Below, in pieces: positions 1 through 54,824 of a DNA stretch of 54,824 nt. The DNA is from Collinsella sp. AM18-10 (GTDB lineage: Bacteria; Actinomycetota; Coriobacteriia; Coriobacteriales; Coriobacteriaceae). Location of the stretch: NCBI RefSeq assembly GCF_003471585.1, contig NZ_QRJO01000012.1:1-54824 (forward strand). Reading direction: 5' to 3'. Position numbers and translations under genes: made by a program. The notes beneath the pieces are model-generated. The model worked only from the letters and a program-made list of their open reading frames with translations. It was not told the origin of the DNA and ran no database searches. Numbering within the stretch: position 1 is the stretch's first letter; each line of letters starts with the position of its first letter.

Positions 1-163
1 CACATGTGCGGGTGAATGTGGGAGGTGTTCGGATAAAGTTGCCAATCAAGGTTCGTTTGAAAAACCATCCCGCCAATGCCTTATCTGTATAGCCCAAATG
101 AGCCGAGCTGCTAGAATATCGAACTGTATGGATAACTATCATTCAACCGTTATGGGAGGATAC

Positions 164-1567
164 GTGAACCGCACCAAAATCGCGCAGCTCTATGCCGATG
201 CCGAGTCGCTCGGTGGCCAGACCGCCACCGTTGCCGGCTGGGTCAAGTCCGTCCGCGACATGAAGAACTTTGGCTTCGTTACACTCAACGACGGCAGCTG
301 CTTCCGCGACCTGCAGGTCGTCATGAACCGCGAGGCGCTCGACAACTACGACGAGATCGCCCATCAAAACGTCTCGGCCGCCCTCATCTGCACCGGCACC
401 GTCAAGCTGACCCCCGATGCGCCCCAGCCCTTCGAGCTTTCTGCCGCCTCCATCGAGGTCGAGGGCACGAGTGCCCCGGATTACCCGCTGCAGAAGAAGC
501 GCGCAACCGTCGAGTTCCTGCGCACCCAGCAGCACCTGCGCCCGCGCACCAACCTGTTCCGCGCCGTGTTCCGCATCCGCTCTGTCGCGGCTGCCGCCAT
601 CCACCGCTTCTTCCAGGAGCAGGGCTTTGTCTACGTCAACACCCCCATCATCACCACGAGTGACTGCGAGGGCGCCGGCGAGATGTTCCGCGTGACCACG
701 CTCGACCCCCAAAACCCGCCCCTCACCGAGGCCGGCGAGGTCGACTGGAGTCAGGACTTCTTTGGCAAGCATGCGAGCCTCACCGTTTCCGGCCAGCTCA
801 ATGCCGAAAACTTTGCCATGGCCTTTGGCGACGTGTACACCTTTGGCCCCACCTTCCGCGCCGAAAACTCCAACACCACGCGCCATGCCGCCGAGTTTTG
901 GATGATTGAGCCCGAAATGGCCTTCGCCGACCTCAACGACTACATGGACAACGCTGAGGCCATGCTCAAGTACGTCCTTAAGGACGTCATGGCCACCTGC
1001 CCCGACGAGCTCAATATGCTCAACAAGTTTGTGGACAAGGGTCTGCTCGAGCGCCTAGACCATGTCGCCAACTCCGACTTTGCCCGCGTCACCTATACCG
1101 AGGCCGTCGAAATCCTGGAGCAGGCCGTCGCCGCCGGTCACAAGTTTGACTATCCCGTGAGCTGGGGCATCGACCTGCAAACCGAGCACGAGCGTTTCCT
1201 GACCGAGGAGCACTTTAAGCGCCCGACCTTCGTAACCGACTACCCGGCCGAGATCAAGGCTTTCTACATGCGCATGAACGAGGACGGCAAGACCGTCGCC
1301 GCCGCCGACTGTCTGGTTCCCGGTATCGGCGAGATTATCGGCGGATCCCAGCGCGAGGAGCGCCTGGATCTGCTCGAGGCCCGCATCAAGGACCTGGGTA
1401 TGAATCCCGAGCAGTACAAGTACTACCTTGACCTGCGCCGCTACGGTTCCTGCAAGCACGCCGGCTACGGTCTGGGCTTCGAGCGCTTGGTGATGTACCT
1501 CACCGGCGTGGGCAACATCCGCGACGTCCTGCCGCACCCGCGCACCGTGGGCAACGCCGACTTCTAA
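164..1567 (+). CDS. asnS: asparaginyl-tRNA synthetase
   Basis: Class IIb aminoacyl-tRNA synthetase that charges tRNA-Asn with asparagine in the cytoplasm. The N-terminal OB-fold anticodon-binding domain (about residues 15-110) contains [16 protein letters not shown]. The class II catalytic core follows, with motif 2 around [21 protein letters not shown] and motif 3 [13 protein letters not shown] near the C-terminus. At 467 aa it has the usual bacterial AsnRS length. The reading frame is open further upstream to an ATG at 98, but I chose the GTG at 164 because a strong GGGAGGA sits 6 bases before it and the OB domain then begins at the expected distance. It is monocistronic here, followed by a strong terminator. 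Confidence 0.95.
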
Positions 1568-1612
1568 TCGTCGGGCACTAGCTCGCGTCGCCACGCGCAA
1601 CGCTCATCGCAC

Positions 1613-1648
1613 AAGCGCCTCTCGACATCGGCCGAGAGGCGCTTTTTT
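1613..1648 (+). terminator. intrinsic terminator after asnS
   Basis: A 12-bp perfect stem (arms 1613-1624 and 1633-1644) with an 8-base loop, running into six T residues. It sits 45 bases after the asnS stop. Confidence 0.9.
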
Positions 1649-1822
1649 CAACAGCAGCCGTCAAGCTTTTGGCAAGGTTTTGGTCAGTTAGGCAGGGTTG
1701 TTGAAAACTCGACCCGCCGTTTGCCGGCAACCATCGACCGTCCAAGGCGCCACGTGTCCTTGGCCAGGTTCCGCGCCCTAGGCTCTGATCTGCCATCACC
1801 AAAAAGAAAGGACGTGGGCACT

Positions 1823-2611
1823 ATGACCGAAGCCGTTGTTGAAAACTACGAGACCACGACCAGGGGCTCCGCCTCGATGGCAGCCTATCGCGCCGTACGC
1901 ATCCTGCAGCTTTTGAGCGAGAACACCGGCGAGGACAAGGCGCTGCTTTCCGACGAGCTGGTCGAGCTCCTCGCCCATCCCGACGACCCCGCCCGCATGC
2001 CCATCTCAGCGGCACGCCGCAGCATCTATACCTCGATATCCGCACTTCGTCACGCCGGATACGAAATCGACTATAAACGCGGCGTGGGCTATCGGCTCCT
2101 CACCCGCCCGCTTGCTGACGAGGAGATCATACGGCTCCATGGCATGGTCATGCGCAACCGATCGACGCCCATAGCCATTCGAAAAAGCATGGCGCAGCAC
2201 CTGGTCGCCATGGCGAGCGCCGATGTTCGCGGCTATCTCGATATGCCCGAACCGACACCGGCCGCCAACGACGTGCCCATCAAGACAGCGCGTCCGCACG
2301 CCAAGCGTATCGACACGTGCGAGCTCGTCGAACAGGCCATCGACCATGGAACAACTGTCAGCTTTGATATCTCAAACGTCCTGACCCGAGGCGAAACCGA
2401 GGTGGTGCGGATGACGGTCCGGCCCTTTGCCATCAGGCAGCGCGATGGCGTCTCGTATCTGCTGGGAACGGTCTACAACACCCGAGGCGCCGACGATACC
2501 CTGCGCACCGTTGAGGTCAGCCGCATGAGAAACGTCAGCACGCGTTTGCTCGACGGCAAGAAACTCTTTGCCGCGCTAGACGAAGAAGACAGCCCCGCGC
2601 CCGCAGCGTAA
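1823..2611 (+). CDS. WYL-domain-like transcriptional regulator
   Basis: Probable DNA-binding regulator of 262 aa. Residues about 18-85 (AYRAVRILQLLSEN, then RRSIYTSISALRHAGYEIDY and RGVGYRL) look like a DeoR-type winged helix in which the helix pair is followed by a wing. The C-terminal part (VRPFAIRQRDGVSYLLGTVYN and a following VEVSRMRNVS) resembles a WYL ligand-binding domain, a fold that often senses nucleotides or metabolites. The start is set at the ATG at 1823, which has an AAAGGA site upstream; the frame is open back to 1721 but has no ribosome site there. The ligand and target are unknown. It lies upstream of the ABC importer on the same strand, but an independent promoter separates them, so co-regulation is only a possibility. 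Confidence 0.65.
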   Translation: MTEAVVENYETTTRGSASMAAYRAVRILQLLSENTGEDKALLSDELVELLAHPDDPARMPISAARRSIYTSISALRHAGYEIDYKRGVGYRLLTRPLADEEIIRLHGMVMRNRSTPIAIRKSMAQHLVAMASADVRGYLDMPEPTPAANDVPIKTARPHAKRIDTCELVEQAIDHGTTVSFDISNVLTRGETEVVRMTVRPFAIRQRDGVSYLLGTVYNTRGADDTLRTVEVSRMRNVSTRLLDGKKLFAALDEEDSPAPAA

Positions 2612-2691
2612 GCCGCAGCGTAAGCCCCGTTACCGTCCGTCGTTTCTCAGCACCGCCCATCCGGTTCAGTATTAAAAAACCCGCCAGGTTA

Positions 2692-2719
2692 TTGTAAAAA
2701 TGGACATCGGCGTTACTAT
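2692..2719 (+). promoter_or_regulatory. candidate sigma-70 promoter for the ABC importer
   Basis: TTGTAA (2692-2697), a 16-base spacer and TACTAT (2714-2719), about 65 bases before the lipoprotein start. A short hairpin (CACTTTTTCCTAGTG) follows in the leader. Confidence 0.45.
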
Positions 2720-2782
2720 AGTCCCACTTGCACTTTTTCCTAGTGCAGTGTTTCCAGCCATTTTTACACTGGGGGTAATGAT

Positions 2783-3763
2783 ATGAAGGGCATCACCATC
2801 AGCCGCAGGAGCCTTCTTGTCTCCGCTGGCCTGCTCGCGCTCGCTCCGCTCGCCGGATGCGGCGGCAACTCTGGTTCCGGCTCCGCTGCCGCCGGTTCCG
2901 ACTACACCATCGGCGTTCTGCAGCTCACCGAGCACTCCGCGCTCGATGCCGCCAACGACGGCTTCGTCAAGGCCATCAAGAAGAGCGGCCTCAAGGTCAA
3001 GATCGACCAGAAGAACGCCCAGAACGACCAGTCCACGTGTAAGTCCATTGCCGACAAGTTCGTAGGCGACGGCGTCAACCTGATCTACGCCATCGCTACG
3101 CCCGCCGCGCAGGCTGCCGCCGGCGCCACCGCTGATATCCCCATCGTTGGCTGCGCCATCACCGACTACGCCGCTTCCGGCCTGGTCCAGGACAACGACA
3201 AGCCCGGCACCAACGTCACGGGCGCTTCCGACCTCACCCCGGTCGCCGAGCAGCTCGAGATGATGCAGAAGGTCCTGCCCGACGTTAAGAAGGTCGGCCT
3301 GCTCTACTGCACCGCCGAGTCCAACTCCGACGTCCAGATCAAGGCCGCCAAGAAGGAACTCGACAAGCTGGGCCTCGAGTACACTGACTTCACCGTCTCG
3401 AGCTCCAACGAGATTCAGTCCGTCGTCGAGTCTGCCGTGGGCAAGGTCGACGCGCTCTACTCCCCCACCGACAACACCATCGCCGCGGGCGCCTCGCAAG
3501 TCGGCCAGATCTGCAAGGAGAACAAGCTCCCCTTTGTGACTGGCGAGGAGGGCATGTGCAAGGCCGGCGGTCTGTTCACCCTCTCCATCAACTATGAGGA
3601 CCTGGGCTACGCTGCAGGCGAGATGGCCGTCAAGATCTTGAAGGGCGAGGCCAAGCCCGAGGATATGCCGATTGAGCAACTCTCGAGCAAGGACCTGGTC
3701 GTCGTCAAAAACGACGAGATGGCCGAGGCTCTGGGTATCGACCTTTCCGCTCTGGACGCGTAG
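2783..3763 (+). CDS. ABC transporter substrate-binding lipoprotein, TrpX-like
   Basis: Extracellular solute-binding lipoprotein of 326 aa for the importer encoded by the next two genes. The N-terminus has basic residues (SRRS), a hydrophobic stretch and a lipobox LAGC with the lipidated Cys at residue 26. A Gly/Ser-rich linker follows, then a type-1 periplasmic-binding fold beginning TIGVLQLTEHSALDAANDGF. That opening is characteristic of the ABC_sub_bind family (PF04392), whose TrpX members are thought to carry tryptophan, tyrosine or related compounds. A GGGGGT ribosome site precedes the ATG. The substrate cannot be read from the sequence, and no T-box leader is visible upstream, so the aromatic amino acid assignment rests only on family membership. 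Confidence 0.85.
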   Translation: MKGITISRRSLLVSAGLLALAPLAGCGGNSGSGSAAAGSDYTIGVLQLTEHSALDAANDGFVKAIKKSGLKVKIDQKNAQNDQSTCKSIADKFVGDGVNLIYAIATPAAQAAAGATADIPIVGCAITDYAASGLVQDNDKPGTNVTGASDLTPVAEQLEMMQKVLPDVKKVGLLYCTAESNSDVQIKAAKKELDKLGLEYTDFTVSSSNEIQSVVESAVGKVDALYSPTDNTIAAGASQVGQICKENKLPFVTGEEGMCKAGGLFTLSINYEDLGYAAGEMAVKILKGEAKPEDMPIEQLSSKDLVVVKNDEMAEALGIDLSALDA

Positions 3764-3834
3764 CGCCATGCGCGGTAACGCGTCTAGGGCCCGCACGCGC
3801 GCCACTACTGCGTTATTCAATATCTGAGTCATTG

Positions 3835-3863
3835 GGGCGAACGCTAAAGACCGGCGTTCGCCC
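3835..3863 (+). terminator. hairpin between binding-protein and permease genes
   Basis: A perfect 10-bp stem (3835-3844 with 3854-3863) and a 9-base loop, followed only by a weak T-rich stretch (TGCTTGTTTC). Its place between the lipoprotein and permease genes suggests partial termination or 3'-end stabilisation, which would make the binding protein more abundant than the membrane parts. This is an inference. Confidence 0.5.
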
Positions 3864-3967
3864 TGCTTGTTTCAGGTAAAACAAAACGTCTGTCCACCGC
3901 TCTTTTATGCATTGGTACCGCTATTATGGAAAATCACGTGTCCACCCTATCCTAGGAGGTATGAAGC

Positions 3968-4891
3968 ATGCTCATTGCATTGCAGGGCGCCGTTTCGCAG
4001 GGCGTCCTCTGGGGCATCATGGTGCTCGGCGTGTTTATCACGTTCCGCCTGCTCGACATCCCCGATATGACCTGCGACGGCAGCTTTGCCCTCGGCGGCT
4101 GTGTTTGCGCCGTGCTCATCGTCAATAACAACGTCGACCCGCTGCTCGCCGTGCTGGCCGGCATGTGCGCCGGCGCCATCGCGGGCGCGGTCACGGGCAT
4201 CTTGACCACCGTTTTTGAGATTCCTGCAATCCTCGCCGGAATCCTTACGCAGATCAGTCTGTGGTCCATCAACCTGCGCATCATGGGCAAATCCAACACG
4301 CCCATCCTTGCCAAGGGCACCATCTTCTCATCCGTCAGCCACATGACGGGCCTGCCGCAGTCCACCGTTGCCATCATCCTGGGCATTGTGCTGGCCGTGG
4401 CCATCGTCGCCATCCTGTACTGGTTCTTTGGCACCGAGATCGGCTCGGCGCTGCGTGCCACCGGCAACAACGAGTACATGATCCGCGCCCTGGGCGTCAA
4501 CACCAACTCCACCAAGATGATTGCCCTCGTGCTCTCCAACGCCCTTATCGGCCTTTCGGGTGCGCTCATCTGCCAGAGCCAGAAGTACGCTGACATTGGC
4601 ATGGGCACCGGCGCCATCGTTATCGGTCTTGCCGCCATTGTTATCGGCGAGGTGCTCGGCCGCCTGCTGCCCGGCGGTCTGACGCAGTTTAGCGTCCGCC
4701 TGGCCTCCGCCGTCTTTGGCTCTGTGGTGTACTTCCTCATTCGCGCCATCGTGTTGCAGCTGGGCATGGACGCCAACGACATGAAGCTGCTCTCCGCCGT
4801 AATCGTTGCCGTGGCCCTGTGCGTGCCCGTGGTTTGGGAGCGTTATAAGCTCCGCAGCTCCTACACGAGGGGAGATGAGGCAGATGCTTAA
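3968..4891 (+). CDS. ABC transporter permease, TrpY-like
   Basis: Integral membrane permease of 307 aa, with about eight to nine hydrophobic segments spread over its length. The sequences FRLLDIPDMTCDGSFALGG near the N-terminus and GTEIGSALRATGNNEYMIRALG in the cytoplasmic loop are typical of the branched-chain/TrpY-type permease family. The loop segment is the likely coupling region to the ATPase. An excellent AGGAGGT lies 7 bases before the ATG at 3968. An out-of-frame ATG at 3961 also lies close to the ribosome site but does not fit this protein. The gene overlaps the ATPase gene by 8 bases, indicating translational coupling. Confidence 0.85.
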   Translation: MLIALQGAVSQGVLWGIMVLGVFITFRLLDIPDMTCDGSFALGGCVCAVLIVNNNVDPLLAVLAGMCAGAIAGAVTGILTTVFEIPAILAGILTQISLWSINLRIMGKSNTPILAKGTIFSSVSHMTGLPQSTVAIILGIVLAVAIVAILYWFFGTEIGSALRATGNNEYMIRALGVNTNSTKMIALVLSNALIGLSGALICQSQKYADIGMGTGAIVIGLAAIVIGEVLGRLLPGGLTQFSVRLASAVFGSVVYFLIRAIVLQLGMDANDMKLLSAVIVAVALCVPVVWERYKLRSSYTRGDEADA

Positions 4892-5678
4892 GCTCTCGCA
4901 CGTCAAAAAGACCTTTAACAAAGGCACCGTCACCGAGAAGCGCGCACTCACCGGCGTCGACCTTACCCTGAATGATGGCGACTTTGTAACCGTGATTGGC
5001 GGCAACGGCGCTGGCAAGTCCACGCTGCTCAACATGATCGCCGGCGTATATCCGCTCGATTCGGGCGTTATCGAGCTCGACAGCACCGACATCTCGCGTC
5101 TGAGTGAGTCGCAGCGCGCCAAGTACCTGGGCCGTGTGTTCCAGGACCCCATGCGCGGCACCGCAGCCGACATGCAAATTGCCGAGAACCTGGCCCTCGC
5201 CAAGCGCCGCGGCCAGCGCCGCGGTCTTTCGTGGGGCGTCACCAAGGCCGAGAAGGACGAGTACGTTAAGCTGCTCAAGCGCTTGGACCTCGGCCTGGAC
5301 ACGCGCCTCAACGCCAAGGTCGGCCTGCTCTCGGGCGGTCAGCGCCAAGCACTCACCCTGCTGATGGCCACGCTCACCAAGCCGCGCCTGCTGCTGCTCG
5401 ACGAGCACACGGCGGCCCTCGACCCCAAGACGGCATCGAAGGTGCTCAATCTGACCGAGGAGATTGTCGACGAGAACCACCTGACCACGCTCATGGTCAC
5501 GCACAACATGAATGACGCCATCCGTCTGGGCAATCGCCTGATCATGATGCACGAGGGCCACGTTATCTACGACGTGGCGGGCGACGAGAAGAAGTCGCTC
5601 ACCGTCGCCGACCTGCTGCAGAAGTTCGAGGAGGTCTCGGGCGGCGAGCTCGCCAACGACCGCATGCTGCTGAGCTAA
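4884..5678 (+). CDS. ABC transporter ATP-binding protein, TrpZ-like
   Basis: Cytoplasmic ATPase of 264 aa that powers the importer. Walker A is GGNGAGKST (residues 39-47), the Q-loop region is VFQDPMRG, the signature is LSGGQRQAL, and Walker B is LLLLDEHTAALDP followed by the switch His in MVTHNM. The ATG at 4884 is preferred: it begins MLKLSHVKKTF, the standard ABC opening, whereas the frame further upstream lies inside the permease gene. An in-frame ATG at 4875 is an alternative. It ends at a strong hairpin terminator. The three genes together form a complete importer with a single binding protein, a homodimeric permease and a homodimeric ATPase. Confidence 0.88.
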   Translation: MLKLSHVKKTFNKGTVTEKRALTGVDLTLNDGDFVTVIGGNGAGKSTLLNMIAGVYPLDSGVIELDSTDISRLSESQRAKYLGRVFQDPMRGTAADMQIAENLALAKRRGQRRGLSWGVTKAEKDEYVKLLKRLDLGLDTRLNAKVGLLSGGQRQALTLLMATLTKPRLLLLDEHTAALDPKTASKVLNLTEEIVDENHLTTLMVTHNMNDAIRLGNRLIMMHEGHVIYDVAGDEKKSLTVADLLQKFEEVSGGELANDRMLLS

Positions 5679-5717
5679 AACCTGCCAATAAGGGACAGGT
5701 TTATTTTGGCAGGTTTT
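5677..5717 (+). terminator. terminator of the ABC operon, repeat family D copy 1
   Basis: A perfect 12-bp stem (5677-5688 with 5706-5717) whose descending arm ends in TTTT. The loop contains GGGACAGG. Related sequences occur at 6789-6829 and, reversed, at 47795-47838, so the terminator belongs to a dispersed family. Confidence 0.85.
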
Positions 5718-5732
5718 ATCTGCGCAAACGTC

Positions 5733-5772
5733 AAAACCGCCGCAAAGGAACAGATACCTTTGCGACGGTTTT
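5733..5772. repeat. intergenic hairpin, terminator-like
   Basis: A 16-bp stem with one mismatch (5733-5748 with 5757-5772) built around GCAAAGG/CCTTTGC, ending in TTTT. It lies just behind the previous terminator and may be a second, redundant terminator or a REP-like unit. Confidence 0.6.
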
Positions 5773-5835
5773 CGCATATCATGTCGATAATCCAGCGTCA
5801 GCAGGAACCACTGGTTAAGAACTAAGGAAACTGCC

Positions 5836-5940
5836 ATGAGAAGACTCCTTCCCCGTCTTGCTTGACCGCCGCACTCCTTGCCGGCGTGCTCGCCGGCGGC
5901 CCAGCTTACGCCACCGCGGCCACCCCATCTCAAGTTATCG
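5836..5940 (+). pseudogene. remnant of a secreted-protein gene (signal peptide stub)
   Basis: An ATG at 5836 with AAGGAAA upstream begins MRRLLPRLA and then meets TGA. One base shift later the sequence continues as TAALLAGVLAGGPAYATAAT, a plausible remainder of a signal peptide with an AYA cleavage site. The coding sense then runs directly into a terminator. This looks like a gene whose body was deleted and whose start then frameshifted. The reading as a remnant is an inference from the signal-peptide character; no homolog is recognised. Confidence 0.4.
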
Positions 5941-5970
5941 GCCCGTCCGATGTGATCGGACGGGCTTTTT
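5941..5970 (+). terminator. intrinsic terminator
   Basis: A perfect 11-bp stem (5941-5951 with 5955-5965), a 3-base loop and five T residues. It probably belonged to the gene whose stub lies just upstream. Confidence 0.85.
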
Positions 5971-6012
5971 GGTGGGTATCATGGTTGGACGATCATTAGG
6001 AGGTTTCCCTAC

Positions 6013-6792
6013 ATGGAATTGTTTGAGCCGATTCTTCATTTCTTTGCACAACGATGGGTCCACAACATCATCTGGGCAGGTATCTTGGCCATCGGCACCG
6101 CCGTTGCCGCCAAGGTCGCGTCCAAGACCCTGCGCCACCTGCTTAACCGCGACGATAACCCACTCCCTTCATCCAGCATCTTCATCAACATCGCGCGCGC
6201 CGTCATATGGACGATCGGCGGCAGCTTTATCCTCGACAACTGCTTTGGCATTAACGCAAACGCCCTCGTCGCCGCTCTTGGCGTCGGCGGCATCGCCATC
6301 TCGCTCGGCTTTCAGGACACGCTGTCAAACCTCATCGGCGGCATGCAAGTGACCTTTATGGGCATCATCAAGCCCGGCGACAATATCGAGGTCGGCGGCG
6401 TGTCGGGCGTGGTCCAGGACATCACTTGGCGCCACACGACCATCGAGGACGCCTGCGGACAGACCATCATCGTCCCCAACTCCAACATCTCCAAGAACAC
6501 ACTCGTGCACCTCATGCCCTTTGGACGCGTTGTCGTTCCCGTCGCGGTGAAGGACACGTCAAAGTGGGACTCGCTCGATGCGCTGGCAGACGAGCTCGCC
6601 TGTGCCACCAAGGTCGCCGTTTCACCCATCTCGGGCTTTGACAAGGAACCCTACGTGCTCTTTAGCGAGATCGGCGACTTTGGCATTAAGGGTAAGATCA
6701 TCTTTATCGTCAGTGACGACAGCACCACCTTTACGGCAGCCGACGCCTGCATCCGCGCCATCGCCCCCATCATTGCCCAACCCACCAAATAA
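6013..6792 (+). CDS. small-conductance mechanosensitive ion channel (MscS family)
   Basis: Membrane channel of 259 aa that opens on hypo-osmotic shock. Two to three hydrophobic segments lie in residues about 13-105. The pore-lining TM3 region is rich in Gly and Ala (VAALGVGGIAISLGFQDT), followed by SNLIGGMQVTF and the conserved beta-domain start GIIKPGDNIEV. TIIVPNSNISKNT is the usual MscS signature. It is close in size to E. coli MscS (286 aa). AGGAGG precedes the ATG with good spacing. It is a single gene, bracketed by terminators. Confidence 0.88.
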   Translation: MELFEPILHFFAQRWVHNIIWAGILAIGTAVAAKVASKTLRHLLNRDDNPLPSSSIFINIARAVIWTIGGSFILDNCFGINANALVAALGVGGIAISLGFQDTLSNLIGGMQVTFMGIIKPGDNIEVGGVSGVVQDITWRHTTIEDACGQTIIVPNSNISKNTLVHLMPFGRVVVPVAVKDTSKWDSLDALADELACATKVAVSPISGFDKEPYVLFSEIGDFGIKGKIIFIVSDDSTTFTAADACIRAIAPIIAQPTK

Positions 6793-6829
6793 GGACAGGT
6801 TTATTTAGGCTGGTTTTATCTGGGCAAAT
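6789..6829. repeat. repeat family D copy 2 (decayed)
   Basis: Shares AAGGACAGGTTTATTT and GGTTTTATCTG with the element at 5677-5726, but the left arm of the stem has diverged, so the hairpin is weak. It begins at the stop codon of the MscS gene. Confidence 0.6.
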
Positions 6830-6944
6830 GAGCGGTTTATTTCTCAATGGCCCAGCCGCCCTTTACGAGCTGCCCCTTTTCGAGCGACCGAGACGATGGT
6901 ACCATGGTTCATATAGTTGTTTAAACGACTAAGGGAGCAAAACT

Positions 6945-8864
6945 ATGGAAGAGGCCTATCGTCAAGCACGCAAGCGCGGCGAGCAAGGACGTCGACGCGC
7001 CATTAGTCAAAGCGAGCATCCGTATCTCACGGACCTCGATAGCTTGGTTTCCCAGCTCCCCTTAGGCCAGCGAGAGAATGTCGGCCTGAGAGATATTCCG
7101 CTCGAAATGGTCGTCGGCACGGTTACCAAGGGCCGTCAGTCTGCCTTTTCGTGCAACTTTATGCCCCTGCTGCCGTTTAACACCGAGTTCGCCCGCAAGT
7201 GGTCCAACCTCTACGACATCCAGGTGACCGAGGGCTATCGCGACCCCATCATCGTCACCGAGTTCATGCATCGGTTCTACGTCCAGGAGGGCAACAAGCG
7301 CGTCAGCGTCCTCAAATTCCTGGACGCCCCGACGGTTTCGGCCAAGGTCACCCGCCTCTACCCCGGAAAATGGGATTCCGTCGAAAGTCGCCTGTACGGC
7401 GAGTTCTGCGCGTTTTGGCGCGTCTGCCCCCTATACGAGATCGAGTTCTCGCGCGAGGGAAGCTATGAGACGCTCGCCAAGATGCTCGGCCAGGACCTTG
7501 TCGAAAAGTGGCCACAGAAAAAGGTCGACTACCTGCGCCATACCTTCCTACTCTTTAAACGCGCCTACCTGCGCGCCGGCGGCGACCATCTGGACATTAC
7601 GCCCGCCGACGCCATGCTCGTCTACCTCAACGTGTACAACCAAGACCGTCTACTGGATACGCCGACGGATATCGTCGTAAACCGCCTGTGTAAGATTTGG
7701 CGCGAGCTGGTCATTGCCGGCAAAAATAACGAAGACAAGGTCGATCTTGTCGAAGCACCGAGTGTCGATGAGGAAGAGTCGCCCGCTAAGTCCACCTCCG
7801 GCGTGCTCAACTTCTTTATGGGCAAGACCGTCTATTCGGCGGCCAACCCCCTGCGCATCGCCTTTATCCATGAATTCCCCTGCGCAACGTCGAGCTGGGA
7901 CAGTCTGCACGACCAAGGGCGTCAGTATCTCGATGAGCACTTTGGCGGTATCGTGCGCACCGAGGCGTTCGAGGACTGCCACGATCCGGACGTGTTCTAC
8001 GCCGCCGTGGAAACGGCTGTCAAACATGGAGCTAACGTCATCTTCTCGACCTCGCACCGCCTGATGGAATACACGCTCAGGGCTGCCGTTGAGTATCCCC
8101 AGGTGCGATTCCTCAACTGCTCTATCGGCCTTCCCCACCAAAGCGTGCGTTCGTACTTTGGCAAGATGTACGAGGCCAAGTTCCTCCTGGGCGCCCTTGC
8201 CGCCAGCATGGCGGACAACCACCGCATCGGTTACCACGCGTCGGTCTTCGCCTCGGGCGCGCTCAGTGAAATCAACGCCTTTGCGATTGGCGCCTCGCTA
8301 CTCGACCCCCGCGCGCAAGTTATCCTGACCTGGGGCGATGTGCCCGCCGGAGGCCTTGCCGAGGCCATGTGCCGCGAAGGCGTGAGCGTCATGACCGGCG
8401 CCGATATGTCCAAGTCTCTCGAGGACCCCACCGCCTACGGGCTTCACCGTCTGGTAAACGGCAAGGAAGTTACCGGTATTGCTATGCCGGTATGGAACTG
8501 GGGCCGTTACTACGAACTCATCGTACGCAGCCTACTGCACGGCACATGGGACGAGACCGCCGATGACCAGCAGGTGCGCGCCGTCAACTACTGGTACGGT
8601 ATGAGCTCCGGCGTCATCGATATTCGCTACGCTCCGGGCCTACCCTATCAGACGCGCAAGCTTGTTCAGCTCCTCCGCAATGGCATCGTCGAGGGCTCCA
8701 TCAATCCATTTGGCGGCGAGCTTCATAGCCAAGACGGCGTGGTGCAGATCGAGGGCTTTCCCCCGCTGCCGAGCACGCAAATCGTCGAGATGGACTGGCT
8801 GGCCGACAACGTTATAGGCTCGATTCCGCAGCTCGATAACGAGCCGGAGGTCCGTGCCCTATGA
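6945..8864 (+). CDS. cytosolic BMP-domain protein with ParB-like N-terminus
   Basis: A 639-aa protein with two recognisable parts. Around residues 50-125 is a ParB/sulfiredoxin-like segment ending EGNKRVSVLK (115-124), the position where ParB-type domains carry a G(N/H)xR motif. From about residue 300 (NPLRIAFIHEF) it has a basic membrane protein (BMP, PF02608) ligand-binding fold, with KFLLGALAASMADNHRIGY and a following sugar-binding-protein-like region. BMP domains normally belong to secreted lipoproteins that bind nucleosides, but this protein has no signal peptide or lipobox. It probably acts inside the cell, perhaps as a sensor. Its stop overlaps the next gene (ATGA), so the two are translated together. 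The ligand and role are unknown. Confidence 0.7.
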   Translation: MEEAYRQARKRGEQGRRRAISQSEHPYLTDLDSLVSQLPLGQRENVGLRDIPLEMVVGTVTKGRQSAFSCNFMPLLPFNTEFARKWSNLYDIQVTEGYRDPIIVTEFMHRFYVQEGNKRVSVLKFLDAPTVSAKVTRLYPGKWDSVESRLYGEFCAFWRVCPLYEIEFSREGSYETLAKMLGQDLVEKWPQKKVDYLRHTFLLFKRAYLRAGGDHLDITPADAMLVYLNVYNQDRLLDTPTDIVVNRLCKIWRELVIAGKNNEDKVDLVEAPSVDEEESPAKSTSGVLNFFMGKTVYSAANPLRIAFIHEFPCATSSWDSLHDQGRQYLDEHFGGIVRTEAFEDCHDPDVFYAAVETAVKHGANVIFSTSHRLMEYTLRAAVEYPQVRFLNCSIGLPHQSVRSYFGKMYEAKFLLGALAASMADNHRIGYHASVFASGALSEINAFAIGASLLDPRAQVILTWGDVPAGGLAEAMCREGVSVMTGADMSKSLEDPTAYGLHRLVNGKEVTGIAMPVWNWGRYYELIVRSLLHGTWDETADDQQVRAVNYWYGMSSGVIDIRYAPGLPYQTRKLVQLLRNGIVEGSINPFGGELHSQDGVVQIEGFPPLPSTQIVEMDWLADNVIGSIPQLDNEPEVRAL

Positions 8865-9571
8865 ATATCCTAGCCATTGCCGATGTAGAGGAGCGCTGCC
8901 TGTGGGAATGTTTTCGCAAGGAGCGCTTTGAGGACGTTGACCTGATTCTATCCGCAGGCGACCTGGATCCGGACTATCTTGAGTTTTTGGTCACTGTCAT
9001 CAACAAACCGCTTGTGTACGTTCGTGGCAACCACGACGACCGCTACGCGCGCCATGCACCGGGCGGGTGCATTTGTGTTGAGGACAGCGTATATGTGTAC
9101 CGAGGTATTCGCATTGCGGGTCTGGGCGGTTCCATGCGCTACCGCGACGGCGCGAACATGTATACCGAGCGCGAGATGGCAAAACGCATGCGCAAGCTAT
9201 CGCGAAAAATCGCACTGGTAGACGGATGCGATATTCTACTTACCCATGCACCCGTCGCAGGCATGGGCGACCTGGACGACCTGCCGCATCGAGGATTCGA
9301 GTGCTTTAATGCGGCTCTTGAGTCTTGGGGTCCCGACTATATGATTCACGGGCATGTGCACCAAAGCTACGGCCCCAACTTTCAACGCGAGCGCCAACAC
9401 CCATGCGGAACGAAGATTGTCAACGCCTGCGGCTATACCAAGATCGAAATTGACGAGGCGCGCTACCCCACGCGCGGTTGGAAGGCCGCTTGGCTCAACT
9501 CGCAAACCATGCGCCGCGAGCTCAAACGCCACGAAGCAATCGAGTCTTCAACCGCCAGAACCCCCTGGTAA
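8861..9571 (+). CDS. calcineurin-like metallophosphoesterase
   Basis: Predicted metal-dependent phosphoesterase of 236 aa. Motifs in order are GDLD (33-36), RGNHDD (55-60), LLTHAPV and HGHVHQSYG, which supply the Asp, Asn and His ligands of the dinuclear metal site. The first motif, normally DxH, reads ADVEE (D8), so one His ligand may be replaced. Family members cleave phosphodiesters or phosphomonoesters, and the substrate here is unknown. It overlaps the BMP-domain gene by 4 bases, which ties its function to that protein. A repeat-type terminator follows directly. Confidence 0.8.
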   Translation: MNILAIADVEERCLWECFRKERFEDVDLILSAGDLDPDYLEFLVTVINKPLVYVRGNHDDRYARHAPGGCICVEDSVYVYRGIRIAGLGGSMRYRDGANMYTEREMAKRMRKLSRKIALVDGCDILLTHAPVAGMGDLDDLPHRGFECFNAALESWGPDYMIHGHVHQSYGPNFQRERQHPCGTKIVNACGYTKIEIDEARYPTRGWKAAWLNSQTMRRELKRHEAIESSTARTPW

Positions 9572-9579
9572 CTGCCAAC

Positions 9580-9631
9580 AACCACCACGAAGGGGATAGG
9601 CACCTTTATGGTGGTTTTGCTGACTCGTCCG
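9580..9631 (+). terminator. terminator of the BMP/phosphoesterase pair, repeat family C copy 1
   Basis: Stem AACCACCACGAAGG (9580-9593) with CCTTTATGGTGGTT (9603-9616), ending in TTTT. The downstream flank TGCTGACTCGTCCGACCTG is shared with the copy at 11596-11655, so the conserved unit extends past the hairpin. Confidence 0.75.
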
Positions 9632-9683
9632 ACCTGTCCATCACGGTGCTTGTGTAATTAACGAGAACACTCATTGTTTTGTA

Positions 9684-9712
9684 AGGACGGCGCTCGCGTG
9701 CCGTCTTTTTTT
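9684..9712 (+). terminator. intrinsic terminator upstream of the sigma factor gene
   Basis: Stem GACGGC (9686-9691) with GCCGTC (9700-9705), then seven T residues. No gene ends nearby apart from the phosphoesterase 110 bases upstream, so it may be a leftover of a lost gene or a second terminator. Confidence 0.7.
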
Positions 9713-9803
9713 GTCAACTTATGCAGTCTCGACCGTGTTGTATGTAGAGGGACCTCGCGAGACGCCTTCCCTATATCCACCACGACCAATTGGAGGTGAC
9801 ACT

Positions 9804-10364
9804 ATGCCTGCACGCCGTAACCGCAATAGCACGCTCCGATGCGATGCCGATCAGATCGAGCGGGAAGCAAAGCGCTTGGTCGACACGTATTCCGACCTCA
9901 TCCTTCGATTGTGCTATTCGGCCCTTGGATCCGCTGACGACGCTCAAGACATCTGCCAGGACACGCTGATCAAGATTCTCCAACGCACTCAACCGTTCGA
10001 CTCGCTCGAACACGAACGTGCTTGGGTGATCCGAGTCGCACTGAACGCATGTCGCGATATCGGCCGTACGCACGCGAATCACCCGGTTGTCGACCTCGAT
10101 TCGCTCCCCGATTTCTGCGCACCCGTAACACATACCGAGCAAGAATTCGCGCAACGCGACTGCGCCATTCTTTCCGCTGTCACGGCCCTGCCTCAAGCAC
10201 AGCGCATCGCCATCTTTTTGCACTACTACGCAGGCATGAGCATCAGGGAAATCGCAGACGCCGTTCACGCGACGCCAGCTGCAACCGCCCAGCACCTTAG
10301 CCGCGGACGTGCGTCACTTCGGCTTTCCTTGAAAGGAGACCACAATGACTACGAATTCGAATGA
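9804..10364 (+). CDS. ECF-type RNA polymerase sigma factor
   Basis: Alternative sigma factor of 186 aa. Region 2 (about residues 20-90) contains DLILRLCYSALGSADDAQDICQDTL and a following HERAWVIRVALNACRD, the promoter-melting helix. Region 4 (about 125-180) contains LPQAQRIAIFLHYYAGMSIREIA, with the helix-turn-helix that reads the -35 box. The ATG at 9804 is chosen because GGAGG lies 7 bases ahead; the frame is open back to 9711 without support. The end overlaps the next gene by 20 bases, the standard arrangement for a sigma factor with its anti-sigma partner. Confidence 0.88.
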   Translation: MPARRNRNSTLRCDADQIEREAKRLVDTYSDLILRLCYSALGSADDAQDICQDTLIKILQRTQPFDSLEHERAWVIRVALNACRDIGRTHANHPVVDLDSLPDFCAPVTHTEQEFAQRDCAILSAVTALPQAQRIAIFLHYYAGMSIREIADAVHATPAATAQHLSRGRASLRLSLKGDHNDYEFE

Positions 10365-11475
10365 CTATCGCCACGCCCTGGAGCACATTTCGTTTACCGA
10401 TAATGCGAAGCAGCACATGGCAAACTCGATTGCTCAGTCCGTCGCCTCAAGCGATGCGGCGACCGCTCAAAGCAACTTTAATGGCACGCGACGCAAGCCG
10501 CGCATCGCCCGCCATCCCGTAAGAACAGTCGCTCGCATTGCCGCTGTAACGGCAGTCCTCGCTATCGTCATTGGAGGCGCTGGCACGGCTATGGCAACAG
10601 GCGTCCTGCCGCTTCCTTCTGACATGCTTTCCGACATCTTTGACGGACCTGCTTCTCAAACCGAGATCATCGACCGTATTGGCCGGCCCGTCGGTGCTAG
10701 CTGCTCCAACAACGGAGTCACCGTGACCGCCGACGCCATCATGGGCGACAAGGATATGGTTACCATCGCCTATACGCTTACGTTCGACGATCCCGCTGCC
10801 CTGAAAAAGCTTTCCGAGCCGGGCGAGAACGGAACTATCGCCGGAAGTGTCGATGGAAACGTATACGTTGATGGCGAGCATGGCGGCCAAGGCCAATCAT
10901 GGCTCATTGACAAGAACCCCAATGACTCCAGCATTCAATACTTTGCACAGTTCAGCGTTGAATCACCCGGCCTTATGGGCAGGACCGTCCGCACGCATAT
11001 CAACTCTCTCGTTGTGCCACGTGCTGGCAAAGAGCTTCCCGAGTATAAGAAAATACTTACGGGCCCATGGGATCTTAAGTTCCAGCTGAATTACGAAGAT
11101 ACATCCGTTACGATTCCCGCGCCCAAATCGGTCAACTTTAACGGCACCAAGGCGACGATTCAAGAGGCCACCGTATCCTGCGTTGGCGTTTCAGTCCGCT
11201 ACAACATAGATCGTTCCATCGAACACGACAACAACAGCGGCAAGATGTCTCAAAACATGGAGGAGTCCATGGATGCCGTTGGCAACATACCCCTCATCGT
11301 GACGTTCAAAGACGGTCATGTTGAGGACGCAACCAGCCACAGCGGCTATTTCGCAAATAAACTGGATAACGGCACCACTGATGTCCACAAGACCTGGCCG
11401 TTCTCGCAAGTTTGTGACACAGACAAGATTGCAAGCGTACAAATTGGCGATACGGTCATTCCCATGAATTCGTAA
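10345..11475 (+). CDS. DUF4179-type membrane protein, probable anti-sigma factor
   Basis: A 376-aa protein with a cytoplasmic N-terminal section of about 60 residues, one transmembrane helix (ARIAAVTAVLAIVIGGAGTA, about residues 61-80) and a large extracytoplasmic domain of mostly beta character. This layout and the companion ECF sigma gene match DUF4179 proteins, which are believed to hold the sigma factor at the membrane until a signal arrives. The AAGGAG site lies inside the end of the sigma gene and the genes overlap by 20 bases, so synthesis is coupled. No zinc-finger (HxxxCxxC) anti-sigma motif is visible in the N-terminal part. The stimulus is unknown. Confidence 0.7.
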   Translation: MTTNSNDYRHALEHISFTDNAKQHMANSIAQSVASSDAATAQSNFNGTRRKPRIARHPVRTVARIAAVTAVLAIVIGGAGTAMATGVLPLPSDMLSDIFDGPASQTEIIDRIGRPVGASCSNNGVTVTADAIMGDKDMVTIAYTLTFDDPAALKKLSEPGENGTIAGSVDGNVYVDGEHGGQGQSWLIDKNPNDSSIQYFAQFSVESPGLMGRTVRTHINSLVVPRAGKELPEYKKILTGPWDLKFQLNYEDTSVTIPAPKSVNFNGTKATIQEATVSCVGVSVRYNIDRSIEHDNNSGKMSQNMEESMDAVGNIPLIVTFKDGHVEDATSHSGYFANKLDNGTTDVHKTWPFSQVCDTDKIASVQIGDTVIPMNS

Positions 11476-11595
11476 CGCTACGCGGCTCGTATATGCACCC
11501 GGTTCCGCACTTCGCGTCTAAAGATGCGCTGTCATCGAGCAGCGTGAGCGCAAGGCCGCCCGTATGGTCGGCTGGGAACACCTCGTTGCGCTAAA
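11476..11595. other. intergenic stretch without a recognisable gene
   Basis: Contains a short coding-like piece (CGAGCAGCGTGAGCGCAAGG and on to about 11594, reading IEQRERKAARMVGWEHLVAL) without a start or a closing stop. It may be the tail of a lost gene. Nothing else is recognised. Confidence 0.3.
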
Positions 11596-11655
11596 AACCA
11601 CCACGAAGGGGACCGGCACCTTTGTGGTGGTTTTGCTGACTCGTCCGACCTGTCC
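11596..11655. repeat. repeat family C copy 2, terminator-like
   Basis: Stem AACCACCACGAAGG (11596-11609) with CCTTTGTGGTGGTT (11619-11632), with the same 3' flank as the copy at 9580. On the plus strand it can serve as the terminator of the sigma/anti-sigma pair. Confidence 0.75.
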
Positions 11656-11665
11656 CAACGGTTTG

Positions 11666-11800
11666 TCTCAATCTGTAACAGGTAGGGCCCAAATAATCGG
11701 TTAGCTGTTACAGATCGAGACAGACCACGGATGCTCGGCCGAAAATCTCAATCTGTAACAGGTAGGAACGATTTTGCCCCTTAGATGTTACAGATTGAGA
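11666..11800. repeat. alternating inverted-repeat array A (4 arms, 40-bp step)
   Basis: The 15-base arm TCTCAATCTGTAACA starts at 11666 and 11746, and its inverted form TGTTACAGAT(C/T)GAGA starts at 11706 and 11786. Every step between arms is exactly 40 bases, giving two 55-bp palindromes separated by a 25-bp spacer. A second array of the same design lies at 18294-18508. It does not resemble a transposon end or a known riboswitch. Confidence 0.9.
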
Positions 11801-11826
11801 TATTTGACAGCTTGAATCGGCATCGC

Positions 11827-12480
11827 CTACAGCGCGGCGACGACCTTGTCGCCCATCGTCGTGGTGCCGAGGATCTTATCTGCCGGGGTGTTGACATCGG
11901 CGATGTCACGGGTGCGCCAGCCCTCGTCGAGCACGCGCGCCACGGCGCTCTCGATCCACGCGGCTTGCTCGCCCATGTCGAGCGCGTAGGTCAGCAGCAT
12001 CGCCACCGACAAGATTTGAGCCAGCGGATTGGCCACGCCGAGCCCCGCGATGTCAGGAGCGCTGCCAGCGCTCGGCCCAAACAGCGATACGCCATCATCC
12101 AGCGAGGCAGAGGCAAGCATACCGAGCGATCCGGTAATCTGAGCCGCCTCATCGGACAGGATGTCGCCGAACATGTTCTCCGTCACCACGACGTCAAAGT
12201 CTGCCGGTCGACTGATGAGCTGCATGGCGGCGTTGTCGACGAGCAGGTCCTCAAGCTCCACGTCGGAGTACTCCTCGTCTTGCACGCGATGCACGATCTC
12301 GCGCCACATGCGGCTCGTCTCCAGCACGTTGCGCTTATCAACGCTCGTCACCTTGCCGCGACGTTTGCGCGCCGCCTCAAATGCCTGGCGCGCAATGCGC
12401 TCAATCTCGTACTCGCGATACTCCATCACGTCGACCGCACGCTGACCGGCCGCACCCGCAGCGCCCGCGCAGGTCACGGA
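11827..12480 (-). pseudogene. leuB: 3' remnant of 3-isopropylmalate dehydrogenase gene
   Basis: The reading frame from about 12455 down to the TAG at 11827 encodes the C-terminal 205 or so residues of LeuB. Recognisable parts are [22 protein letters not shown], then [36 protein letters not shown] and GSAPDIAG. Isopropylmalate dehydrogenase is normally about 350 aa, so the N-terminal 150 residues, including the first half of the NAD and substrate sites, are absent. Upstream the sequence changes directly into leuA without a start codon or ribosome site. The exact junction cannot be fixed by eye but lies near 12470-12490. It is the product of a deletion that removed the middle of the leucine operon. 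Confidence 0.85.
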
Positions 12481-13033
12481 TGCGGGCGCCAAAGTCCCAC
12501 GGCATGTTGTAGCCCATCGTATCGGGGATGTTCACGACCGTGGCACCGGCCTTTACGGCCGCCTCGATAATGCGCACCAGAAACTCCTGATCGGAGCGGC
12601 CGGCATCCTCGGCATAAAACTCAACATCGTCAACGAACTTGCGAGCATGTTTGACGGCATGGATCGCTCACTCAATTGCCCTTTCCTCAGTCATATGGAG
12701 CTTGTCGCGCAGGTGACTGGTGCTCACACCCAGCCCTGTATGGATACGGGGCCTCTGGGCCGTTTTGAGCGCCTCTGCAGCCACTTCGATATCCCTGTCG
12801 ACAGCGCGCGTCAGGCCGCATACCGTGCATCGGTCGCCCGCAATCTTGCCAATCTCCTGTACGGAGCGAAAGTCACCAGGACTCGAGATGGGAAAGCCCG
12901 CCTCGATAACGTCCACGTTCATGCGCACCAGCTGGCGGGCGATGAAGAGCTTTTCCTCGGTATTCATGCTGGCGCCCGGCGACTGCTCACCGTCGCACAG
13001 GGTGGCGTCAAAGATTGTGATTTTGCGGCTTAT
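12481..13033 (-). pseudogene. leuA: 5' remnant of 2-isopropylmalate synthase gene
   Basis: Encodes the first 180 or so residues of LeuA (normally about 500 aa), from [19 protein letters not shown] to [20 protein letters not shown]. Four separate defects are visible. The expected start codon, 5 bases after an AGGAGG (13039-13044), reads ATA (13031-13033). The conserved TLRDGEQ reads TLCDGEQ, losing the catalytic Arg. An in-frame TGA at 12668-12670 interrupts the frame within [14 protein letters not shown]. Finally, the gene is joined out of frame to the end of leuB near 12480. It is clearly non-functional. Confidence 0.88.
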
Positions 13034-13099
13034 ATGTTCCTCCTGATTGACCGTTTTATGACAGATGGCTTTCAGGAGAGAGAGAAGGCCTAGAGATAG

Positions 13100-13157
13100 A
13101 AAAATACCCGTGTCGCTCATCACGCCTGAAAGCGGCAGACGATAGCGCACCCGGGTA
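13100..13157 (-). terminator. attenuator of the leucine operon (relic)
   Basis: On the minus strand, between the leader peptide and leuA, an imperfect long stem pairs ACCCG...CGCT...ATC (around 13141-13157) with its partner (around 13105-13120), followed by ATTTTT. Its position 30 bases after the leader peptide stop fits a transcription attenuator controlled by the ribosome. The alternative antiterminator fold was not worked out. Confidence 0.5.
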
Positions 13158-13186
13158 CAACAAATCGTTATAGCGAGATTACAACC

Positions 13187-13246
13187 CTAGCGCGCTATCC
13201 AATCTAGTAGCGCTAGGCCTAGGAGCTGTTGCGTGTTCCTAAACAT
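13187..13246 (-). CDS. leuL: leucine operon leader peptide
   Basis: A 19-residue peptide, MFRNTQQLLGLALLDWIAR, with an AGGGAG ribosome site 6 bases before its ATG. Five leucines occur within seven codons (CTC CTA GGC CTA GCG CTA CTA), mostly the rarer CTA codon, as expected of a leader whose translation speed reports leucyl-tRNA supply. It is followed by a hairpin and T-run and then by the leuA remnant. The peptide itself has no function other than regulation. It is intact although the operon it controlled is destroyed. Confidence 0.8.
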   Translation of the reverse strand: MFRNTQQLLGLALLDWIAR

Positions 13247-13271
13247 GTTGGGCTCCCTTCGGCCTCGGGTA

Positions 13272-13300
13272 GTACTACATCGCGCTAAAGTACAACACAA
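13272..13300 (-). promoter_or_regulatory. candidate promoter of the leucine operon
   Basis: On the minus strand, TTGTGT (13295-13300), a 17-base spacer and TAGTAC (13272-13277), about 25 bases before the leader peptide start. The spacing is ideal and the -10 is moderate. Confidence 0.5.
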
Positions 13301-13303
13301 GTA

Positions 13304-13342
13304 AAACCACCACAAGGGTGCCTGTCCCCTTCGTGGTGGTTT
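13304..13342. repeat. repeat family C copy 3 (reverse orientation)
   Basis: AAACCACCAC...GTGGTGGTTT hairpin whose interior, AAGGGTGCCTGTCCCCTT, is the reverse complement of the interiors at 9580 and 11596. It sits just upstream of the leucine promoter. Confidence 0.75.
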
Positions 13343-13351
13343 CGTTGACTC

Positions 13352-13396
13352 AAAAGCAAGAGACCCGGTCCTGCACGAGGCAGAACCGGGTCTCTT
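13352..13396 (-). terminator. terminator of the rplK-rplA operon
   Basis: A long stem with arms AAGAGACCCGGT and ACCGGGTCTCTT (13358-13369 with 13385-13396), followed on the minus strand by GCTTTT. It starts 37 bases after the rplA stop. Confidence 0.8.
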
Positions 13397-13432
13397 TAGC
13401 AATGCTTGCTTTGCTCAGGCAGTAACTGTTAG

Positions 13433-14140
13433 TTACTCAGCCAGGAAGTCGCGCTGGATAGCGGGATCGACCTTGACGCCAGGGCCCATGGTGGAAGACA
13501 CGGAGATGGACTTGACGTACTTGCCCTTAGCAGAAGAGGGCTTGACGCGCAGGATCTCGGTGTACAGGGCAGCGTAGTTCTCGACGAGCTGCTGCTCGGT
13601 GAAGGACTTCTTGCCCAGGGGCACGTGGCAGATGCCGTAGCGGTCGGCGCGGTACTCAACGCGGCCAGCCTTGAGCTCGGAGACCATCTTGGCGACGTCC
13701 ATGGTCACGGTGCCGAGCTTGGGGTTCGGCATGAGGCCACGGGGACCAAGGATCTTACCGATGCGGCCAACCTTGGCCATCATGTTCGGCGTAGCGATAG
13801 CAGCGTCGAAGTTGATCTCGCCCTTCTGGATCTGGGCGACGAGCTCGTCGGAACCGATGATGTCGGCGCCGGCAGCCTCGGCCTCACGGGCCTTCTCGCC
13901 CTCGGCGAAGACGGCAACACGAACGGTCTTGCCGGTGCCGTGGGGCAGGGAGATGGAGCCACGGATGTTCTGGTCAGCCTTACGAGTATCAATGCCCAGA
14001 CGGAAGTGGGCCTCGACGGTCTCGTCGAACTTGGCGGTGTCGAGCTCCTTGATGAGCTTGGCAGCCTGAAGGGGGGTGTAGAGCGTGGCGCGGTCGATCT
14101 TTTCGGCAGCGGCGTTATAGCTCTTACCATGCTTAGCCAT
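13433..14140 (-). CDS. rplA: 50S ribosomal protein L1
   Basis: L1 of the large subunit stalk, 235 aa, which binds 23S rRNA and, in many bacteria, its own mRNA to repress translation. It opens [16 protein letters not shown], with the domain I strands ([14 protein letters not shown]) and the conserved [15 protein letters not shown] near the middle. The start is the second of two close ATGs: AGGAGG lies 8 bases before 14140 but only 2 before the first ATG at 14146. It follows rplK by 117 bases and closes the operon. Confidence 0.96.
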
Positions 14141-14257
14141 GTGCATTACCTCCTGTGGTTAAACGGGCGTGAGCCCTCCCACATCGTATCGTGTGCCCTA
14201 TTGCACACATTTAACGGGCGCCCCGGTCGGAGCACCCGTCGTTACCATAAGAAATCG

Positions 14258-14686
14258 CTACTCAGCGATGGTGACGCCCATGGAACGGGCGGTACCGGCG
14301 ATGATCTTCTTGGCGGCGTCAATGTCGTTGGCATTGAGGTCCGGCATCTTGATCTCGGCGATCTTGGTGAGCTGCTCCTGGGAGAGCTGACCAACCTTGT
14401 CGGCCTGGGGCTTAGCGGAACCAGACTTGAGGTTCAGCTCCTTCTTGATGAGGTGAGCCGCCGGCGGGGTCTTGGTGATGAAGGAGAAGGACTTATCCTC
14501 GTAGACAGTGATCTCAACGGGGATGATGTCGCCCTTCTTGTCCTGCGTCTCGGCGTTAAAGGCCTGGCAGAACTGCATGATGTTCACGCCAGCAGCGCCC
14601 AGGGCGGGGCCGACGGGAGGAGCGGGGTTAGCTGCACCAGCAGGAATCTGGAGCTTAATGACGTTGGCAACCTTCTTCTCAGCCAT
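14258..14686 (-). CDS. rplK: 50S ribosomal protein L11
   Basis: L11 of the GTPase-associated centre, 142 aa. Residues 1-70 hold the N-terminal domain with the proline-rich [24 protein letters not shown], and the C-terminal RNA-binding domain contains the AGTARSMGV signature. The ATG at 14686 is chosen (AAAGGA 6 bases ahead) over the ATG at 14692, which directly abuts the ribosome site. The order nusG, rplK, rplA is the normal bacterial one. Confidence 0.97.
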
Positions 14687-14806
14687 GGTCATTCCTTTCG
14701 AATCACGAGTGTGAAGTACTTGCTATATCGTAAGCACGCACGTGTTAGAAGCACTCCTGAGATGAGCAGTCACAGAAGAAGCACGCTCGCGCGAACGGAC
14801 GAAAAC

Positions 14807-15343
14807 TTAAGCGATGACAGCGACCTGGTTAAAGTCGAGCTCGACCGGCGTCTCGCGGCCAAAGATCATCAGCGTGACCTTGAGCTTGCCAGCCTCGGTG
14901 TTAACCTCGGAGACCTTGCCATCAAAGTCGGTAAGCGGGCCATCGGTGACGCGGACGGACGTGCCGACCTGAATATCGACCGAGGTGCGCTTGGGCGAAT
15001 CGCCCTTACCGGGACGACGAGTCATCTTGTTGTACTCGTCGCGGGAAAGCGGAGCGGGCTTGCCGTTGCCGCCCAGGAAACCGGTGACGCCAGGCGTGTT
15101 ACGAACGCACGTCCAAGCATCGTCATCCATCTCCATGCGGACCAGGACATAACCCGGGAAGATCTTAGAATCCTTGGTCTCGCGCTTGCCACCCTCTTTA
15201 ATCTCGGTGACGCGCTCCATAGGAATCTCGATATCAAAGATACGGTCCTGCATGCCCATGGTCTCGATGCGATGCTCGAGATCGGACTTAACGCGGTTCT
15301 CGTATCCAGAGTAAGTGTGAACGACGTACCAACGCTTAGACAT
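14807..15343 (-). CDS. nusG: transcription termination/antitermination protein NusG
   Basis: Transcription elongation factor of 178 aa. The NGN domain begins KRWYVVHTYSGYENRVKSDLEHR and includes FPGYVLVRMEMDDDAWTCVRNTPGVTGF. After a short linker (about residues 85-120) the KOW domain reads GTSVRVTDGPLTDFDGKV. It lacks the long N-terminal acidic extension found in many actinobacterial NusG proteins. It starts 3 bases after the secE stop, so the two form a tight operon. Confidence 0.96.
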   Translation of the reverse strand: MSKRWYVVHTYSGYENRVKSDLEHRIETMGMQDRIFDIEIPMERVTEIKEGGKRETKDSKIFPGYVLVRMEMDDDAWTCVRNTPGVTGFLGGNGKPAPLSRDEYNKMTRRPGKGDSPKRTSVDIQVGTSVRVTDGPLTDFDGKVSEVNTEAGKLKVTLMIFGRETPVELDFNQVAVIA

Positions 15344-15346
15344 GGT

Positions 15347-15685
15347 TTAGCCCCTCAATCCAGAGAACAGAGCAAGAGCCTCGCCAAAGCCAGCATCGAG
15401 CAGAGCGATGACGACGCCGACGACGATCAGAGAAGCGCAAACGACGACAGAGTAGTTCACGAGCTCCTTCTTATCGGGCCACGTGACACGCTTCATCTCG
15501 GACTTGACCGAAGCGAAATACTTCTTGGTGCGGGCGAAGAAACCAGGCTTCTCGTTCTTCTTGGACTTCGCAGCCTTCTCGTTCTTCTTGGCAACGGCCT
15601 TCTTGGCCTCAACCTTGGAGTTGGCGGCAGCGTTATTGGCAGGCGCCTGCTGCTGTGCCTTCTTCTTGTTCTTCTTGTTGGCCAT
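15347..15685 (-). CDS. secE: preprotein translocase subunit SecE
   Basis: Small essential subunit of the SecYEG channel, 112 aa. The first 55 residues are very rich in Lys, Ala and Asn (MANKKNKKKAQQQAPANN...), an extension common in high-GC bacteria. The core follows: FFARTKKYFASVKSEMKRVTWP and then one transmembrane helix (SVVVCASLIVVGVVIALLD). GGAGG precedes the ATG. It lies next to nusG, as in most bacteria, and downstream of tRNA-Trp. Confidence 0.95.
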   Translation of the reverse strand: MANKKNKKKAQQQAPANNAAANSKVEAKKAVAKKNEKAAKSKKNEKPGFFARTKKYFASVKSEMKRVTWPDKKELVNYSVVVCASLIVVGVVIALLDAGFGEALALFSGLRG

Positions 15686-15726
15686 TTGGGTTACCTCCGC
15701 GCAATGCGCTTATACATGAGTAAACC

Positions 15727-15750
15727 GTAAGCCCCCAATTGGGAGCTTAC
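15727..15750. repeat. palindrome between tRNA-Trp and secE
   Basis: Near-perfect palindrome GTAAGCCCCCAATTGGG...CTTAC. There is no T-run, so it is more likely an RNA-processing or stabilising hairpin in the tRNA-secE transcript than a terminator. Confidence 0.5.
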
Positions 15751-15761
15751 GGAATAATGAC

Positions 15762-15837
15762 TGGCACGCCAGGAAGGACTCGAACCCTCAACACTCGGTT
15801 TTGGAGACCGATGCTCTACCAATTGAACTACTGGCGT
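15762..15837 (-). tRNA. tRNA-Trp (CCA)
   Basis: Full cloverleaf on the minus strand. The acceptor ACGCCAG pairs with CTGGCGT, discriminator G, encoded CCA end. The D arm contains AGTTCAATTGGTAGAG, the anticodon stem-loop GGTCTCCAAAACC gives anticodon CCA, and the T arm contains GGTTCGAGTCC. It lies between rpmG and secE, the common bacterial arrangement. Confidence 0.97.
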
Positions 15838-15850
15838 ATATGACTAGAGA

Positions 15851-16000
15851 CTAGCGAGTCTCTTTGTGCAACGTGTGGTGACGGCACCAGGGGCAATACT
15901 TCTTGATCTCCATACGATCAGGCATGTTCGACTTGTTCTTGGTGGTCGTATAGTTGCGGCGCTTGCACTCAGTGCACGCAAGAGTAACTAGAGTACGCAT
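15851..16000 (-). CDS. rpmG: 50S ribosomal protein L33
   Basis: A 49-residue ribosomal protein, starting [22 protein letters not shown] and ending HHTLHKETR. Two CxxC pairs (CTEC and CPWC) mark the zinc-binding form. It is short enough to be missed by length filters, but its sequence, its length and its place between tuf and tRNA-Trp/secE make the call firm. GGTTCAGG upstream is a modest ribosome site. Confidence 0.96.
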
Positions 16001-16045
16001 TTATCCTGAACCTTTCATTTCCGCCCCGTACGGGCACGAGATGGT

Positions 16046-16075
16046 ACTTTATCAGCTCTATGTAAGTGCTGTCAA
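16046..16075 (-). promoter_or_regulatory. promoter of rpmG-tRNA-Trp-secE-nusG
   Basis: On the minus strand, consensus -35 TTGACA (16070-16075), an 18-base spacer and TAAAGT (16046-16051), ending 45 bases before rpmG. The upstream flank GAGGTTTTC is shared with the tRNA-Tyr promoter at 17875-17904. Confidence 0.7.
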
Positions 16076-16212
16076 TGAAAACCTCGAATCAATTGGTTCT
16101 CGGTGGATCCATTCATATTTGGAACACATCAATGAAGCCAGCGAAATCTAATCGATCCCCCACGCTCGGCTTAAGGGCGAGCGAAGCGCAATCGGCAGGG
16201 AACAAGCCCCGC

Positions 16213-16250
16213 GTAGAAAAGAACCCGGCACCCTAAAAGTGCCGGGTTCT
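16213..16250 (-). terminator. terminator of tuf
   Basis: A perfect 12-bp stem (16220-16231 with 16239-16250) with a 7-base loop, followed on the minus strand by a TTTTC run. It lies 28 bases past the tuf stop. Confidence 0.85.
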
Positions 16251-16277
16251 CTAAGTCAGCTAAATCAAAGAGCTAAT

Positions 16278-17468
16278 TTACTCAATGATCGTGGAGACGA
16301 TGCCCGAACCGACGGTGTGGCCACCCTCGCGGATAGCGAAGCGCAGGCCCTCCTCCATGGCGATCGGGTGGATGAGGTCGCCCTCGATGGTGATGTGGTC
16401 ACCAGGCATAGCCATCTCGGTGCCCTCGGGGAGCTTGACCGTACCGGTAACGTCGGTGGTACGGAAGTAGAACTGAGGACGATAACCATCGAAGAACGGG
16501 GTGTGACGGCCGCCCTCCTCCTTGGTCAGAACGTAGATCTCGCCGGTGAACTTGGTGTGCGGGGTAACCGAACCGGGCTTGCAGAGAACCTGGCCGCGCT
16601 CGATGTCCTCGCGCTTGATGCCGCGGAGCAGCAGACCGACGTTGTCGCCAGCCTCGCAGAAGTCCATGGACTTACGGAACATCTCGATACCGGTAACGAC
16701 GGTGTTCTGGGTATCCTTGATGCCGACGATCTCGACGGGCTCGTTGAGCTTGAGCTCACCGCGCTCGACACGGCCGGTAGCTACGGTACCACGGCCGGAG
16801 ATGGTCATAACGTCCTCAACGGCCATCAGGAACGGGAGGTCGTTGTTACGAGCAGGCGTCGGGATGTACTCGTCGACGGCCTTCATGAGCTCGCGGATAG
16901 CGTCCATCCACTTGGCGTCGCCCTCGAGAGCGCCCAGAGCGGAACCACGGATGACGGGGATGTCGTCGCCGGGGAAATCGTACTCGGAGAGGAGCTCACG
17001 GGTCTCCATCTCGACGAGGTCGATGAGCTCGTCATCGTCGACCATGTCGCACTTGTTCAGGAAGACGACGATGTAGGGAACGCCAACCTGACGGGCGAGC
17101 AGGATGTGCTCGCGGGTCTGAGCCATGGGGCCGTCGGTAGCGGCGATGACCAGGATAGCACCGTCCATCTGAGCAGCACCGGAGATCATGTTCTTGACGT
17201 AGTCAGCGTGGCCCGGGCAGTCAACGTGAGCGTAGTGACGGGCAGCAGTCTCGTACTCGACGTGGGAGACGGAGATCGTAATGCCGCGCTCGCGCTCCTC
17301 GGGAGCCTTGTCGATGTTCTCGAACGCAGTGAAGTCAGCCTTGCAGCCCTCGGTCTCGGAGAGAACCTTGGTGATGGCAGCGGTCAGCGTGGTCTTGCCG
17401 TGGTCGACGTGACCAATGGTGCCGATGTTAACATGCGGCTTAGTGCGCTCAAACTTCTCTTTGGCCAT
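16278..17468 (-). CDS. tuf: elongation factor Tu
   Basis: GTPase of 396 aa that delivers aminoacyl-tRNA to the ribosome. The G-domain motifs are GHVDHGKT (residues 18-25), the switch region [20 protein letters not shown] and NKCD. Domains 2 and 3 follow with [12 protein letters not shown] and [29 protein letters not shown]. It is full length. It lies downstream of tRNA-Tyr, tRNA-Thr and tRNA-Met, an arrangement like the tufB locus of other bacteria. Confidence 0.98.
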
Positions 17469-17522
17469 AAAGCCCTCCTCTTAACAGGTCGTCCCCGGAC
17501 GGGACTTTGCCTTTATACCATA

Positions 17523-17553
17523 GTGGCCTCTCAACATACTATTGAGAAGCCAC
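17523..17553 (-). promoter_or_regulatory. hairpin between tRNA-Met and tuf
   Basis: Stem GTGGC..CTCAA (17523-17534) with TTGAG..GCCAC (17542-17553). There is no T-run on either strand. It probably serves as an RNase processing site or leader hairpin separating the tRNAs from the tuf mRNA. Confidence 0.45.
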
Positions 17554-17564
17554 CGTGTTACCTA

Positions 17565-17641
17565 TGGTAGCGGTGACTGGATTCGAACCAGTGACGCCAC
17601 GGGTATGAACCGTGTGCTCTAACCAACTGAGCTACACCGCC
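17565..17641 (-). tRNA. tRNA-Met (CAT)
   Basis: Cloverleaf on the minus strand with encoded CCA. Acceptor GGCGGTG with CACCGCT (one G-U pair), D arm TAGCTCAGTTGGTTAGAGC, anticodon loop TTCATAC giving CAT, T arm GGTTCGAATCC. The base-paired first position and the absence of the three G-C pairs of an initiator anticodon stem favour an elongator tRNA-Met. A lysidine-modified tRNA-Ile cannot be excluded by eye. Confidence 0.9.
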
Positions 17642-17644
17642 GGA

Positions 17645-17720
17645 TGGAGCCTGCAACCAGACTTGAACTGGTGACCTCTTCGTTACCAACGAAGTGCTCT
17701 ACCGACTGAGCTATACAGGC
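17645..17720 (-). tRNA. tRNA-Thr (GGT)
   Basis: Cloverleaf on the minus strand with encoded CCA. Acceptor GCCTGTA with TGCAGGC, anticodon stem-loop CTTCGTTGGTAACGAAG giving GGT, T arm GGTTCAAGTCT. It is three bases from tRNA-Met. Confidence 0.96.
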
Positions 17721-17730
17721 ACTTGACGGG

Positions 17731-17812
17731 TGGGAGCTATAGGATTCGAACCTATGTAGGCAGAGCCAACGGGTTTACAGCCCGTCCCCATTAACCACTC
17801 GGGCAAACTCCC
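17731..17812 (-). tRNA. tRNA-Tyr (GTA)
   Basis: Class II tRNA with a long variable arm (TTGGCTCTGCCTAC) on the minus strand. Acceptor GGGAGTT with AGCTCCC, anticodon loop CTGTAAA giving GTA. The CCA end is not encoded (the sequence continues ACCC). It is first in the tRNA-tuf transcript. Confidence 0.95.
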
Positions 17813-17874
17813 AATCGTTCAAGTATCCGCAGGTCCTTTGGTCTTTTGGACCGCCGCCCCCGCGAACGAAAAAG

Positions 17875-17904
17875 ATAATACGATGCAACCTTGGGGGCTG
17901 TCAA
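17875..17904 (-). promoter_or_regulatory. strong promoter of the tRNA-Tyr/Thr/Met-tuf operon
   Basis: On the minus strand, consensus TTGACA (17899-17904), an 18-base spacer and TATTAT (17875-17880), 63 bases before tRNA-Tyr. The upstream block GAGGTTTTCGTTGACAGC is nearly identical to that of the rpmG promoter. Confidence 0.8.
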
Positions 17905-18118
17905 CGAAAACCTCTAGATACACGGTTCCGGGCGTATCTATATAGCCGTGACCTGCGGTTTTGTTGAGTTTGGATGTGAAGGACGGTGGTTTTGGATACA
18001 GCGGTGACGTTTCCCAAGGTAACACTTTGGTGTAGTGGAGTACACCTTCAGGATCGAACTTCGATAACAGCCTATTTGCACCTATATATAGGTCGAGATC
18101 GGGCTTCCGCGGCAGATT
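17905..18118. other. intergenic stretch upstream of the tRNA-tuf promoter
   Basis: I see no gene. It contains scattered short palindromes (for example CCTATATATAGG at 18081-18092 and GTGTAGTGGAGTACAC around 18032-18047). It leads into the GAGCGTGGA repeats. Confidence 0.4.
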
Positions 18119-18262
18119 CGAGCGTGGATTTTCTTCCGTTTGAAATCGAGCGTGGACAATCTCCCACTATTGGCGTGCCCCCAAGGCCAAAGTGGCAGAT
18201 TATCCACGATCATTCACTAAGCGGGAGATTTTCCACGCTCGTACGTTCGATAATCCACGCTC
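18119..18262. repeat. inverted repeats built on GAGCGTGGA / TCCACGCTC
   Basis: GAGCGTGGA occurs at 18120 and 18148, and the inverted form TCCACG(C/A)TC at 18203, 18232 and 18254. The inner pair forms a 20-bp-class imperfect stem (18148-18170 with 18218-18240), with AATCTCCC facing GGGAGATT. The cores TTATCCACG and TAATCCACG resemble DnaA boxes at eight or seven of nine positions. Confidence 0.7.
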
Positions 18263-18293
18263 AGGGGGGCAGCCGAGCTCGACACGGCTTTTG

Positions 18294-18508
18294 TCTCGAT
18301 CTGTAACATATAGAGAACATTTTCTCCCCTATCTGTTACAGGTCGAGATATTACGCAGAGACCTCCGCTTACGTCTCATTCTGTAACAGTAAGAACGGTT
18401 TTCAGCTTCTTCGTGTTACAGATCGAGATGTTATCGGCCGTCCCTTGGCAATGTCTCGATCTGTAACTATAAGGAGGGTTTTCAGCCCGCCCGTGTTACA
18501 GATCAAGA
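18294..18508. repeat. alternating inverted-repeat array B (6 arms, 40-bp step)
   Basis: Arms of 15 bases related to TCTCGATCTGTAACA start at 18294, 18374 and 18454 (forward) and at 18334, 18414 and 18494 (inverted). The step is exactly 40 bases throughout, giving three 55-bp palindromes separated by 25-bp spacers. Loops inside the palindromes share a TTTTC centre, while the spacers between palindromes (18349-18373, 18429-18453) are unrelated to each other. Array A at 11666-11800 has the same geometry. Confidence 0.92.
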
Positions 18509-18555
18509 CAAACCTGAAGCCTGGTGGAAGTCAAACCCGCTGACATGTCAACATA

Positions 18556-18594
18556 AATAGAAACGGGCCCTGTCCCATATAGAAACAGAGCCCG
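18556..18594 (-). terminator. terminator of tRNA-Thr(TGT)
   Basis: Stem CGGGCCCTGT (18564-18573) with ACAGAGCCCG (18585-18594), one mismatch, followed on the minus strand by TTTCTATTTATG. It is ten bases past the tRNA end. Confidence 0.7.
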
Positions 18595-18603
18595 AAACTC
18601 TCA

Positions 18604-18678
18604 TGGAGCCAGTGACAGGAATCGAACCTGCAACCCACTGATTACAAATCAGTTGCGCTACCGTTGCGCCACACTGGC
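18604..18678 (-). tRNA. tRNA-Thr (TGT)
   Basis: Cloverleaf on the minus strand with encoded CCA. Acceptor GCCAGTG with CACTGGC, anticodon stem-loop ACTGATTTGTAATCAGT giving TGT, T arm GGTTCGATTCC. It is a monocistronic tRNA gene. Confidence 0.96.
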
Positions 18679-18708
18679 ACACTTGGCGCTTTCGCGCGAA
18701 GCCAGTTA

Positions 18709-18737
18709 AGAATAAAGGAATTGCGGACGAGGCGCAA
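18709..18737 (-). promoter_or_regulatory. candidate promoter of tRNA-Thr(TGT)
   Basis: On the minus strand, TTGCGC (18732-18737), a 17-base spacer and TATTCT (18709-18714), about 30 bases before the tRNA. Confidence 0.5.
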
Positions 18738-18762
18738 CAGGCCCTTCACCCGACCACATCTC

Positions 18763-18860
18763 AAAACTATTCGCCAGAACGAACAGTTTTATCCGTTCGC
18801 CAAAACCAAAAACTATTCGTTTTGGCGACGGCAACCCACAGTCCATTGATTACAAATCAA
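18763..18860. other. palindromes and partial tRNA-Thr-like sequence
   Basis: CGCCAAAAC (18798-18806) pairs with GTTTTGGCG (18819-18827). Beyond it, 18831-18860 contains GCAACCCAC and TTGATTACAAATCAA, which match the anticodon arm and the neighbouring variable/T region of tRNA-Thr(TGT) with a short insertion. The rest of a tRNA is missing. Confidence 0.45.
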
Positions 18861-18901
18861 CGGGCCGGCCAATTGGGAAACAGGTCTCTATGGATAATCC
18901 C

Positions 18902-19579
18902 TTACCGTCCGCGCAGGGCCTTGAGCTTGGCCAGGGCCTCGGGGCTCAGGCGGCTGCCCAGAGTCATCTTGATCTGCGGAGCTTCCTCTGCCTCGTGAAC
19001 ATCGTTATCGATCTGTTTGATCTCGTCCACCAGCATGCGGCTCGAGATGCGCGTAACGCCCTTGCCCATGACGACGGCCTGGATCGTGCCGTCGCTCGAT
19101 ACCACGGAGCACGCGCGACCTTCCTCACGCGCTTCGATGCAGAGCTTTTGCACTACGGTATCGGCCGATACGCCCGTCGGCGAGAACTCGATGCGCACGC
19201 CGCGGGCCGGCAGGTTGGGGCGCTCGCTGGAGATATTGCCCGCGCCGTCAAACACGATTACGGCCTCGTAGCGGCCCTGGGCAAACGCGGCAACGTCGTT
19301 GATGAGGGCGGTGCGCGCCATATCGTGAACGTCGCTGGAATACGGATCGTCAGAATGGTCGTACACGAGCTTTTCGTAGCGCGGCGTGCAGTGGATCACG
19401 TTGTAACCGTCGACCACCAGCAGCTCGGGTTTGCTGGAGTGCACCGTCGAGACTGGGTCGGCGATAGCCTGCGCAAACGCATTGCCGCCCACGCCGTAGG
19501 TCGCGGCCGAAACAATCGGCTTGGCCGAGCCCTCGCCAAAGCGCTTGGCCTTGGACTTGGCGCGGTTCTTCTTGGACAT
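18902..19579 (-). CDS. YacP/Rae1-like NYN-domain ribonuclease
   Basis: Predicted PIN-like (NYN) endoribonuclease of 225 aa. The core starts LLVVDGYNVIHCTPRYEKLV (about residues 53-72), with the first catalytic Asp in VDGYN. VIVFDGAGN and SPTGVSADTVVQKL supply further acidic residues, followed by VVSSDGTIQ. The basic N-terminus (MSKKNRAKSKAKRF) suits RNA or ribosome binding. In B. subtilis, Rae1 (YacP) cleaves mRNA on the ribosome, and its gene stands beside rlmB and cysS just as here. That synteny supports the call. It begins 3 bases after rlmB ends. Confidence 0.85.
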   Translation of the reverse strand: MSKKNRAKSKAKRFGEGSAKPIVSAATYGVGGNAFAQAIADPVSTVHSSKPELLVVDGYNVIHCTPRYEKLVYDHSDDPYSSDVHDMARTALINDVAAFAQGRYEAVIVFDGAGNISSERPNLPARGVRIEFSPTGVSADTVVQKLCIEAREEGRACSVVSSDGTIQAVVMGKGVTRISSRMLVDEIKQIDNDVHEAEEAPQIKMTLGSRLSPEALAKLKALRGR

Positions 19580-19582
19580 GCG

Positions 19583-20497
19583 CTACTCCTCCCCCATGAG
19601 CTCGCCGGCGTTGCGGCGCAGCCACTCAAAGCACAGCGCCGTGGTCGCCTGGGCAACATTGAGGCTCTCGGTCATGCCGCGCTGGGGAAGCTTGGTCAAA
19701 AAGTCGCATTTCTCGAGCACCAGGCGCGAGATGCCGTCGCCCTCGGAGCCCATGACGAGCGCCACGCGGCCCTCGAAGGGAGCATCCCAGCAACTGCCTT
19801 CGGCGTGCTCGGAGGCACCGCCCACCCAAAAGCCAGCGGTCTTAAGATCGTCGAGCGCACGGGCGATGTTGGGCACCTGCGCGATAGGCAGATGCATGAC
19901 GGCGCCGGCTGAAGTCTTGTAGCTGCCCACGGTCACGCCGGCGGCGCGCTTGTTGGCAATGATGACGCCGGCCGCGCCCACAACCTCGGCGGAACGCACG
20001 ATGGCACCAAAGTTGCCGTCGTCAGTCACATGGTCGAGCACTACGACAAGTGCCGGGCCCTCACCTGCGCGGTCGAGAATATCGGCGACATCGGCATAGG
20101 GGAAGTTGCCAACCTCGAGCGCAATGCCCTGGTGGGCGCCATGGCTCGACAGCGCATCGAGCTGCGCGCGCGGCACATACTTAATGCGGACACCCGCGGC
20201 GTTGAGGTCGTCGACCAGGCGCGACAAGGCCGCATCGCGCTCCCCGCCCTCGGCAATGAGCGCGCACTTGATGGGAAAACCAGTGCGTAGCGCCTCGGCG
20301 GCAGCACGACGACCTTCGATAAACTCGCCCTTGGGAACCTGGATAGCGTCGCGGTTACGATCGCGTTGCGGACGTGCGGCCTGGGCGCGATCGCGCTGGC
20401 CCTTGGGAGCGGCAGCGCGGTCGTTGCGGCGAATCGGACGCGAGCCAGAAGCAGTCTGCTTGCCGCCACGAGGCGCACGCTTGCGATTGTCGGCCAT
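19583..20497 (-). CDS. rlmB: 23S rRNA 2'-O-methyltransferase of the SpoU/TrmH family
   Basis: SAM-dependent methyltransferase of 304 aa, expected to modify G2251 of 23S rRNA. Residues 1-55 are a basic, low-complexity tail. An L30e-like substrate-binding domain (EFIEGRRAAAEALRTGFPI) follows, then the SpoU knot domain with LDHVTDDGNFGAIVRSAEVVG, ALVMGSEGDGIS and TESLNVAQATTALCFEWLRR, the three SpoU motifs. It belongs with cysS and yacP in the conserved cysS-rlmB-yacP neighbourhood. Confidence 0.9.
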   Translation of the reverse strand: MADNRKRAPRGGKQTASGSRPIRRNDRAAAPKGQRDRAQAARPQRDRNRDAIQVPKGEFIEGRRAAAEALRTGFPIKCALIAEGGERDAALSRLVDDLNAAGVRIKYVPRAQLDALSSHGAHQGIALEVGNFPYADVADILDRAGEGPALVVVLDHVTDDGNFGAIVRSAEVVGAAGVIIANKRAAGVTVGSYKTSAGAVMHLPIAQVPNIARALDDLKTAGFWVGGASEHAEGSCWDAPFEGRVALVMGSEGDGISRLVLEKCDFLTKLPQRGMTESLNVAQATTALCFEWLRRNAGELMGEE

Positions 20498-20532
20498 AAA
20501 ACGGCCTCCTTTAAAAAATTATTCAAGCAAGA

Positions 20533-20572
20533 CAAAAGAAGCGACCGCTTAAGACGAATAGCTCAAGCGGTC
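20533..20572 (-). terminator. candidate terminator between cysS and rlmB
   Basis: Stem GACCGCTT (20543-20550) with AAGCGGTC (20565-20572), extended by mismatched pairs, and followed on the minus strand by TTCTTTT. It lies after the larger inverted repeat, 36 bases before the rlmB start. Confidence 0.6.
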
Positions 20573-20576
20573 GGTA

Positions 20577-20678
20577 CGGGTTTTCCAAGTGCCCGAGATT
20601 GCCGTGAAAGAGGAGCGACGCGTACTTGAGTACGCGAGCGACGGTTTGAACGGCAAGGTCGGGTGCTTGGGAAACCCG
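20577..20678. repeat. long imperfect inverted repeat downstream of cysS
   Basis: 29-base arms (20577-20605 with 20650-20678) match at about 24 positions. Inside them is a second perfect stem CGCGTAC (20619-20625) with GTACGCG (20630-20636) closing a TTGA loop. The whole can fold into one branched hairpin covering almost the entire cysS-rlmB gap. Confidence 0.8.
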
Positions 20679-20684
20679 CGGGGA

Positions 20685-22151
20685 TTAGAGAGATTTGATA
20701 CGGGTGCCGGCGGCAGTATCCTCGATCGTCAGGCCCAGGTCCTTGAGCTGGCCGCGGATGGCGTCGGCCAGATCCCAGTTCTTGGCGGCACGGGCCTCGG
20801 CGCGGGCCTCGAGAATCTTGGCAGCAGCCTCGTCCACGTCGTCGCCCGTATAGGCAACCAGACCGGCGGCAACGCCCAGCAGACCCAGCGGCAGCTCGAC
20901 CTTGGGCTCGGGAAGCTCAACACCAAACGTATCGAGCAGCTCGACCAGCATATCGGCGGCGGCCAGGGCAGCGGCCTTGTCGGCAGCGTCGCCCGCCTGC
21001 TCCAGGTACTGGTTGCACTCGGTCACAAAGCCAAAGACGGCACCCATGGCACCAGCGGTGTTAAAGTCGTCGTCCATGCACTCCTTAAAGGTGGCACGGG
21101 TCTCGGCGGCCTTGGCGGCAAACGCCTCGGATGCTGCCTCATCGGCATCGGCCGTCGCATGGTTCGCGGCCCAGCGCAGGTTCTCGACCGTACCGGCGAT
21201 ACGCGTGAGCGAGTTCTCGGCACCCTCCAAGCGCTCCCAAGAAAAGTCGAGCGGCGAGCGATAGCTCGTCTGCAGCATCAGCAGGCGCAGGGCGGCAGCG
21301 GAGTGCTGCTCGAGGACCTCGGCCAGCGTAAAGAAGTTGCCGAGCGACTTGGACATCTTCTCGCCGTCTACCAGCAGCATGCCCGTGTGCATCCAGGTGT
21401 TGGAGAAACCCTGGTGCCAGGCGCAGGTGGCCTGGGCGCACTCGTTCTCGTGATGCGGGAAGGCAAGGTCGGAGCCGCCGCCGTGGATGTCGATCGGGGT
21501 GCCCAGGTAGCGATGCACCATGGCGGCGCACTCGGTGTGCCAACCGGGACGGCCCTCGCCCCAGGGGCTCGGCCAGCTGGGCTCGCCGGGCTTGGCGGCC
21601 TTCCACAGGGCAAAGTCGAGCGGGTCGTTCTTGTCCTCGTTCTCCTCGATGCGCGCGCCCACCATAAGGTCGTCGATGTTGCGGCCCGAGACCTGGCCGT
21701 AGTTGGGATCGCTGCGCACGGCAAAGTACACATCGCCGTTATCGGCTGCGTAAGCGTGGCCCTGCTCGATAAGCGTCTTGATCATGGCGATCATGGGGCC
21801 GATCTCCTTGGTGGCGCGGGGGCGCACATCGGGATCGAGCACATTGGCGGCACGCATGACGCCGATGAACTTGTCGGAGAACTCCGTCGCGACCTCGGCG
21901 GCAGTGCGGCCCTGCTCGTTGGCGCGCTTGATGATCTTGTCGTCGACATCGGTGAGGTTCTGGGCGAACGTGACCTCGTAGCCGCTCGCGATAAGCCAGC
22001 GACGAATCACGTCAAAGCTGATGAACGTGCGGGCATTGCCGATGTGGATGTTGTCGTAGACCGTGGGGCCGCACACGTACATGCGGACCTTGCCGGACTC
22101 GATGGGCTGGAACTCTTCCTTTTTATGGGTAGCGCTGTTGTAGATACGCAT
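20685..22151 (-). CDS. cysS: cysteinyl-tRNA synthetase
   Basis: Class I synthetase of 488 aa that charges tRNA-Cys. The zinc-binding Cys lies in YVCGPTVYDNIHIGNART, which also contains the HIGH-type motif (HIGN). The second set of zinc ligands lies in HTECAAMVHRYLG and HHENECAQ. The KMSKS loop is GEKMSKSLGNFF, followed by the DALR helical anticodon domain and a C-terminal tail (EARAEARAAKNWDLADAIR). It is full length. ispF lies 3 bases upstream, so cysS is transcribed with disA-ispD-ispF. Confidence 0.97.
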   Translation of the reverse strand: MRIYNSATHKKEEFQPIESGKVRMYVCGPTVYDNIHIGNARTFISFDVIRRWLIASGYEVTFAQNLTDVDDKIIKRANEQGRTAAEVATEFSDKFIGVMRAANVLDPDVRPRATKEIGPMIAMIKTLIEQGHAYAADNGDVYFAVRSDPNYGQVSGRNIDDLMVGARIEENEDKNDPLDFALWKAAKPGEPSWPSPWGEGRPGWHTECAAMVHRYLGTPIDIHGGGSDLAFPHHENECAQATCAWHQGFSNTWMHTGMLLVDGEKMSKSLGNFFTLAEVLEQHSAAALRLLMLQTSYRSPLDFSWERLEGAENSLTRIAGTVENLRWAANHATADADEAASEAFAAKAAETRATFKECMDDDFNTAGAMGAVFGFVTECNQYLEQAGDAADKAAALAAADMLVELLDTFGVELPEPKVELPLGLLGVAAGLVAYTGDDVDEAAAKILEARAEARAAKNWDLADAIRGQLKDLGLTIEDTAAGTRIKSL

Positions 22152-22154
22152 TCG

Positions 22155-22649
22155 TTACTCCTTAACGGTTTTCTGTAGCAGGCAGACGGCCCAGGCGCCG
22201 ATTCCCTCGCCCTGGCCTTCCCAACCGAGCTTTTCGGTCGTAGTGGCGGCGACGCCCACGTTTTCGACGTCAACGCCCAGGGCATGGGCAAGGTTGGCGC
22301 GCATGGCATCGCGGTGCGGGGTGATCTTAGGTTGTTGACAGGCAATGGTGCAGTCGGCATCGACAAACTCAAAGCCCAGCTCGCGCGCATAGTCCATCAC
22401 GCGAGCAAGCAGCACCATCGAGTCGGCACCCTCGTAGGCGGGGTCGGTGTCGGGGAACAGCTTGCCGATGTCTCCCCCGCGGCAGGCGCCCAGAATGGCG
22501 TCGGCCAACGCGTGCGCGAGCACATCGGCATCCGAGTGACCCAGCAGGCCGCGCTCGTAGGGAATGTCGACCCCGCCGATGATACATCGACGCCCCTCCA
22601 CCAAACGGTGGACGTCGTAGCCGTGGCCAATGCGCAGGTTACTGAACAT
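22155..22649 (-). CDS. ispF: 2-C-methyl-D-erythritol 2,4-cyclodiphosphate synthase
   Basis: MEP-pathway enzyme of 164 aa that cyclises CDP-ME 2-phosphate to MEcPP. The N-terminus RIGHGYDVHRL carries the zinc ligands D and H of DVH. LLGHSDADVLAHALADAILG is the family signature, and TTTEKLGWEGQGEGI the C-terminal one. The ATG at 22649 is chosen because it gives the standard start MFSNLRIGHGYD and has GAGAGGA before it; the longer frame lies inside ispD. It overlaps ispD by 11 bases. Confidence 0.95.
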   Translation of the reverse strand: MFSNLRIGHGYDVHRLVEGRRCIIGGVDIPYERGLLGHSDADVLAHALADAILGACRGGDIGKLFPDTDPAYEGADSMVLLARVMDYARELGFEFVDADCTIACQQPKITPHRDAMRANLAHALGVDVENVGVAATTTEKLGWEGQGEGIGAWAVCLLQKTVKE

Positions 22650-23367
22650 GGGGAAGGTCCTCTCCCTCGGCCATGCGGCCAAGCAGAATAGCGGTTACAG
22701 GACGCAGGTCCTCGGGCACCGTCACCTTAAGGTTATCGCGCGGGCTCTGGACGCAGCGGACGCGCCCGCCCATGCGCTCGACCAGCGATGAATCGTCGGT
22801 ACCGATAAAGCCCTCGGCGATAGCAGCGGCGTGAGCGCGCTTCATGGCGTCGACGCTAAAGATCTGCGGCGTCTGTGCGGCCCAATAGAGTTCGCGCGGC
22901 GGCGTCTCGACGATATTATCGCCATCGACGATTTTGAGCGTGTCGATCGCGGGCTGACCGCACACGACACCGTCGAGGGCGCGGTCGCTCACGAGCACGT
23001 CGATAGCGTGATCGATCGCCTCGGTAGTAATGAGCGGACGAGCGCCGTCGTGAATGGCGACATATTCGAAACCCGCCGGAACCGCATGCACGCCGGCACG
23101 GGTGGAATCCTGACGGGTATCGCCGGCGTCGGCAAAGCTGATGGGCGTGTCATAGTCAAACGGGTCGATGGCCAGGCGGCGCATCTCGGCACGACGCTCA
23201 GCAGGACACACCACCACGATGTGGCCGACCTTGTCGCTCCGATCGAACGCGCGGATGGACCAGCTCATAAGCGGACGACCCGCTACATTGACGAGCTGCT
23301 TGCCACCGGGGTTACCAAAGCGCTGGCCGCTGCCACCGGCAACGACCACGGCGCATACGGGCGCCAT
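22639..23367 (-). CDS. ispD: 2-C-methyl-D-erythritol 4-phosphate cytidylyltransferase
   Basis: MEP-pathway enzyme of 242 aa that joins CTP and MEP. It starts VCAVVVAGGSGQRFGNPGGKQLV, the nucleotide-binding GGxGxR loop with the Lys of KQL. HDGARPLIT and AAQTPQIF are the other family signatures. Its ATG overlaps the disA stop by 1 base (TAATG) and its end overlaps ispF, so the three genes are translationally coupled. Confidence 0.95.
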   Translation of the reverse strand: MAPVCAVVVAGGSGQRFGNPGGKQLVNVAGRPLMSWSIRAFDRSDKVGHIVVVCPAERRAEMRRLAIDPFDYDTPISFADAGDTRQDSTRAGVHAVPAGFEYVAIHDGARPLITTEAIDHAIDVLVSDRALDGVVCGQPAIDTLKIVDGDNIVETPPRELYWAAQTPQIFSVDAMKRAHAAAIAEGFIGTDDSSLVERMGGRVRCVQSPRDNLKVTVPEDLRPVTAILLGRMAEGEDLPHVQ

Positions 23368-24434
23368 TATGCGTTCCCCTGTTTGGTGCCCTTCATGCGG
23401 TACAGGGAATCCGCAAGAATGGCAGGGTTGTTGACGCCAAAGTCGCCCAGGCGCTCCGGATCCTCGCTGATGTCGTCCATGAGCTCCTGCAACGAGCCGT
23501 ACTCGTCGACGATCTTCTCGGCCACGCCGTCGCGCACGACGGACACGCGCGAAAGCGTGCGCAGGCCCAGTGGCGTCATGACGGAGTCCTCGTCCAGGTC
23601 GTCGTAACCCAGAACCGCCGCCACATGCTGTGGGTCGGACAGGTCCTTAGGTGTCATACGGCTCAGGTTGGCGCGAATCTTCTCGGCGTTGGCCTCAGAG
23701 GAATCACTTGCGTAGTCGCGGATCATCAGGTCGTATTCGGTATCCATGCTGGAGCCGGCGAGCTGCTCGAGCTGCATCTGCACGAGCTTGCCCTGGTTGC
23801 CCAGCTTGACAATGCAATCCTTAAGCTCGGTCTTTGCCTGCTGCATGATCTCGAAACTCGAGAAAATGCCGGTGATGTCGGCGAGCGTAACGTAGTCATC
23901 GAGCTCGAGGGCCGTCAGACGCAGCAGGGAGCGGTCGAGCGACTGACGGGTGGTCTGAAGCGTGGCGACGAGCTGGTTGACCGAGCTCATGATGGTGGTG
24001 ACAGGCTGAATCTCGTAGCTCTTACCGTGGACGTACACGTTGACGACGGCACGACGAGCCGAAACCGAGATCACGATGGCATCGGTGAGCACCGACATGC
24101 GAGCGGCGGTGCGATGACGCATGCCCGTCTCGCTCGTGGCAAGCGAGGGATCGGGATTGAGATGGAAGTTGGCGCGCAGGATCTGGGTGAGGTCGCCGTC
24201 GATGACGATGGCGCCGTCCATCTTGGAGAGCTCGAACAGACGGTTCGAGGTGAACGAAATGTTGAGCGGGAAGCCGTCGTTACCGGCAGTGAGCACGTTT
24301 TCGGTGTCGCCAACGCAGATAAGGGCGCCCAGGTGACCGGCGATGATCATGTCGAGGGCAGTGCGGATCGGCTGACCAGGTGCCGTCAGGCGGATGGCCT
24401 GTTCCATACGCTTTTGCAGCTCGTTCTTATCCAA
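23367..24434 (-). CDS. disA: DNA integrity scanning protein DisA, diadenylate cyclase
   Basis: Octameric enzyme of 355 aa that makes c-di-AMP from two ATP and pauses at branched DNA. The DAC domain (about 1-145) has the DGA motif in KMDGAIVIDG and the RHR motif in GMRHRTAARMSV, both intact. A helical linker follows (about 150-290), then a helix-hairpin-helix domain similar to RuvA (GYDDLDEDSVMTPLGLRTLSRV). The usual partner radA is not adjacent. Instead disA heads an ispD-ispF-cysS string and diverges from mntP. Confidence 0.95.
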   Translation of the reverse strand: MDKNELQKRMEQAIRLTAPGQPIRTALDMIIAGHLGALICVGDTENVLTAGNDGFPLNISFTSNRLFELSKMDGAIVIDGDLTQILRANFHLNPDPSLATSETGMRHRTAARMSVLTDAIVISVSARRAVVNVYVHGKSYEIQPVTTIMSSVNQLVATLQTTRQSLDRSLLRLTALELDDYVTLADITGIFSSFEIMQQAKTELKDCIVKLGNQGKLVQMQLEQLAGSSMDTEYDLMIRDYASDSSEANAEKIRANLSRMTPKDLSDPQHVAAVLGYDDLDEDSVMTPLGLRTLSRVSVVRDGVAEKIVDEYGSLQELMDDISEDPERLGDFGVNNPAILADSLYRMKGTKQGNA

Positions 24435-24610
24435 GGCATCGCTCCCATCGTATACGCTCCATAAACGCTAAATAGTTTCTCACGGTTTGCCCCCGCGGCG
24501 CTCGCGAAATCCGATGCTTACAGAATGAGCGAACACCGCTAAGATAGCTAATTTGGGACGGGCTCTTTTGACTACCCACTCAACCATGTGCCAAGGATAG
24601 TCTTTTTGTT

Positions 24611-24654
24611 GCTCCCCCAAGAGGTACACGCGGGCCCGCCCGCAGAGAGGGAGC
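24611..24654 (+). promoter_or_regulatory. hairpin that covers the mntP ribosome site
   Basis: GCTCCC (24611-24616) pairs with GGGAGC (24649-24654), with an inner GCGGG/CCCGC stem. The right arm is the Shine-Dalgarno sequence of mntP. It might control translation, but I cannot fit it to the yybP-ykoY manganese riboswitch consensus. Confidence 0.4.
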
Positions 24655-24660
24655 CAGACT

Positions 24661-25239
24661 ATGGGACTCGCAGAGCTCGTGCTGCTCGCCGTTGGCCTTT
24701 CGATGGACGCCTTTGCCGTATCCATCTGCAAGGGCCTTGGCATGAAGAAGATCAACCTTAAGGTCGCCGTAGTGCTCGGCCTGTTCTTTGGCGGCTTCCA
24801 GGCCGGCATGCCCGTGATCGGATGGGCGCTTGGCAGCCAGTTTATGGGCATCATCGGCCCCATCGACCACTGGATCGCCTTTATCCTGCTCGCCTTCATT
24901 GGCGGCAAAATGCTGTGGGAGGCCTTTACCGAGGACGAGGATGAAGGCGACGGCAAGGATGCCGAAAAGATTGACCTGGGCGAGTACATGATCCTCGCCA
25001 TCGCCACCTCAATCGACGCCCTAGCCGTTGGCATCTCATTTGCCGCGCTCTCGGTCGACATCATGCCCGCTGTATCGCTCATCGGCATCACGACCTTTAT
25101 CTTCTCCGTCGCCGGCGTAGTGATCGGCCACACCTTTGGCGCGCGCTACGAAAAACCCGCCACCATCGTGGGCGGCGTCGTGCTTATCCTCATCGGGCTC
25201 GAGATCCTGCTTGAGCACCTGGGAATTTTGGCGCTGTAA
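24661..25239 (+). CDS. mntP: manganese efflux pump MntP
   Basis: Six-helix inner membrane exporter of 192 aa that lowers cytoplasmic Mn2+. It has two homologous halves, each opening with the family motif carrying a conserved Asp: GLSMDAFAVSICKG near the N-terminus and ATSIDALAVGISFAAL in the middle. A hydrophilic acidic loop (EDEDEGDGKDAEKIDLGE) joins them. GAGGGAG precedes the ATG. It is monocistronic and divergent from disA. Confidence 0.93.
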   Translation: MGLAELVLLAVGLSMDAFAVSICKGLGMKKINLKVAVVLGLFFGGFQAGMPVIGWALGSQFMGIIGPIDHWIAFILLAFIGGKMLWEAFTEDEDEGDGKDAEKIDLGEYMILAIATSIDALAVGISFAALSVDIMPAVSLIGITTFIFSVAGVVIGHTFGARYEKPATIVGGVVLILIGLEILLEHLGILAL

Positions 25240-25310
25240 CGCCAAACACAATCGCTCAAAACTCAACGCCAGTACAAGGCCTCATACAGAGTTTTGCATG
25301 AGGCCTTTTC

Positions 25311-25353
25311 GTGCGGACTTTTGCATGTCATACTGATATGCAAAAGTCTGCAC
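25311..25353. promoter_or_regulatory. operator of hipBA
   Basis: 16-base arms GTGCGGACTTTTGCAT (25311-25326) and ATGCAAAAGTCTGCAC (25338-25353), with one mismatch and an 11-base spacer. A third half-site, GAGTTTTGCAT, lies at 25289-25299. Centre-to-centre geometry and position just before hipB suggest it is the HipB binding site overlapping the promoter. Confidence 0.75.
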
Positions 25354-25367
25354 GTTAGGAGATCGCT

Positions 25368-25799
25368 GTGGATACCCTTCCCATCACCACACCGCGTCAA
25401 GCTGGCATCTATGTGCGCCAGGCACGCGAGGCTCAGGGTCTCACCCGTGCCGCCCTCGCCAAAAAAGCCGGTGTTTCGGAGCGCCTGCTCGCATCGCTCG
25501 AGCTGGGCGACGCCACTGGCATTCGACTCGACAAGCTGCTGACTGTCTTTAACGCACTCGGCATAGGCCTCTTTGCGCAAAGCGATAACGACTCCATCGC
25601 ATCGCCCTCCGAACATCCAACGACGATAGCGGACCTCCCTATCGCGAACTCGAATGCCCTGCCAAAGCCAAGCGTAGGCAGACGACCCGCTCGACAAGGA
25701 GCGCCATCTTCCTATGGTGCCTTGCTGGCCCAAATCGCAGCCGAGCAAGGCCTTACCGACACTTCAGACCTCTCCTTTGGCTGTAAGGTTGTGAAATAA
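25368..25799 (+). CDS. hipB: HipB-like antitoxin / XRE-family repressor
   Basis: DNA-binding antitoxin of 143 aa. The XRE helix-turn-helix covers about residues 12-65 (IYVRQAREAQGLTRAALAKKAGVSERLLASLELGDATGIRLDKLLTVFNALG read in pieces), with LTRAALAKKAGVS as the HTH core. The C-terminal half is longer than E. coli HipB and low in predicted structure. The start is a GTG at 25368 with TAGGAG ahead. The stop codon abuts the hipA ATG with no gap. It presumably represses its own operon through the palindromes upstream, alone or with HipA. Confidence 0.85.
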   Translation: MDTLPITTPRQAGIYVRQAREAQGLTRAALAKKAGVSERLLASLELGDATGIRLDKLLTVFNALGIGLFAQSDNDSIASPSEHPTTIADLPIANSNALPKPSVGRRPARQGAPSSYGALLAQIAAEQGLTDTSDLSFGCKVVK

Positions 25800-27104
25800 A
25801 TGGCAGAAATGGAGCTTGCGACCCTCATTTGTGGCGAAATCGCAGGCACTCTCCGGCAAGACGAGCATGGACTCTGCAGCTTTGTATACGCCCCAACCTA
25901 TCGCGGGGCACCGCTATCGCTAACAATGCCGCTTTCCAATCGCACGTATGGCCATAACATCGTCCGCCCGTTCCTATTTGGCCTTTTGCCCGACAGTCAA
26001 GAGCAGCGTCGCGCCATTGCCACCGAGCATGATGTTGCATCTAACAACCCCGTCGCCCTCTTGTGCCATATCGGTCTTGACTGCGCGGGGGCCGTTCAGT
26101 TTTGTCGAGCCGATCAATTAGACGCCGTCCGTGGCAGGGTCTCCGCATACCGCCCGCTTACCAATTCTCAAATCGCTCACAAGCTTAAAGCAATTCGCGA
26201 TGACGAAAGAGAGACATGGATGGGCTCCAACGAAAGCTGGTCCCTGGGCGGCAACCAAGGCAAATTTGCACTAGCTTGGCATGATGGCCAATGGTACGAA
26301 TGTCTAGGGTCATCCCCCACTACCCATATCTTCAAAAATGGTGTCGTCGGGTTCAAACATCAGGCCTTAAACGAATTCGTCTGCATGAAAACGGCTCGGC
26401 GTGTTGGCATTCCAACTGCCAACGTCTCCTATTGCACATTTGAAGACGAAGCCGCACTCGTCGTTGAACGATACGACAGAATGGTCAATAACAGCGGAAG
26501 CATCGAAAGGCTGCATCAGGAGGACTTTTGCCAGGCGCTCGGTGTATTGCCAAGCCAGAAATACACCGCCGACGGAGGACCGACTACACGAGACATCCAA
26601 GAACGACTGATTAACACAGTCCCCCACCACATGAATCTTGTGCTTTTTACCTATATGTTGTTCTATAACGCCATTATCGGAGCGCCTGACGCACACGCTA
26701 AAAACTACTCGCTCATCCTAGGCAAAGGCACAAACGCGGCACTCGCACCCATGTACGATGTCGCGTCGGGTTTGGCGTATGAGCGCATGCGCCGCCGGGC
26801 GCGCCTTGCCATGAGCGTTGGCGGCGAAAATCGAGTGGGGCGCATCGGTCCAGGCGCTATCCGCCGATACCACGGTATGGGCGACCCCGCGCTGGAGGCG
26901 GCGCTCACCGATGCCGGGCTATCCGAGAAGTTTTGCTTTGCGACCATGATGGACCTCGCCTACGAGGTGCCCATTTGCATGGAAGAGATCATGGACGAAT
27001 ACGCCGACCTGCCCGGCATGGCGGACCTGCGCGAGCACATGCTCGGCCCCGTCCGCGAAAACTGCCAGCGCACCCTCGACCTCATCAAGGCGGATATGGG
27101 CTAG
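25800..27104 (+). CDS. hipA: HipA-like serine/threonine kinase toxin
   Basis: Toxin kinase of 434 aa. The N-terminal HipA domain (1-105) contains NRTYGHNIVRPFLFGLLPD. The P-loop-like segment is SWSLGGNQGKFAL, whose usual autophosphorylated Ser position is occupied by the SLGG region. The kinase core has ALVVERYDR (the ATP-binding Lys equivalent is not obvious), catalytic Asp in GAPDAHAKNYSL and metal-binding Asp in PMYDVASGLAY. Family members phosphorylate aminoacyl-tRNA synthetases and cause growth arrest. The protein appears intact and lies directly after its antitoxin. Confidence 0.88.
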   Translation: MAEMELATLICGEIAGTLRQDEHGLCSFVYAPTYRGAPLSLTMPLSNRTYGHNIVRPFLFGLLPDSQEQRRAIATEHDVASNNPVALLCHIGLDCAGAVQFCRADQLDAVRGRVSAYRPLTNSQIAHKLKAIRDDERETWMGSNESWSLGGNQGKFALAWHDGQWYECLGSSPTTHIFKNGVVGFKHQALNEFVCMKTARRVGIPTANVSYCTFEDEAALVVERYDRMVNNSGSIERLHQEDFCQALGVLPSQKYTADGGPTTRDIQERLINTVPHHMNLVLFTYMLFYNAIIGAPDAHAKNYSLILGKGTNAALAPMYDVASGLAYERMRRRARLAMSVGGENRVGRIGPGAIRRYHGMGDPALEAALTDAGLSEKFCFATMMDLAYEVPICMEEIMDEYADLPGMADLREHMLGPVRENCQRTLDLIKADMG

Positions 27105-27130
27105 GCGCCAATCAATCCACATTTCTTAAA

Positions 27131-27175
27131 AGAAGAGGGGGGCACCCGTCGCAAAAGTTCGGATGCCCCCTCTCG
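27131..27175. terminator. bidirectional terminator between hipA and pepD
   Basis: A 13-bp-class stem (27135-27148 with 27160-27173) of GAGGGGGG...CCCCCTC type. On the minus strand it is followed by TTCTTTT, serving pepD; on the plus strand it follows hipA but lacks a T-run. Confidence 0.65.
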
Positions 27176-27229
27176 TAATGTCATTTGCAATCCGCTAGCA
27201 CGTGGCTCGAACTGCTGCTAGCGCGACCC

Positions 27230-28687
27230 TTACGCGGCAAGGCGCTTGAGGACGTCGATGAGCAGCTCGTAGAAGCGCTCGGCAGAAGCGAGTTCCATGC
27301 TCTCGTCCGGGGTGTGGACATCGGAGAGCGTCGGGCCCACGGCGATGGCGTCCAGGCCGTGCAGGGCCTCAGCAAACAGGCCGCACTCAAGGCCAGCGTG
27401 AATGGACTCGATGCGCAGCTCGGAGCCAAAGAGCTCGCGATAGCTCTCGACAAAAACGTCGCGGACCGGCGAATGCTCGGCATAGCTCCAGCCGGGATAC
27501 TCGAACTCGAACTTGGCGTCGAAGCCCAAGACATCGGCCAGCGTCTGCAGGCGGTCCTTGAACTCGTTCTGCAGCGAGGTGATCGAGGAGCGCGGGGACA
27601 GCATGATCTTGACCTGGTCGTCGGAAGTGGCGACCACGCCGATGTTGGAGGAAACCTCGACGGAGCCGTCAGTGGCGACGTTGCGGCGAATCACGCCGTT
27701 AGGGGCAAGACGCAGGGCGCGGATGAGGGCAAGCGCGGACTTCTGATCCATGGCCTCGACCTCGGCGTCGTCGGCAATCTCGACGGTGCAGGTAAAGCCG
27801 GGGTCGAAGACCTCGAGCTCGGCAGTGACGTCGGCGATGATGTCCTTTGCGATCTGGGCCGCGGCCTCGGCGGCAGCGTGGTCGGCGTAAACCAGCTCGG
27901 CCTTGCACTCACGGTTGATGGCGTTGTCCTTAGTGCCGCCGTTAAAGCTAACGATGGCGGGCTCGCCGGCGACCATCAGGCGGTCGATGATGCGGGCCAT
28001 GATGAGGTTGCCGTTGCCGCGCTCCAGGTTGATATCGTTGCCGGAATGACCACCCAGTAGGCCGGAGATGTCGAGCGTGAGGGTGCTGCCGGTCTTGTGC
28101 TCGCGCACGATGGGGCAGGTGTAGGTAACAACGACGCCGCCAGCGCAGCTGACGGTGGCAACGCCCTCTTCCTCGGAGTCAAGGTTAATCATGGTGCGGG
28201 CGCTAATCTGGGACTTGTCGAGCGTCTCGGCGCCGACCAGGCCAGTCTCCTCATCGGTGGTGAATACGCACTCGAGGGCGGGGTGAGCAATCGAATCGTC
28301 GTTGAGCACAGTAAGCATCAGAGCGACAGCAATACCGTTGTCGGCGCCCAGGGTGGTGCCGTTAGCGGTGAGGACGCCGTCCTTCACGACCAGGTCGATA
28401 CCGTCGGTCGTAAAGTCGTGCTCAACAGAGCCCAACTTGTCGCACACCATATCGATGTGGCCCTGCAGCATCACAGTCGGGGCATTCTCGGCGCCGGCAG
28501 AAGCGGGCTTGCGAATGATGACGTTGTAGACCTCGTCCTGGTACACATCGAGGCCGCGCTCCTTGGCAAACGCAACCAGGAAATCGCTGATGCCCTTCTC
28601 GTTGCCAGACCCACGGGGGATCGCGCTGACCTCCTCAAAGAAATGGAACAGCTGGGCGGGCTCGTAGCCGGTGATCTTGTAATCCAT
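27230..28687 (-). CDS. pepD: aminoacyl-histidine dipeptidase (M20 family)
   Basis: Cytosolic zinc dipeptidase of 485 aa that cleaves Xaa-His and other dipeptides. The catalytic motifs are QGHIDMV (zinc His and catalytic Asp), TLGADNGIAVAL (bridging Asp), and TTDEETGLVGA (catalytic and zinc Glu), with the lid domain in the centre. It is of normal length. The ATG at 28687 is preferred, with AAGGAGG 5 bases ahead; the frame extends upstream to 28792 without support. Confidence 0.92.
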   Translation of the reverse strand: MDYKITGYEPAQLFHFFEEVSAIPRGSGNEKGISDFLVAFAKERGLDVYQDEVYNVIIRKPASAGAENAPTVMLQGHIDMVCDKLGSVEHDFTTDGIDLVVKDGVLTANGTTLGADNGIAVALMLTVLNDDSIAHPALECVFTTDEETGLVGAETLDKSQISARTMINLDSEEEGVATVSCAGGVVVTYTCPIVREHKTGSTLTLDISGLLGGHSGNDINLERGNGNLIMARIIDRLMVAGEPAIVSFNGGTKDNAINRECKAELVYADHAAAEAAAQIAKDIIADVTAELEVFDPGFTCTVEIADDAEVEAMDQKSALALIRALRLAPNGVIRRNVATDGSVEVSSNIGVVATSDDQVKIMLSPRSSITSLQNEFKDRLQTLADVLGFDAKFEFEYPGWSYAEHSPVRDVFVESYRELFGSELRIESIHAGLECGLFAEALHGLDAIAVGPTLSDVHTPDESMELASAERFYELLIDVLKRLAA

Positions 28688-28835
28688 GGTGCCTCCTTGG
28701 CGCAACTGGTTAGACAGTAAGACATGCGCCTTGTATATTCCCAGACTTTGCGTGCATAAACCAGTCGAAAACGCCGAGCGCCCTCGCATCATCGGCTAAC
28801 GGCGGGGAAACGCCACTTTATTAAGATAAAGCAGG

Positions 28836-29357
28836 CTAGACGGGCCGTGCCGAAGGGGCGTTGGACCCTTCAACCAACCTCAACGCCTGTTGAACATTAA
28901 TGCATACACCATTGGTATGTTTAATAAGATTCTTGTCCTCCGTCACAACGTAATCGGCATCAATGCGATTGGCGACGCCCAGCATCAGGTCGTCCTCAAA
29001 GTCGTTGTGATGATACTTGAACACAAACGAATCAAAGACCTCGTCTGCACCGACCGGCGCGATGAGGGCGAGCTCGCGCATCTGCCGAACGCATGCCCAG
29101 GCCGTTTCGTCCGCCGCCGCAATGGCGTTATCGCTCAGTGAGCCAGTCTTTCTTCGGCACTCCTGCTTGATTGCCGCCGAGACAAGATATGAAACGTCTT
29201 TGACCGAAAGCGACGAGGCAAACAGGGCAATCCGCTCCGAGGCGTCGGCAATCTCGATCAGATGGACGACATTTGCCGTACGGTCGGACCTGCCAGAAAA
29301 ATAATCCATCCATACGTTGGTATCGATTAACAGCTTGAGGACGCCTTCTGTGCTCAT
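28836..29357 (-). CDS. PIN-domain toxin
   Basis: Predicted Mg2+-dependent ribonuclease toxin of 173 aa. KLLIDTNVWMDYFSGR near the N-terminus carries the first catalytic Asp. Later acidic residues lie in NDFEDDLMLGVANRIDADYVVTEDKNLI, the usual DxxD and D positions of a PIN fold. The ATG at 29357 overlaps the stop of the upstream antitoxin gene (ATGA). The target RNA is unknown. The N-terminal frame could extend to 29369, but the coupled start is more likely. Confidence 0.85.
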   Translation of the reverse strand: MSTEGVLKLLIDTNVWMDYFSGRSDRTANVVHLIEIADASERIALFASSLSVKDVSYLVSAAIKQECRRKTGSLSDNAIAAADETAWACVRQMRELALIAPVGADEVFDSFVFKYHHNDFEDDLMLGVANRIDADYVVTEDKNLIKHTNGVCINVQQALRLVEGSNAPSARPV

Positions 29358-29713
29358 AGTTCCACCCACTCGGGATAGCGCTCCGCCATGGCCTCCTCAT
29401 AGAGGTCGTCATAGTCTCCCGAGAACTCAGGGATGGGGATGCCGTATTTGAGGCACGAATCGCGAACGATATGGCTGCCTTGCGCGGCCCTTGACTCCAT
29501 GCGCTGGGGCTCCACTCCGTCAGAAACCGGAGCCGCCGCGTCTCCCTTCGAGGGCATGCGTCCGTTAACGACCAGATACTCCCAAAGTGTCCGAACGGCT
29601 TGTGACGGCGTCATGCCAATATGCGCCAGAACGGCATCTCCGGCTTCTTTGAGCTGGCGATCTATGCGCACGTTCATCTGAATAGATTTTTTATCGAGCA
29701 ATTCGGCTTCCAT
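29354..29713 (-). CDS. RelB/DinJ-type ribbon-helix-helix antitoxin
   Basis: Antitoxin of 119 aa. The N-terminal KKSIQMNVRIDRQLKEAGDAVL followed by GMTPSQAVRTLWEYLV is the ribbon-helix-helix DNA-binding and dimerisation part of the RelB/DinJ family. The C-terminal tail (about 70-119) is acidic and probably wraps the toxin. Such antitoxins usually pair with RelE/YafQ toxins, but here the partner is a PIN protein. An inverted repeat upstream is a likely binding site. Confidence 0.85.
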   Translation of the reverse strand: MEAELLDKKSIQMNVRIDRQLKEAGDAVLAHIGMTPSQAVRTLWEYLVVNGRMPSKGDAAAPVSDGVEPQRMESRAAQGSHIVRDSCLKYGIPIPEFSGDYDDLYEEAMAERYPEWVEL

Positions 29714-29729
29714 GCCTCATCCTTCAGGT

Positions 29730-29760
29730 TGCTATACATCATCCTGGACTTAGTATAGCA
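29730..29760. promoter_or_regulatory. candidate operator/promoter of the RelB-PIN pair
   Basis: TGCTATAC (29730-29737) and GTATAGCA (29753-29760) form an 8-bp inverted repeat with a 15-base spacer, 17 bases before the antitoxin start. The TATACT inside the right arm may be the -10 box on the minus strand, so binding would block transcription. Confidence 0.6.
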
Positions 29761-29781
29761 TCCATAAGAGCGCAGCAATGC

Positions 29782-29820
29782 CTTACCGGGAGGTGTAGTG
29801 GCTTACATTTTCCCGGTAAG
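29782..29820. repeat. 10-bp inverted repeat at the edge of the RiPP cluster
   Basis: CTTACCGGGA (29782-29791) and TCCCGGTAAG (29811-29820) are perfect inverted copies with a 19-base spacer. There is no T-run on either side. It lies in the gap between the toxin-antitoxin pair and the ABC exporter. Confidence 0.6.
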
Positions 29821-29886
29821 CACCAACCTCGAACAGCTTTCCACCATGGCAGAAATTAAGACTCAAATGGGCTAACCTTCCGGCGT

Positions 29887-31518
29887 CTACAGCTCAATCA
29901 CTTCGTCGCAAGCCTCAAGCAACTCGGGATCATGCGAAACAACAACCACTATATGATCCTCTTTCTTCTGTTGCAGAATATCAATGAACGCTGACCTACT
30001 CGCTCCGTCAAGCGCCGACGTCGGTTCATCGAATAACATGACGGGTGAGTCCTTAAGCAATACACGAATAATCGCAATCTTCTGCTTCTCACCACCCGAT
30101 ATATTATGGTTTTGCTCGTCCAGCACCCCATCAAGACCATTGGGAAGTGTTGAGACCAGTTTGGTCAGACCAAACTGGTCTACAAGTCGCCCGACTTCAA
30201 GAATTGGACAATTATCGCCCGCGAGTAGCGTCAGATTCTCTCTGAGTGTTCCGTTAACGATATCAGGTTCTTGCTCGGCAATACCAACGACATACGAGCG
30301 TAGATTTATAGAATCAATCTGGCTCAAATCAACCTCGTCATAAGCAATAGTCCCAACGCAATCATCGGGATATAGACCAGCTATGCCATCGAGAAGCGTG
30401 CTTTTCCCGCTTCCGTTTGCGCCCGACACGCCGTATAAGACTCCTCGATTAAGCGAGATGAGCTCTGGATAATCTATGATTCGATCGGTATCAGGGCGAC
30501 AAATCGACAGGCCCTTGCACACAAGTGAAACAGGAGAACCAATGCGGACAGAACCGTTCGCCTCTTCATCCATTGCCCAAAGGCGCTTAAGGCGTTGGGC
30601 GCTCACCTTGCTCGCCTGGTAGCTTTTGCCCCAAGAAAGCAAGTTCACCAGAGCAGAATTGGCGCTCGAATAATAGCTCAATGCCGTCAGCAGAAAACCA
30701 ACCGGCATTTTACCTGCGACAATCTCACAGCCTCCAATCGCGAGCAAACAGAACTGCGCAAAGGAAAAAATCAACTGATTCGCAAGTTCGAACCGTGATC
30801 CGGCTTTTTGGTTAGCCAATATAGCTGGATAAAGACCATCGAAAGCCTTCTGCAGCCTCAAGGAATAGAAATCAAATAATGAATGGCGACGAAGAAAGGA
30901 GACGCTCTCCAGCTGGCTCTGGAGAGTCCCATAGAAAGCAGCGGTCTTTTCCTGAAACTCAAAGCCTCGATTGAACAGCAGCCCGCTAAACAATCGATAA
31001 ACTACTGCCCCCGTAACGATGCAGGCTAGACAGGCAATCGCCATCGCAATGTTTATATTCATCAACATAATCAAGGAACAGATAATCGTTGCAACACCGC
31101 CAATGATATTTGACGCCGATGTTATTCCGAATATTATGAGGTCGTTTGAATCGTGATTGATTTGCTGATTATAATAGCCCGCATCAAATCCGATGAAAAA
31201 CTTCCGGGGCAAACGCTTGACGTGTTCAAGTGTGTCAGCGTTAAGTTGATATCCCGCATGCGCTTGAAGGTCGACATAGATTAGGGAAGTCCAATAGGCC
31301 AACACCGACCCCACAATGGCGACCACGCCAATCGCGAAAATACATAAGACTAGCGTCCGCAAACTAATACCGAGGACATTTTTTGCCGCCAGCACATTTA
31401 CAGTCAGTCCCAACAGATATGGTTCAGCAAGGCTGCACAGCTGAGACAAGACATCGAGAAGCAGATAGACATAAAGCCTTGGCTTATGGAGGAGATATAT
31501 CTTCCAAAATCTAAACAT
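29887..31518 (-). CDS. ABC exporter (fused permease-ATPase), probable RiPP exporter
   Basis: A 543-aa type IV ABC half-transporter. Residues about 1-310 contain six hydrophobic segments (for example RTLVLCIFAIGVVAIVGSVL and IIGGVATIICSLIMLMNINI). The nucleotide-binding domain has Walker A SGANGSGKSTLL, signature ISGGEKQK and Walker B PVMLFDEPTSALD, with VVVSHD as the switch His. There is no C39 peptidase domain at the N-terminus, so it cannot remove a leader peptide. The ATG at 31518 overlaps the radical SAM gene by 8 bases. It is the last gene of the cluster, and context suggests it exports the modified peptide. Confidence 0.85.
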   Translation of the reverse strand: MFRFWKIYLLHKPRLYVYLLLDVLSQLCSLAEPYLLGLTVNVLAAKNVLGISLRTLVLCIFAIGVVAIVGSVLAYWTSLIYVDLQAHAGYQLNADTLEHVKRLPRKFFIGFDAGYYNQQINHDSNDLIIFGITSASNIIGGVATIICSLIMLMNINIAMAIACLACIVTGAVVYRLFSGLLFNRGFEFQEKTAAFYGTLQSQLESVSFLRRHSLFDFYSLRLQKAFDGLYPAILANQKAGSRFELANQLIFSFAQFCLLAIGGCEIVAGKMPVGFLLTALSYYSSANSALVNLLSWGKSYQASKVSAQRLKRLWAMDEEANGSVRIGSPVSLVCKGLSICRPDTDRIIDYPELISLNRGVLYGVSGANGSGKSTLLDGIAGLYPDDCVGTIAYDEVDLSQIDSINLRSYVVGIAEQEPDIVNGTLRENLTLLAGDNCPILEVGRLVDQFGLTKLVSTLPNGLDGVLDEQNHNISGGEKQKIAIIRVLLKDSPVMLFDEPTSALDGASRSAFIDILQQKKEDHIVVVVSHDPELLEACDEVIEL

Positions 31519-32797
31519 CGTGATTTGCCTCATGCGAATACTGATAATTACAAGCCAACCGCATTCTCTGCCTGGCATTGAATTTAACGCTCGCGCATTT
31601 TCTCTGGCCCTCCATCGCGGCGTGGGGACATCCGCCCATACAAGCCGGAAACATTACACACTCGCCACATACTGGGTCGTTTGGTAAATACTCCATCCAT
31701 TTCAAATAGTTCGAATTAGCTTTCACACCTTCTCGAACATTTCCAACGGCGCACTCGCCCTTGCCAACCTCATCCCAACATTTAAAAAGTCTACCAAGCG
31801 GATCGATGACAAACGAATTAAGGGAAACCGCACAGCAGACGCCTGGTTCATACGGCGTAAACGGAATAACGTTGAATCCGCGCTCGCTAGCTTTATCCAT
31901 AAAGAACGTTTCAACTTGAGAGAATCCACGCTGAGAAAAACAATGAATGTCATTTGAGCAAGTATCGTTAACATTGTCGACCGCAGCAAGATAAATCGCG
32001 ACTTTACCGCGAAGCCCTTTAGCGTCAAGCTCGTCAATCAACGCATCGACCTCTTTGCTATTGGACTCATCGACATTCACGCGAATGGTAATCTGAAGAA
32101 CATCGGCACATGAGATTATATTGTCGATAATGGCATCATATGTCGGACGACCGTCGGCCGGGACCCTCCGCGTATCATGATCCCTCTTTGAGCCATCAAT
32201 AGTGATTTGAACCGAACCGATCTGACAATCAGCAAGCTTCTGAGCAATTTCTCGCGTCAGGAGATATCCGTTCGTTACCATTCCGGCAGAATAAGTAGCG
32301 CCTGGCCTAATCGCCCCTCTCAGTTCTTTTGTCAGTCGCTCGATCATGTCCACACAGAGTAGGGGTTCGCCTCCATACCAGTCAACGTGAAGATCGTTGA
32401 TCCCGGGATAGCCGGAACGCACGAATTCTGCGATATCCGTCATTGTCTCTTCTGACATAGTGGGGTGCGAGCAGCCCTTTTCATAGCAGTAGGGACACCT
32501 AAAATTGCATGCCAGCGTTGGAGCAATCGTCAGTCCTAAATAGTCATTTGCAAACCTTGCCGACAAGCTCTCAAGCATCAACGTTCGCCGCTCGTCAACA
32601 TCGTCATCTACCAACATGCCACCCAACTTAAGGGTCTCTTCGAAATCACCATCCAAGGCGGCGGCACCCTTGCGATATAAATTCAGCTCATTCGTGTGCG
32701 CAGCGTCAAGGTCGAGAACGCCACCAGATTGGGTATTGTAGATAGTGATACCGTTCACATCATTCTCTTCAATAACGTTAAATTCAGACTCTTTCAT
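31511..32797 (-). CDS. radical SAM/SPASM peptide maturase
   Basis: A 428-aa enzyme. The radical SAM 4Fe-4S cluster ligands are C97, C101 and C104 in ACNFRCPYCYEKG. GGEPL, the SAM-binding glycine motif, follows. The C-terminal SPASM domain carries the auxiliary-cluster pattern: CAVSLNSFVIDPLGRLFKC, then CGECVMFPACMGGC, then a final Cys in QRKC. The first 90 residues precede the barrel and may include a peptide-recognition (RRE-like) fold. SPASM enzymes of this type make thioether or C-C crosslinks in RiPP peptides. The Cys-rich peptide encoded upstream is the evident substrate. It starts directly after the permease gene stop. Confidence 0.88.
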   Translation of the reverse strand: MKESEFNVIEENDVNGITIYNTQSGGVLDLDAAHTNELNLYRKGAAALDGDFEETLKLGGMLVDDDVDERRTLMLESLSARFANDYLGLTIAPTLACNFRCPYCYEKGCSHPTMSEETMTDIAEFVRSGYPGINDLHVDWYGGEPLLCVDMIERLTKELRGAIRPGATYSAGMVTNGYLLTREIAQKLADCQIGSVQITIDGSKRDHDTRRVPADGRPTYDAIIDNIISCADVLQITIRVNVDESNSKEVDALIDELDAKGLRGKVAIYLAAVDNVNDTCSNDIHCFSQRGFSQVETFFMDKASERGFNVIPFTPYEPGVCCAVSLNSFVIDPLGRLFKCWDEVGKGECAVGNVREGVKANSNYLKWMEYLPNDPVCGECVMFPACMGGCPHAAMEGQRKCASVKFNARQRMRLACNYQYSHEANHDV

Positions 32798-33607
32798 TTA
32801 TATGCTCCGTTTTCTGATAGCACCCTTGATAGCCCAACAAAGTCCGAGGATGACAATGGGAACGACTGTTGCCAGCGCTACAAATAGCAACGTCCCCGGC
32901 ACGATGAATTGAATTGGTCGCGGGGACGCAAGGGTCGCCAACCATGTCAAGTGCAGTGGCATATTTGGATTCCCGTACCCCAAATAAAGCAGCAGGATGA
33001 TGAACGATAGAACAAACGCGCCATTTCCAAAGAGTGAGATGGCCAGGACGAGCAGCAGGCATAACGTTGTGCAAATCAAGGCAGCAAGAGACAGTCGAAG
33101 AAGAAACTCTCCGATCATATCCATCGTCATTCCTATGCCACTCGCGCTTTGGACCGCACCAACGAGTATCGAAAAGAGAACAAAACCACCGACAAGCGTG
33201 ACAATCGAGACAAGAGTCCTTGCAACCAACAACTGTACTGTTTTCATTCCCCTTGCATAGGAAACAAGCCATTGAGATCCCGTTATCGGAGTTCGAAACG
33301 CATAGCCGATGACGAGAACAGCAACAATAGGAAAGAACAGAGAATGGGCAAGCGGTGCCACAGCGGAAAGGTAGCGAGCTCCATCTTTAACGAGGTCTCC
33401 GGGAATTCCCACAAAACCATATTGTGGGTTTGGAAAGAAGCCCATAACACCGTCGCCAAGCCAATCGCTCGTTCCGTAGGCTCTCCATGGTTCATAAGAC
33501 ACAGAATAAAGCAATGCGAGCACGAAACCTGCCGCAATCAGCAGAAGAGGCGCTTTGCTCTTCATAACTCGATAGGCTTCAGCCTTAATCATATCTTCGC
33601 AGCGCAT
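32798..33607 (-). CDS. ABC-2 type membrane protein
   Basis: A 269-aa protein with six predicted transmembrane helices: one near residue 20 (APLLLIAAGFVLALLYSV), one near 95 and the rest spread over the C-terminal two thirds, with a large extracellular loop after the first. It resembles the permease subunits of ABC-2 transporters such as those giving self-immunity to lantibiotics. The ATG at 33607 has a very strong GAGGAGGGGG before it; the longer frame has no site. It is two bases from the second permease gene. Confidence 0.72.
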   Translation of the reverse strand: MRCEDMIKAEAYRVMKSKAPLLLIAAGFVLALLYSVSYEPWRAYGTSDWLGDGVMGFFPNPQYGFVGIPGDLVKDGARYLSAVAPLAHSLFFPIVAVLVIGYAFRTPITGSQWLVSYARGMKTVQLLVARTLVSIVTLVGGFVLFSILVGAVQSASGIGMTMDMIGEFLLRLSLAALICTTLCLLLVLAISLFGNGAFVLSFIILLLYLGYGNPNMPLHLTWLATLASPRPIQFIVPGTLLFVALATVVPIVILGLCWAIKGAIRKRSI

Positions 33608-33609
33608 TT

Positions 33610-34413
33610 CTACCCCCTCCTCGCTTTGATTCCCATGACCCCGAGCTGCAACGAAACAACGGTGCAAATAACAGAGAAAAGAATGATCTGATTAATGGCT
33701 AGGCCTTGAAAGCACAGATTTCCAAGATGGCGTAAGTATGGTCCGACTGAGAGCCACCAGGGAATTTGCGTCGATGCGTGATTGGAAAAGACCACCAGCG
33801 TATATTCATCGGAGGCGAGCAGCGTCCCGACCAACACCAACATAATGCTAAGCGGTGCATTTCTAAGTAAATAGAAAACTGCCATCGACTGAGCTACTAA
33901 TGCAGCCAAAATAGCATCAATCAAAAGCAACACGGGCAGGTATCTATCAAGAAACACCCGCCCATCCACATAGCAGCCAAGCGGAGATTTGAAGAGAGTG
34001 AATCCCGAAAACAGGTTGAACGCTGTTGAAGTTGCAATCGTCAGAACAAGCCACTTTGCGACAACGGCCTTTGCTACACCCGTCCCTTTTGCATACGTCA
34101 CTTCAGAAGACCTGCTTTGATAATCCATGGCGCAGGAAATAACAATGCATCCGGCTAGAACGAAAAACCACTCGTAGGTCATGAATAGTGCCGTCCGAAC
34201 CGCCGAACCAGCTGGGTCAGTCTTGTCGAGGATGTTTGCAAAGAAACCAATCTGTTTGCCGACTCCCCCTAAATCAGATGTTCCATAAGTCCCATACATA
34301 TTTGGATTACAGACATCTTTAACAATCCAAATTCCCCAGATCAACAACACGAAAAAGGCTGGATTTCTGAGCAACCGACGGGCTTCGCATCTAATCAGTC
34401 GCAGAAGTTGCAT
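33610..34413 (-). CDS. ABC-2 type membrane protein
   Basis: A 267-aa membrane protein with the same plan as its neighbour: an N-terminal amphipathic start MQLLRLIRCEARRLLRNPAF, a helix FVLLIWGIWIV, a large outside loop (residues about 33-75) and five more helices. The two permeases share loop features such as GTYGTSDLGG and GTSDWLGD after helix 1, suggesting they arose by duplication and form a heterodimer. Its start lies 23 bases inside the end of the ATPase gene, so the three are coupled. Confidence 0.72.
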   Translation of the reverse strand: MQLLRLIRCEARRLLRNPAFFVLLIWGIWIVKDVCNPNMYGTYGTSDLGGVGKQIGFFANILDKTDPAGSAVRTALFMTYEWFFVLAGCIVISCAMDYQSRSSEVTYAKGTGVAKAVVAKWLVLTIATSTAFNLFSGFTLFKSPLGCYVDGRVFLDRYLPVLLLIDAILAALVAQSMAVFYLLRNAPLSIMLVLVGTLLASDEYTLVVFSNHASTQIPWWLSVGPYLRHLGNLCFQGLAINQIILFSVICTVVSLQLGVMGIKARRG

Positions 34414-35119
34414 TATCTGCCTCCCCGATCAAATCCAAAAACCGCTTTTCCAGACTTCGGTCTTTGTAGGAGTTTTCTTCCTTAACGAGAAGTCTGCCTC
34501 GATGGAGAAAAGCAAAAGATGTCGCAACTTTCTCCAATTCATCTAGGTTATGGCTTGAAATGAGCACCGTTTTATCCCGTTTGTCCTTCAACGACAGCAG
34601 GAGATCACGCACCTCAATCACACCCACTGGATCGAGCCCGTTTATGGGTTCATCCATGATGAGTAGTTGCGGGTTGCCCAGAAGAGCCGTTCCGATATCC
34701 AGGCGACGCTTCATGCCGAGCGAGTATTGTTTTACCGATGCATCCGCCGCATTTTCTAGGCCAACGGCAGCGAGCACTCGATTAACTTCACTTTTCGGCA
34801 GCCCCCACTCGATACAGCGTGAGATCAAGTTTTCTCGACCGGTTAAGTTCAAGAATGCCCCACAGCCGTCGGGGACGAATCCGATATTTCTGCGTGCTCT
34901 TGCCAGACCTGTTCTCCCAGACTCGCCGAAAAAACTGATTGAGCCTTTCGTTGCTTTAAGCAAGCCAAGAAGAATATCAATCAACGTACTCTTCCCCGCG
35001 CCGTTCTCCCCAACGAGAGCGCACACTTCGCCCTCATCTATATCAAATGAAACATCAGACAACGCCCAGTTTTTGCCGTAGCGCTTTGATAGATCCTTGA
35101 TTGAAATCGCATTACCCAT
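34391..35119 (-). CDS. ABC transporter ATPase of the cluster
   Basis: A 242-aa ATPase. Walker A is GENGAGKSTL, the Q-loop region NIGFVPDGCGAF, the signature YSLGMKRRL (the LSGGQ variant typical of ABC-2 and antibiotic-export ATPases), Walker B LLIMDEPINGLDP, and the switch His SSHNLDELE. Together with the two permeases it forms a separate transporter. Such LanFEG/BcrAB-like units usually protect the producer from its own bacteriocin, so immunity is the favoured role. A terminator lies between it and the precursor gene, so its expression should be lower. Confidence 0.85.
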   Translation of the reverse strand: MGNAISIKDLSKRYGKNWALSDVSFDIDEGEVCALVGENGAGKSTLIDILLGLLKATKGSISFFGESGRTGLARARRNIGFVPDGCGAFLNLTGRENLISRCIEWGLPKSEVNRVLAAVGLENAADASVKQYSLGMKRRLDIGTALLGNPQLLIMDEPINGLDPVGVIEVRDLLLSLKDKRDKTVLISSHNLDELEKVATSFAFLHRGRLLVKEENSYKDRSLEKRFLDLIGEADNATSATD

Positions 35120-35131
35120 GTCTCATGAACC

Positions 35132-35181
35132 TCATTAAAAAGGCAGCGCGGTCGACGGATGGCAGTTATCGACCACGCTGC
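35132..35181 (-). terminator. terminator/attenuator between precursor peptide and transporter genes
   Basis: Stem GCAGCG-GGTCGA (35143-35155 with 35169-35181, one mismatch) and a 13-base loop, followed on the minus strand by CTTTTTAAT. It starts about 40 bases after the precursor stop, so most transcripts would end here. Confidence 0.8.
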
Positions 35182-35221
35182 TTACCCTCTGCTGTCTTAA
35201 CCAGCATTAACGTTCACGTTG

Positions 35222-35332
35222 CTAGAAATGAACATATACGCCAAAACAGCTACAGCGCGAACACGGGTGGTAATTGCGGCAGCCACCACCGCCACCCTGC
35301 ACGTTGCTACACGGATCGATTACCCAGTTCAT
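35222..35332 (-). CDS. Cys-rich RiPP precursor peptide
   Basis: A 36-residue peptide that opens MNWVIDPCSNVQ, continues with five glycines and then Cys (GGGGGC, residues 13-18), and ends HPCSRCSCFGVYVHF. Its five Cys are at 8, 18, 24, 27 and 29. The AAAGGAGG ribosome site is near ideal. It has its own promoter and terminator and precedes a radical SAM/SPASM gene, ABC exporter and immunity-like transporter. It lacks an obvious leader peptide or double-glycine cleavage site: the first Cys is only seven residues from the start. I do not recognise its family. Its likely product is a thioether-crosslinked (sactipeptide or ranthipeptide-like) secreted peptide. Confidence 0.8.
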   Translation of the reverse strand: MNWVIDPCSNVQGGGGGCRNYHPCSRCSCFGVYVHF

Positions 35333-35371
35333 AATTACCTCCTTTCGATTTATCGTCTGTTTTAATACTCC

Positions 35372-35403
35372 GTTATCGTATATCGATAACCTTATGATTT
35401 CAA
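35372..35403 (-). promoter_or_regulatory. promoter with overlapping operator for the precursor peptide
   Basis: On the minus strand, TTGAAA (35398-35403), a 17-base spacer and TACGAT (35375-35380). The -10 box sits inside a perfect 7-bp inverted repeat GTTATCG-TATAT-CGATAAC (35372-35390). A repressor binding there would block transcription, and the adjacent XRE gene is the obvious candidate. Confidence 0.7.
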
Positions 35404-35423
35404 GAACTATTTTCAAATAAATT

Positions 35424-35457
35424 AAGGCTCCTACCGATCGTTTGCGGTAGGAGCCTT
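35424..35457 (-). terminator. terminator of the XRE/DUF2975 pair
   Basis: A perfect 13-bp stem AAGGCTCCTACCG (35424-35436) with its complement (35445-35457), followed on the minus strand by a TAATTTATTT stretch. It separates the regulator genes from the precursor promoter. Confidence 0.75.
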
Positions 35458-35492
35458 GCATGCATACGTGTTTGTCTTCTTATTCTGTTTTG

Positions 35493-35819
35493 TTATTCCT
35501 TAGAAAGATCTACTACGTAAACCTCTGTGGGCAATATCTCGGAAGGGTCGGGATTGCGTCTTTGCAAAATCTTATTCCGCGCGCGCGCGATGGTAAGTTC
35601 CTCAAGTTCTATTTCACTCACGCGACGGATCAAATCTCCCGGCTGACAATCCAACTCAACACAGATATCGAGCAATGTCTTCAAGCGTATGGCCTTAATT
35701 TTTGCATTACGGATTTTAGAAATGTTAGCTGGCGTATGCCCAGTCGCTCTTATTAGATCGGCATTTGTTTTCCCGGTCTTGAGCAAAAGTGTCTCAACCT
35801 CAATAATGAGATAATCCAT
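35493..35819 (-). CDS. YozG-like XRE-family transcriptional regulator
   Basis: A 108-aa regulator. Residues 1-65 form a short XRE helix-turn-helix (TNADLIRATGHTPANISKIRNAKIKAIRLKTL) ending DICVELDCQPGDLI, the hallmark of the YozG family. About 40 more residues, acidic and charged, follow; typical YozG proteins stop near 70 aa. The ATG at 35819 has AGGTG ahead. It follows the DUF2975 gene by 10 bases; YozG and DUF2975 genes are a common pair. It may repress the precursor promoter through the palindrome overlapping its -10 box. Confidence 0.85.
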   Translation of the reverse strand: MDYLIIEVETLLLKTGKTNADLIRATGHTPANISKIRNAKIKAIRLKTLLDICVELDCQPGDLIRRVSEIELEELTIARARNKILQRRNPDPSEILPTEVYVVDLSKE

Positions 35820-35829
35820 GGTCAATCAC

Positions 35830-36399
35830 CTAGACCAAATCATCGGACTGGGACTGCAAAAGCGCCCCATAGCGCCAGAAGATCGACAAAGCGAAAGCAA
35901 CCATCATTGCAATGATGGATCCCACATCCAAAGTGATGCCCGAGTCACCAATCTGAAGGAGAGCGGAATTCATACGACAGCTCAACATACAATTACCCAT
36001 CATTATTTTTAAATCGCTGCCAATCTGTAGAGAGCCCATCACGGCATTGATTGCAAATAGGCAAGCAATAACGGTAATCATCCGTGCATGTCGAATAGTA
36101 AAAGGCGATTGACGACGGGCGACATCGAAGCTGATGCTTAACAATGTGAACTCCCCTGCAAGGAGCAAAACCGCCCATAGCGCCAAGTTTGGGAGCGCGA
36201 TGCTGCCGCCCTTACCAAGCTCAACGACCCCCTCGATTACCACTGCGCCGTTCAAAATACTTTGGCATGCAACAACAAATGCCGAACCAAAGACGGCGAT
36301 GGTAGCGATGGCTATAAGTACCAGCACGGCACAAAGAACCATTCCGATTTTTCTCATGTTATCGAACGACATCTCAATTCTTTGAGCGCTATTCGCCAT
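35830..36399 (-). CDS. DUF2975 membrane protein (YoaS-like)
   Basis: A 189-aa membrane protein with four hydrophobic segments: IGMVLCAVLVLIAIATIAVF, the segment around LALWAVLLLAGEFTLLSI, MITVIACLFAINAVMGSL, and VGSIIAMMVAFALSIFW. This layout, and the adjacent YozG-type regulator, fit the DUF2975 family, whose function is unknown. The ATG at 36399 with AAAGGAG is chosen over the frame start at 36435. It may act as a sensor or as an immunity protein for the cluster; neither is shown. Confidence 0.75.
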   Translation of the reverse strand: MANSAQRIEMSFDNMRKIGMVLCAVLVLIAIATIAVFGSAFVVACQSILNGAVVIEGVVELGKGGSIALPNLALWAVLLLAGEFTLLSISFDVARRQSPFTIRHARMITVIACLFAINAVMGSLQIGSDLKIMMGNCMLSCRMNSALLQIGDSGITLDVGSIIAMMVAFALSIFWRYGALLQSQSDDLV

Positions 36400-36469
36400 A
36401 GTAACTCCTTTTGCCATCCAGCAGAACTTTTTCAATTATTTTATCGTTACCGGAAACTCTTCTCTACAA

Positions 36470-36500
36470 GAAAAGGGGCGCACCTCCATCGGAAACGCCC
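36470..36500 (-). terminator. terminator of clpC
   Basis: Stem of GGGGCG...CGCCCC type (36474-36486 with 36490-36500, imperfect), followed on the minus strand by CTTTTCTT. It lies 29 bases past the clpC stop. Confidence 0.65.
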
Positions 36501-36528
36501 CCCCATCATGCAAGGTTATATTCAATCC

Positions 36529-39171
36529 CTACAGCGCACCAGAGCCGGCTTGCATCATACCGCCGGGGCCCGAGGTCACGCCGCCGCTCACGGGCGCGGC
36601 GTTGCCAGTGTGCGGTGCCGCCGGGGCGGTATCACCACCGAGCGTGCCCGCCGGACGCGGTGCCGGGATCTCGCCCGTACCATGGCTAAAGACAAACTTG
36701 CCGTCGGCCACATCGCACAGGACGGTATCGCCACTGCCCCACTCGCCGGCCAGCAGCTCCTCGGACAACGGATCCTCAATGAGCTTTTGGATGGCGCGGC
36801 GCAGCGGACGCGCACCGTTGGTGAGGTCGGTGCCCTCGGCCACAATCTTGTCGTAGGCCGCATCGGTGAGCTTGATGTTCATGCCGTTGGCAATCAGGCG
36901 CTGGCGCAGGTCGTCCACCAGCAGGTGAGCGATCTTGGTCAGGTTCTCGCCCGAAAGCTTCTGGAACACCACGATGTCATCGATACGGTTGAGCAGCTCG
37001 GGGCGGAACAGGCGCTTGAGCTCGCCCATCGCACGGCCGCGGATCTCGCTCGACGTGAGACCCTGCTTGCCGGTGGTGCCAAAGCCCACGCTCGCATCCT
37101 GCGCGATCTCGCGGGCGCCCACGTTGGACGTCATGATAATCACGGTGTTGCGGAAATCGACCGTCTTGCCCTGGCTATCGGTCAGGCGGCCCTCCTCCAG
37201 CACCTGTAGCAGGATGTTGAAGATATCAGGGTGCGCCTTCTCGATCTCGTCGAACAGCACGACCGAGTACGGATGACGGCGAACAGCCTTGGTGAGCTGG
37301 CCGCCCTCGTCGTGACCCACGTAACCCGGAGGGCTACCGATAAGCTTGGAGACCTCGAACTCGCTGCCAAACTCCGACATGTCGAAGCTGATGAGCGCGT
37401 CCTTGCTGCCAAAGAGATACTCGGCGAGCGTCTTGGCAAGCTCGGTCTTGCCCGTGCCGGTGGGGCCCAGGAAGATAAAGCTGCCGCCGGGGCGGCGAGG
37501 GTCCTTGAGCGGCGAGCGGCTGCGGCGCACGGCCTTGGCAACGGCCTCGACGGCCTCGTCCTGGCCGATAATGCGGGTCTTGAGCACGCTTTCGGCCTGC
37601 AGCAGGCGACGGCTCTCGCTCTCGGTGAGCGAAGACACCGGCACGCCCGAGGTCACGGACACGATGTCGGCAATCTGGGAGATATCGATGGTGAGCGGAC
37701 TGGCGTCGAGCTCGGCCGTCCAGGCAGCCTTGGCCTCGGCGAGCTCAATCTCGGCGGCTTTCTGCTGCTCGGTGATCTCGGCGGCCTTGTTCATGTCGTC
37801 GCTCTCGGTGGCCTCCTGTGCGGCAGCCTTGAGCTCCTCGATGCGATGTTCGGCCTCGCGCACCGGCTCGGGCGCGCGGTTGGCGGCAATGCGGGCGCGG
37901 GCACCGGCCTCGTCGATGAGGTCGATGGCCTTATCGGGCAGGAAGCGGTCCTGAATGTAGCGGTTGGAGAGGTTCGCGGCGGCCTCGATAGCACCCTGTG
38001 TGTAACGCACATGGTGGTGCTCCTCGTAGCGCGGCTTGAGCGCGGTCAGGATCTTGACCGTGTCCTCGACGCTCGGCTCCTCGACATCGATGGTCTGGAA
38101 GCGACGCTCAAAGGCCGGATCCTTGGTGAGGTACTTACGGAACTCCTCGGCCGTGGTGGCACCGATGATCTGAAAAGCACCGCGCGCGAGCACGGGCTTG
38201 AGCATGGAGCTTGCATCGATGGATCCCTCGGCAGAACCGGCACCGATGATGGTGTGCATCTCGTCGATAAACAGGATGACGTCGTCGGCTTCGGTTGCCT
38301 CCTGGATCACGTTCTTGAGGCGCTCCTCGAACTCACCGCGATACTTGGCGCCCGCGACAAGACCCGGCAGGTCGAGCGTCCAAATATTCTGGTTCATGAG
38401 GTTCTCAGGCACGTTGCCGGCAGCGATCTGCTGCGCCAGGCCCTCGACGATGGCCGTCTTGCCCACACCGGGGTCACCCAAGATAAGCGGGTTGTTCTTG
38501 GTGCGGCGCGAAAGGATCTCCATCATGCGCTGGACTTCCTTTTCGCGACCGATCACGGGGTCGAGCTCGCCATCGCGTGCTTTCTGCGTAAGGTTGGTGG
38601 CGAACTGCTTGAGTGTATCGGTGCCGCCCCCCTTTTGCTGCGAGGCGTCCGAACCGCTAAAGAACGGCAGGCCCGCACCGGGACGCCCGGCACCGGCGCC
38701 GGCGAGCGGACGCTTCTTGTCCTGATCCTTGGCGGTAAGCTTCTCGATGGCTTTTTTTATGGAAGCGGACGACACACCCAGGCGCATGAGGATGTCCATG
38801 GCCATGCCGTTGCCCTCTTCGACGATACCGATGAGCAGGTGCTCGGTCGACACATAGGTCTGGTTGTTCTCGCGTGCCACGCGGAAAGAGCGCTCCATCA
38901 CGCTGATGACGAGCGGCGTAAAGGCGAGCTTAGCGGCCTCGGTCTCCTCGCTGGGCTCGGGAACGGTAGTCTGGACCTCTTTGAGTGTGTCCATGATGTC
39001 GTCGTAGGCGATATCGAGCGAGCGCAGCGCCTCGGCGGCAATGCCCTCGTCCTCCTTGGCGAGCGCGAGCAGCAGATGCTCGGTACCCACCTTATTTGAA
39101 TGAAGATCGAGCGCCTCCTGCTTGGCCATGGACATGACCTTGCGCGCGCGATCGGTAAAACGGTCTAACAT
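36529..39171 (-). CDS. clpC: ATP-dependent Clp protease ATP-binding subunit ClpC
   Basis: AAA+ unfoldase of 880 aa that feeds proteins to ClpP. The N-domain (1-150) has two Clp repeats ([20 protein letters not shown] and [15 protein letters not shown]). The first AAA module has Walker [14 protein letters not shown] and Walker [11 protein letters not shown], followed by a coiled-coil middle domain (about 415-480). The second has [12 protein letters not shown] and [12 protein letters not shown]. The last 45 residues are a Pro/Gly/Ala-rich tail, longer than in B. subtilis ClpC. The ctsR-mcsAB genes that accompany clpC in Firmicutes are absent, as in actinobacteria. Confidence 0.96.
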
Positions 39172-39206
39172 GCTAGTTCCTCTTAGACGAGCTAGTTTTT
39201 CAAACG

Positions 39207-39233
39207 CAAAGCGCCGCCCCGCGGCAGCGCTTT
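39207..39233 (-). terminator. hairpin between the DUF2798 gene and clpC
   Basis: AAAGCGC (39208-39214) pairs with GCGCTTT (39227-39233) with further GC pairs inside. It is followed on the minus strand by GCGTTTGAAAAA, so as a terminator it is weak. Confidence 0.45.
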
Positions 39234-39356
39234 GGTCTCTTTACCCATATGGAGTATATGTTAACCGTTGGGGCCTTTTCCACGTGCAGCCATACGACAA
39301 CGTCTACAAAAAAGGAATCGCTCCGGTCTGTTTGGGGGTCTGGTTTTAAGCGTTGC

Positions 39357-39959
39357 CTAGCAGGCAGGCTCGGAGTCCATGCGCTCGGAAATGTTGGCAA
39401 CCTCCTCGGCAACGGGAGCGCCCGGCATATGCACGAGCTCCATATGCTGCTCTTCAAAGACGGTTCCCATGGGGAAAGCGCGGCGGAAGGCAAAGCGGGC
39501 AACCGGACCAGCCACCAGCAGGTTCCAGGGCAGGGCCATGATAAAGTTGCGCGGAATGTTGACGAGCCACATCATCGGCAGCGCCTGCAAATTGGCAAGC
39601 GGGCCGCCGGGCATATGGAACAGGCCTTCGCAAGCGCCGTAGAGCGACATGATGACGACCATGGGAACGACCATGCAGGAGCTGACGGCGAGCGTCATGG
39701 CAAGCGACGAGCTCTTGCCCGGCTTGACCAGGAATTTAAAGGCGAAACCCTTGGCAAGGGGGCTGGCAACAAACCAGTCGCAGCACATGGCAAAAACGTA
39801 GGCAACGGGGAAGCCGAGCCACGCGGCGGCAACAACCTCGCCGTTGATGGCCCCATGCTGTAGGGCGACGTTGTAGATACTCATCCAGAGCACCATGCAA
39901 AAGCACATGATAAAGGTGAACAGCAGGCTCTCTCGTTTGTTGATAGGCATAAAGGGCAT
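39357..39959 (-). CDS. DUF2798-type membrane protein
   Basis: A 200-aa membrane protein with four hydrophobic helices arranged as two similar halves. Each half opens with a motif of the type LLFTFIMCFCMVLWMSIYN or LAMTLAVSSCMVVPMVVIM and contains a conserved short helix pair, as in proteins with two DUF2798 units. The function is unknown. The start could be the ATG at 39959 or at 39950; AAAGGA is very close to the first. It ends in an acidic tail with two Cys-free turns and a final Cys. Confidence 0.65.
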   Translation of the reverse strand: MPFMPINKRESLLFTFIMCFCMVLWMSIYNVALQHGAINGEVVAAAWLGFPVAYVFAMCCDWFVASPLAKGFAFKFLVKPGKSSSLAMTLAVSSCMVVPMVVIMSLYGACEGLFHMPGGPLANLQALPMMWLVNIPRNFIMALPWNLLVAGPVARFAFRRAFPMGTVFEEQHMELVHMPGAPVAEEVANISERMDSEPAC

Positions 39960-39994
39960 GGTCCTTTCTGTGTTGTGCCGCGGCACCACGCAAC

Positions 39995-40044
39995 AAAAAC
40001 GGGCGGGCGAGATGGAGCTGTTGGAACTTCATCTCGCCCGCCCG
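39995..40044 (-). terminator. strong terminator upstream of the DUF2798 gene
   Basis: A perfect 15-bp GC-rich stem (40000-40014 with 40030-40044), followed on the minus strand by TTTTTG. It lies 128 bases past the ThrE-like stop and 36 bases before the DUF2798 start, so it ends the former transcript or acts as an attenuator of the latter. Confidence 0.8.
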
Positions 40045-40171
40045 TGATACGTGCGTCTGCGACTACTTATGTGGTGGAACTACCCTAACACGAACGGCAC
40101 GCGCTTCGTAAGCGTTGAGTTTATGGAGATGCGAGGCACAGTTGATCCGTTGGGACGTCCTCAACGACTAA

Positions 40172-41740
40172 TTAGCTGGTGTGGCGCCAGCGAGGGTCGG
40201 TGAGGGTGCGCGCCACACCCAGGCCAACAGGCAAAAACGCCACGATGAGCACTGCACGCACAAACCAGCCGAGCATATTGACCGTGTCGAAGGTGCACAT
40301 GTAATACATCGAGCGATACAGATACAAGCCCGGCACCATAATGACAATCGATGGCACCGTGAGGGCGATACGTGGGTAGGTGAGCTTGATTTCGGCTAAG
40401 CTCGCGAGCAGTCCCGATACCAGCGCGCCGATAAACGCTGCTGCCTCGGGAGGCATGCCCGCGCTCAGGCCCAAGAAGGGAAGCAGCGTCGGCGCATCGA
40501 CGAGCGTAAGGCGCAAGGTATTAGACACGGCGCCGATGAGCCCTGCCGCCGCCGCCATCTTTACCGGACTGTTGAACATAACCGAGAAGCCAAATACGCC
40601 GATAAAGCTCATCAGCATGCGCAAGAGCGTAAGAGCCAACGGTGAGAGACCAAGCGGGGCAAAGTCATCCGGCGCCAGTCCCACACACTCGGCAACCATC
40701 CAACCTACGAGGGTCGCCATCACGATAATTGACACAGCATACGAAAGACGCTCGATGCCGCTTCGCATGTCGAGCTTAGCGATGTCGAGGCCTGCCGTAA
40801 TGAGGGGAAAACCGGGAATCACAAAGAGCATGGCGCCGATATAGCCTTCTTGGTGCGACATTGCCCCTGGAATGACCTGGCCAAGGCCGAGCAATGCCAG
40901 CAGATACGAAACGCAAGCGAGCGCAACGCCGATCGTCAGCGCGCTAAACTGGCCAAGACCCTGCTTGAGAATATGGGAGCGAGCAAAGTTGCCGACACCG
41001 GCGCCTACGAATGCGCAGGCCATCTCGATAGGACCGCCGCCGAGCAAAAAGACGAAGGCGCCGCAAGCACAGGCTGCCGCAAGGCCCTGTTGCCAGGGAG
41101 AGTAATCGGGCTTTGAGCTCTCAACGGTCTTGAGCATCTCGTGGTACTCGTGCACGGTAAACCGGCGTCCGTAAATCTCGATTTCCTTTAGGAAGCTCTC
41201 CATCATCCAAATGCGATGAGTATTGACCCCCGTTGTGGGTAGGCTGACGACCTCGTTAAAGCAGTGGCCATCTTCGATGCAGGTGCACTCAAACGACAGA
41301 AGACTCAGGTCGACGTGAATCGTGACGCCGAGTACGGCAGCAACACGATTCATGGTATCGCGCACGCGCCAGGCACCTGTTCCGCTTGCCAGCATGAGCA
41401 TGCCGGTGCGGCAGATAATGGATGACTTATCGGTGAGCGGCGCATCGACGGCAAGTTCATCGCCTGCCGTCACGATCTGGTGCCAGTCAGTTTTCATATG
41501 GAGTGCGCCGGCACGAGCGCCGTGGTGCATAGGGACTCTCGAAAGCAGCGAGTCCAGGCGCGAAGACTGTGGGGGCTCTGCTGATTCGACCTCGTCCTCG
41601 TCGGGCCCTTCATCAACAAGGTCGAAAGCATCGAGCGCCGCCGGCTCGCGACGATCGATCAATTCCTCGTCCTCATCATCAAAATAGTTGAACTGATTGA
41701 GCATATCCTCTTCGATTGCACGATCGCTCGCGTCGTCCAT
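40172..41740 (-). CDS. ThrE-like threonine/serine exporter (fused form)
   Basis: A 522-aa membrane protein. The first 110 residues are hydrophilic and acidic (DEGPDEDEVESAEPP). About residues 110-250 form the soluble DUF1212 domain (GTGAWRVRDTMNRVAAVLGV and ESFLKEIEIYGRRFT), which carries the usual catalytic-like region. Two hydrophobic blocks of about five helices each follow, matching the DUF1212 and DUF3815 membrane parts joined in one chain, as in actinobacterial ThrE. Corynebacterial ThrE exports threonine and serine; the substrate here is inferred. No partner gene is needed because both halves are present. Confidence 0.82.
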   Translation of the reverse strand: MDDASDRAIEEDMLNQFNYFDDEDEELIDRREPAALDAFDLVDEGPDEDEVESAEPPQSSRLDSLLSRVPMHHGARAGALHMKTDWHQIVTAGDELAVDAPLTDKSSIICRTGMLMLASGTGAWRVRDTMNRVAAVLGVTIHVDLSLLSFECTCIEDGHCFNEVVSLPTTGVNTHRIWMMESFLKEIEIYGRRFTVHEYHEMLKTVESSKPDYSPWQQGLAAACACGAFVFLLGGGPIEMACAFVGAGVGNFARSHILKQGLGQFSALTIGVALACVSYLLALLGLGQVIPGAMSHQEGYIGAMLFVIPGFPLITAGLDIAKLDMRSGIERLSYAVSIIVMATLVGWMVAECVGLAPDDFAPLGLSPLALTLLRMLMSFIGVFGFSVMFNSPVKMAAAAGLIGAVSNTLRLTLVDAPTLLPFLGLSAGMPPEAAAFIGALVSGLLASLAEIKLTYPRIALTVPSIVIMVPGLYLYRSMYYMCTFDTVNMLGWFVRAVLIVAFLPVGLGVARTLTDPRWRHTS

Positions 41741-41868
41741 ACAGACGCTCCCTTCCTACCGACTAACCCCCATCCTAGGCAGCGACGGCTAAAGGAAACA
41801 TAAAAGAGACGACTGTCATGCATGGAAGGCGTAAACCCCCAATGCACCGGTAGACCCTAGGCGGCTAG

Positions 41869-41912
41869 GACCGTCCCCAAGTGCCGGCACAAGAGGAACG
41901 TCCCTAAGTGCC
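41869..41912. repeat. REP-like two-unit repeat
   Basis: GACCGTCCCCAAGTGCC (41869-41885) recurs as GAACGTCCCTAAGTGCC (41896-41912), 27 bases on. GGCACTT(G/A)GGGACG-type sequences are typical of REP elements linked to RAYT transposases, but no transposase gene is in this window. Confidence 0.6.
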
Positions 41913-42045
41913 AACCAGGGCAACGCCGCAGGTAGAGGACGGACAGCGAAAGCCCGCCAGAGCGAGCAAGGTCCTTTTGGGGCGAGATGACACCATAGGT
42001 TGAGCATTAGTCAGCGAGCGGGTCGCATTTGAGACAAGGTGACGT

Positions 42046-42081
42046 GAAACGAAAGGGCGCTGACCTTCTGGTCGCGCCCTT
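42046..42081 (-). terminator. candidate terminator downstream of lysS
   Basis: AAGGGCGC-GACC (42053-42065) pairs with GGTC-GCGCCCTT (42070-42081), followed on the minus strand by TCGTTTCAC. It lies 80 bases past the lysS stop. Confidence 0.6.
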
Positions 42082-42129
42082 GAAGTTGAGCGTCAGATTG
42101 TCCAAATGCGGCCCGCGCAGCGTCGAGCC

Positions 42130-42156
42130 GTTACGCGGTTCGTAGAACCGCGTAAC
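42130..42156. repeat. palindrome next to the lysS stop codon
   Basis: GTTACGCGGTTC (42130-42141) and GAACCGCGTAAC (42145-42156) form a perfect 12-bp stem with a 3-base loop, without a T-run. It starts 4 bases after the lysS stop. Confidence 0.7.
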
Positions 42157-42159
42157 TAG

Positions 42160-44124
42160 TTAGTACATCTTTGCGCCGGCGGGGATGGAAGCGTCGAGCT
42201 GGATCAGATTGAGACGCTCCTCGCCCTCCTCCTCGTGGATAGCGCTGATGAGCATGCCGCAGCTGGGAATACCCATCATCTTGCGCGGAGGCAGGTTGGT
42301 GATGGCGAGCAGAGTCTTGCCGACCAGGTCCTCGGGCTCATAATAACCGTGAATGCCGGAGAGGATGGTGCGGTCGGTGCCAGTGCCGTCGTCGAGCGTA
42401 AAGTTCAGCAGCTTCTTGGACTTCTTGACGGCCTCGCACGCCTTGACCTTCACAGCGCGGAAATCGCTCTTGGAGAAGGTATCGAAGTCGACGAACTCCT
42501 CAAACAGCGGCTCGACGGCGATCTTGGAGTAATCAACCGTGGGCTTGAGCGGCTTGACGAACGGGCTCGCGGCGTTGCCGGCCTCGGCAGCCTTGGCGGC
42601 AGCGGCACCGGACTGGAAACCCTTCTCGGGCTTCATGTGCGGGAACAGTAGCACGTCGCGGATGGAAGCCTGGTTGGTGAGCAGCATGACCACGCGGTCG
42701 ATACCGATGCCGATGCCGCCCGCGGGAGGCATACCGTACTCGAGGGCGCGCACGTAGTCCTCGTCGTACTCCATGGCCTCGTCGTCGCCGCCAGCCTTCT
42801 CGGCCATCTGGGCGGCAAAGCGCTCGGCCTGGTCGACCGGGTCGTTGAGCTCGGAGAACGCGTTGGCGTACTCGTGACCGGCGATAACCAGCTCAAAGCG
42901 GTGCGTCAGGCGCGGATCGTCCTCAAAGCGCTTGGCAAGCGGGCTGACCTCGATGGGGTAATCGCACACGAACGTGGGGTTGACGATGGTGTCCTCGCCC
43001 AGCTCATCGTAAATCTCGGCGATGATCTTGCCAGCAGTCCACTCGGGCTTGATCTCCAGGCCCTTCTCGCGTGCTGCGGCAGCGAGCTCCTCGACCGGCG
43101 TGTCGATGGTGACCTGCTTGCCGAGCACGTCGGAGACGACGTCGGTCATGGGACGGCTGGCCCACTCACCAGAAAGGTCGATGGTCTGGCCCTGGTACTC
43201 GATGACCTCGGGGTTGCCGATGGCCTTGTTAGCCGCCTTAATGACACCCTGGGCGAGCGCCTTCATGCCCTCGAGGTCGGAGAAGGCACGGTAGGCCTCC
43301 ATCGTGGTGAACTCGGGGTTGTGGGTAAGGTCCATGCCCTCGTTACGGAAGATGCGGCCGATCTCGAACACGCGCTCAAAACCACCGACGATGCAGCGCT
43401 TGAGGTGCAGCTCGGTGGCAATACGCAGGTAGCACTCCTGATCGAGCGCGTTGAAGTGGGTAATGAACGGCTTGGCCGTGGCACCACCCTGGATGGTCTG
43501 CAGGATGGGGGTCTCGACCTCCATGTAGCCGTCGGACTCCATAAAGCGACGGAAGGTGGAGAGAATCTGCGAACGCTTACGGAAGGTCTCGCGAACGTCG
43601 TCGTTGGCGATCAGGTCGACATAGCGCTGGCGATAGCGGGTCTCCTTGTCGGAAAGACCGTGGAACTTCTCGGGCAGCGGACGAACGGCCTTGGAAAGCA
43701 GGGTCGCGCTCTTAGGGGCAACGGAAAGCTGGCCGCGCTGGGTGCGCACAACCACGCCTGTCACGCCCAAGATGTCGCCCAGGTCGAGGGACTTGAGCGT
43801 ATTCCAGGCAGCCTCGTCCATGTCGTTGATGCGGCAGAACAGCTGAATCTCGGCAGTCGCATCGCGCACGACGATGAACATGATCTTGCCCTGACCGCGC
43901 TTGGCGACCACGCGGCCGGCGATCTTCACGACGTCCTCGGTGTCCTCGCCATCGGCAAGCTCGGCGTACTTAGCCTCGATATCGGCAACGTAGTCCTCAA
44001 GCTCAGAGTGCTCGGGATAGGGGTTCTGGCCCGCCTCGAACAGGGCGGCGCGCTTGGCCAGGCGTGTGGCGCGCTCGTCGTTGAGCGTCGATGCCTGATC
44101 TGCGGCGTTCTGGTTCTCTGCCAT
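42160..44124 (-). CDS. lysS: lysyl-tRNA synthetase with C-terminal tRNA-binding domain
   Basis: A 654-aa class II synthetase, about 150 residues longer than the usual bacterial LysRS. The OB anticodon domain (about 60-170) contains AGRVVAKRGQGKIMFIVVRD. The catalytic core has motif 2 FRNEGMDLTHNPEFTTMEAYRA and motif 3 GIGIGIDRVVMLLTN. A linker rich in Ala follows, then residues about 545-654 form an EMAP-II/Trbp111-like tRNA-binding domain (FRAVKVKACEAVKKSKKLL and LPPRKMMGIPSCGMLISA), like that at the end of MetRS. greA lies just upstream with its own terminator. Confidence 0.95.
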   Translation of the reverse strand: MAENQNAADQASTLNDERATRLAKRAALFEAGQNPYPEHSELEDYVADIEAKYAELADGEDTEDVVKIAGRVVAKRGQGKIMFIVVRDATAEIQLFCRINDMDEAAWNTLKSLDLGDILGVTGVVVRTQRGQLSVAPKSATLLSKAVRPLPEKFHGLSDKETRYRQRYVDLIANDDVRETFRKRSQILSTFRRFMESDGYMEVETPILQTIQGGATAKPFITHFNALDQECYLRIATELHLKRCIVGGFERVFEIGRIFRNEGMDLTHNPEFTTMEAYRAFSDLEGMKALAQGVIKAANKAIGNPEVIEYQGQTIDLSGEWASRPMTDVVSDVLGKQVTIDTPVEELAAAAREKGLEIKPEWTAGKIIAEIYDELGEDTIVNPTFVCDYPIEVSPLAKRFEDDPRLTHRFELVIAGHEYANAFSELNDPVDQAERFAAQMAEKAGGDDEAMEYDEDYVRALEYGMPPAGGIGIGIDRVVMLLTNQASIRDVLLFPHMKPEKGFQSGAAAAKAAEAGNAASPFVKPLKPTVDYSKIAVEPLFEEFVDFDTFSKSDFRAVKVKACEAVKKSKKLLNFTLDDGTGTDRTILSGIHGYYEPEDLVGKTLLAITNLPPRKMMGIPSCGMLISAIHEEEGEERLNLIQLDASIPAGAKMY

Positions 44125-44141
44125 AAGTTAGCTCCTCAAAC

Positions 44142-44175
44142 TAAAACGCTCCCCAGGATTCGGTCCCAGGGAGCG
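44142..44175 (-). terminator. terminator of greA
   Basis: CGCTCCC (44147-44153) pairs with GGGAGCG (44169-44175), followed on the minus strand by TTTTAG. It lies between greA and lysS. Confidence 0.7.
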
Positions 44176-44203
44176 AAAACATACCTTTACGCGGGACCGT
44201 GGT

Positions 44204-44674
44204 CTAGCGTGCAATCTTGGCGATGGTGTAGACGCGAGTCTTGCCGGAAGGCGTAACGACCTCGACGGAGTCGCCCTCGCCGTGACCGATGATGGCGTGA
44301 CCGACCGGAGACTCGTTGGAAATCTTGTGCTCGAGCGAGTTGGTCTCGGTGGTACCGACGAGCGTGACTTCCATGACCTCACCGTTGGGATCAATCAGAG
44401 AAACGGTAGAACCGATGGAGACGGTCAGATCGCCCGTGGTGGCAGCAACCTGAGCGTTGGCGAGGATGGCCTGGATCTCGGCAATACGAGCGGCGTTCTG
44501 GGCCTGCTTGTCCTTGGCGGCATCGTACTCGGAGTTCTCCGAAAGGTCGCCGAACGCGCGGGCTTCCTTGATGTCCTCGACGATCTCCTTGGCGTAATCG
44601 CCCTCACGCCAAGCGAGCTCCTCGACGAGCTTCTGGCGGCCCTCAGCGGTCAGTACGATCTGGCTTGCGTCCAT
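44204..44674 (-). CDS. greA: transcription elongation factor GreA
   Basis: A 156-aa factor that rescues backtracked RNA polymerase by stimulating transcript cleavage. The N-terminal coiled coil contains LTAEGRQKLVEELAWREG and the tip signature ARAFGDLSENSEYDAAKDKQ, with the acidic D and E residues that reach the active site. The C-terminal FKBP-like domain contains SPVGHAIIGHGEGDSVEV. The ATG at 44674 is chosen because it gives the standard length and has GGGGAG ahead. Confidence 0.96.
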   Translation of the reverse strand: MDASQIVLTAEGRQKLVEELAWREGDYAKEIVEDIKEARAFGDLSENSEYDAAKDKQAQNAARIAEIQAILANAQVAATTGDLTVSIGSTVSLIDPNGEVMEVTLVGTTETNSLEHKISNESPVGHAIIGHGEGDSVEVVTPSGKTRVYTIAKIAR

Positions 44675-44723
44675 ACGGATATCTCCCCAACTCTGATCAA
44701 ACAATCAACTGTCAACAAAACGA

Positions 44724-44756
44724 AAAAGACCGGCTAGCCTGCGGGCAAGCCGGTCA
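44724..44756 (-). terminator. terminator of tatA
   Basis: GACCGGCT (44729-44736) pairs with AGCCGGTC (44749-44756), followed on the minus strand by five T residues. It lies 24 bases past the tatA stop. Confidence 0.85.
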
Positions 44757-44780
44757 GGTGCTCACCCCAAAGGGATGGGA

Positions 44781-45056
44781 CTACTCTGCGTCCGCGTCGC
44801 TGTCCTCTGCCTGCTTCTTCTTGGCAGCAGCGAGCTTGGCCTCGAGCTCAGCGATCTCCTTGTCCTCCTCGGACTGCTCGACCACGACCTCCTCGGCCTG
44901 CTTGGTCTCGGCCTTATCGTCGCCCTCCATACCCTCGCGGATATTCTTGACGGTAGAGCCGAGAGACTTGCCGAGCTTCGGCAGGTTCTTGGGCCCGAAG
45001 ATAATCAGGACAACGACGAGAATAATGATGAGCTCAGGAGCCCTCAGTCCAAACAT
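44781..45056 (-). CDS. tatA: twin-arginine translocase subunit TatA
   Basis: A 91-aa membrane protein of the Tat pathway, which moves folded proteins across the membrane. It starts MFGLRAPELIIILVVVLIIFGPKNLPKLGKSLG: a single N-terminal helix, the FGP hinge and an amphipathic helix. The tail is strongly acidic and Lys-rich with coiled-coil character (EEVVVEQSEEDKEIAELEAKL). The ATG at 45056 with GGAGG is the true start; the longer frame covers the tRNA-Pro gene. No tatB or tatC gene lies nearby, as is common when TatA is encoded alone. Confidence 0.92.
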   Translation of the reverse strand: MFGLRAPELIIILVVVLIIFGPKNLPKLGKSLGSTVKNIREGMEGDDKAETKQAEEVVVEQSEEDKEIAELEAKLAAAKKKQAEDSDADAE

Positions 45057-45129
45057 GTAGACCTCCACAATACAGCGAGACAAGCTCGAATGAGTATACC
45101 GCGGGTATCGCGGTATCACAACAATAGCT

Positions 45130-45157
45130 AAAAAAAGGGACCGCAAGAAGCGGTCCC
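45130..45157 (-). terminator. terminator of tRNA-Pro
   Basis: A perfect 8-bp stem GGGACCGC (45137-45144) with GCGGTCCC (45150-45157), then seven T residues on the minus strand. Confidence 0.9.
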
Positions 45158-45168
45158 TCCTCATGCTC

Positions 45169-45245
45169 TGGTCGGGTTGACTGGATTTGAACCAGCGACC
45201 CCTGCGTCCCGAACGCAGTGCTCTACCAAACTGAGCCACAACCCG
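45169..45245 (-). tRNA. tRNA-Pro (CGG)
   Basis: Cloverleaf on the minus strand with encoded CCA. Acceptor CGGGTTG with CAACCCG, anticodon stem-loop CTGCGTTCGGGACGCAG giving CGG, T arm GGTTCAAATCC. Confidence 0.96.
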
Positions 45246-45294
45246 TTAGCTCGACTATAGTAACAAAGATTTCCGTCGTGTGCTAGAGAAATTT

Positions 45295-46191
45295 TTACTT
45301 CTTTGGCACTTCGATGCGAACCGTGTTGGGAATGAGCTCCGTCGCGCAGGACCACCAGCCGTTTTGCTGGGCAGCGTCGGCAAGCCTTTCGGCCGTGGCG
45401 GCGGTGTCGCAAATGGCAAATGAGCAGGCACCCGATCCGCACACATCTACAGCAACGGTGCCGTCCTGTTTACGCAGCCAATCGAGAACCGTTTGTATCT
45501 GCGGCTCCATCTGTGCGGAAATGACACCCAGGTTGTTATGGATGAGCGCATATGCCGTCTCGGCATCACCAGCATGCAAGGCAGAAGCCATCGCGCCGGG
45601 CTTGTCTGCAGGCACCGGAGCCTCGTCAAAACGTCGATAGGCTTCAATTGTCGAAACGCTTGCCTCGCGCGGCTTGACCAACACGACGGGCGTTGCGGGC
45701 AGCGCGGGATACTCAGTTGCCAGCACGTCTCCCCCACCTACGTAGAACGCAAGGCTCGCGTGCAAAAAGAACGGGACGTCAGCACCAATACCCCGCGCAA
45801 TGTCGTCGAGCGCGGGGTCGGTGCGATCAATTCCCCAGAGCTCCGCCAAGGCGACAATGACCGCGGCCGCATCCGTCGAGGGGCCGCCCAAGCCGGCGCA
45901 CAATGGAATGCGCTTCTCAATCGTCACGCAGATGTTTGCCTCGCGACCATAATGCTCGGCCATAGCAACCGCAGCCCGATACGCCGTATTCTTTTGCATG
46001 GGAAAATCTGATGCCGGAACCGTCTGGACGGTCAGCGCCTGCGCCGGCGCGACCGTCACGGAATCGGAAAGACCGACGGCTGCCATCAGGGAATCGACCC
46101 TGTGGTAGCCGCGGTCATCGCGCTCGGTATGAACCCCCAGGTAGAGGTTAATCTTTGCCGGCGCGGAAAGAGTCAGGGACCGATCGGTCAC
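45295..46191 (-). CDS. ispE: 4-diphosphocytidyl-2-C-methyl-D-erythritol kinase
   Basis: GHMP kinase of 298 aa that phosphorylates CDP-ME in the MEP pathway, between the IspD and IspF steps encoded at 22-23 kb. The N-terminus SAPAKINLYLGVHTERDDRGYH is the family start. The ATP-binding motif reads PLCAGLGGPSTDAAAVI (usual P-x-GAGLGGGSSDAA, so two residues differ), and CGSGACSFAI is the C-terminal glycine-rich motif. veg lies 2 bases upstream. Confidence 0.94.
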   Translation of the reverse strand: MTDRSLTLSAPAKINLYLGVHTERDDRGYHRVDSLMAAVGLSDSVTVAPAQALTVQTVPASDFPMQKNTAYRAAVAMAEHYGREANICVTIEKRIPLCAGLGGPSTDAAAVIVALAELWGIDRTDPALDDIARGIGADVPFFLHASLAFYVGGGDVLATEYPALPATPVVLVKPREASVSTIEAYRRFDEAPVPADKPGAMASALHAGDAETAYALIHNNLGVISAQMEPQIQTVLDWLRKQDGTVAVDVCGSGACSFAICDTAATAERLADAAQQNGWWSCATELIPNTVRIEVPKK

Positions 46192-46193
46192 CG

Positions 46194-46490
46194 TTAGTGC
46201 TCCTCGAGCTGATTGCCGAGCGGGGTAAAAATGTGCTCACCGCTCTCGGGGTCGAACAGCTCGACCTGACCGGTGAGGACATCGATATACTGGTAGGACT
46301 GACGCGACTTGCGCCCGCGGCGCTCGTCGACCTCGACGATAAAGACGGCGGGGTGGACGCTCTTGATGGTGCCCATGCGCTCGACGACGCGGGTGCGGCC
46401 CATGTTGGCCTTCACCTTGACGCGATCGCCCACCATATCGGTCAGCTTCTCGTGGATGTCGTCGACGTGATTGACTTCCATCTCTTCCAT
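46194..46490 (-). CDS. veg: Veg family protein
   Basis: A 98-aa protein of the Veg family (PF06257), widespread in Gram-positive bacteria. Its core VDDIHEKLTDMVGDRVKVKANMGR and the region after it (an SH3-like small barrel) match the family. In B. subtilis Veg influences biofilm gene expression, and its gene sits next to ispE as here; the biochemical role is unknown. The ATG at 46490 has TGGAGG 9 bases ahead; an ATG at 46481 is possible. Confidence 0.9.
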   Translation of the reverse strand: MEEMEVNHVDDIHEKLTDMVGDRVKVKANMGRTRVVERMGTIKSVHPAVFIVEVDERRGRKSRQSYQYIDVLTGQVELFDPESGEHIFTPLGNQLEEH

Positions 46491-46604
46491 GAACAGGGCC
46501 TCCAGAAGGTGCAATTCAAAAAGGGGATAATACCCCTAACATAGACAAAACTCTAATACTATAGCACCCTGCTGCCGCCATACGCAAGTAGCTAATTTGG
46601 CTAC

Positions 46605-47051
46605 TTACAGATTGTCGGTATCGAGGACGATGGTGAACGGACCGTCGTTGACCAAGTCGACTTTCATATCGGCGCCAAAGATGCCGTGCGCCACGTGTTC
46701 GACATCTTTGCGAACGAGCGTCAAGAAGTACTCGTAGAGCTCGTTGGCAACATCGGGGGCGCCGGCATCGGTAAACGATGGGCGGCGGCCGTGACGGCAA
46801 TCGGCGAACAGCGTGAACTGCGACACTACGAGAACCTCGCCGTCGACATCGGCAAGTGCCAGGTTGGTCTTGCCGTTCTCGTCCTCGTTAATGCGCAAGC
46901 CGCGGAGCTTGCCCCACAGCTTATCAGCCTCGGCGCGCGTGTCGCCGTGGCCCACGCCCAACAGCACCAGATAGCCACGCCCAATTTTGCCCACGTACTC
47001 GCCGTCGACCGTCACGCCGGCGTTGAGCACGCGCTGAACCACCGCACGCAC
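46605..47051 (-). CDS. dtd: D-aminoacyl-tRNA deacylase
   Basis: Editing enzyme of 148 aa that hydrolyses D-aminoacyl-tRNA such as D-Tyr-tRNA. It starts [18 protein letters not shown], with the active-site motifs SQFTL and the later [11 protein letters not shown] (the cross-subunit Gly-Pro motif, here NDGPFT). The start codon is GTG at 47051, 3 bases past the rdgB stop, with GAAGAG as a weak ribosome site, so it is coupled to rdgB. Confidence 0.94.
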
Positions 47052-47054
47052 GGC

Positions 47055-47696
47055 CTACTCTTCGCCCGTCAGTTTGGCGGATAGGTGCTCGAGCGCATGG
47101 AATCGATGGCTGATGGCGTTCTTCTCGTCCGCCGTGAGCTCGGCCATAGTCTTGCCCGGCGTATCGACCGGCAGGAACAGCGGGTCGTAGCCAAAGCCGT
47201 GATCGCCGCGGCCCTCGTGCGCGATAACGCCCTCACAGGCGCCCTCGCCATAGGTGACCAGGCCGTCCGTATCGATGAGCGCAACGACGCTCATAAAGCG
47301 CGCGGTGCGGTCCTCGTCTGCCACGCCTTCCAGATTCACGAGCAGCTTGGCATTGTTGGCGGCATCGTCGCCGTGAACGCCCGCGTAGCGCGCGCTATAC
47401 ACACCGGGCTCACCGTCCAGCGCGTCGACGACCAGGCCCGAATCGTCGGCGATGGCCATGAGCCCCGTCTCTTCGACGGCAGCCTGCGCCTTGATGATGG
47501 CGTTCTCCAAAAACGTCGTGCCGTTTTCCTCGGGGTCCTCAAAATCGCCCAGCTGGCCGAGCGCCACAAAGCGAACCTCGGGCATGACCTTGCCTAAAAT
47601 GGCCTCGATCTCGGTGAGCTTATGGGCGTTGCCCGTTGCCACGACAATGGTCGCCGCCGGGTCGAGGGTGTCGATGTCGATCTTCTCTAGTGCCAT
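47055..47696 (-). CDS. rdgB: XTP/dITP diphosphatase (Ham1 family)
   Basis: House-cleaning pyrophosphatase of 213 aa that removes ITP and XTP. It starts near TIVVATGNAHKLTEIEAIL (substrate-binding and metal site), with TTFLENAIIKAQAAVEETGL, ADDSGLVVDALDGEPGVYSARYAG and FGYDPLFLP as further signatures. The ATG at 47696 has AAGGAGG ahead. It lies in the conserved rph-rdgB arrangement. Confidence 0.95.
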   Translation of the reverse strand: MALEKIDIDTLDPAATIVVATGNAHKLTEIEAILGKVMPEVRFVALGQLGDFEDPEENGTTFLENAIIKAQAAVEETGLMAIADDSGLVVDALDGEPGVYSARYAGVHGDDAANNAKLLVNLEGVADEDRTARFMSVVALIDTDGLVTYGEGACEGVIAHEGRGDHGFGYDPLFLPVDTPGKTMAELTADEKNAISHRFHALEHLSAKLTGEE

Positions 47697-47794
47697 GACT
47701 GGCCTCCTTGTCTCTATAGCAATGCCGCCCAAGGGAAACTGGCCTCGAGCCCTCTCCCCTCCCTGGCGACAGAAACCTTATACTTCGACGTTTT

Positions 47795-47838
47795 CCCAGA
47801 TAAAACCTACCAAAATTAACATCCCTTTTTGGCAGGTT
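47795..47838 (-). terminator. terminator of rph, repeat family D copy 3
   Basis: On the minus strand, AACCTGCCAAAA pairs with TTTTGGTAGGTT, followed by TTATCTGGG. The same unit in the opposite orientation is at 5677-5726. It overlaps the rph stop codon. Confidence 0.75.
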
Positions 47839-48562
47839 AGGCGATGGCTTGGCGCTGAAGCTCGATGAGCTCGGCGATGCCTTTGTCGCCCAGGTCGAGC
47901 AGGGCGTTGAGGCGCTTACGGTCAAAGGGCGCCTGCTCGCCGGTGCCCTGGAGCTCGATCATCTCACCGGTGTCGGTGGCGACGAGGTTCATGTCGACTT
48001 CGGCATGGCTGTCCTCGGAATAATCGAGGTCAAGCAGCGTATTGCCGTCGACAACGCCCATGGAGATGGCGGCCACCTGGCCGGTAAGCGGGATGCGCTC
48101 GATTTTGCCCGCCTCGACCCACATGGCGAGGGCGTCGTGCAGCGCCACCCAGGCGCCGGTAATGCTCGCCGTACGCGTACCGCCATCGGCCTGGATCACG
48201 TCGCAGTCGACGGTGACGGTGTACTCGCCGAGCGCCTTCATGTTGACGACGGTACGCAGGCTGCGGCCAATGAGGCGCTCAATCTCCATGGAGCGGCCCT
48301 TGCGGTTGGCGTGCTCGCGCTTGCAGCGCTTGCCGGTCGACGCCGGCAGCATGGCGTACTCCGCCGTTACCCAACCGGCCTTGGCGCCCTTGCGCCAGCC
48401 CGGCACGCCCTCCTCGATGGTGGCAGCGCACAGCACGCGCGTATCGCCGAACTCGGCCAGGCACGAACCGTGGGCGTGCTTCATGACGCCACGGGTGAGC
48501 TTAACGGGACGCAACTCGTTGGCGGCGCGGCCGTTGGCGCGGTTGACCTGCATGTACTCCAT
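47837..48562 (-). CDS. rph: ribonuclease PH
   Basis: Phosphorolytic 3' exonuclease of 241 aa that trims tRNA 3' ends. It starts [19 protein letters not shown], has [25 protein letters not shown] and [39 protein letters not shown] read across the middle (RNase PH signature), and ends in the usual helix. It is intact and of normal length. AAAGGA precedes the ATG. Confidence 0.96.
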
Positions 48563-48617
48563 AGAAAGATCCTTTCGGCAAAAGGTGAAGGTGGGTCTTT
48601 GGTCGGTGACCTTATAT

Positions 48618-49502
48618 CTATTTCAGTTCGTCGATATCGATATGTTCAATGCTCTTGAGCGGCTGACCAAAGATAAAGCTGCCCGCCACCGCAAACTCGG
48701 CAATGTTATCGGCCGTCGTGGCAAAACGATGCTGCGGCTCAGCGGCGTCGCCCGCCAGCTGCTCGCGGCGCATGAGGATATCGGTCAGCTCGCGCGTGGT
48801 CTCCTCGGCGGAACTTACGACGCGTACCCCAGGCCCCAGCGCATGGCGGATAGGTCCCACCAACAGCGGAAAATGCGTACAGCCGAGCACCACGGTATCG
48901 ATACCGTGGTCGCGCAGTGGCTCAACCGTGGCACCCACCAGCGCACGCACGGCAGGCGTATCGAAGATGTCCTCGTTCTCAAGCCACTGCTCTTGCAGAT
49001 GCGCACCCGAGGCGAGCTCGTGTTCGACAACCTCGACAAAGCTCGAGGCGGGGCAGCCGTATACGTCGACGCCGGCATCTAGATCCTGAATGGCGCGCGT
49101 GTAGGCGCCCGAGCGAATGGTGAGGTTGGTGGCGAGCACGCCCACGCGACGCGAACGGGTGCTGTTGATTGCCGCACGGGCACCCGGCGCGATCACGCCG
49201 ATCACGGGAACGTCGAGCACCTGCTGGGCCAGACGCAAGGCCGCAGCTGTCGCCGTGTTGCAGGCGATGACCATAATCTTGACGTCGTGCTTCGACAGCC
49301 AACGGCCCGCCTGCAACGCAAACGAGCGCACCTCATCCTCGGTACGCGTGCCGTAGGGGCAGCGCTTGGTGTCGCCAAAGTAGTAGACGGACTCGTGCGG
49401 CAGCGCCGTCGCGATGGCGCGCGCAACCGTCAGACCGCCCAAACCAGAATCGAACACGCCAATCGGGCGCGTGTCGCCTGCCGGATTCTCGATATCGGAC
49501 AT
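48618..49502 (-). CDS. murI: glutamate racemase
   Basis: Cofactor-independent racemase of 294 aa that supplies D-glutamate for peptidoglycan. It starts [17 protein letters not shown] (substrate-binding D and S), with the two catalytic Cys in [12 protein letters not shown] and [11 protein letters not shown]. It precedes rph by about 50 bases on the same strand. murE, 1 kb upstream, works later in the same pathway. Confidence 0.95.
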
Positions 49503-49553
49503 TACCTCACCAGCCTCTCTCGAAAAGACATGTCCAAGTGCGGCGGCGGCGCG

Positions 49554-50465
49554 CTACGAACGCGCCGCGACCAGCAGCTCTGCCGTCGCCGCCCAACCGT
49601 CGACAATTTTGCCACGCGTAACGAAAGCGTTCTCGCAAGCAGCCAGGAACTCGGGCGCGCCGGCGCTCGTCAGGCCATTCTCGACCAGGCAGAACGTGCC
49701 CACGTGATCGGCCATGTAGAAGTCGGACTCGGAATCGCCGAGCGCGAGCGTCTCCTCGCGCTCGATCCCCAGGTGCTCGCAGAAGCGCGCAATGGCGACG
49801 CCTTTGTTGAGGCCCGCGGGGTTGATGTTGAATGCGCGACCGTCCTCGACGCGATCGAGCTCGAGCGTCGTCGGCTTGGACAGATGCGTCAGGTGACCGT
49901 TACAGGCCCACACCAGGCCACAGCCGGCCTCGTCGAGAATGGCCTGCGCCTCGTCATCGGGGATGTCGCCGCGCATGCCGACGGTAACCTCGCGGTACTT
50001 GTAGCCGGTCGACATGTCGTTGTGATACTCGATCTTGTGCGGCCAGCGGGCGAGGATCTTCTCGCACACGCCAGTCTGCTCGATCACCTGGTGCGGCGTG
50101 AGACCGCAAGATGGGTCGTAGGGCATGTCGCCGGTCAGATACTCCCAATCGTTGGCTTTGAGGTCGTACATGACCAGGCCGCCCATCTCACCAATGTAGG
50201 AGTTGAGGCCGAGCACGCGCGCGTCCTCGTGGATCATGGTACGGTTGCGGCCCGAGGTGGGAACCACCTGAATGCCAGCGCGGGCAAGTGCCACGACGGC
50301 CTCGACGAGTTTGGTCGAGGGGTTACCGTCGTTGTCGCGCAGCACGCACGAGCCGGGCGCGAGCATCGTGGCATCCAGGTCGGTAAAGACGTACTTGACC
50401 TTGGCCAAGCGCTCGCGCATCTCGCCCGAAAGCTCGGCAACGGTCGGCAGGGTGTTGTGGGACAT
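49554..50465 (-). CDS. HAD-superfamily hydrolase (Cof type)
   Basis: Predicted phosphatase of 303 aa. Motif I is FTDLDATML (the usual DxDGT has Ala in place of Gly), with both nucleophilic Asp residues present. Motif II is VPTSGRNRT, and motif IV is ALGDSESDFYMADHVG. The C2-type cap domain (about 90-220) is characteristic of the Cof subfamily, whose members act on sugar phosphates or nucleotides; the substrate is unknown. The ATG at 50465 has CGGAG ahead. Confidence 0.85.
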   Translation of the reverse strand: MSHNTLPTVAELSGEMRERLAKVKYVFTDLDATMLAPGSCVLRDNDGNPSTKLVEAVVALARAGIQVVPTSGRNRTMIHEDARVLGLNSYIGEMGGLVMYDLKANDWEYLTGDMPYDPSCGLTPHQVIEQTGVCEKILARWPHKIEYHNDMSTGYKYREVTVGMRGDIPDDEAQAILDEAGCGLVWACNGHLTHLSKPTTLELDRVEDGRAFNINPAGLNKGVAIARFCEHLGIEREETLALGDSESDFYMADHVGTFCLVENGLTSAGAPEFLAACENAFVTRGKIVDGWAATAELLVAARS

Positions 50466-50572
50466 GGTTACTCCGTTTACGTAGAAGGGTTTGGACTTGG
50501 ACGGCATGTTTTGATTGAGGGAACACGCTTATGGCGACAGCGCACTCAGGGCGCCGCCGCCATCATGGTTCA

Positions 50573-52135
50573 TTAGTCAAACTGGGTAACATCGATCAGG
50601 CGATTGGCCAGCGAAAGGTCGCTCTCGATGGGCACGAACTCGTCGCCCACGTGCATGAGCTCCTCGTCACCCTTTGCCAGCAGCAAGACAATGGTGGGAG
50701 CATCGGGGTTGACGTACTCCTCGCGCGCCGCCTTGAACGCCGCATGCACAGCGGCTTCGCGGTCGAGGATGATCTTGTTCGGCGTATCGTCGGGAACATG
50801 CTCGGCAAGCTCGCGACAGACCTTCATCGGGTCCTCGTGAGCCGGGTCCTCGTTGGCAAAGATCATCAGGTCGGAATATGGTGCGGCCTCGCGCGGAAGC
50901 TGCTCGCGGCGCTCCTGCGCCTTGCCGCCGGCAGCGCCAAACACTGCAATGACTGGGCTAGCGGGAAACGCGCGCTTGACCGACGAGAAAAGCGAACGGA
51001 ACGAAAGCTGGTTGTGCGCATAGTCAACGACGCAGATCACGCGGCCGTCCTTCGACTCCACGACCTCCATACGGCCCGGTACACGCAGTTTGGAGAGGCC
51101 CTTCTTGATAGCCTCGATACCGATGCCGATCTCGCGCGCAGCGGCGATAGCGACCAGCGCGTTTTCCACGTTAAAGTCGCCCGCGATGCACAGCAGGACC
51201 TTCTCCCCCGCCTCGGACTCGTCGGCACACAGGCCATGCAGGTTAAACTCGATGTTAAAGCCGACCATGCGCACATCGCTCGCCCACAGGCTTGCCTCGG
51301 GATGCTCGACGCCAACGGTCACCAAGCGCTCGGCCGTCGACGCTGCCTCCAACACACGGTCAACCTCTTCGGTGCCCAGATTCACCACGGCGGTCTTCGC
51401 CTGGTCAAAGATCCTGAGTTTGCTCTCAAAATAATCCTCAAACGTGGGGTGTTCGATCGGCGAGATGTGGTCACGGCCGATGTTGAGGAAGCACGCCACG
51501 TCAAACGGCAGATTCTCGACGCGTTGGTACTTGAGCGCCTGGCTCGAGACCTCCATGACCATGGACTGGCGACCTGACGTGCGGCAGTTGGCGATATGGC
51601 GCCAGACCTCGGGGGCCTCGGGCGTAGTATTGGTGCTCTCGTAGCACTCGATGCCATCGTCGGTACTCACCGAGCCGATCATGCCGCAGGACTCGCCCGC
51701 TGCCTTGATGATGGACTGAAGCATAAAAGCGGCCGTGGTCTTTCCCTTGGTACCGGTGATGCCCACGATCTTGACATCGTGGTCGGGACGGTCGTAGACC
51801 TCCGGCGGCAACAGGGCCATGGCCGTGCGAACGCTATCAACAACCAGCATCGCAGCACCGCTCTCCTGCGCCAGCGGCTCCAGAGACTCGACCAGCGACT
51901 CCTCGCACACAAATGCGACGGCGCCCGCATCGAGCGCCATGCTCAAAAACGCGGGCTTAAAGGCAGCACCTTTGCAAAAGAACACGTCACCTGCCGAGAC
52001 CGCGCGCGAATCAAACGAGCAGCCGGTCACGGCACGCTCGTCAACCTGCTCTGATGCGCGCAGCTTACCGCACACATCGAGAAGCTTGGCAAGCGTATCG
52101 ACCGTGGTCACGGTCGCGGAATCCGAATGGTGCAT
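50573..52135 (-). CDS. murE: UDP-N-acetylmuramoyl-tripeptide synthetase
   Basis: Mur ligase of 520 aa that adds the third amino acid to the peptidoglycan stem peptide. The ATP-binding P-loop is GITGTKGKTTAAFM. NTTPEAPEVWRHI is the substrate region, and VVDYAHNQLSFRSL is the Mur C-domain signature. The residue-selecting motif reads EDPAHEDP, closer to the DNPAxDDP form of L-Lys (or Orn) enzymes than to the DNPR of meso-DAP enzymes. AAAGGTG precedes the ATG. A mur cluster is not present around it. Confidence 0.93.
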   Translation of the reverse strand: MHHSDSATVTTVDTLAKLLDVCGKLRASEQVDERAVTGCSFDSRAVSAGDVFFCKGAAFKPAFLSMALDAGAVAFVCEESLVESLEPLAQESGAAMLVVDSVRTAMALLPPEVYDRPDHDVKIVGITGTKGKTTAAFMLQSIIKAAGESCGMIGSVSTDDGIECYESTNTTPEAPEVWRHIANCRTSGRQSMVMEVSSQALKYQRVENLPFDVACFLNIGRDHISPIEHPTFEDYFESKLRIFDQAKTAVVNLGTEEVDRVLEAASTAERLVTVGVEHPEASLWASDVRMVGFNIEFNLHGLCADESEAGEKVLLCIAGDFNVENALVAIAAAREIGIGIEAIKKGLSKLRVPGRMEVVESKDGRVICVVDYAHNQLSFRSLFSSVKRAFPASPVIAVFGAAGGKAQERREQLPREAAPYSDLMIFANEDPAHEDPMKVCRELAEHVPDDTPNKIILDREAAVHAAFKAAREEYVNPDAPTIVLLLAKGDEELMHVGDEFVPIESDLSLANRLIDVTQFD

Positions 52136-52197
52136 CTTTCACCTTTCTCAGCCATTTGGCAGGGACGGTTTTTATAGTAACTGAAACGCACCCACGC

Positions 52198-52222
52198 AAA
52201 AACGGCTCCCGGAGGAGCCGTT
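52198..52222 (-). terminator. terminator of asnB
   Basis: A 9-bp stem AACGGCTCC (52201-52209) with GGAGCCGTT (52214-52222), followed on the minus strand by TTTTTG. It lies between asnB and murE. Confidence 0.85.
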
Positions 52223-52247
52223 ACGCGCAGGCGTTCGTAAGCCGAGG

Positions 52248-54128
52248 CTAGGCAGCCTGAACAGCGGGCTGGTCCTCGTCGATAAAGAAGCGCTTGTACC
52301 ACACCAGGAACACGAGCGGCGTATAGATCTTGCGCTGGAAATCGCCCTTGCCCGCAAAGTGCAGATCGAGCAGGTGCATGAGCTCGTCGGTATCGAAGAA
52401 CTCGCTTGCCCACGGCGCGGTGAAGTACTCCTTGACATAGTCGTACCACTTTTGCTCGCGCAGCCAGTAGACAATCGGCACCGGGAAGCCCACCTTGGGA
52501 CGGGTGGCCCACTCATCGGGCAGCGACTTGTTGGCAGCGTGGCGGAGTACCTGTTTGTTGCCGTTCTCGTTGATGCGGTAGCGGTCGGGAATGTGCTCGG
52601 CGAACTCCATGACTTTGCGGTCCAGGAAGGGCACGCGCAGCTCCAGCGAGTGCGCCATGCACATCTTGTCGGCCTTGAGCAGAATGTCGCCCGGAAGCCA
52701 CATGTTCATGTCCAGGTACTGCTTCTTGACCAGCTCGGGCTGACCCTTCACGCGCGCATAGATGGGAGCGGCAAGCTCGAAGGCGCCATCGCCGGTGTTG
52801 TACTCGGGCTTGAGCACGCTGTCGACCTCGCGCTCCGGCCATACCAGAGCCTGTCCCAGGAACGACTTCTCGGGGATCTCGGCACCCTTGACCAGGAAGT
52901 TATGTCCCTTGAAGTACGGCATATGCAACGCCAGGTTACCGAGCGCGCGACGGATGGGCAGCGGCACCATCTTTTTGTACTTGCGGACCGGGACCGTGTC
53001 CTCGTAGTAGGCGTAGCCGCCAAAGAGCTCGTCGGCGCCTTCGCCCGAAAGCACGACGGTGACGTCCTTGCGGGCCATCTCGGCCAAGAACCACAGCGGC
53101 ACGGAAGACAGGTTGGACTGCGGCTCGTCCATGTGATACTGGATGTCCTCGAGCGCACCGAAGAACTCGTCAGCGGTAATCATCTTGCGGACATTCTCGA
53201 CGCCGAGCTTATCGGAAAGCTCCTTGGCATAGTTGGTCTCGTTAAAGTTCTTGTAGTCAAAGCCCACCGAGAAGGTCTTGTCGGGCATGAGGCAAGCGGC
53301 AATATAGCTGGAGTCGACGCCACCGGAGAGGAACGACGCGACCTTGACGTCGGCGATGCGATGGGCCTCGACGCTCTCGTGCACGACCTCATCCAGCTCG
53401 TCGACGTACTCCTCGAACGGCTTCTCGACGGCAGAGTAATCGCAATCCCAGTAGCGCTCGATGTTCATCTTGCCGGTCGGGATATCGACGGTAAAGTAGT
53501 GCGCCGGCGGCAGCTTGTAGACACCCTCGAAGAAGGTCTCCTCGGTTGCCGAATACTGCAGCGTCATGTACGGACGCAGGGCCTTTTTGTTGACCGCCTT
53601 GTGGAAGTGCGGGTAGTCCAGGAAGCTCTTGATTTCGGAGCCAAAGAGCACGCCCGGCGCGCCGTCGCCCGCATCGGCCATGGGATAGTAGTAGAGCGGC
53701 TTGATGCCAAAGATGTCGCGGGCGCCAAAAAGCTTGTTCTTCTTCTTGTCCCAGATGACGAAGGCGTACATGCCGCGCAGGCGATCGAGTACGGCCTCGC
53801 CCCACTCCTCGTAGCCGTGCAGGAGGCTCTCGGTGTCGGCTCCACAGTGGAACTTATAGCCCTTGGCCTCGAGCTCGGAACGGAGTTCTTGGAAGTTGTA
53901 GATCTCGCCGTTGAAGACAATGACGACGCTACCGTCCTCATTGGCCATGGGCTGAGCGCCGGCCTCGGTCAGGTCGAGGATCGACAAGCGGCGGAAGCCG
54001 AGGGCAACGCGGCCGTCGATAAACTGGCCGCCCATGTCGGGACCACGATGGACGATGCGGTCCATCATCTTGGTGAGCACCTCGGATTGGTTATCCGTCC
54101 CACCGACAAAACCGACAAAACCGCACAT
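52248..54128 (-). CDS. asnB: asparagine synthetase (glutamine-hydrolysing)
   Basis: A 626-aa enzyme that makes asparagine from aspartate, glutamine and ATP. The mature N-terminal Cys2 nucleophile is in MCGFVGFVGG, and the glutaminase domain (about 1-210) contains RLSILDLTEAGAQPM and the VIVFNGEIYNF signature. The synthetase domain contains the pyrophosphate loop FLSGGVDSSYIAA and later VVLSGEGADELFGGY. AGGGG precedes the ATG. It is monocistronic, with a likely -10 TATACT at 54180-54185 on the minus strand. Confidence 0.96.
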   Translation of the reverse strand: MCGFVGFVGGTDNQSEVLTKMMDRIVHRGPDMGGQFIDGRVALGFRRLSILDLTEAGAQPMANEDGSVVIVFNGEIYNFQELRSELEAKGYKFHCGADTESLLHGYEEWGEAVLDRLRGMYAFVIWDKKKNKLFGARDIFGIKPLYYYPMADAGDGAPGVLFGSEIKSFLDYPHFHKAVNKKALRPYMTLQYSATEETFFEGVYKLPPAHYFTVDIPTGKMNIERYWDCDYSAVEKPFEEYVDELDEVVHESVEAHRIADVKVASFLSGGVDSSYIAACLMPDKTFSVGFDYKNFNETNYAKELSDKLGVENVRKMITADEFFGALEDIQYHMDEPQSNLSSVPLWFLAEMARKDVTVVLSGEGADELFGGYAYYEDTVPVRKYKKMVPLPIRRALGNLALHMPYFKGHNFLVKGAEIPEKSFLGQALVWPEREVDSVLKPEYNTGDGAFELAAPIYARVKGQPELVKKQYLDMNMWLPGDILLKADKMCMAHSLELRVPFLDRKVMEFAEHIPDRYRINENGNKQVLRHAANKSLPDEWATRPKVGFPVPIVYWLREQKWYDYVKEYFTAPWASEFFDTDELMHLLDLHFAGKGDFQRKIYTPLVFLVWYKRFFIDEDQPAVQAA

Positions 54129-54382
54129 ATACTATCCCCTCTGCTGTTGCTGGGTATCAAATCGAATCAGTAGCTTTTGAGTATACCCGAGGGCGTAAAG
54201 AGGGGCGGAATGTTCAGGCAATCTCAACTGAATCAGCTCCGCTGTGACACGCGGGTTGATTTCCGATCTCAGCCGAACACATTGAGCAAATAGGCCGTTC
54301 CCGCACCTAGCCGAACGCCACCGCTGCCCCTCCCGGGGCCCGGGGGCGCCGTTTTCCCAGTTGAAGGAACGGTGGAGATGTG
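54129..54382. other. intergenic region upstream of asnB
   Basis: Contains a likely asnB -10 box (TATACT, minus strand, 54180-54185) and GC-rich short palindromes around 54330-54352. No gene is recognised. Confidence 0.4.
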
Positions 54383-54478
54383 TTTCGATGGGTCCGGTGG
54401 CCATGCTCCGCCCACCGCCCGGCGCCTCTTCCCAGACTCAGCCGGACGGTCGGTCAGTCTATCCCGTTTTCCCTTAGG

Positions 54479-54706
54479 CTAGGACAGCGGGGCATCGCCC
54501 CTTTCCGCGCGCGCCCGCTCGATGAGCCCCGGCGTCAGGTCGAGCTCGTCCATGGGCACGTCCTCCACGCCGTACGCCTCCAGCAGCGCCGCCGCGTCGT
54601 CGCCGAGCAATTTCGATGGGTCCGGTGGCCATGCTCCGCCCGCCGCCCGGCGCCTCTTCCCAGACTCAGCCGGACGGTCGGTCAGTCTATCCCGTTTTCC
54701 CTTAGG
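54479..54706 (-). pseudogene. duplicated 3' end of an unidentified gene
   Basis: Read on the minus strand, this first repeat copy encodes an Ala-, Glu- and Asp-rich tail ending LTPGLIERARAERGDAPLS then TAG (54479-54481). The frame stays open through the copy boundary up to the stop of the second copy (54707-54709), because the 228-base unit is a multiple of three, but no start codon or ribosome site is seen. It appears to be a duplicated gene end. Confidence 0.5.
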
Positions 54707-54824
54707 CTAGGACAGCGGGGCATCGCCCCTTTCCGCGCGCGCCCGCTCGATGAGCCCCGGCGTCAGGTCGAGCTCGTCCATGGGCACGTCCTCCACGCCG
54801 TACGCCTCCAGCAGCGCCGCCGCG
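54707..54824 (-). CDS. C-terminal part of an unidentified protein, cut by the window edge
   Basis: The 38 residues that are visible end in the same sequence as the copy to the left (VPMDELDLTPGLIERARAERG and then DAPLS). The gene continues beyond the right end of the window. I do not recognise the family. The acidic, helical end has no catalytic motif, so no function is suggested. Confidence 0.45.
   Translation of the reverse strand, partial: AAALLEAYGVEDVPMDELDLTPGLIERARAERGDAPLS

Follow-up and report, generated by a model that had tools for sequence, protein, structure and literature searches.

A probable radical SAM RiPP gene cluster beside clpC in Collinsella sp. AM18-10, and sister operons that keep a putative immunity transporter without the precursor gene

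Collinsella is a common human gut genus. Papers that mention it alongside ranthipeptides, sactipeptides, or both RiPP and radical SAM are, by title, mostly genome, metagenome and isolate surveys or work on other topics. The described systems that most resemble the locus reported here are CteB/thermocellin (SCIFF, a ranthipeptide), PapB/freyrasin (NF047865), the Clo7bot family (maturase TIGR04334, peptide TIGR04333) and the maturase family TIGR04463. Some clostridial ranthipeptides have been proposed as signals. On the transport side, LanFEG is the name of the lantibiotic immunity transporters with a TIGR03740-type ATPase. One study describes CX3D/E as the motif linked by PapB (PMC9413430), and ABC-transporter immunity against bacteriocins is known (PMC10598978). 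Searches for literature on Clo7bot together with radical SAM and on TIGR04463 found none; articles on OhkG were, judged by the titles of those listed, unrelated.

The window analyzed here is a stretch of 54,824 nucleotides from contig NZ_QRJO01000012.1 of Collinsella sp. AM18-10. Its cluster (Table 1) runs on the minus strand from the membrane protein gene through the genes for HTH regulator, precursor, ATPase, two permeases and maturase to the exporter gene, with spacings, in this order, of 10, 160, 102, -23, 2, 0, and -8 nt, the genes from ATPase to exporter touching or overlapping. The GC content of the cluster is 47.7%, against 59.8% in the remaining window. Much of what the first-pass annotation had described was found again: the tight packing on one strand, an AT content above that of the flanks, a five-Cys, 36-residue peptide, a radical SAM/SPASM protein with all cluster Cys, an ABC exporter (now with Pfam and NCBIfam matches), and a YozG-type regulator (now with a Pfam match to HTH_26). 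The peptide is a real one, with related Cys-bearing short peptides at 11 of 13 maturase loci. The “ATPase with two ABC-2 permeases” of that annotation held good for the ATPase (Pfam and NCBIfam). Both permeases are multi-span membrane proteins by hydropathy; the ABC-2 label found only a weak Pfam match of permease 1 to ABC2_membrane_3 (E 0.028), the other permease had none, and neither matched an NCBIfam model. The label DUF2975 for the membrane protein was not recovered by Pfam or NCBIfam. Taken as a whole, the locus is likely best explained as a radical SAM RiPP cluster of bacteriocin type, which probably makes, exports and resists a small, cross-linked, Cys-rich peptide.

Table 1. Features of the cluster, by position in the window.
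Feature	Position	Strand	Basis or remark
Whole acquired segment (borders approximate)	29766..36468	-	Reaches from close behind the RelB/PIN promoter to shortly ahead of the clpC terminator
ABC exporter: membrane domain and NBD	29887..31518	-	Pfam and NCBIfam
Radical SAM/SPASM peptide maturase with predicted N-terminal RRE-like fold	31511..32797	-	NCBIfam, alignment, fold
Permease 2, immunity transporter (predicted role)	32798..33607	-	Hydropathy, gene order
Permease 1, immunity transporter (predicted role)	33610..34413	-	Hydropathy; weak Pfam match
ABC ATPase, LanF-like immunity transporter (predicted role)	34391..35119	-	Pfam and NCBIfam
Hairpin and T run downstream of precursor, probable partial terminator	35143..35181	-	z -3.6
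Precursor peptide MNWVIDPCSNVQGGGGGCRNYHPCSRCSCFGVYVHF	35222..35332	-	ORF, sister loci, shuffle control; ATG at 35,332, stop ends at 35,222
Shine-Dalgarno AAAGGAGG of precursor	35338..35345	-	Strong
Inverted repeat GTTATCG-N5-CGATAAC over -10 region, candidate HTH operator	35372..35390	.
Promoter-like TTGAAA-17-TACGAT, upstream of precursor	35375..35403	-
Terminator-like hairpin with T-rich tail, regulator/precursor gap	35424..35457	-	z -5.5
HTH_26 (YozG-like) regulator	35493..35819	-	Pfam
Membrane protein, 189 aa, about five hydrophobic spans, paired with HTH gene	35830..36399	-	Hydropathy; no family match

The radical SAM motif CX3CX2C of the maturase (C97/C101/C104) and its SPASM Cys (C321, C340, C377, C380, C386, C390, and C401) are invariant in an alignment of 47 sequences, comprising the window protein, 42 of 120 listed database relatives and four loci. 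In the predicted model, an RRE with three strands and three helices occupies residues 7–81, with 5wgg aligned from residue 4, and the maturase resembles the thioether synthase CteB in fold from end to end, through RRE, radical SAM core and SPASM alike. As with thermocellin, a Cys-rich precursor lies beside the maturase. However, identity to CteB is approximately 19%, the maturase scores 70 bits against 425 for TIGR03974, and the window precursor has 36 aa, five Cys, no Thr and a very short leader. The best NCBIfam model, TIGR04463, gave 283 bits but has a curated cut-off of 525; TIGR04334 of Clo7bot was second-best with 263 bits against a cut-off of 600. NF047865, the SPASM thioether maturase family of PapB, reached 133 bits of the required 340, and the window precursor lacks CX3D/E. 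The maturase thus stayed far below the TIGR04463 and Clo7bot cut-offs, and no family model recognized the precursor. Among nine precursors scanned with NCBIfam, the single match was a weak one of a sister precursor to the Clo7bot peptide model TIGR04333 (positions 1–31 of 34, E 0.7); at its 31-bit cut-off none of the nine, and nothing in 43 Collinsella genomes, was found. Sub-threshold Clo7bot peptide matches in those genomes were considered noise, since 12 of 14 control genomes also matched below the cut-off.

The maturase grouped with peptide maturases. A non-peptide SPASM family was ruled out by the NCBIfam and fold matches, although anSME ties CteB in Z. The maturase appears to represent a new subfamily, and by sequence its product may be either a sactipeptide or a ranthipeptide. 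Among database relatives of the maturase, P0033 is fused to an ABC ATPase domain, and P0029 has two radical SAM domain matches in tandem. A scan of genome_contigs with a single protein returned two loci, in Collinsella aerofaciens and Empedobacter, and a scan of viral_contigs found no relative.

The precursor carries Cys at positions 8, 18, 24, 27, and 29, a single Asp, situated before the first Cys, and no Glu; Pfam has no model for it. A maturase search over 395 genomes of the order (E ≤ 1e-60) yielded 13 loci. The small ORF proved to have relatives: 11 of these loci encode a short Cys-bearing peptide, or a pair of them, within the operon or next to it, and four of the 11 (in G179, G239, G023, and G319) have two Cys only. 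The gene in G001 is identical to that of the window. G018 and G031 encode a tandem pair (MDWINEP.. and MEWITEP..), G009 and G006 a precursor MSWIVKPSYVDPGGGC.., and G019 and G012 a pair MDWIQPT.. and MEYIQKP... The short two-Cys peptides and the window peptide have the motif C-x4-P-C-[KS]-R in common (..CRNYHPCSR.. versus ..CHVMSPCKR..). Because Trp is absent from the G023 and G319 peptides and from one of each G019/G012 pair, the M-x-W-[IV] start is a tendency, not a rule. No precursor was recognized at the G468 maturase locus, nor in G367, where the contig starts just upstream of the maturase, either there or after the HTH gene.

Protein database searches with precursor profiles returned 38 and 28 short proteins at E ≤ 10, in overlapping sets made up mostly of variants of the same few peptides. 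Two such variants of the window peptide, P0152 and P0150, differ in the glycine run (GGGGG versus GGGSGG) and in V/I near the end. P0122, which is 39 aa long and has 89 member sequences, seems to be a recombinant between the two tandem G018-type precursors. The second tandem precursor of G018 (L024) has at its 3' end a perfect palindrome (GTGCACTATCCGC..GCGGATAGTGCAC), repeated, and the C-termini of P0130, P0131, P0134, P0145, and others differ from about that point, which may be real variation or an assembly artefact.

Sister loci have hairpins of other sequence at the same places as the window (by eye; the one folded, at L026, had z -3.9), and the HTH regulator is 68–76% identical in four other loci. 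A promoter pattern built on the sites in the window, G009, G006, and G018 occurred at 13 places in 12 of the 43 Collinsella genomes and at none in the reversed control. All 13 sites lie directly downstream of an HTH gene, three of them (G003, G012, and G034) newly found by the scan. Conversely, the pattern is present at 10 of 13 HTH places with more than 60% identity, the others being G031 (one base off), G023 and G025 (none); the G367 locus has none either. At L110 (G023) and L117 (G025), the HTH gene and membrane partner have a permease-2-like gene upstream and no recognized precursor. These are perhaps older remnants or a different arrangement.

The 3' end of clpC is present in 43 of 43 Collinsella genomes. 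Its neighborhood was inspected in 30 loci, eight of which have a different neighbor. Among the 22 comparable ones, clpC is followed directly by an M20 peptidase gene in 15, by a RelB/PIN pair without the cluster in five and by a PIN remnant in one; the cluster is an insert occupying one, in G001, and absent from 21, in agreement with the transfer proposed by the first-pass annotation. The segment was acquired between clpC and the RelB/PIN pair, as the unoccupied sites in relatives show; inspection by eye revealed neither direct repeats nor att-like ends. G001 is also the nearest genome among those compared (42% of sampled words). In 250-base bins, DNA identity to G001 was 97.6–100% over 29,250–34,000, 91–97% within 34,000–35,000 and 96–99% over 35,000–36,500, with 91–95% to the right of the cluster (88% in the last, partial bin) and, to the left, 88–98% as far as 26,750 and 64–72% beyond. 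This profile is consistent with exchange by recombination in the recent past, although a single clean event would not account for it. The RelB/PIN-type toxin-antitoxin pair (28836–29713) is variably present at the clpC-peptidase junction in Collinsella, and the window also holds a HipA-type gene (HipA_C, Couple_hipA; 25800–27104, plus strand).

A search with the HTH regulator in 58 genomes, followed by one with the promoter pattern in 43, brought up a sister site, where the full set occurs in G009 and G006. G033, a 72% complete genome, has precursor, ATPase and permeases and lacks maturase and exporter. In eight further genomes (G010, G004, G019, G001, G035, G003, G012, and G034; loci L111, L113–L116, and L136–L138) the precursor is absent; seven of them share a single loss border, and that of G001 is different. 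G033 and seven of these eight also lack maturase and exporter, with the same borders; in G034 the contig breaks off inside the ATPase. The seven precursor-less sites with enough contig retain regulator, promoter, ATPase and permeases, and the ATPase frame is shortened in G012. In seven of the eight, the leftover precursor start codon continues in frame into the ATPase (MSGFAI..), and G001 has the start of the ATPase itself at the precursor's ribosome site. The transporter has thereby come under the promoter, operator and ribosome site that had served the lost peptide.

Comparison of orphans with each other (Nei-Gojobori, own script; 10 pairs among five of the eight genomes, namely G010, G004, G019, G035, and G001) gave dN/dS values of 0.13 (ATPase), 0.28 and 0.27 (permeases), 0.04 (HTH regulator), and 0.26 (membrane protein). 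These values are close to the corresponding 0.13, 0.30, 0.28, 0.06, and 0.20 in precursor-bearing loci (three pairs) and indicate purifying selection on the retained genes in the five tested genomes; if identical borders mean one event, they describe evolution after the loss. The genomes of G010, G004, G035, G003, and G034 lack a close maturase (best E 3.6e-10 or weaker). G001 has the window-type cluster, and G019 and G012 have a maturase of 38–39% identity elsewhere. This second cluster (L028, L029; GC of L028 44%) has two long Cys-rich precursors directly before its maturase and lies approximately 25 kb from the orphan operon. Self-immunity against an antibacterial peptide predicts just such a transporter kept without the peptide, and the retention therefore speaks for a self-immunity role of the transporter and for an antibacterial product. 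The self-immunity claimed by the first-pass annotation thus gains support from orphans of the sister type, the type to which all orphans seen belong; none of the window's own type was found.

The likeness to LanFEG lies in one ATPase and two permeases beside a peptide and in TIGR03740 being the best model for the window ATPase. Gene order and multi-span hydropathy fit, but of the two permeases permease 1 alone has an ABC-2 match, a weak one. The 192 bits of the ATPase fall short of the TIGR03740 cut-off of 310, and the permeases match no NCBIfam model. For the exporter, 31,518 is probably the start rather than 31,578, since diverged homologues align from residue 21 in L026, L027, and L040, though from residue 14 in L024 and L025; no C39 peptidase match was found. 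We infer the roles of exporter and protector from gene order, family, joint absence and one fusion. Since both are ABC transporters and their roles were assigned by analogy, the MsbA-like protein might instead confer immunity or be a general exporter, with the ATPase and two permeases as the true exporter. This exchange of roles is very unlikely: the MsbA-like gene starts 8 nt inside the maturase gene and has gone together with it from the orphan loci, and P0033 joins a maturase of the family to an ABC ATPase domain.

It is less improbable, yet still unlikely, that the modified peptide is a signal and the ATPase and permeases its sensor or importer, with no immunity involved. The dedicated HTH regulator and membrane partner adjoin the peptide gene and both are kept in orphan loci, which favors this reading. 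However, G010, G004, G035, and G003 keep the whole transporter, and G034 at least its first part, without a close maturase, and the window permease diverges along with peptide type. The transporter might still serve to eavesdrop. That the small ORF is a chance frame, and the maturase substrate something else, is extremely improbable. The pairs compared carry no sign of codon-level constraint (G009 and G006 differ by two silent and five changing codons), but the same slot, a similar M-x-W-[IV] start, a Shine-Dalgarno and a Cys-rich body recur in several diverged loci. When the 373-nt HTH-ATPase gap was subjected to 5000 dinucleotide shuffles, any ORF of 25–80 aa with at least five Cys arose in 121 of them, such an ORF plus a Shine-Dalgarno in three, and one whose third residue is Trp in none. 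All three features are present in the real gap, and this control ruled out a chance ORF.

In the bacteriocin-type reading, the HTH regulator would control a promoter whose -10 region is overlaid by the inverted-repeat operator, and the peptide would be made in excess because the hairpin after its gene limits read-through. The maturase RRE would bind the short N-terminal M-x-W-[IV]-x-x-P segment, after which the radical SAM center and two auxiliary clusters may install crosslinks on the side chains of Cys, thioethers being the likeliest kind. The ABC exporter, to judge from its family and its overlap with the maturase gene, would secrete the product, and the ATPase and two permeases would remove it from the producer membrane as LanFEG does, a role to which the sister-type orphan operons lend support. 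A wider joint proposal is tentative and somewhat unlikely: an intragenus Collinsella arms race with hypervariable radical SAM peptides that share little beyond the M-x-W-[IV]-x-x-P leader, a crosslink outside the known CX3D/E, Cys-Thr and NxxC motifs, and a reduced non-producer operon whose ATPase is expressed from what the lost precursor left behind (promoter, operator, ribosome site and, in seven of the eight, also the start codon) as an inducible “eavesdropping” defense.

The cluster provides a compact, testable maturase-peptide pair without known acceptor motifs. Its interest lies in a new maturase subfamily with a linkage beyond sequence reading and in a series of natural deletions rather than in any new principle; the precursor-less operons at the sister site are new here. 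At one chromosomal site, this series comprises the full set, precursor and immunity without maturase and exporter, and immunity only, and so amounts to a natural experiment separating weapon from immunity. Related species retain, it seems, no more than the resistance part of such a set, a pattern suggesting that the peptide is a weapon.
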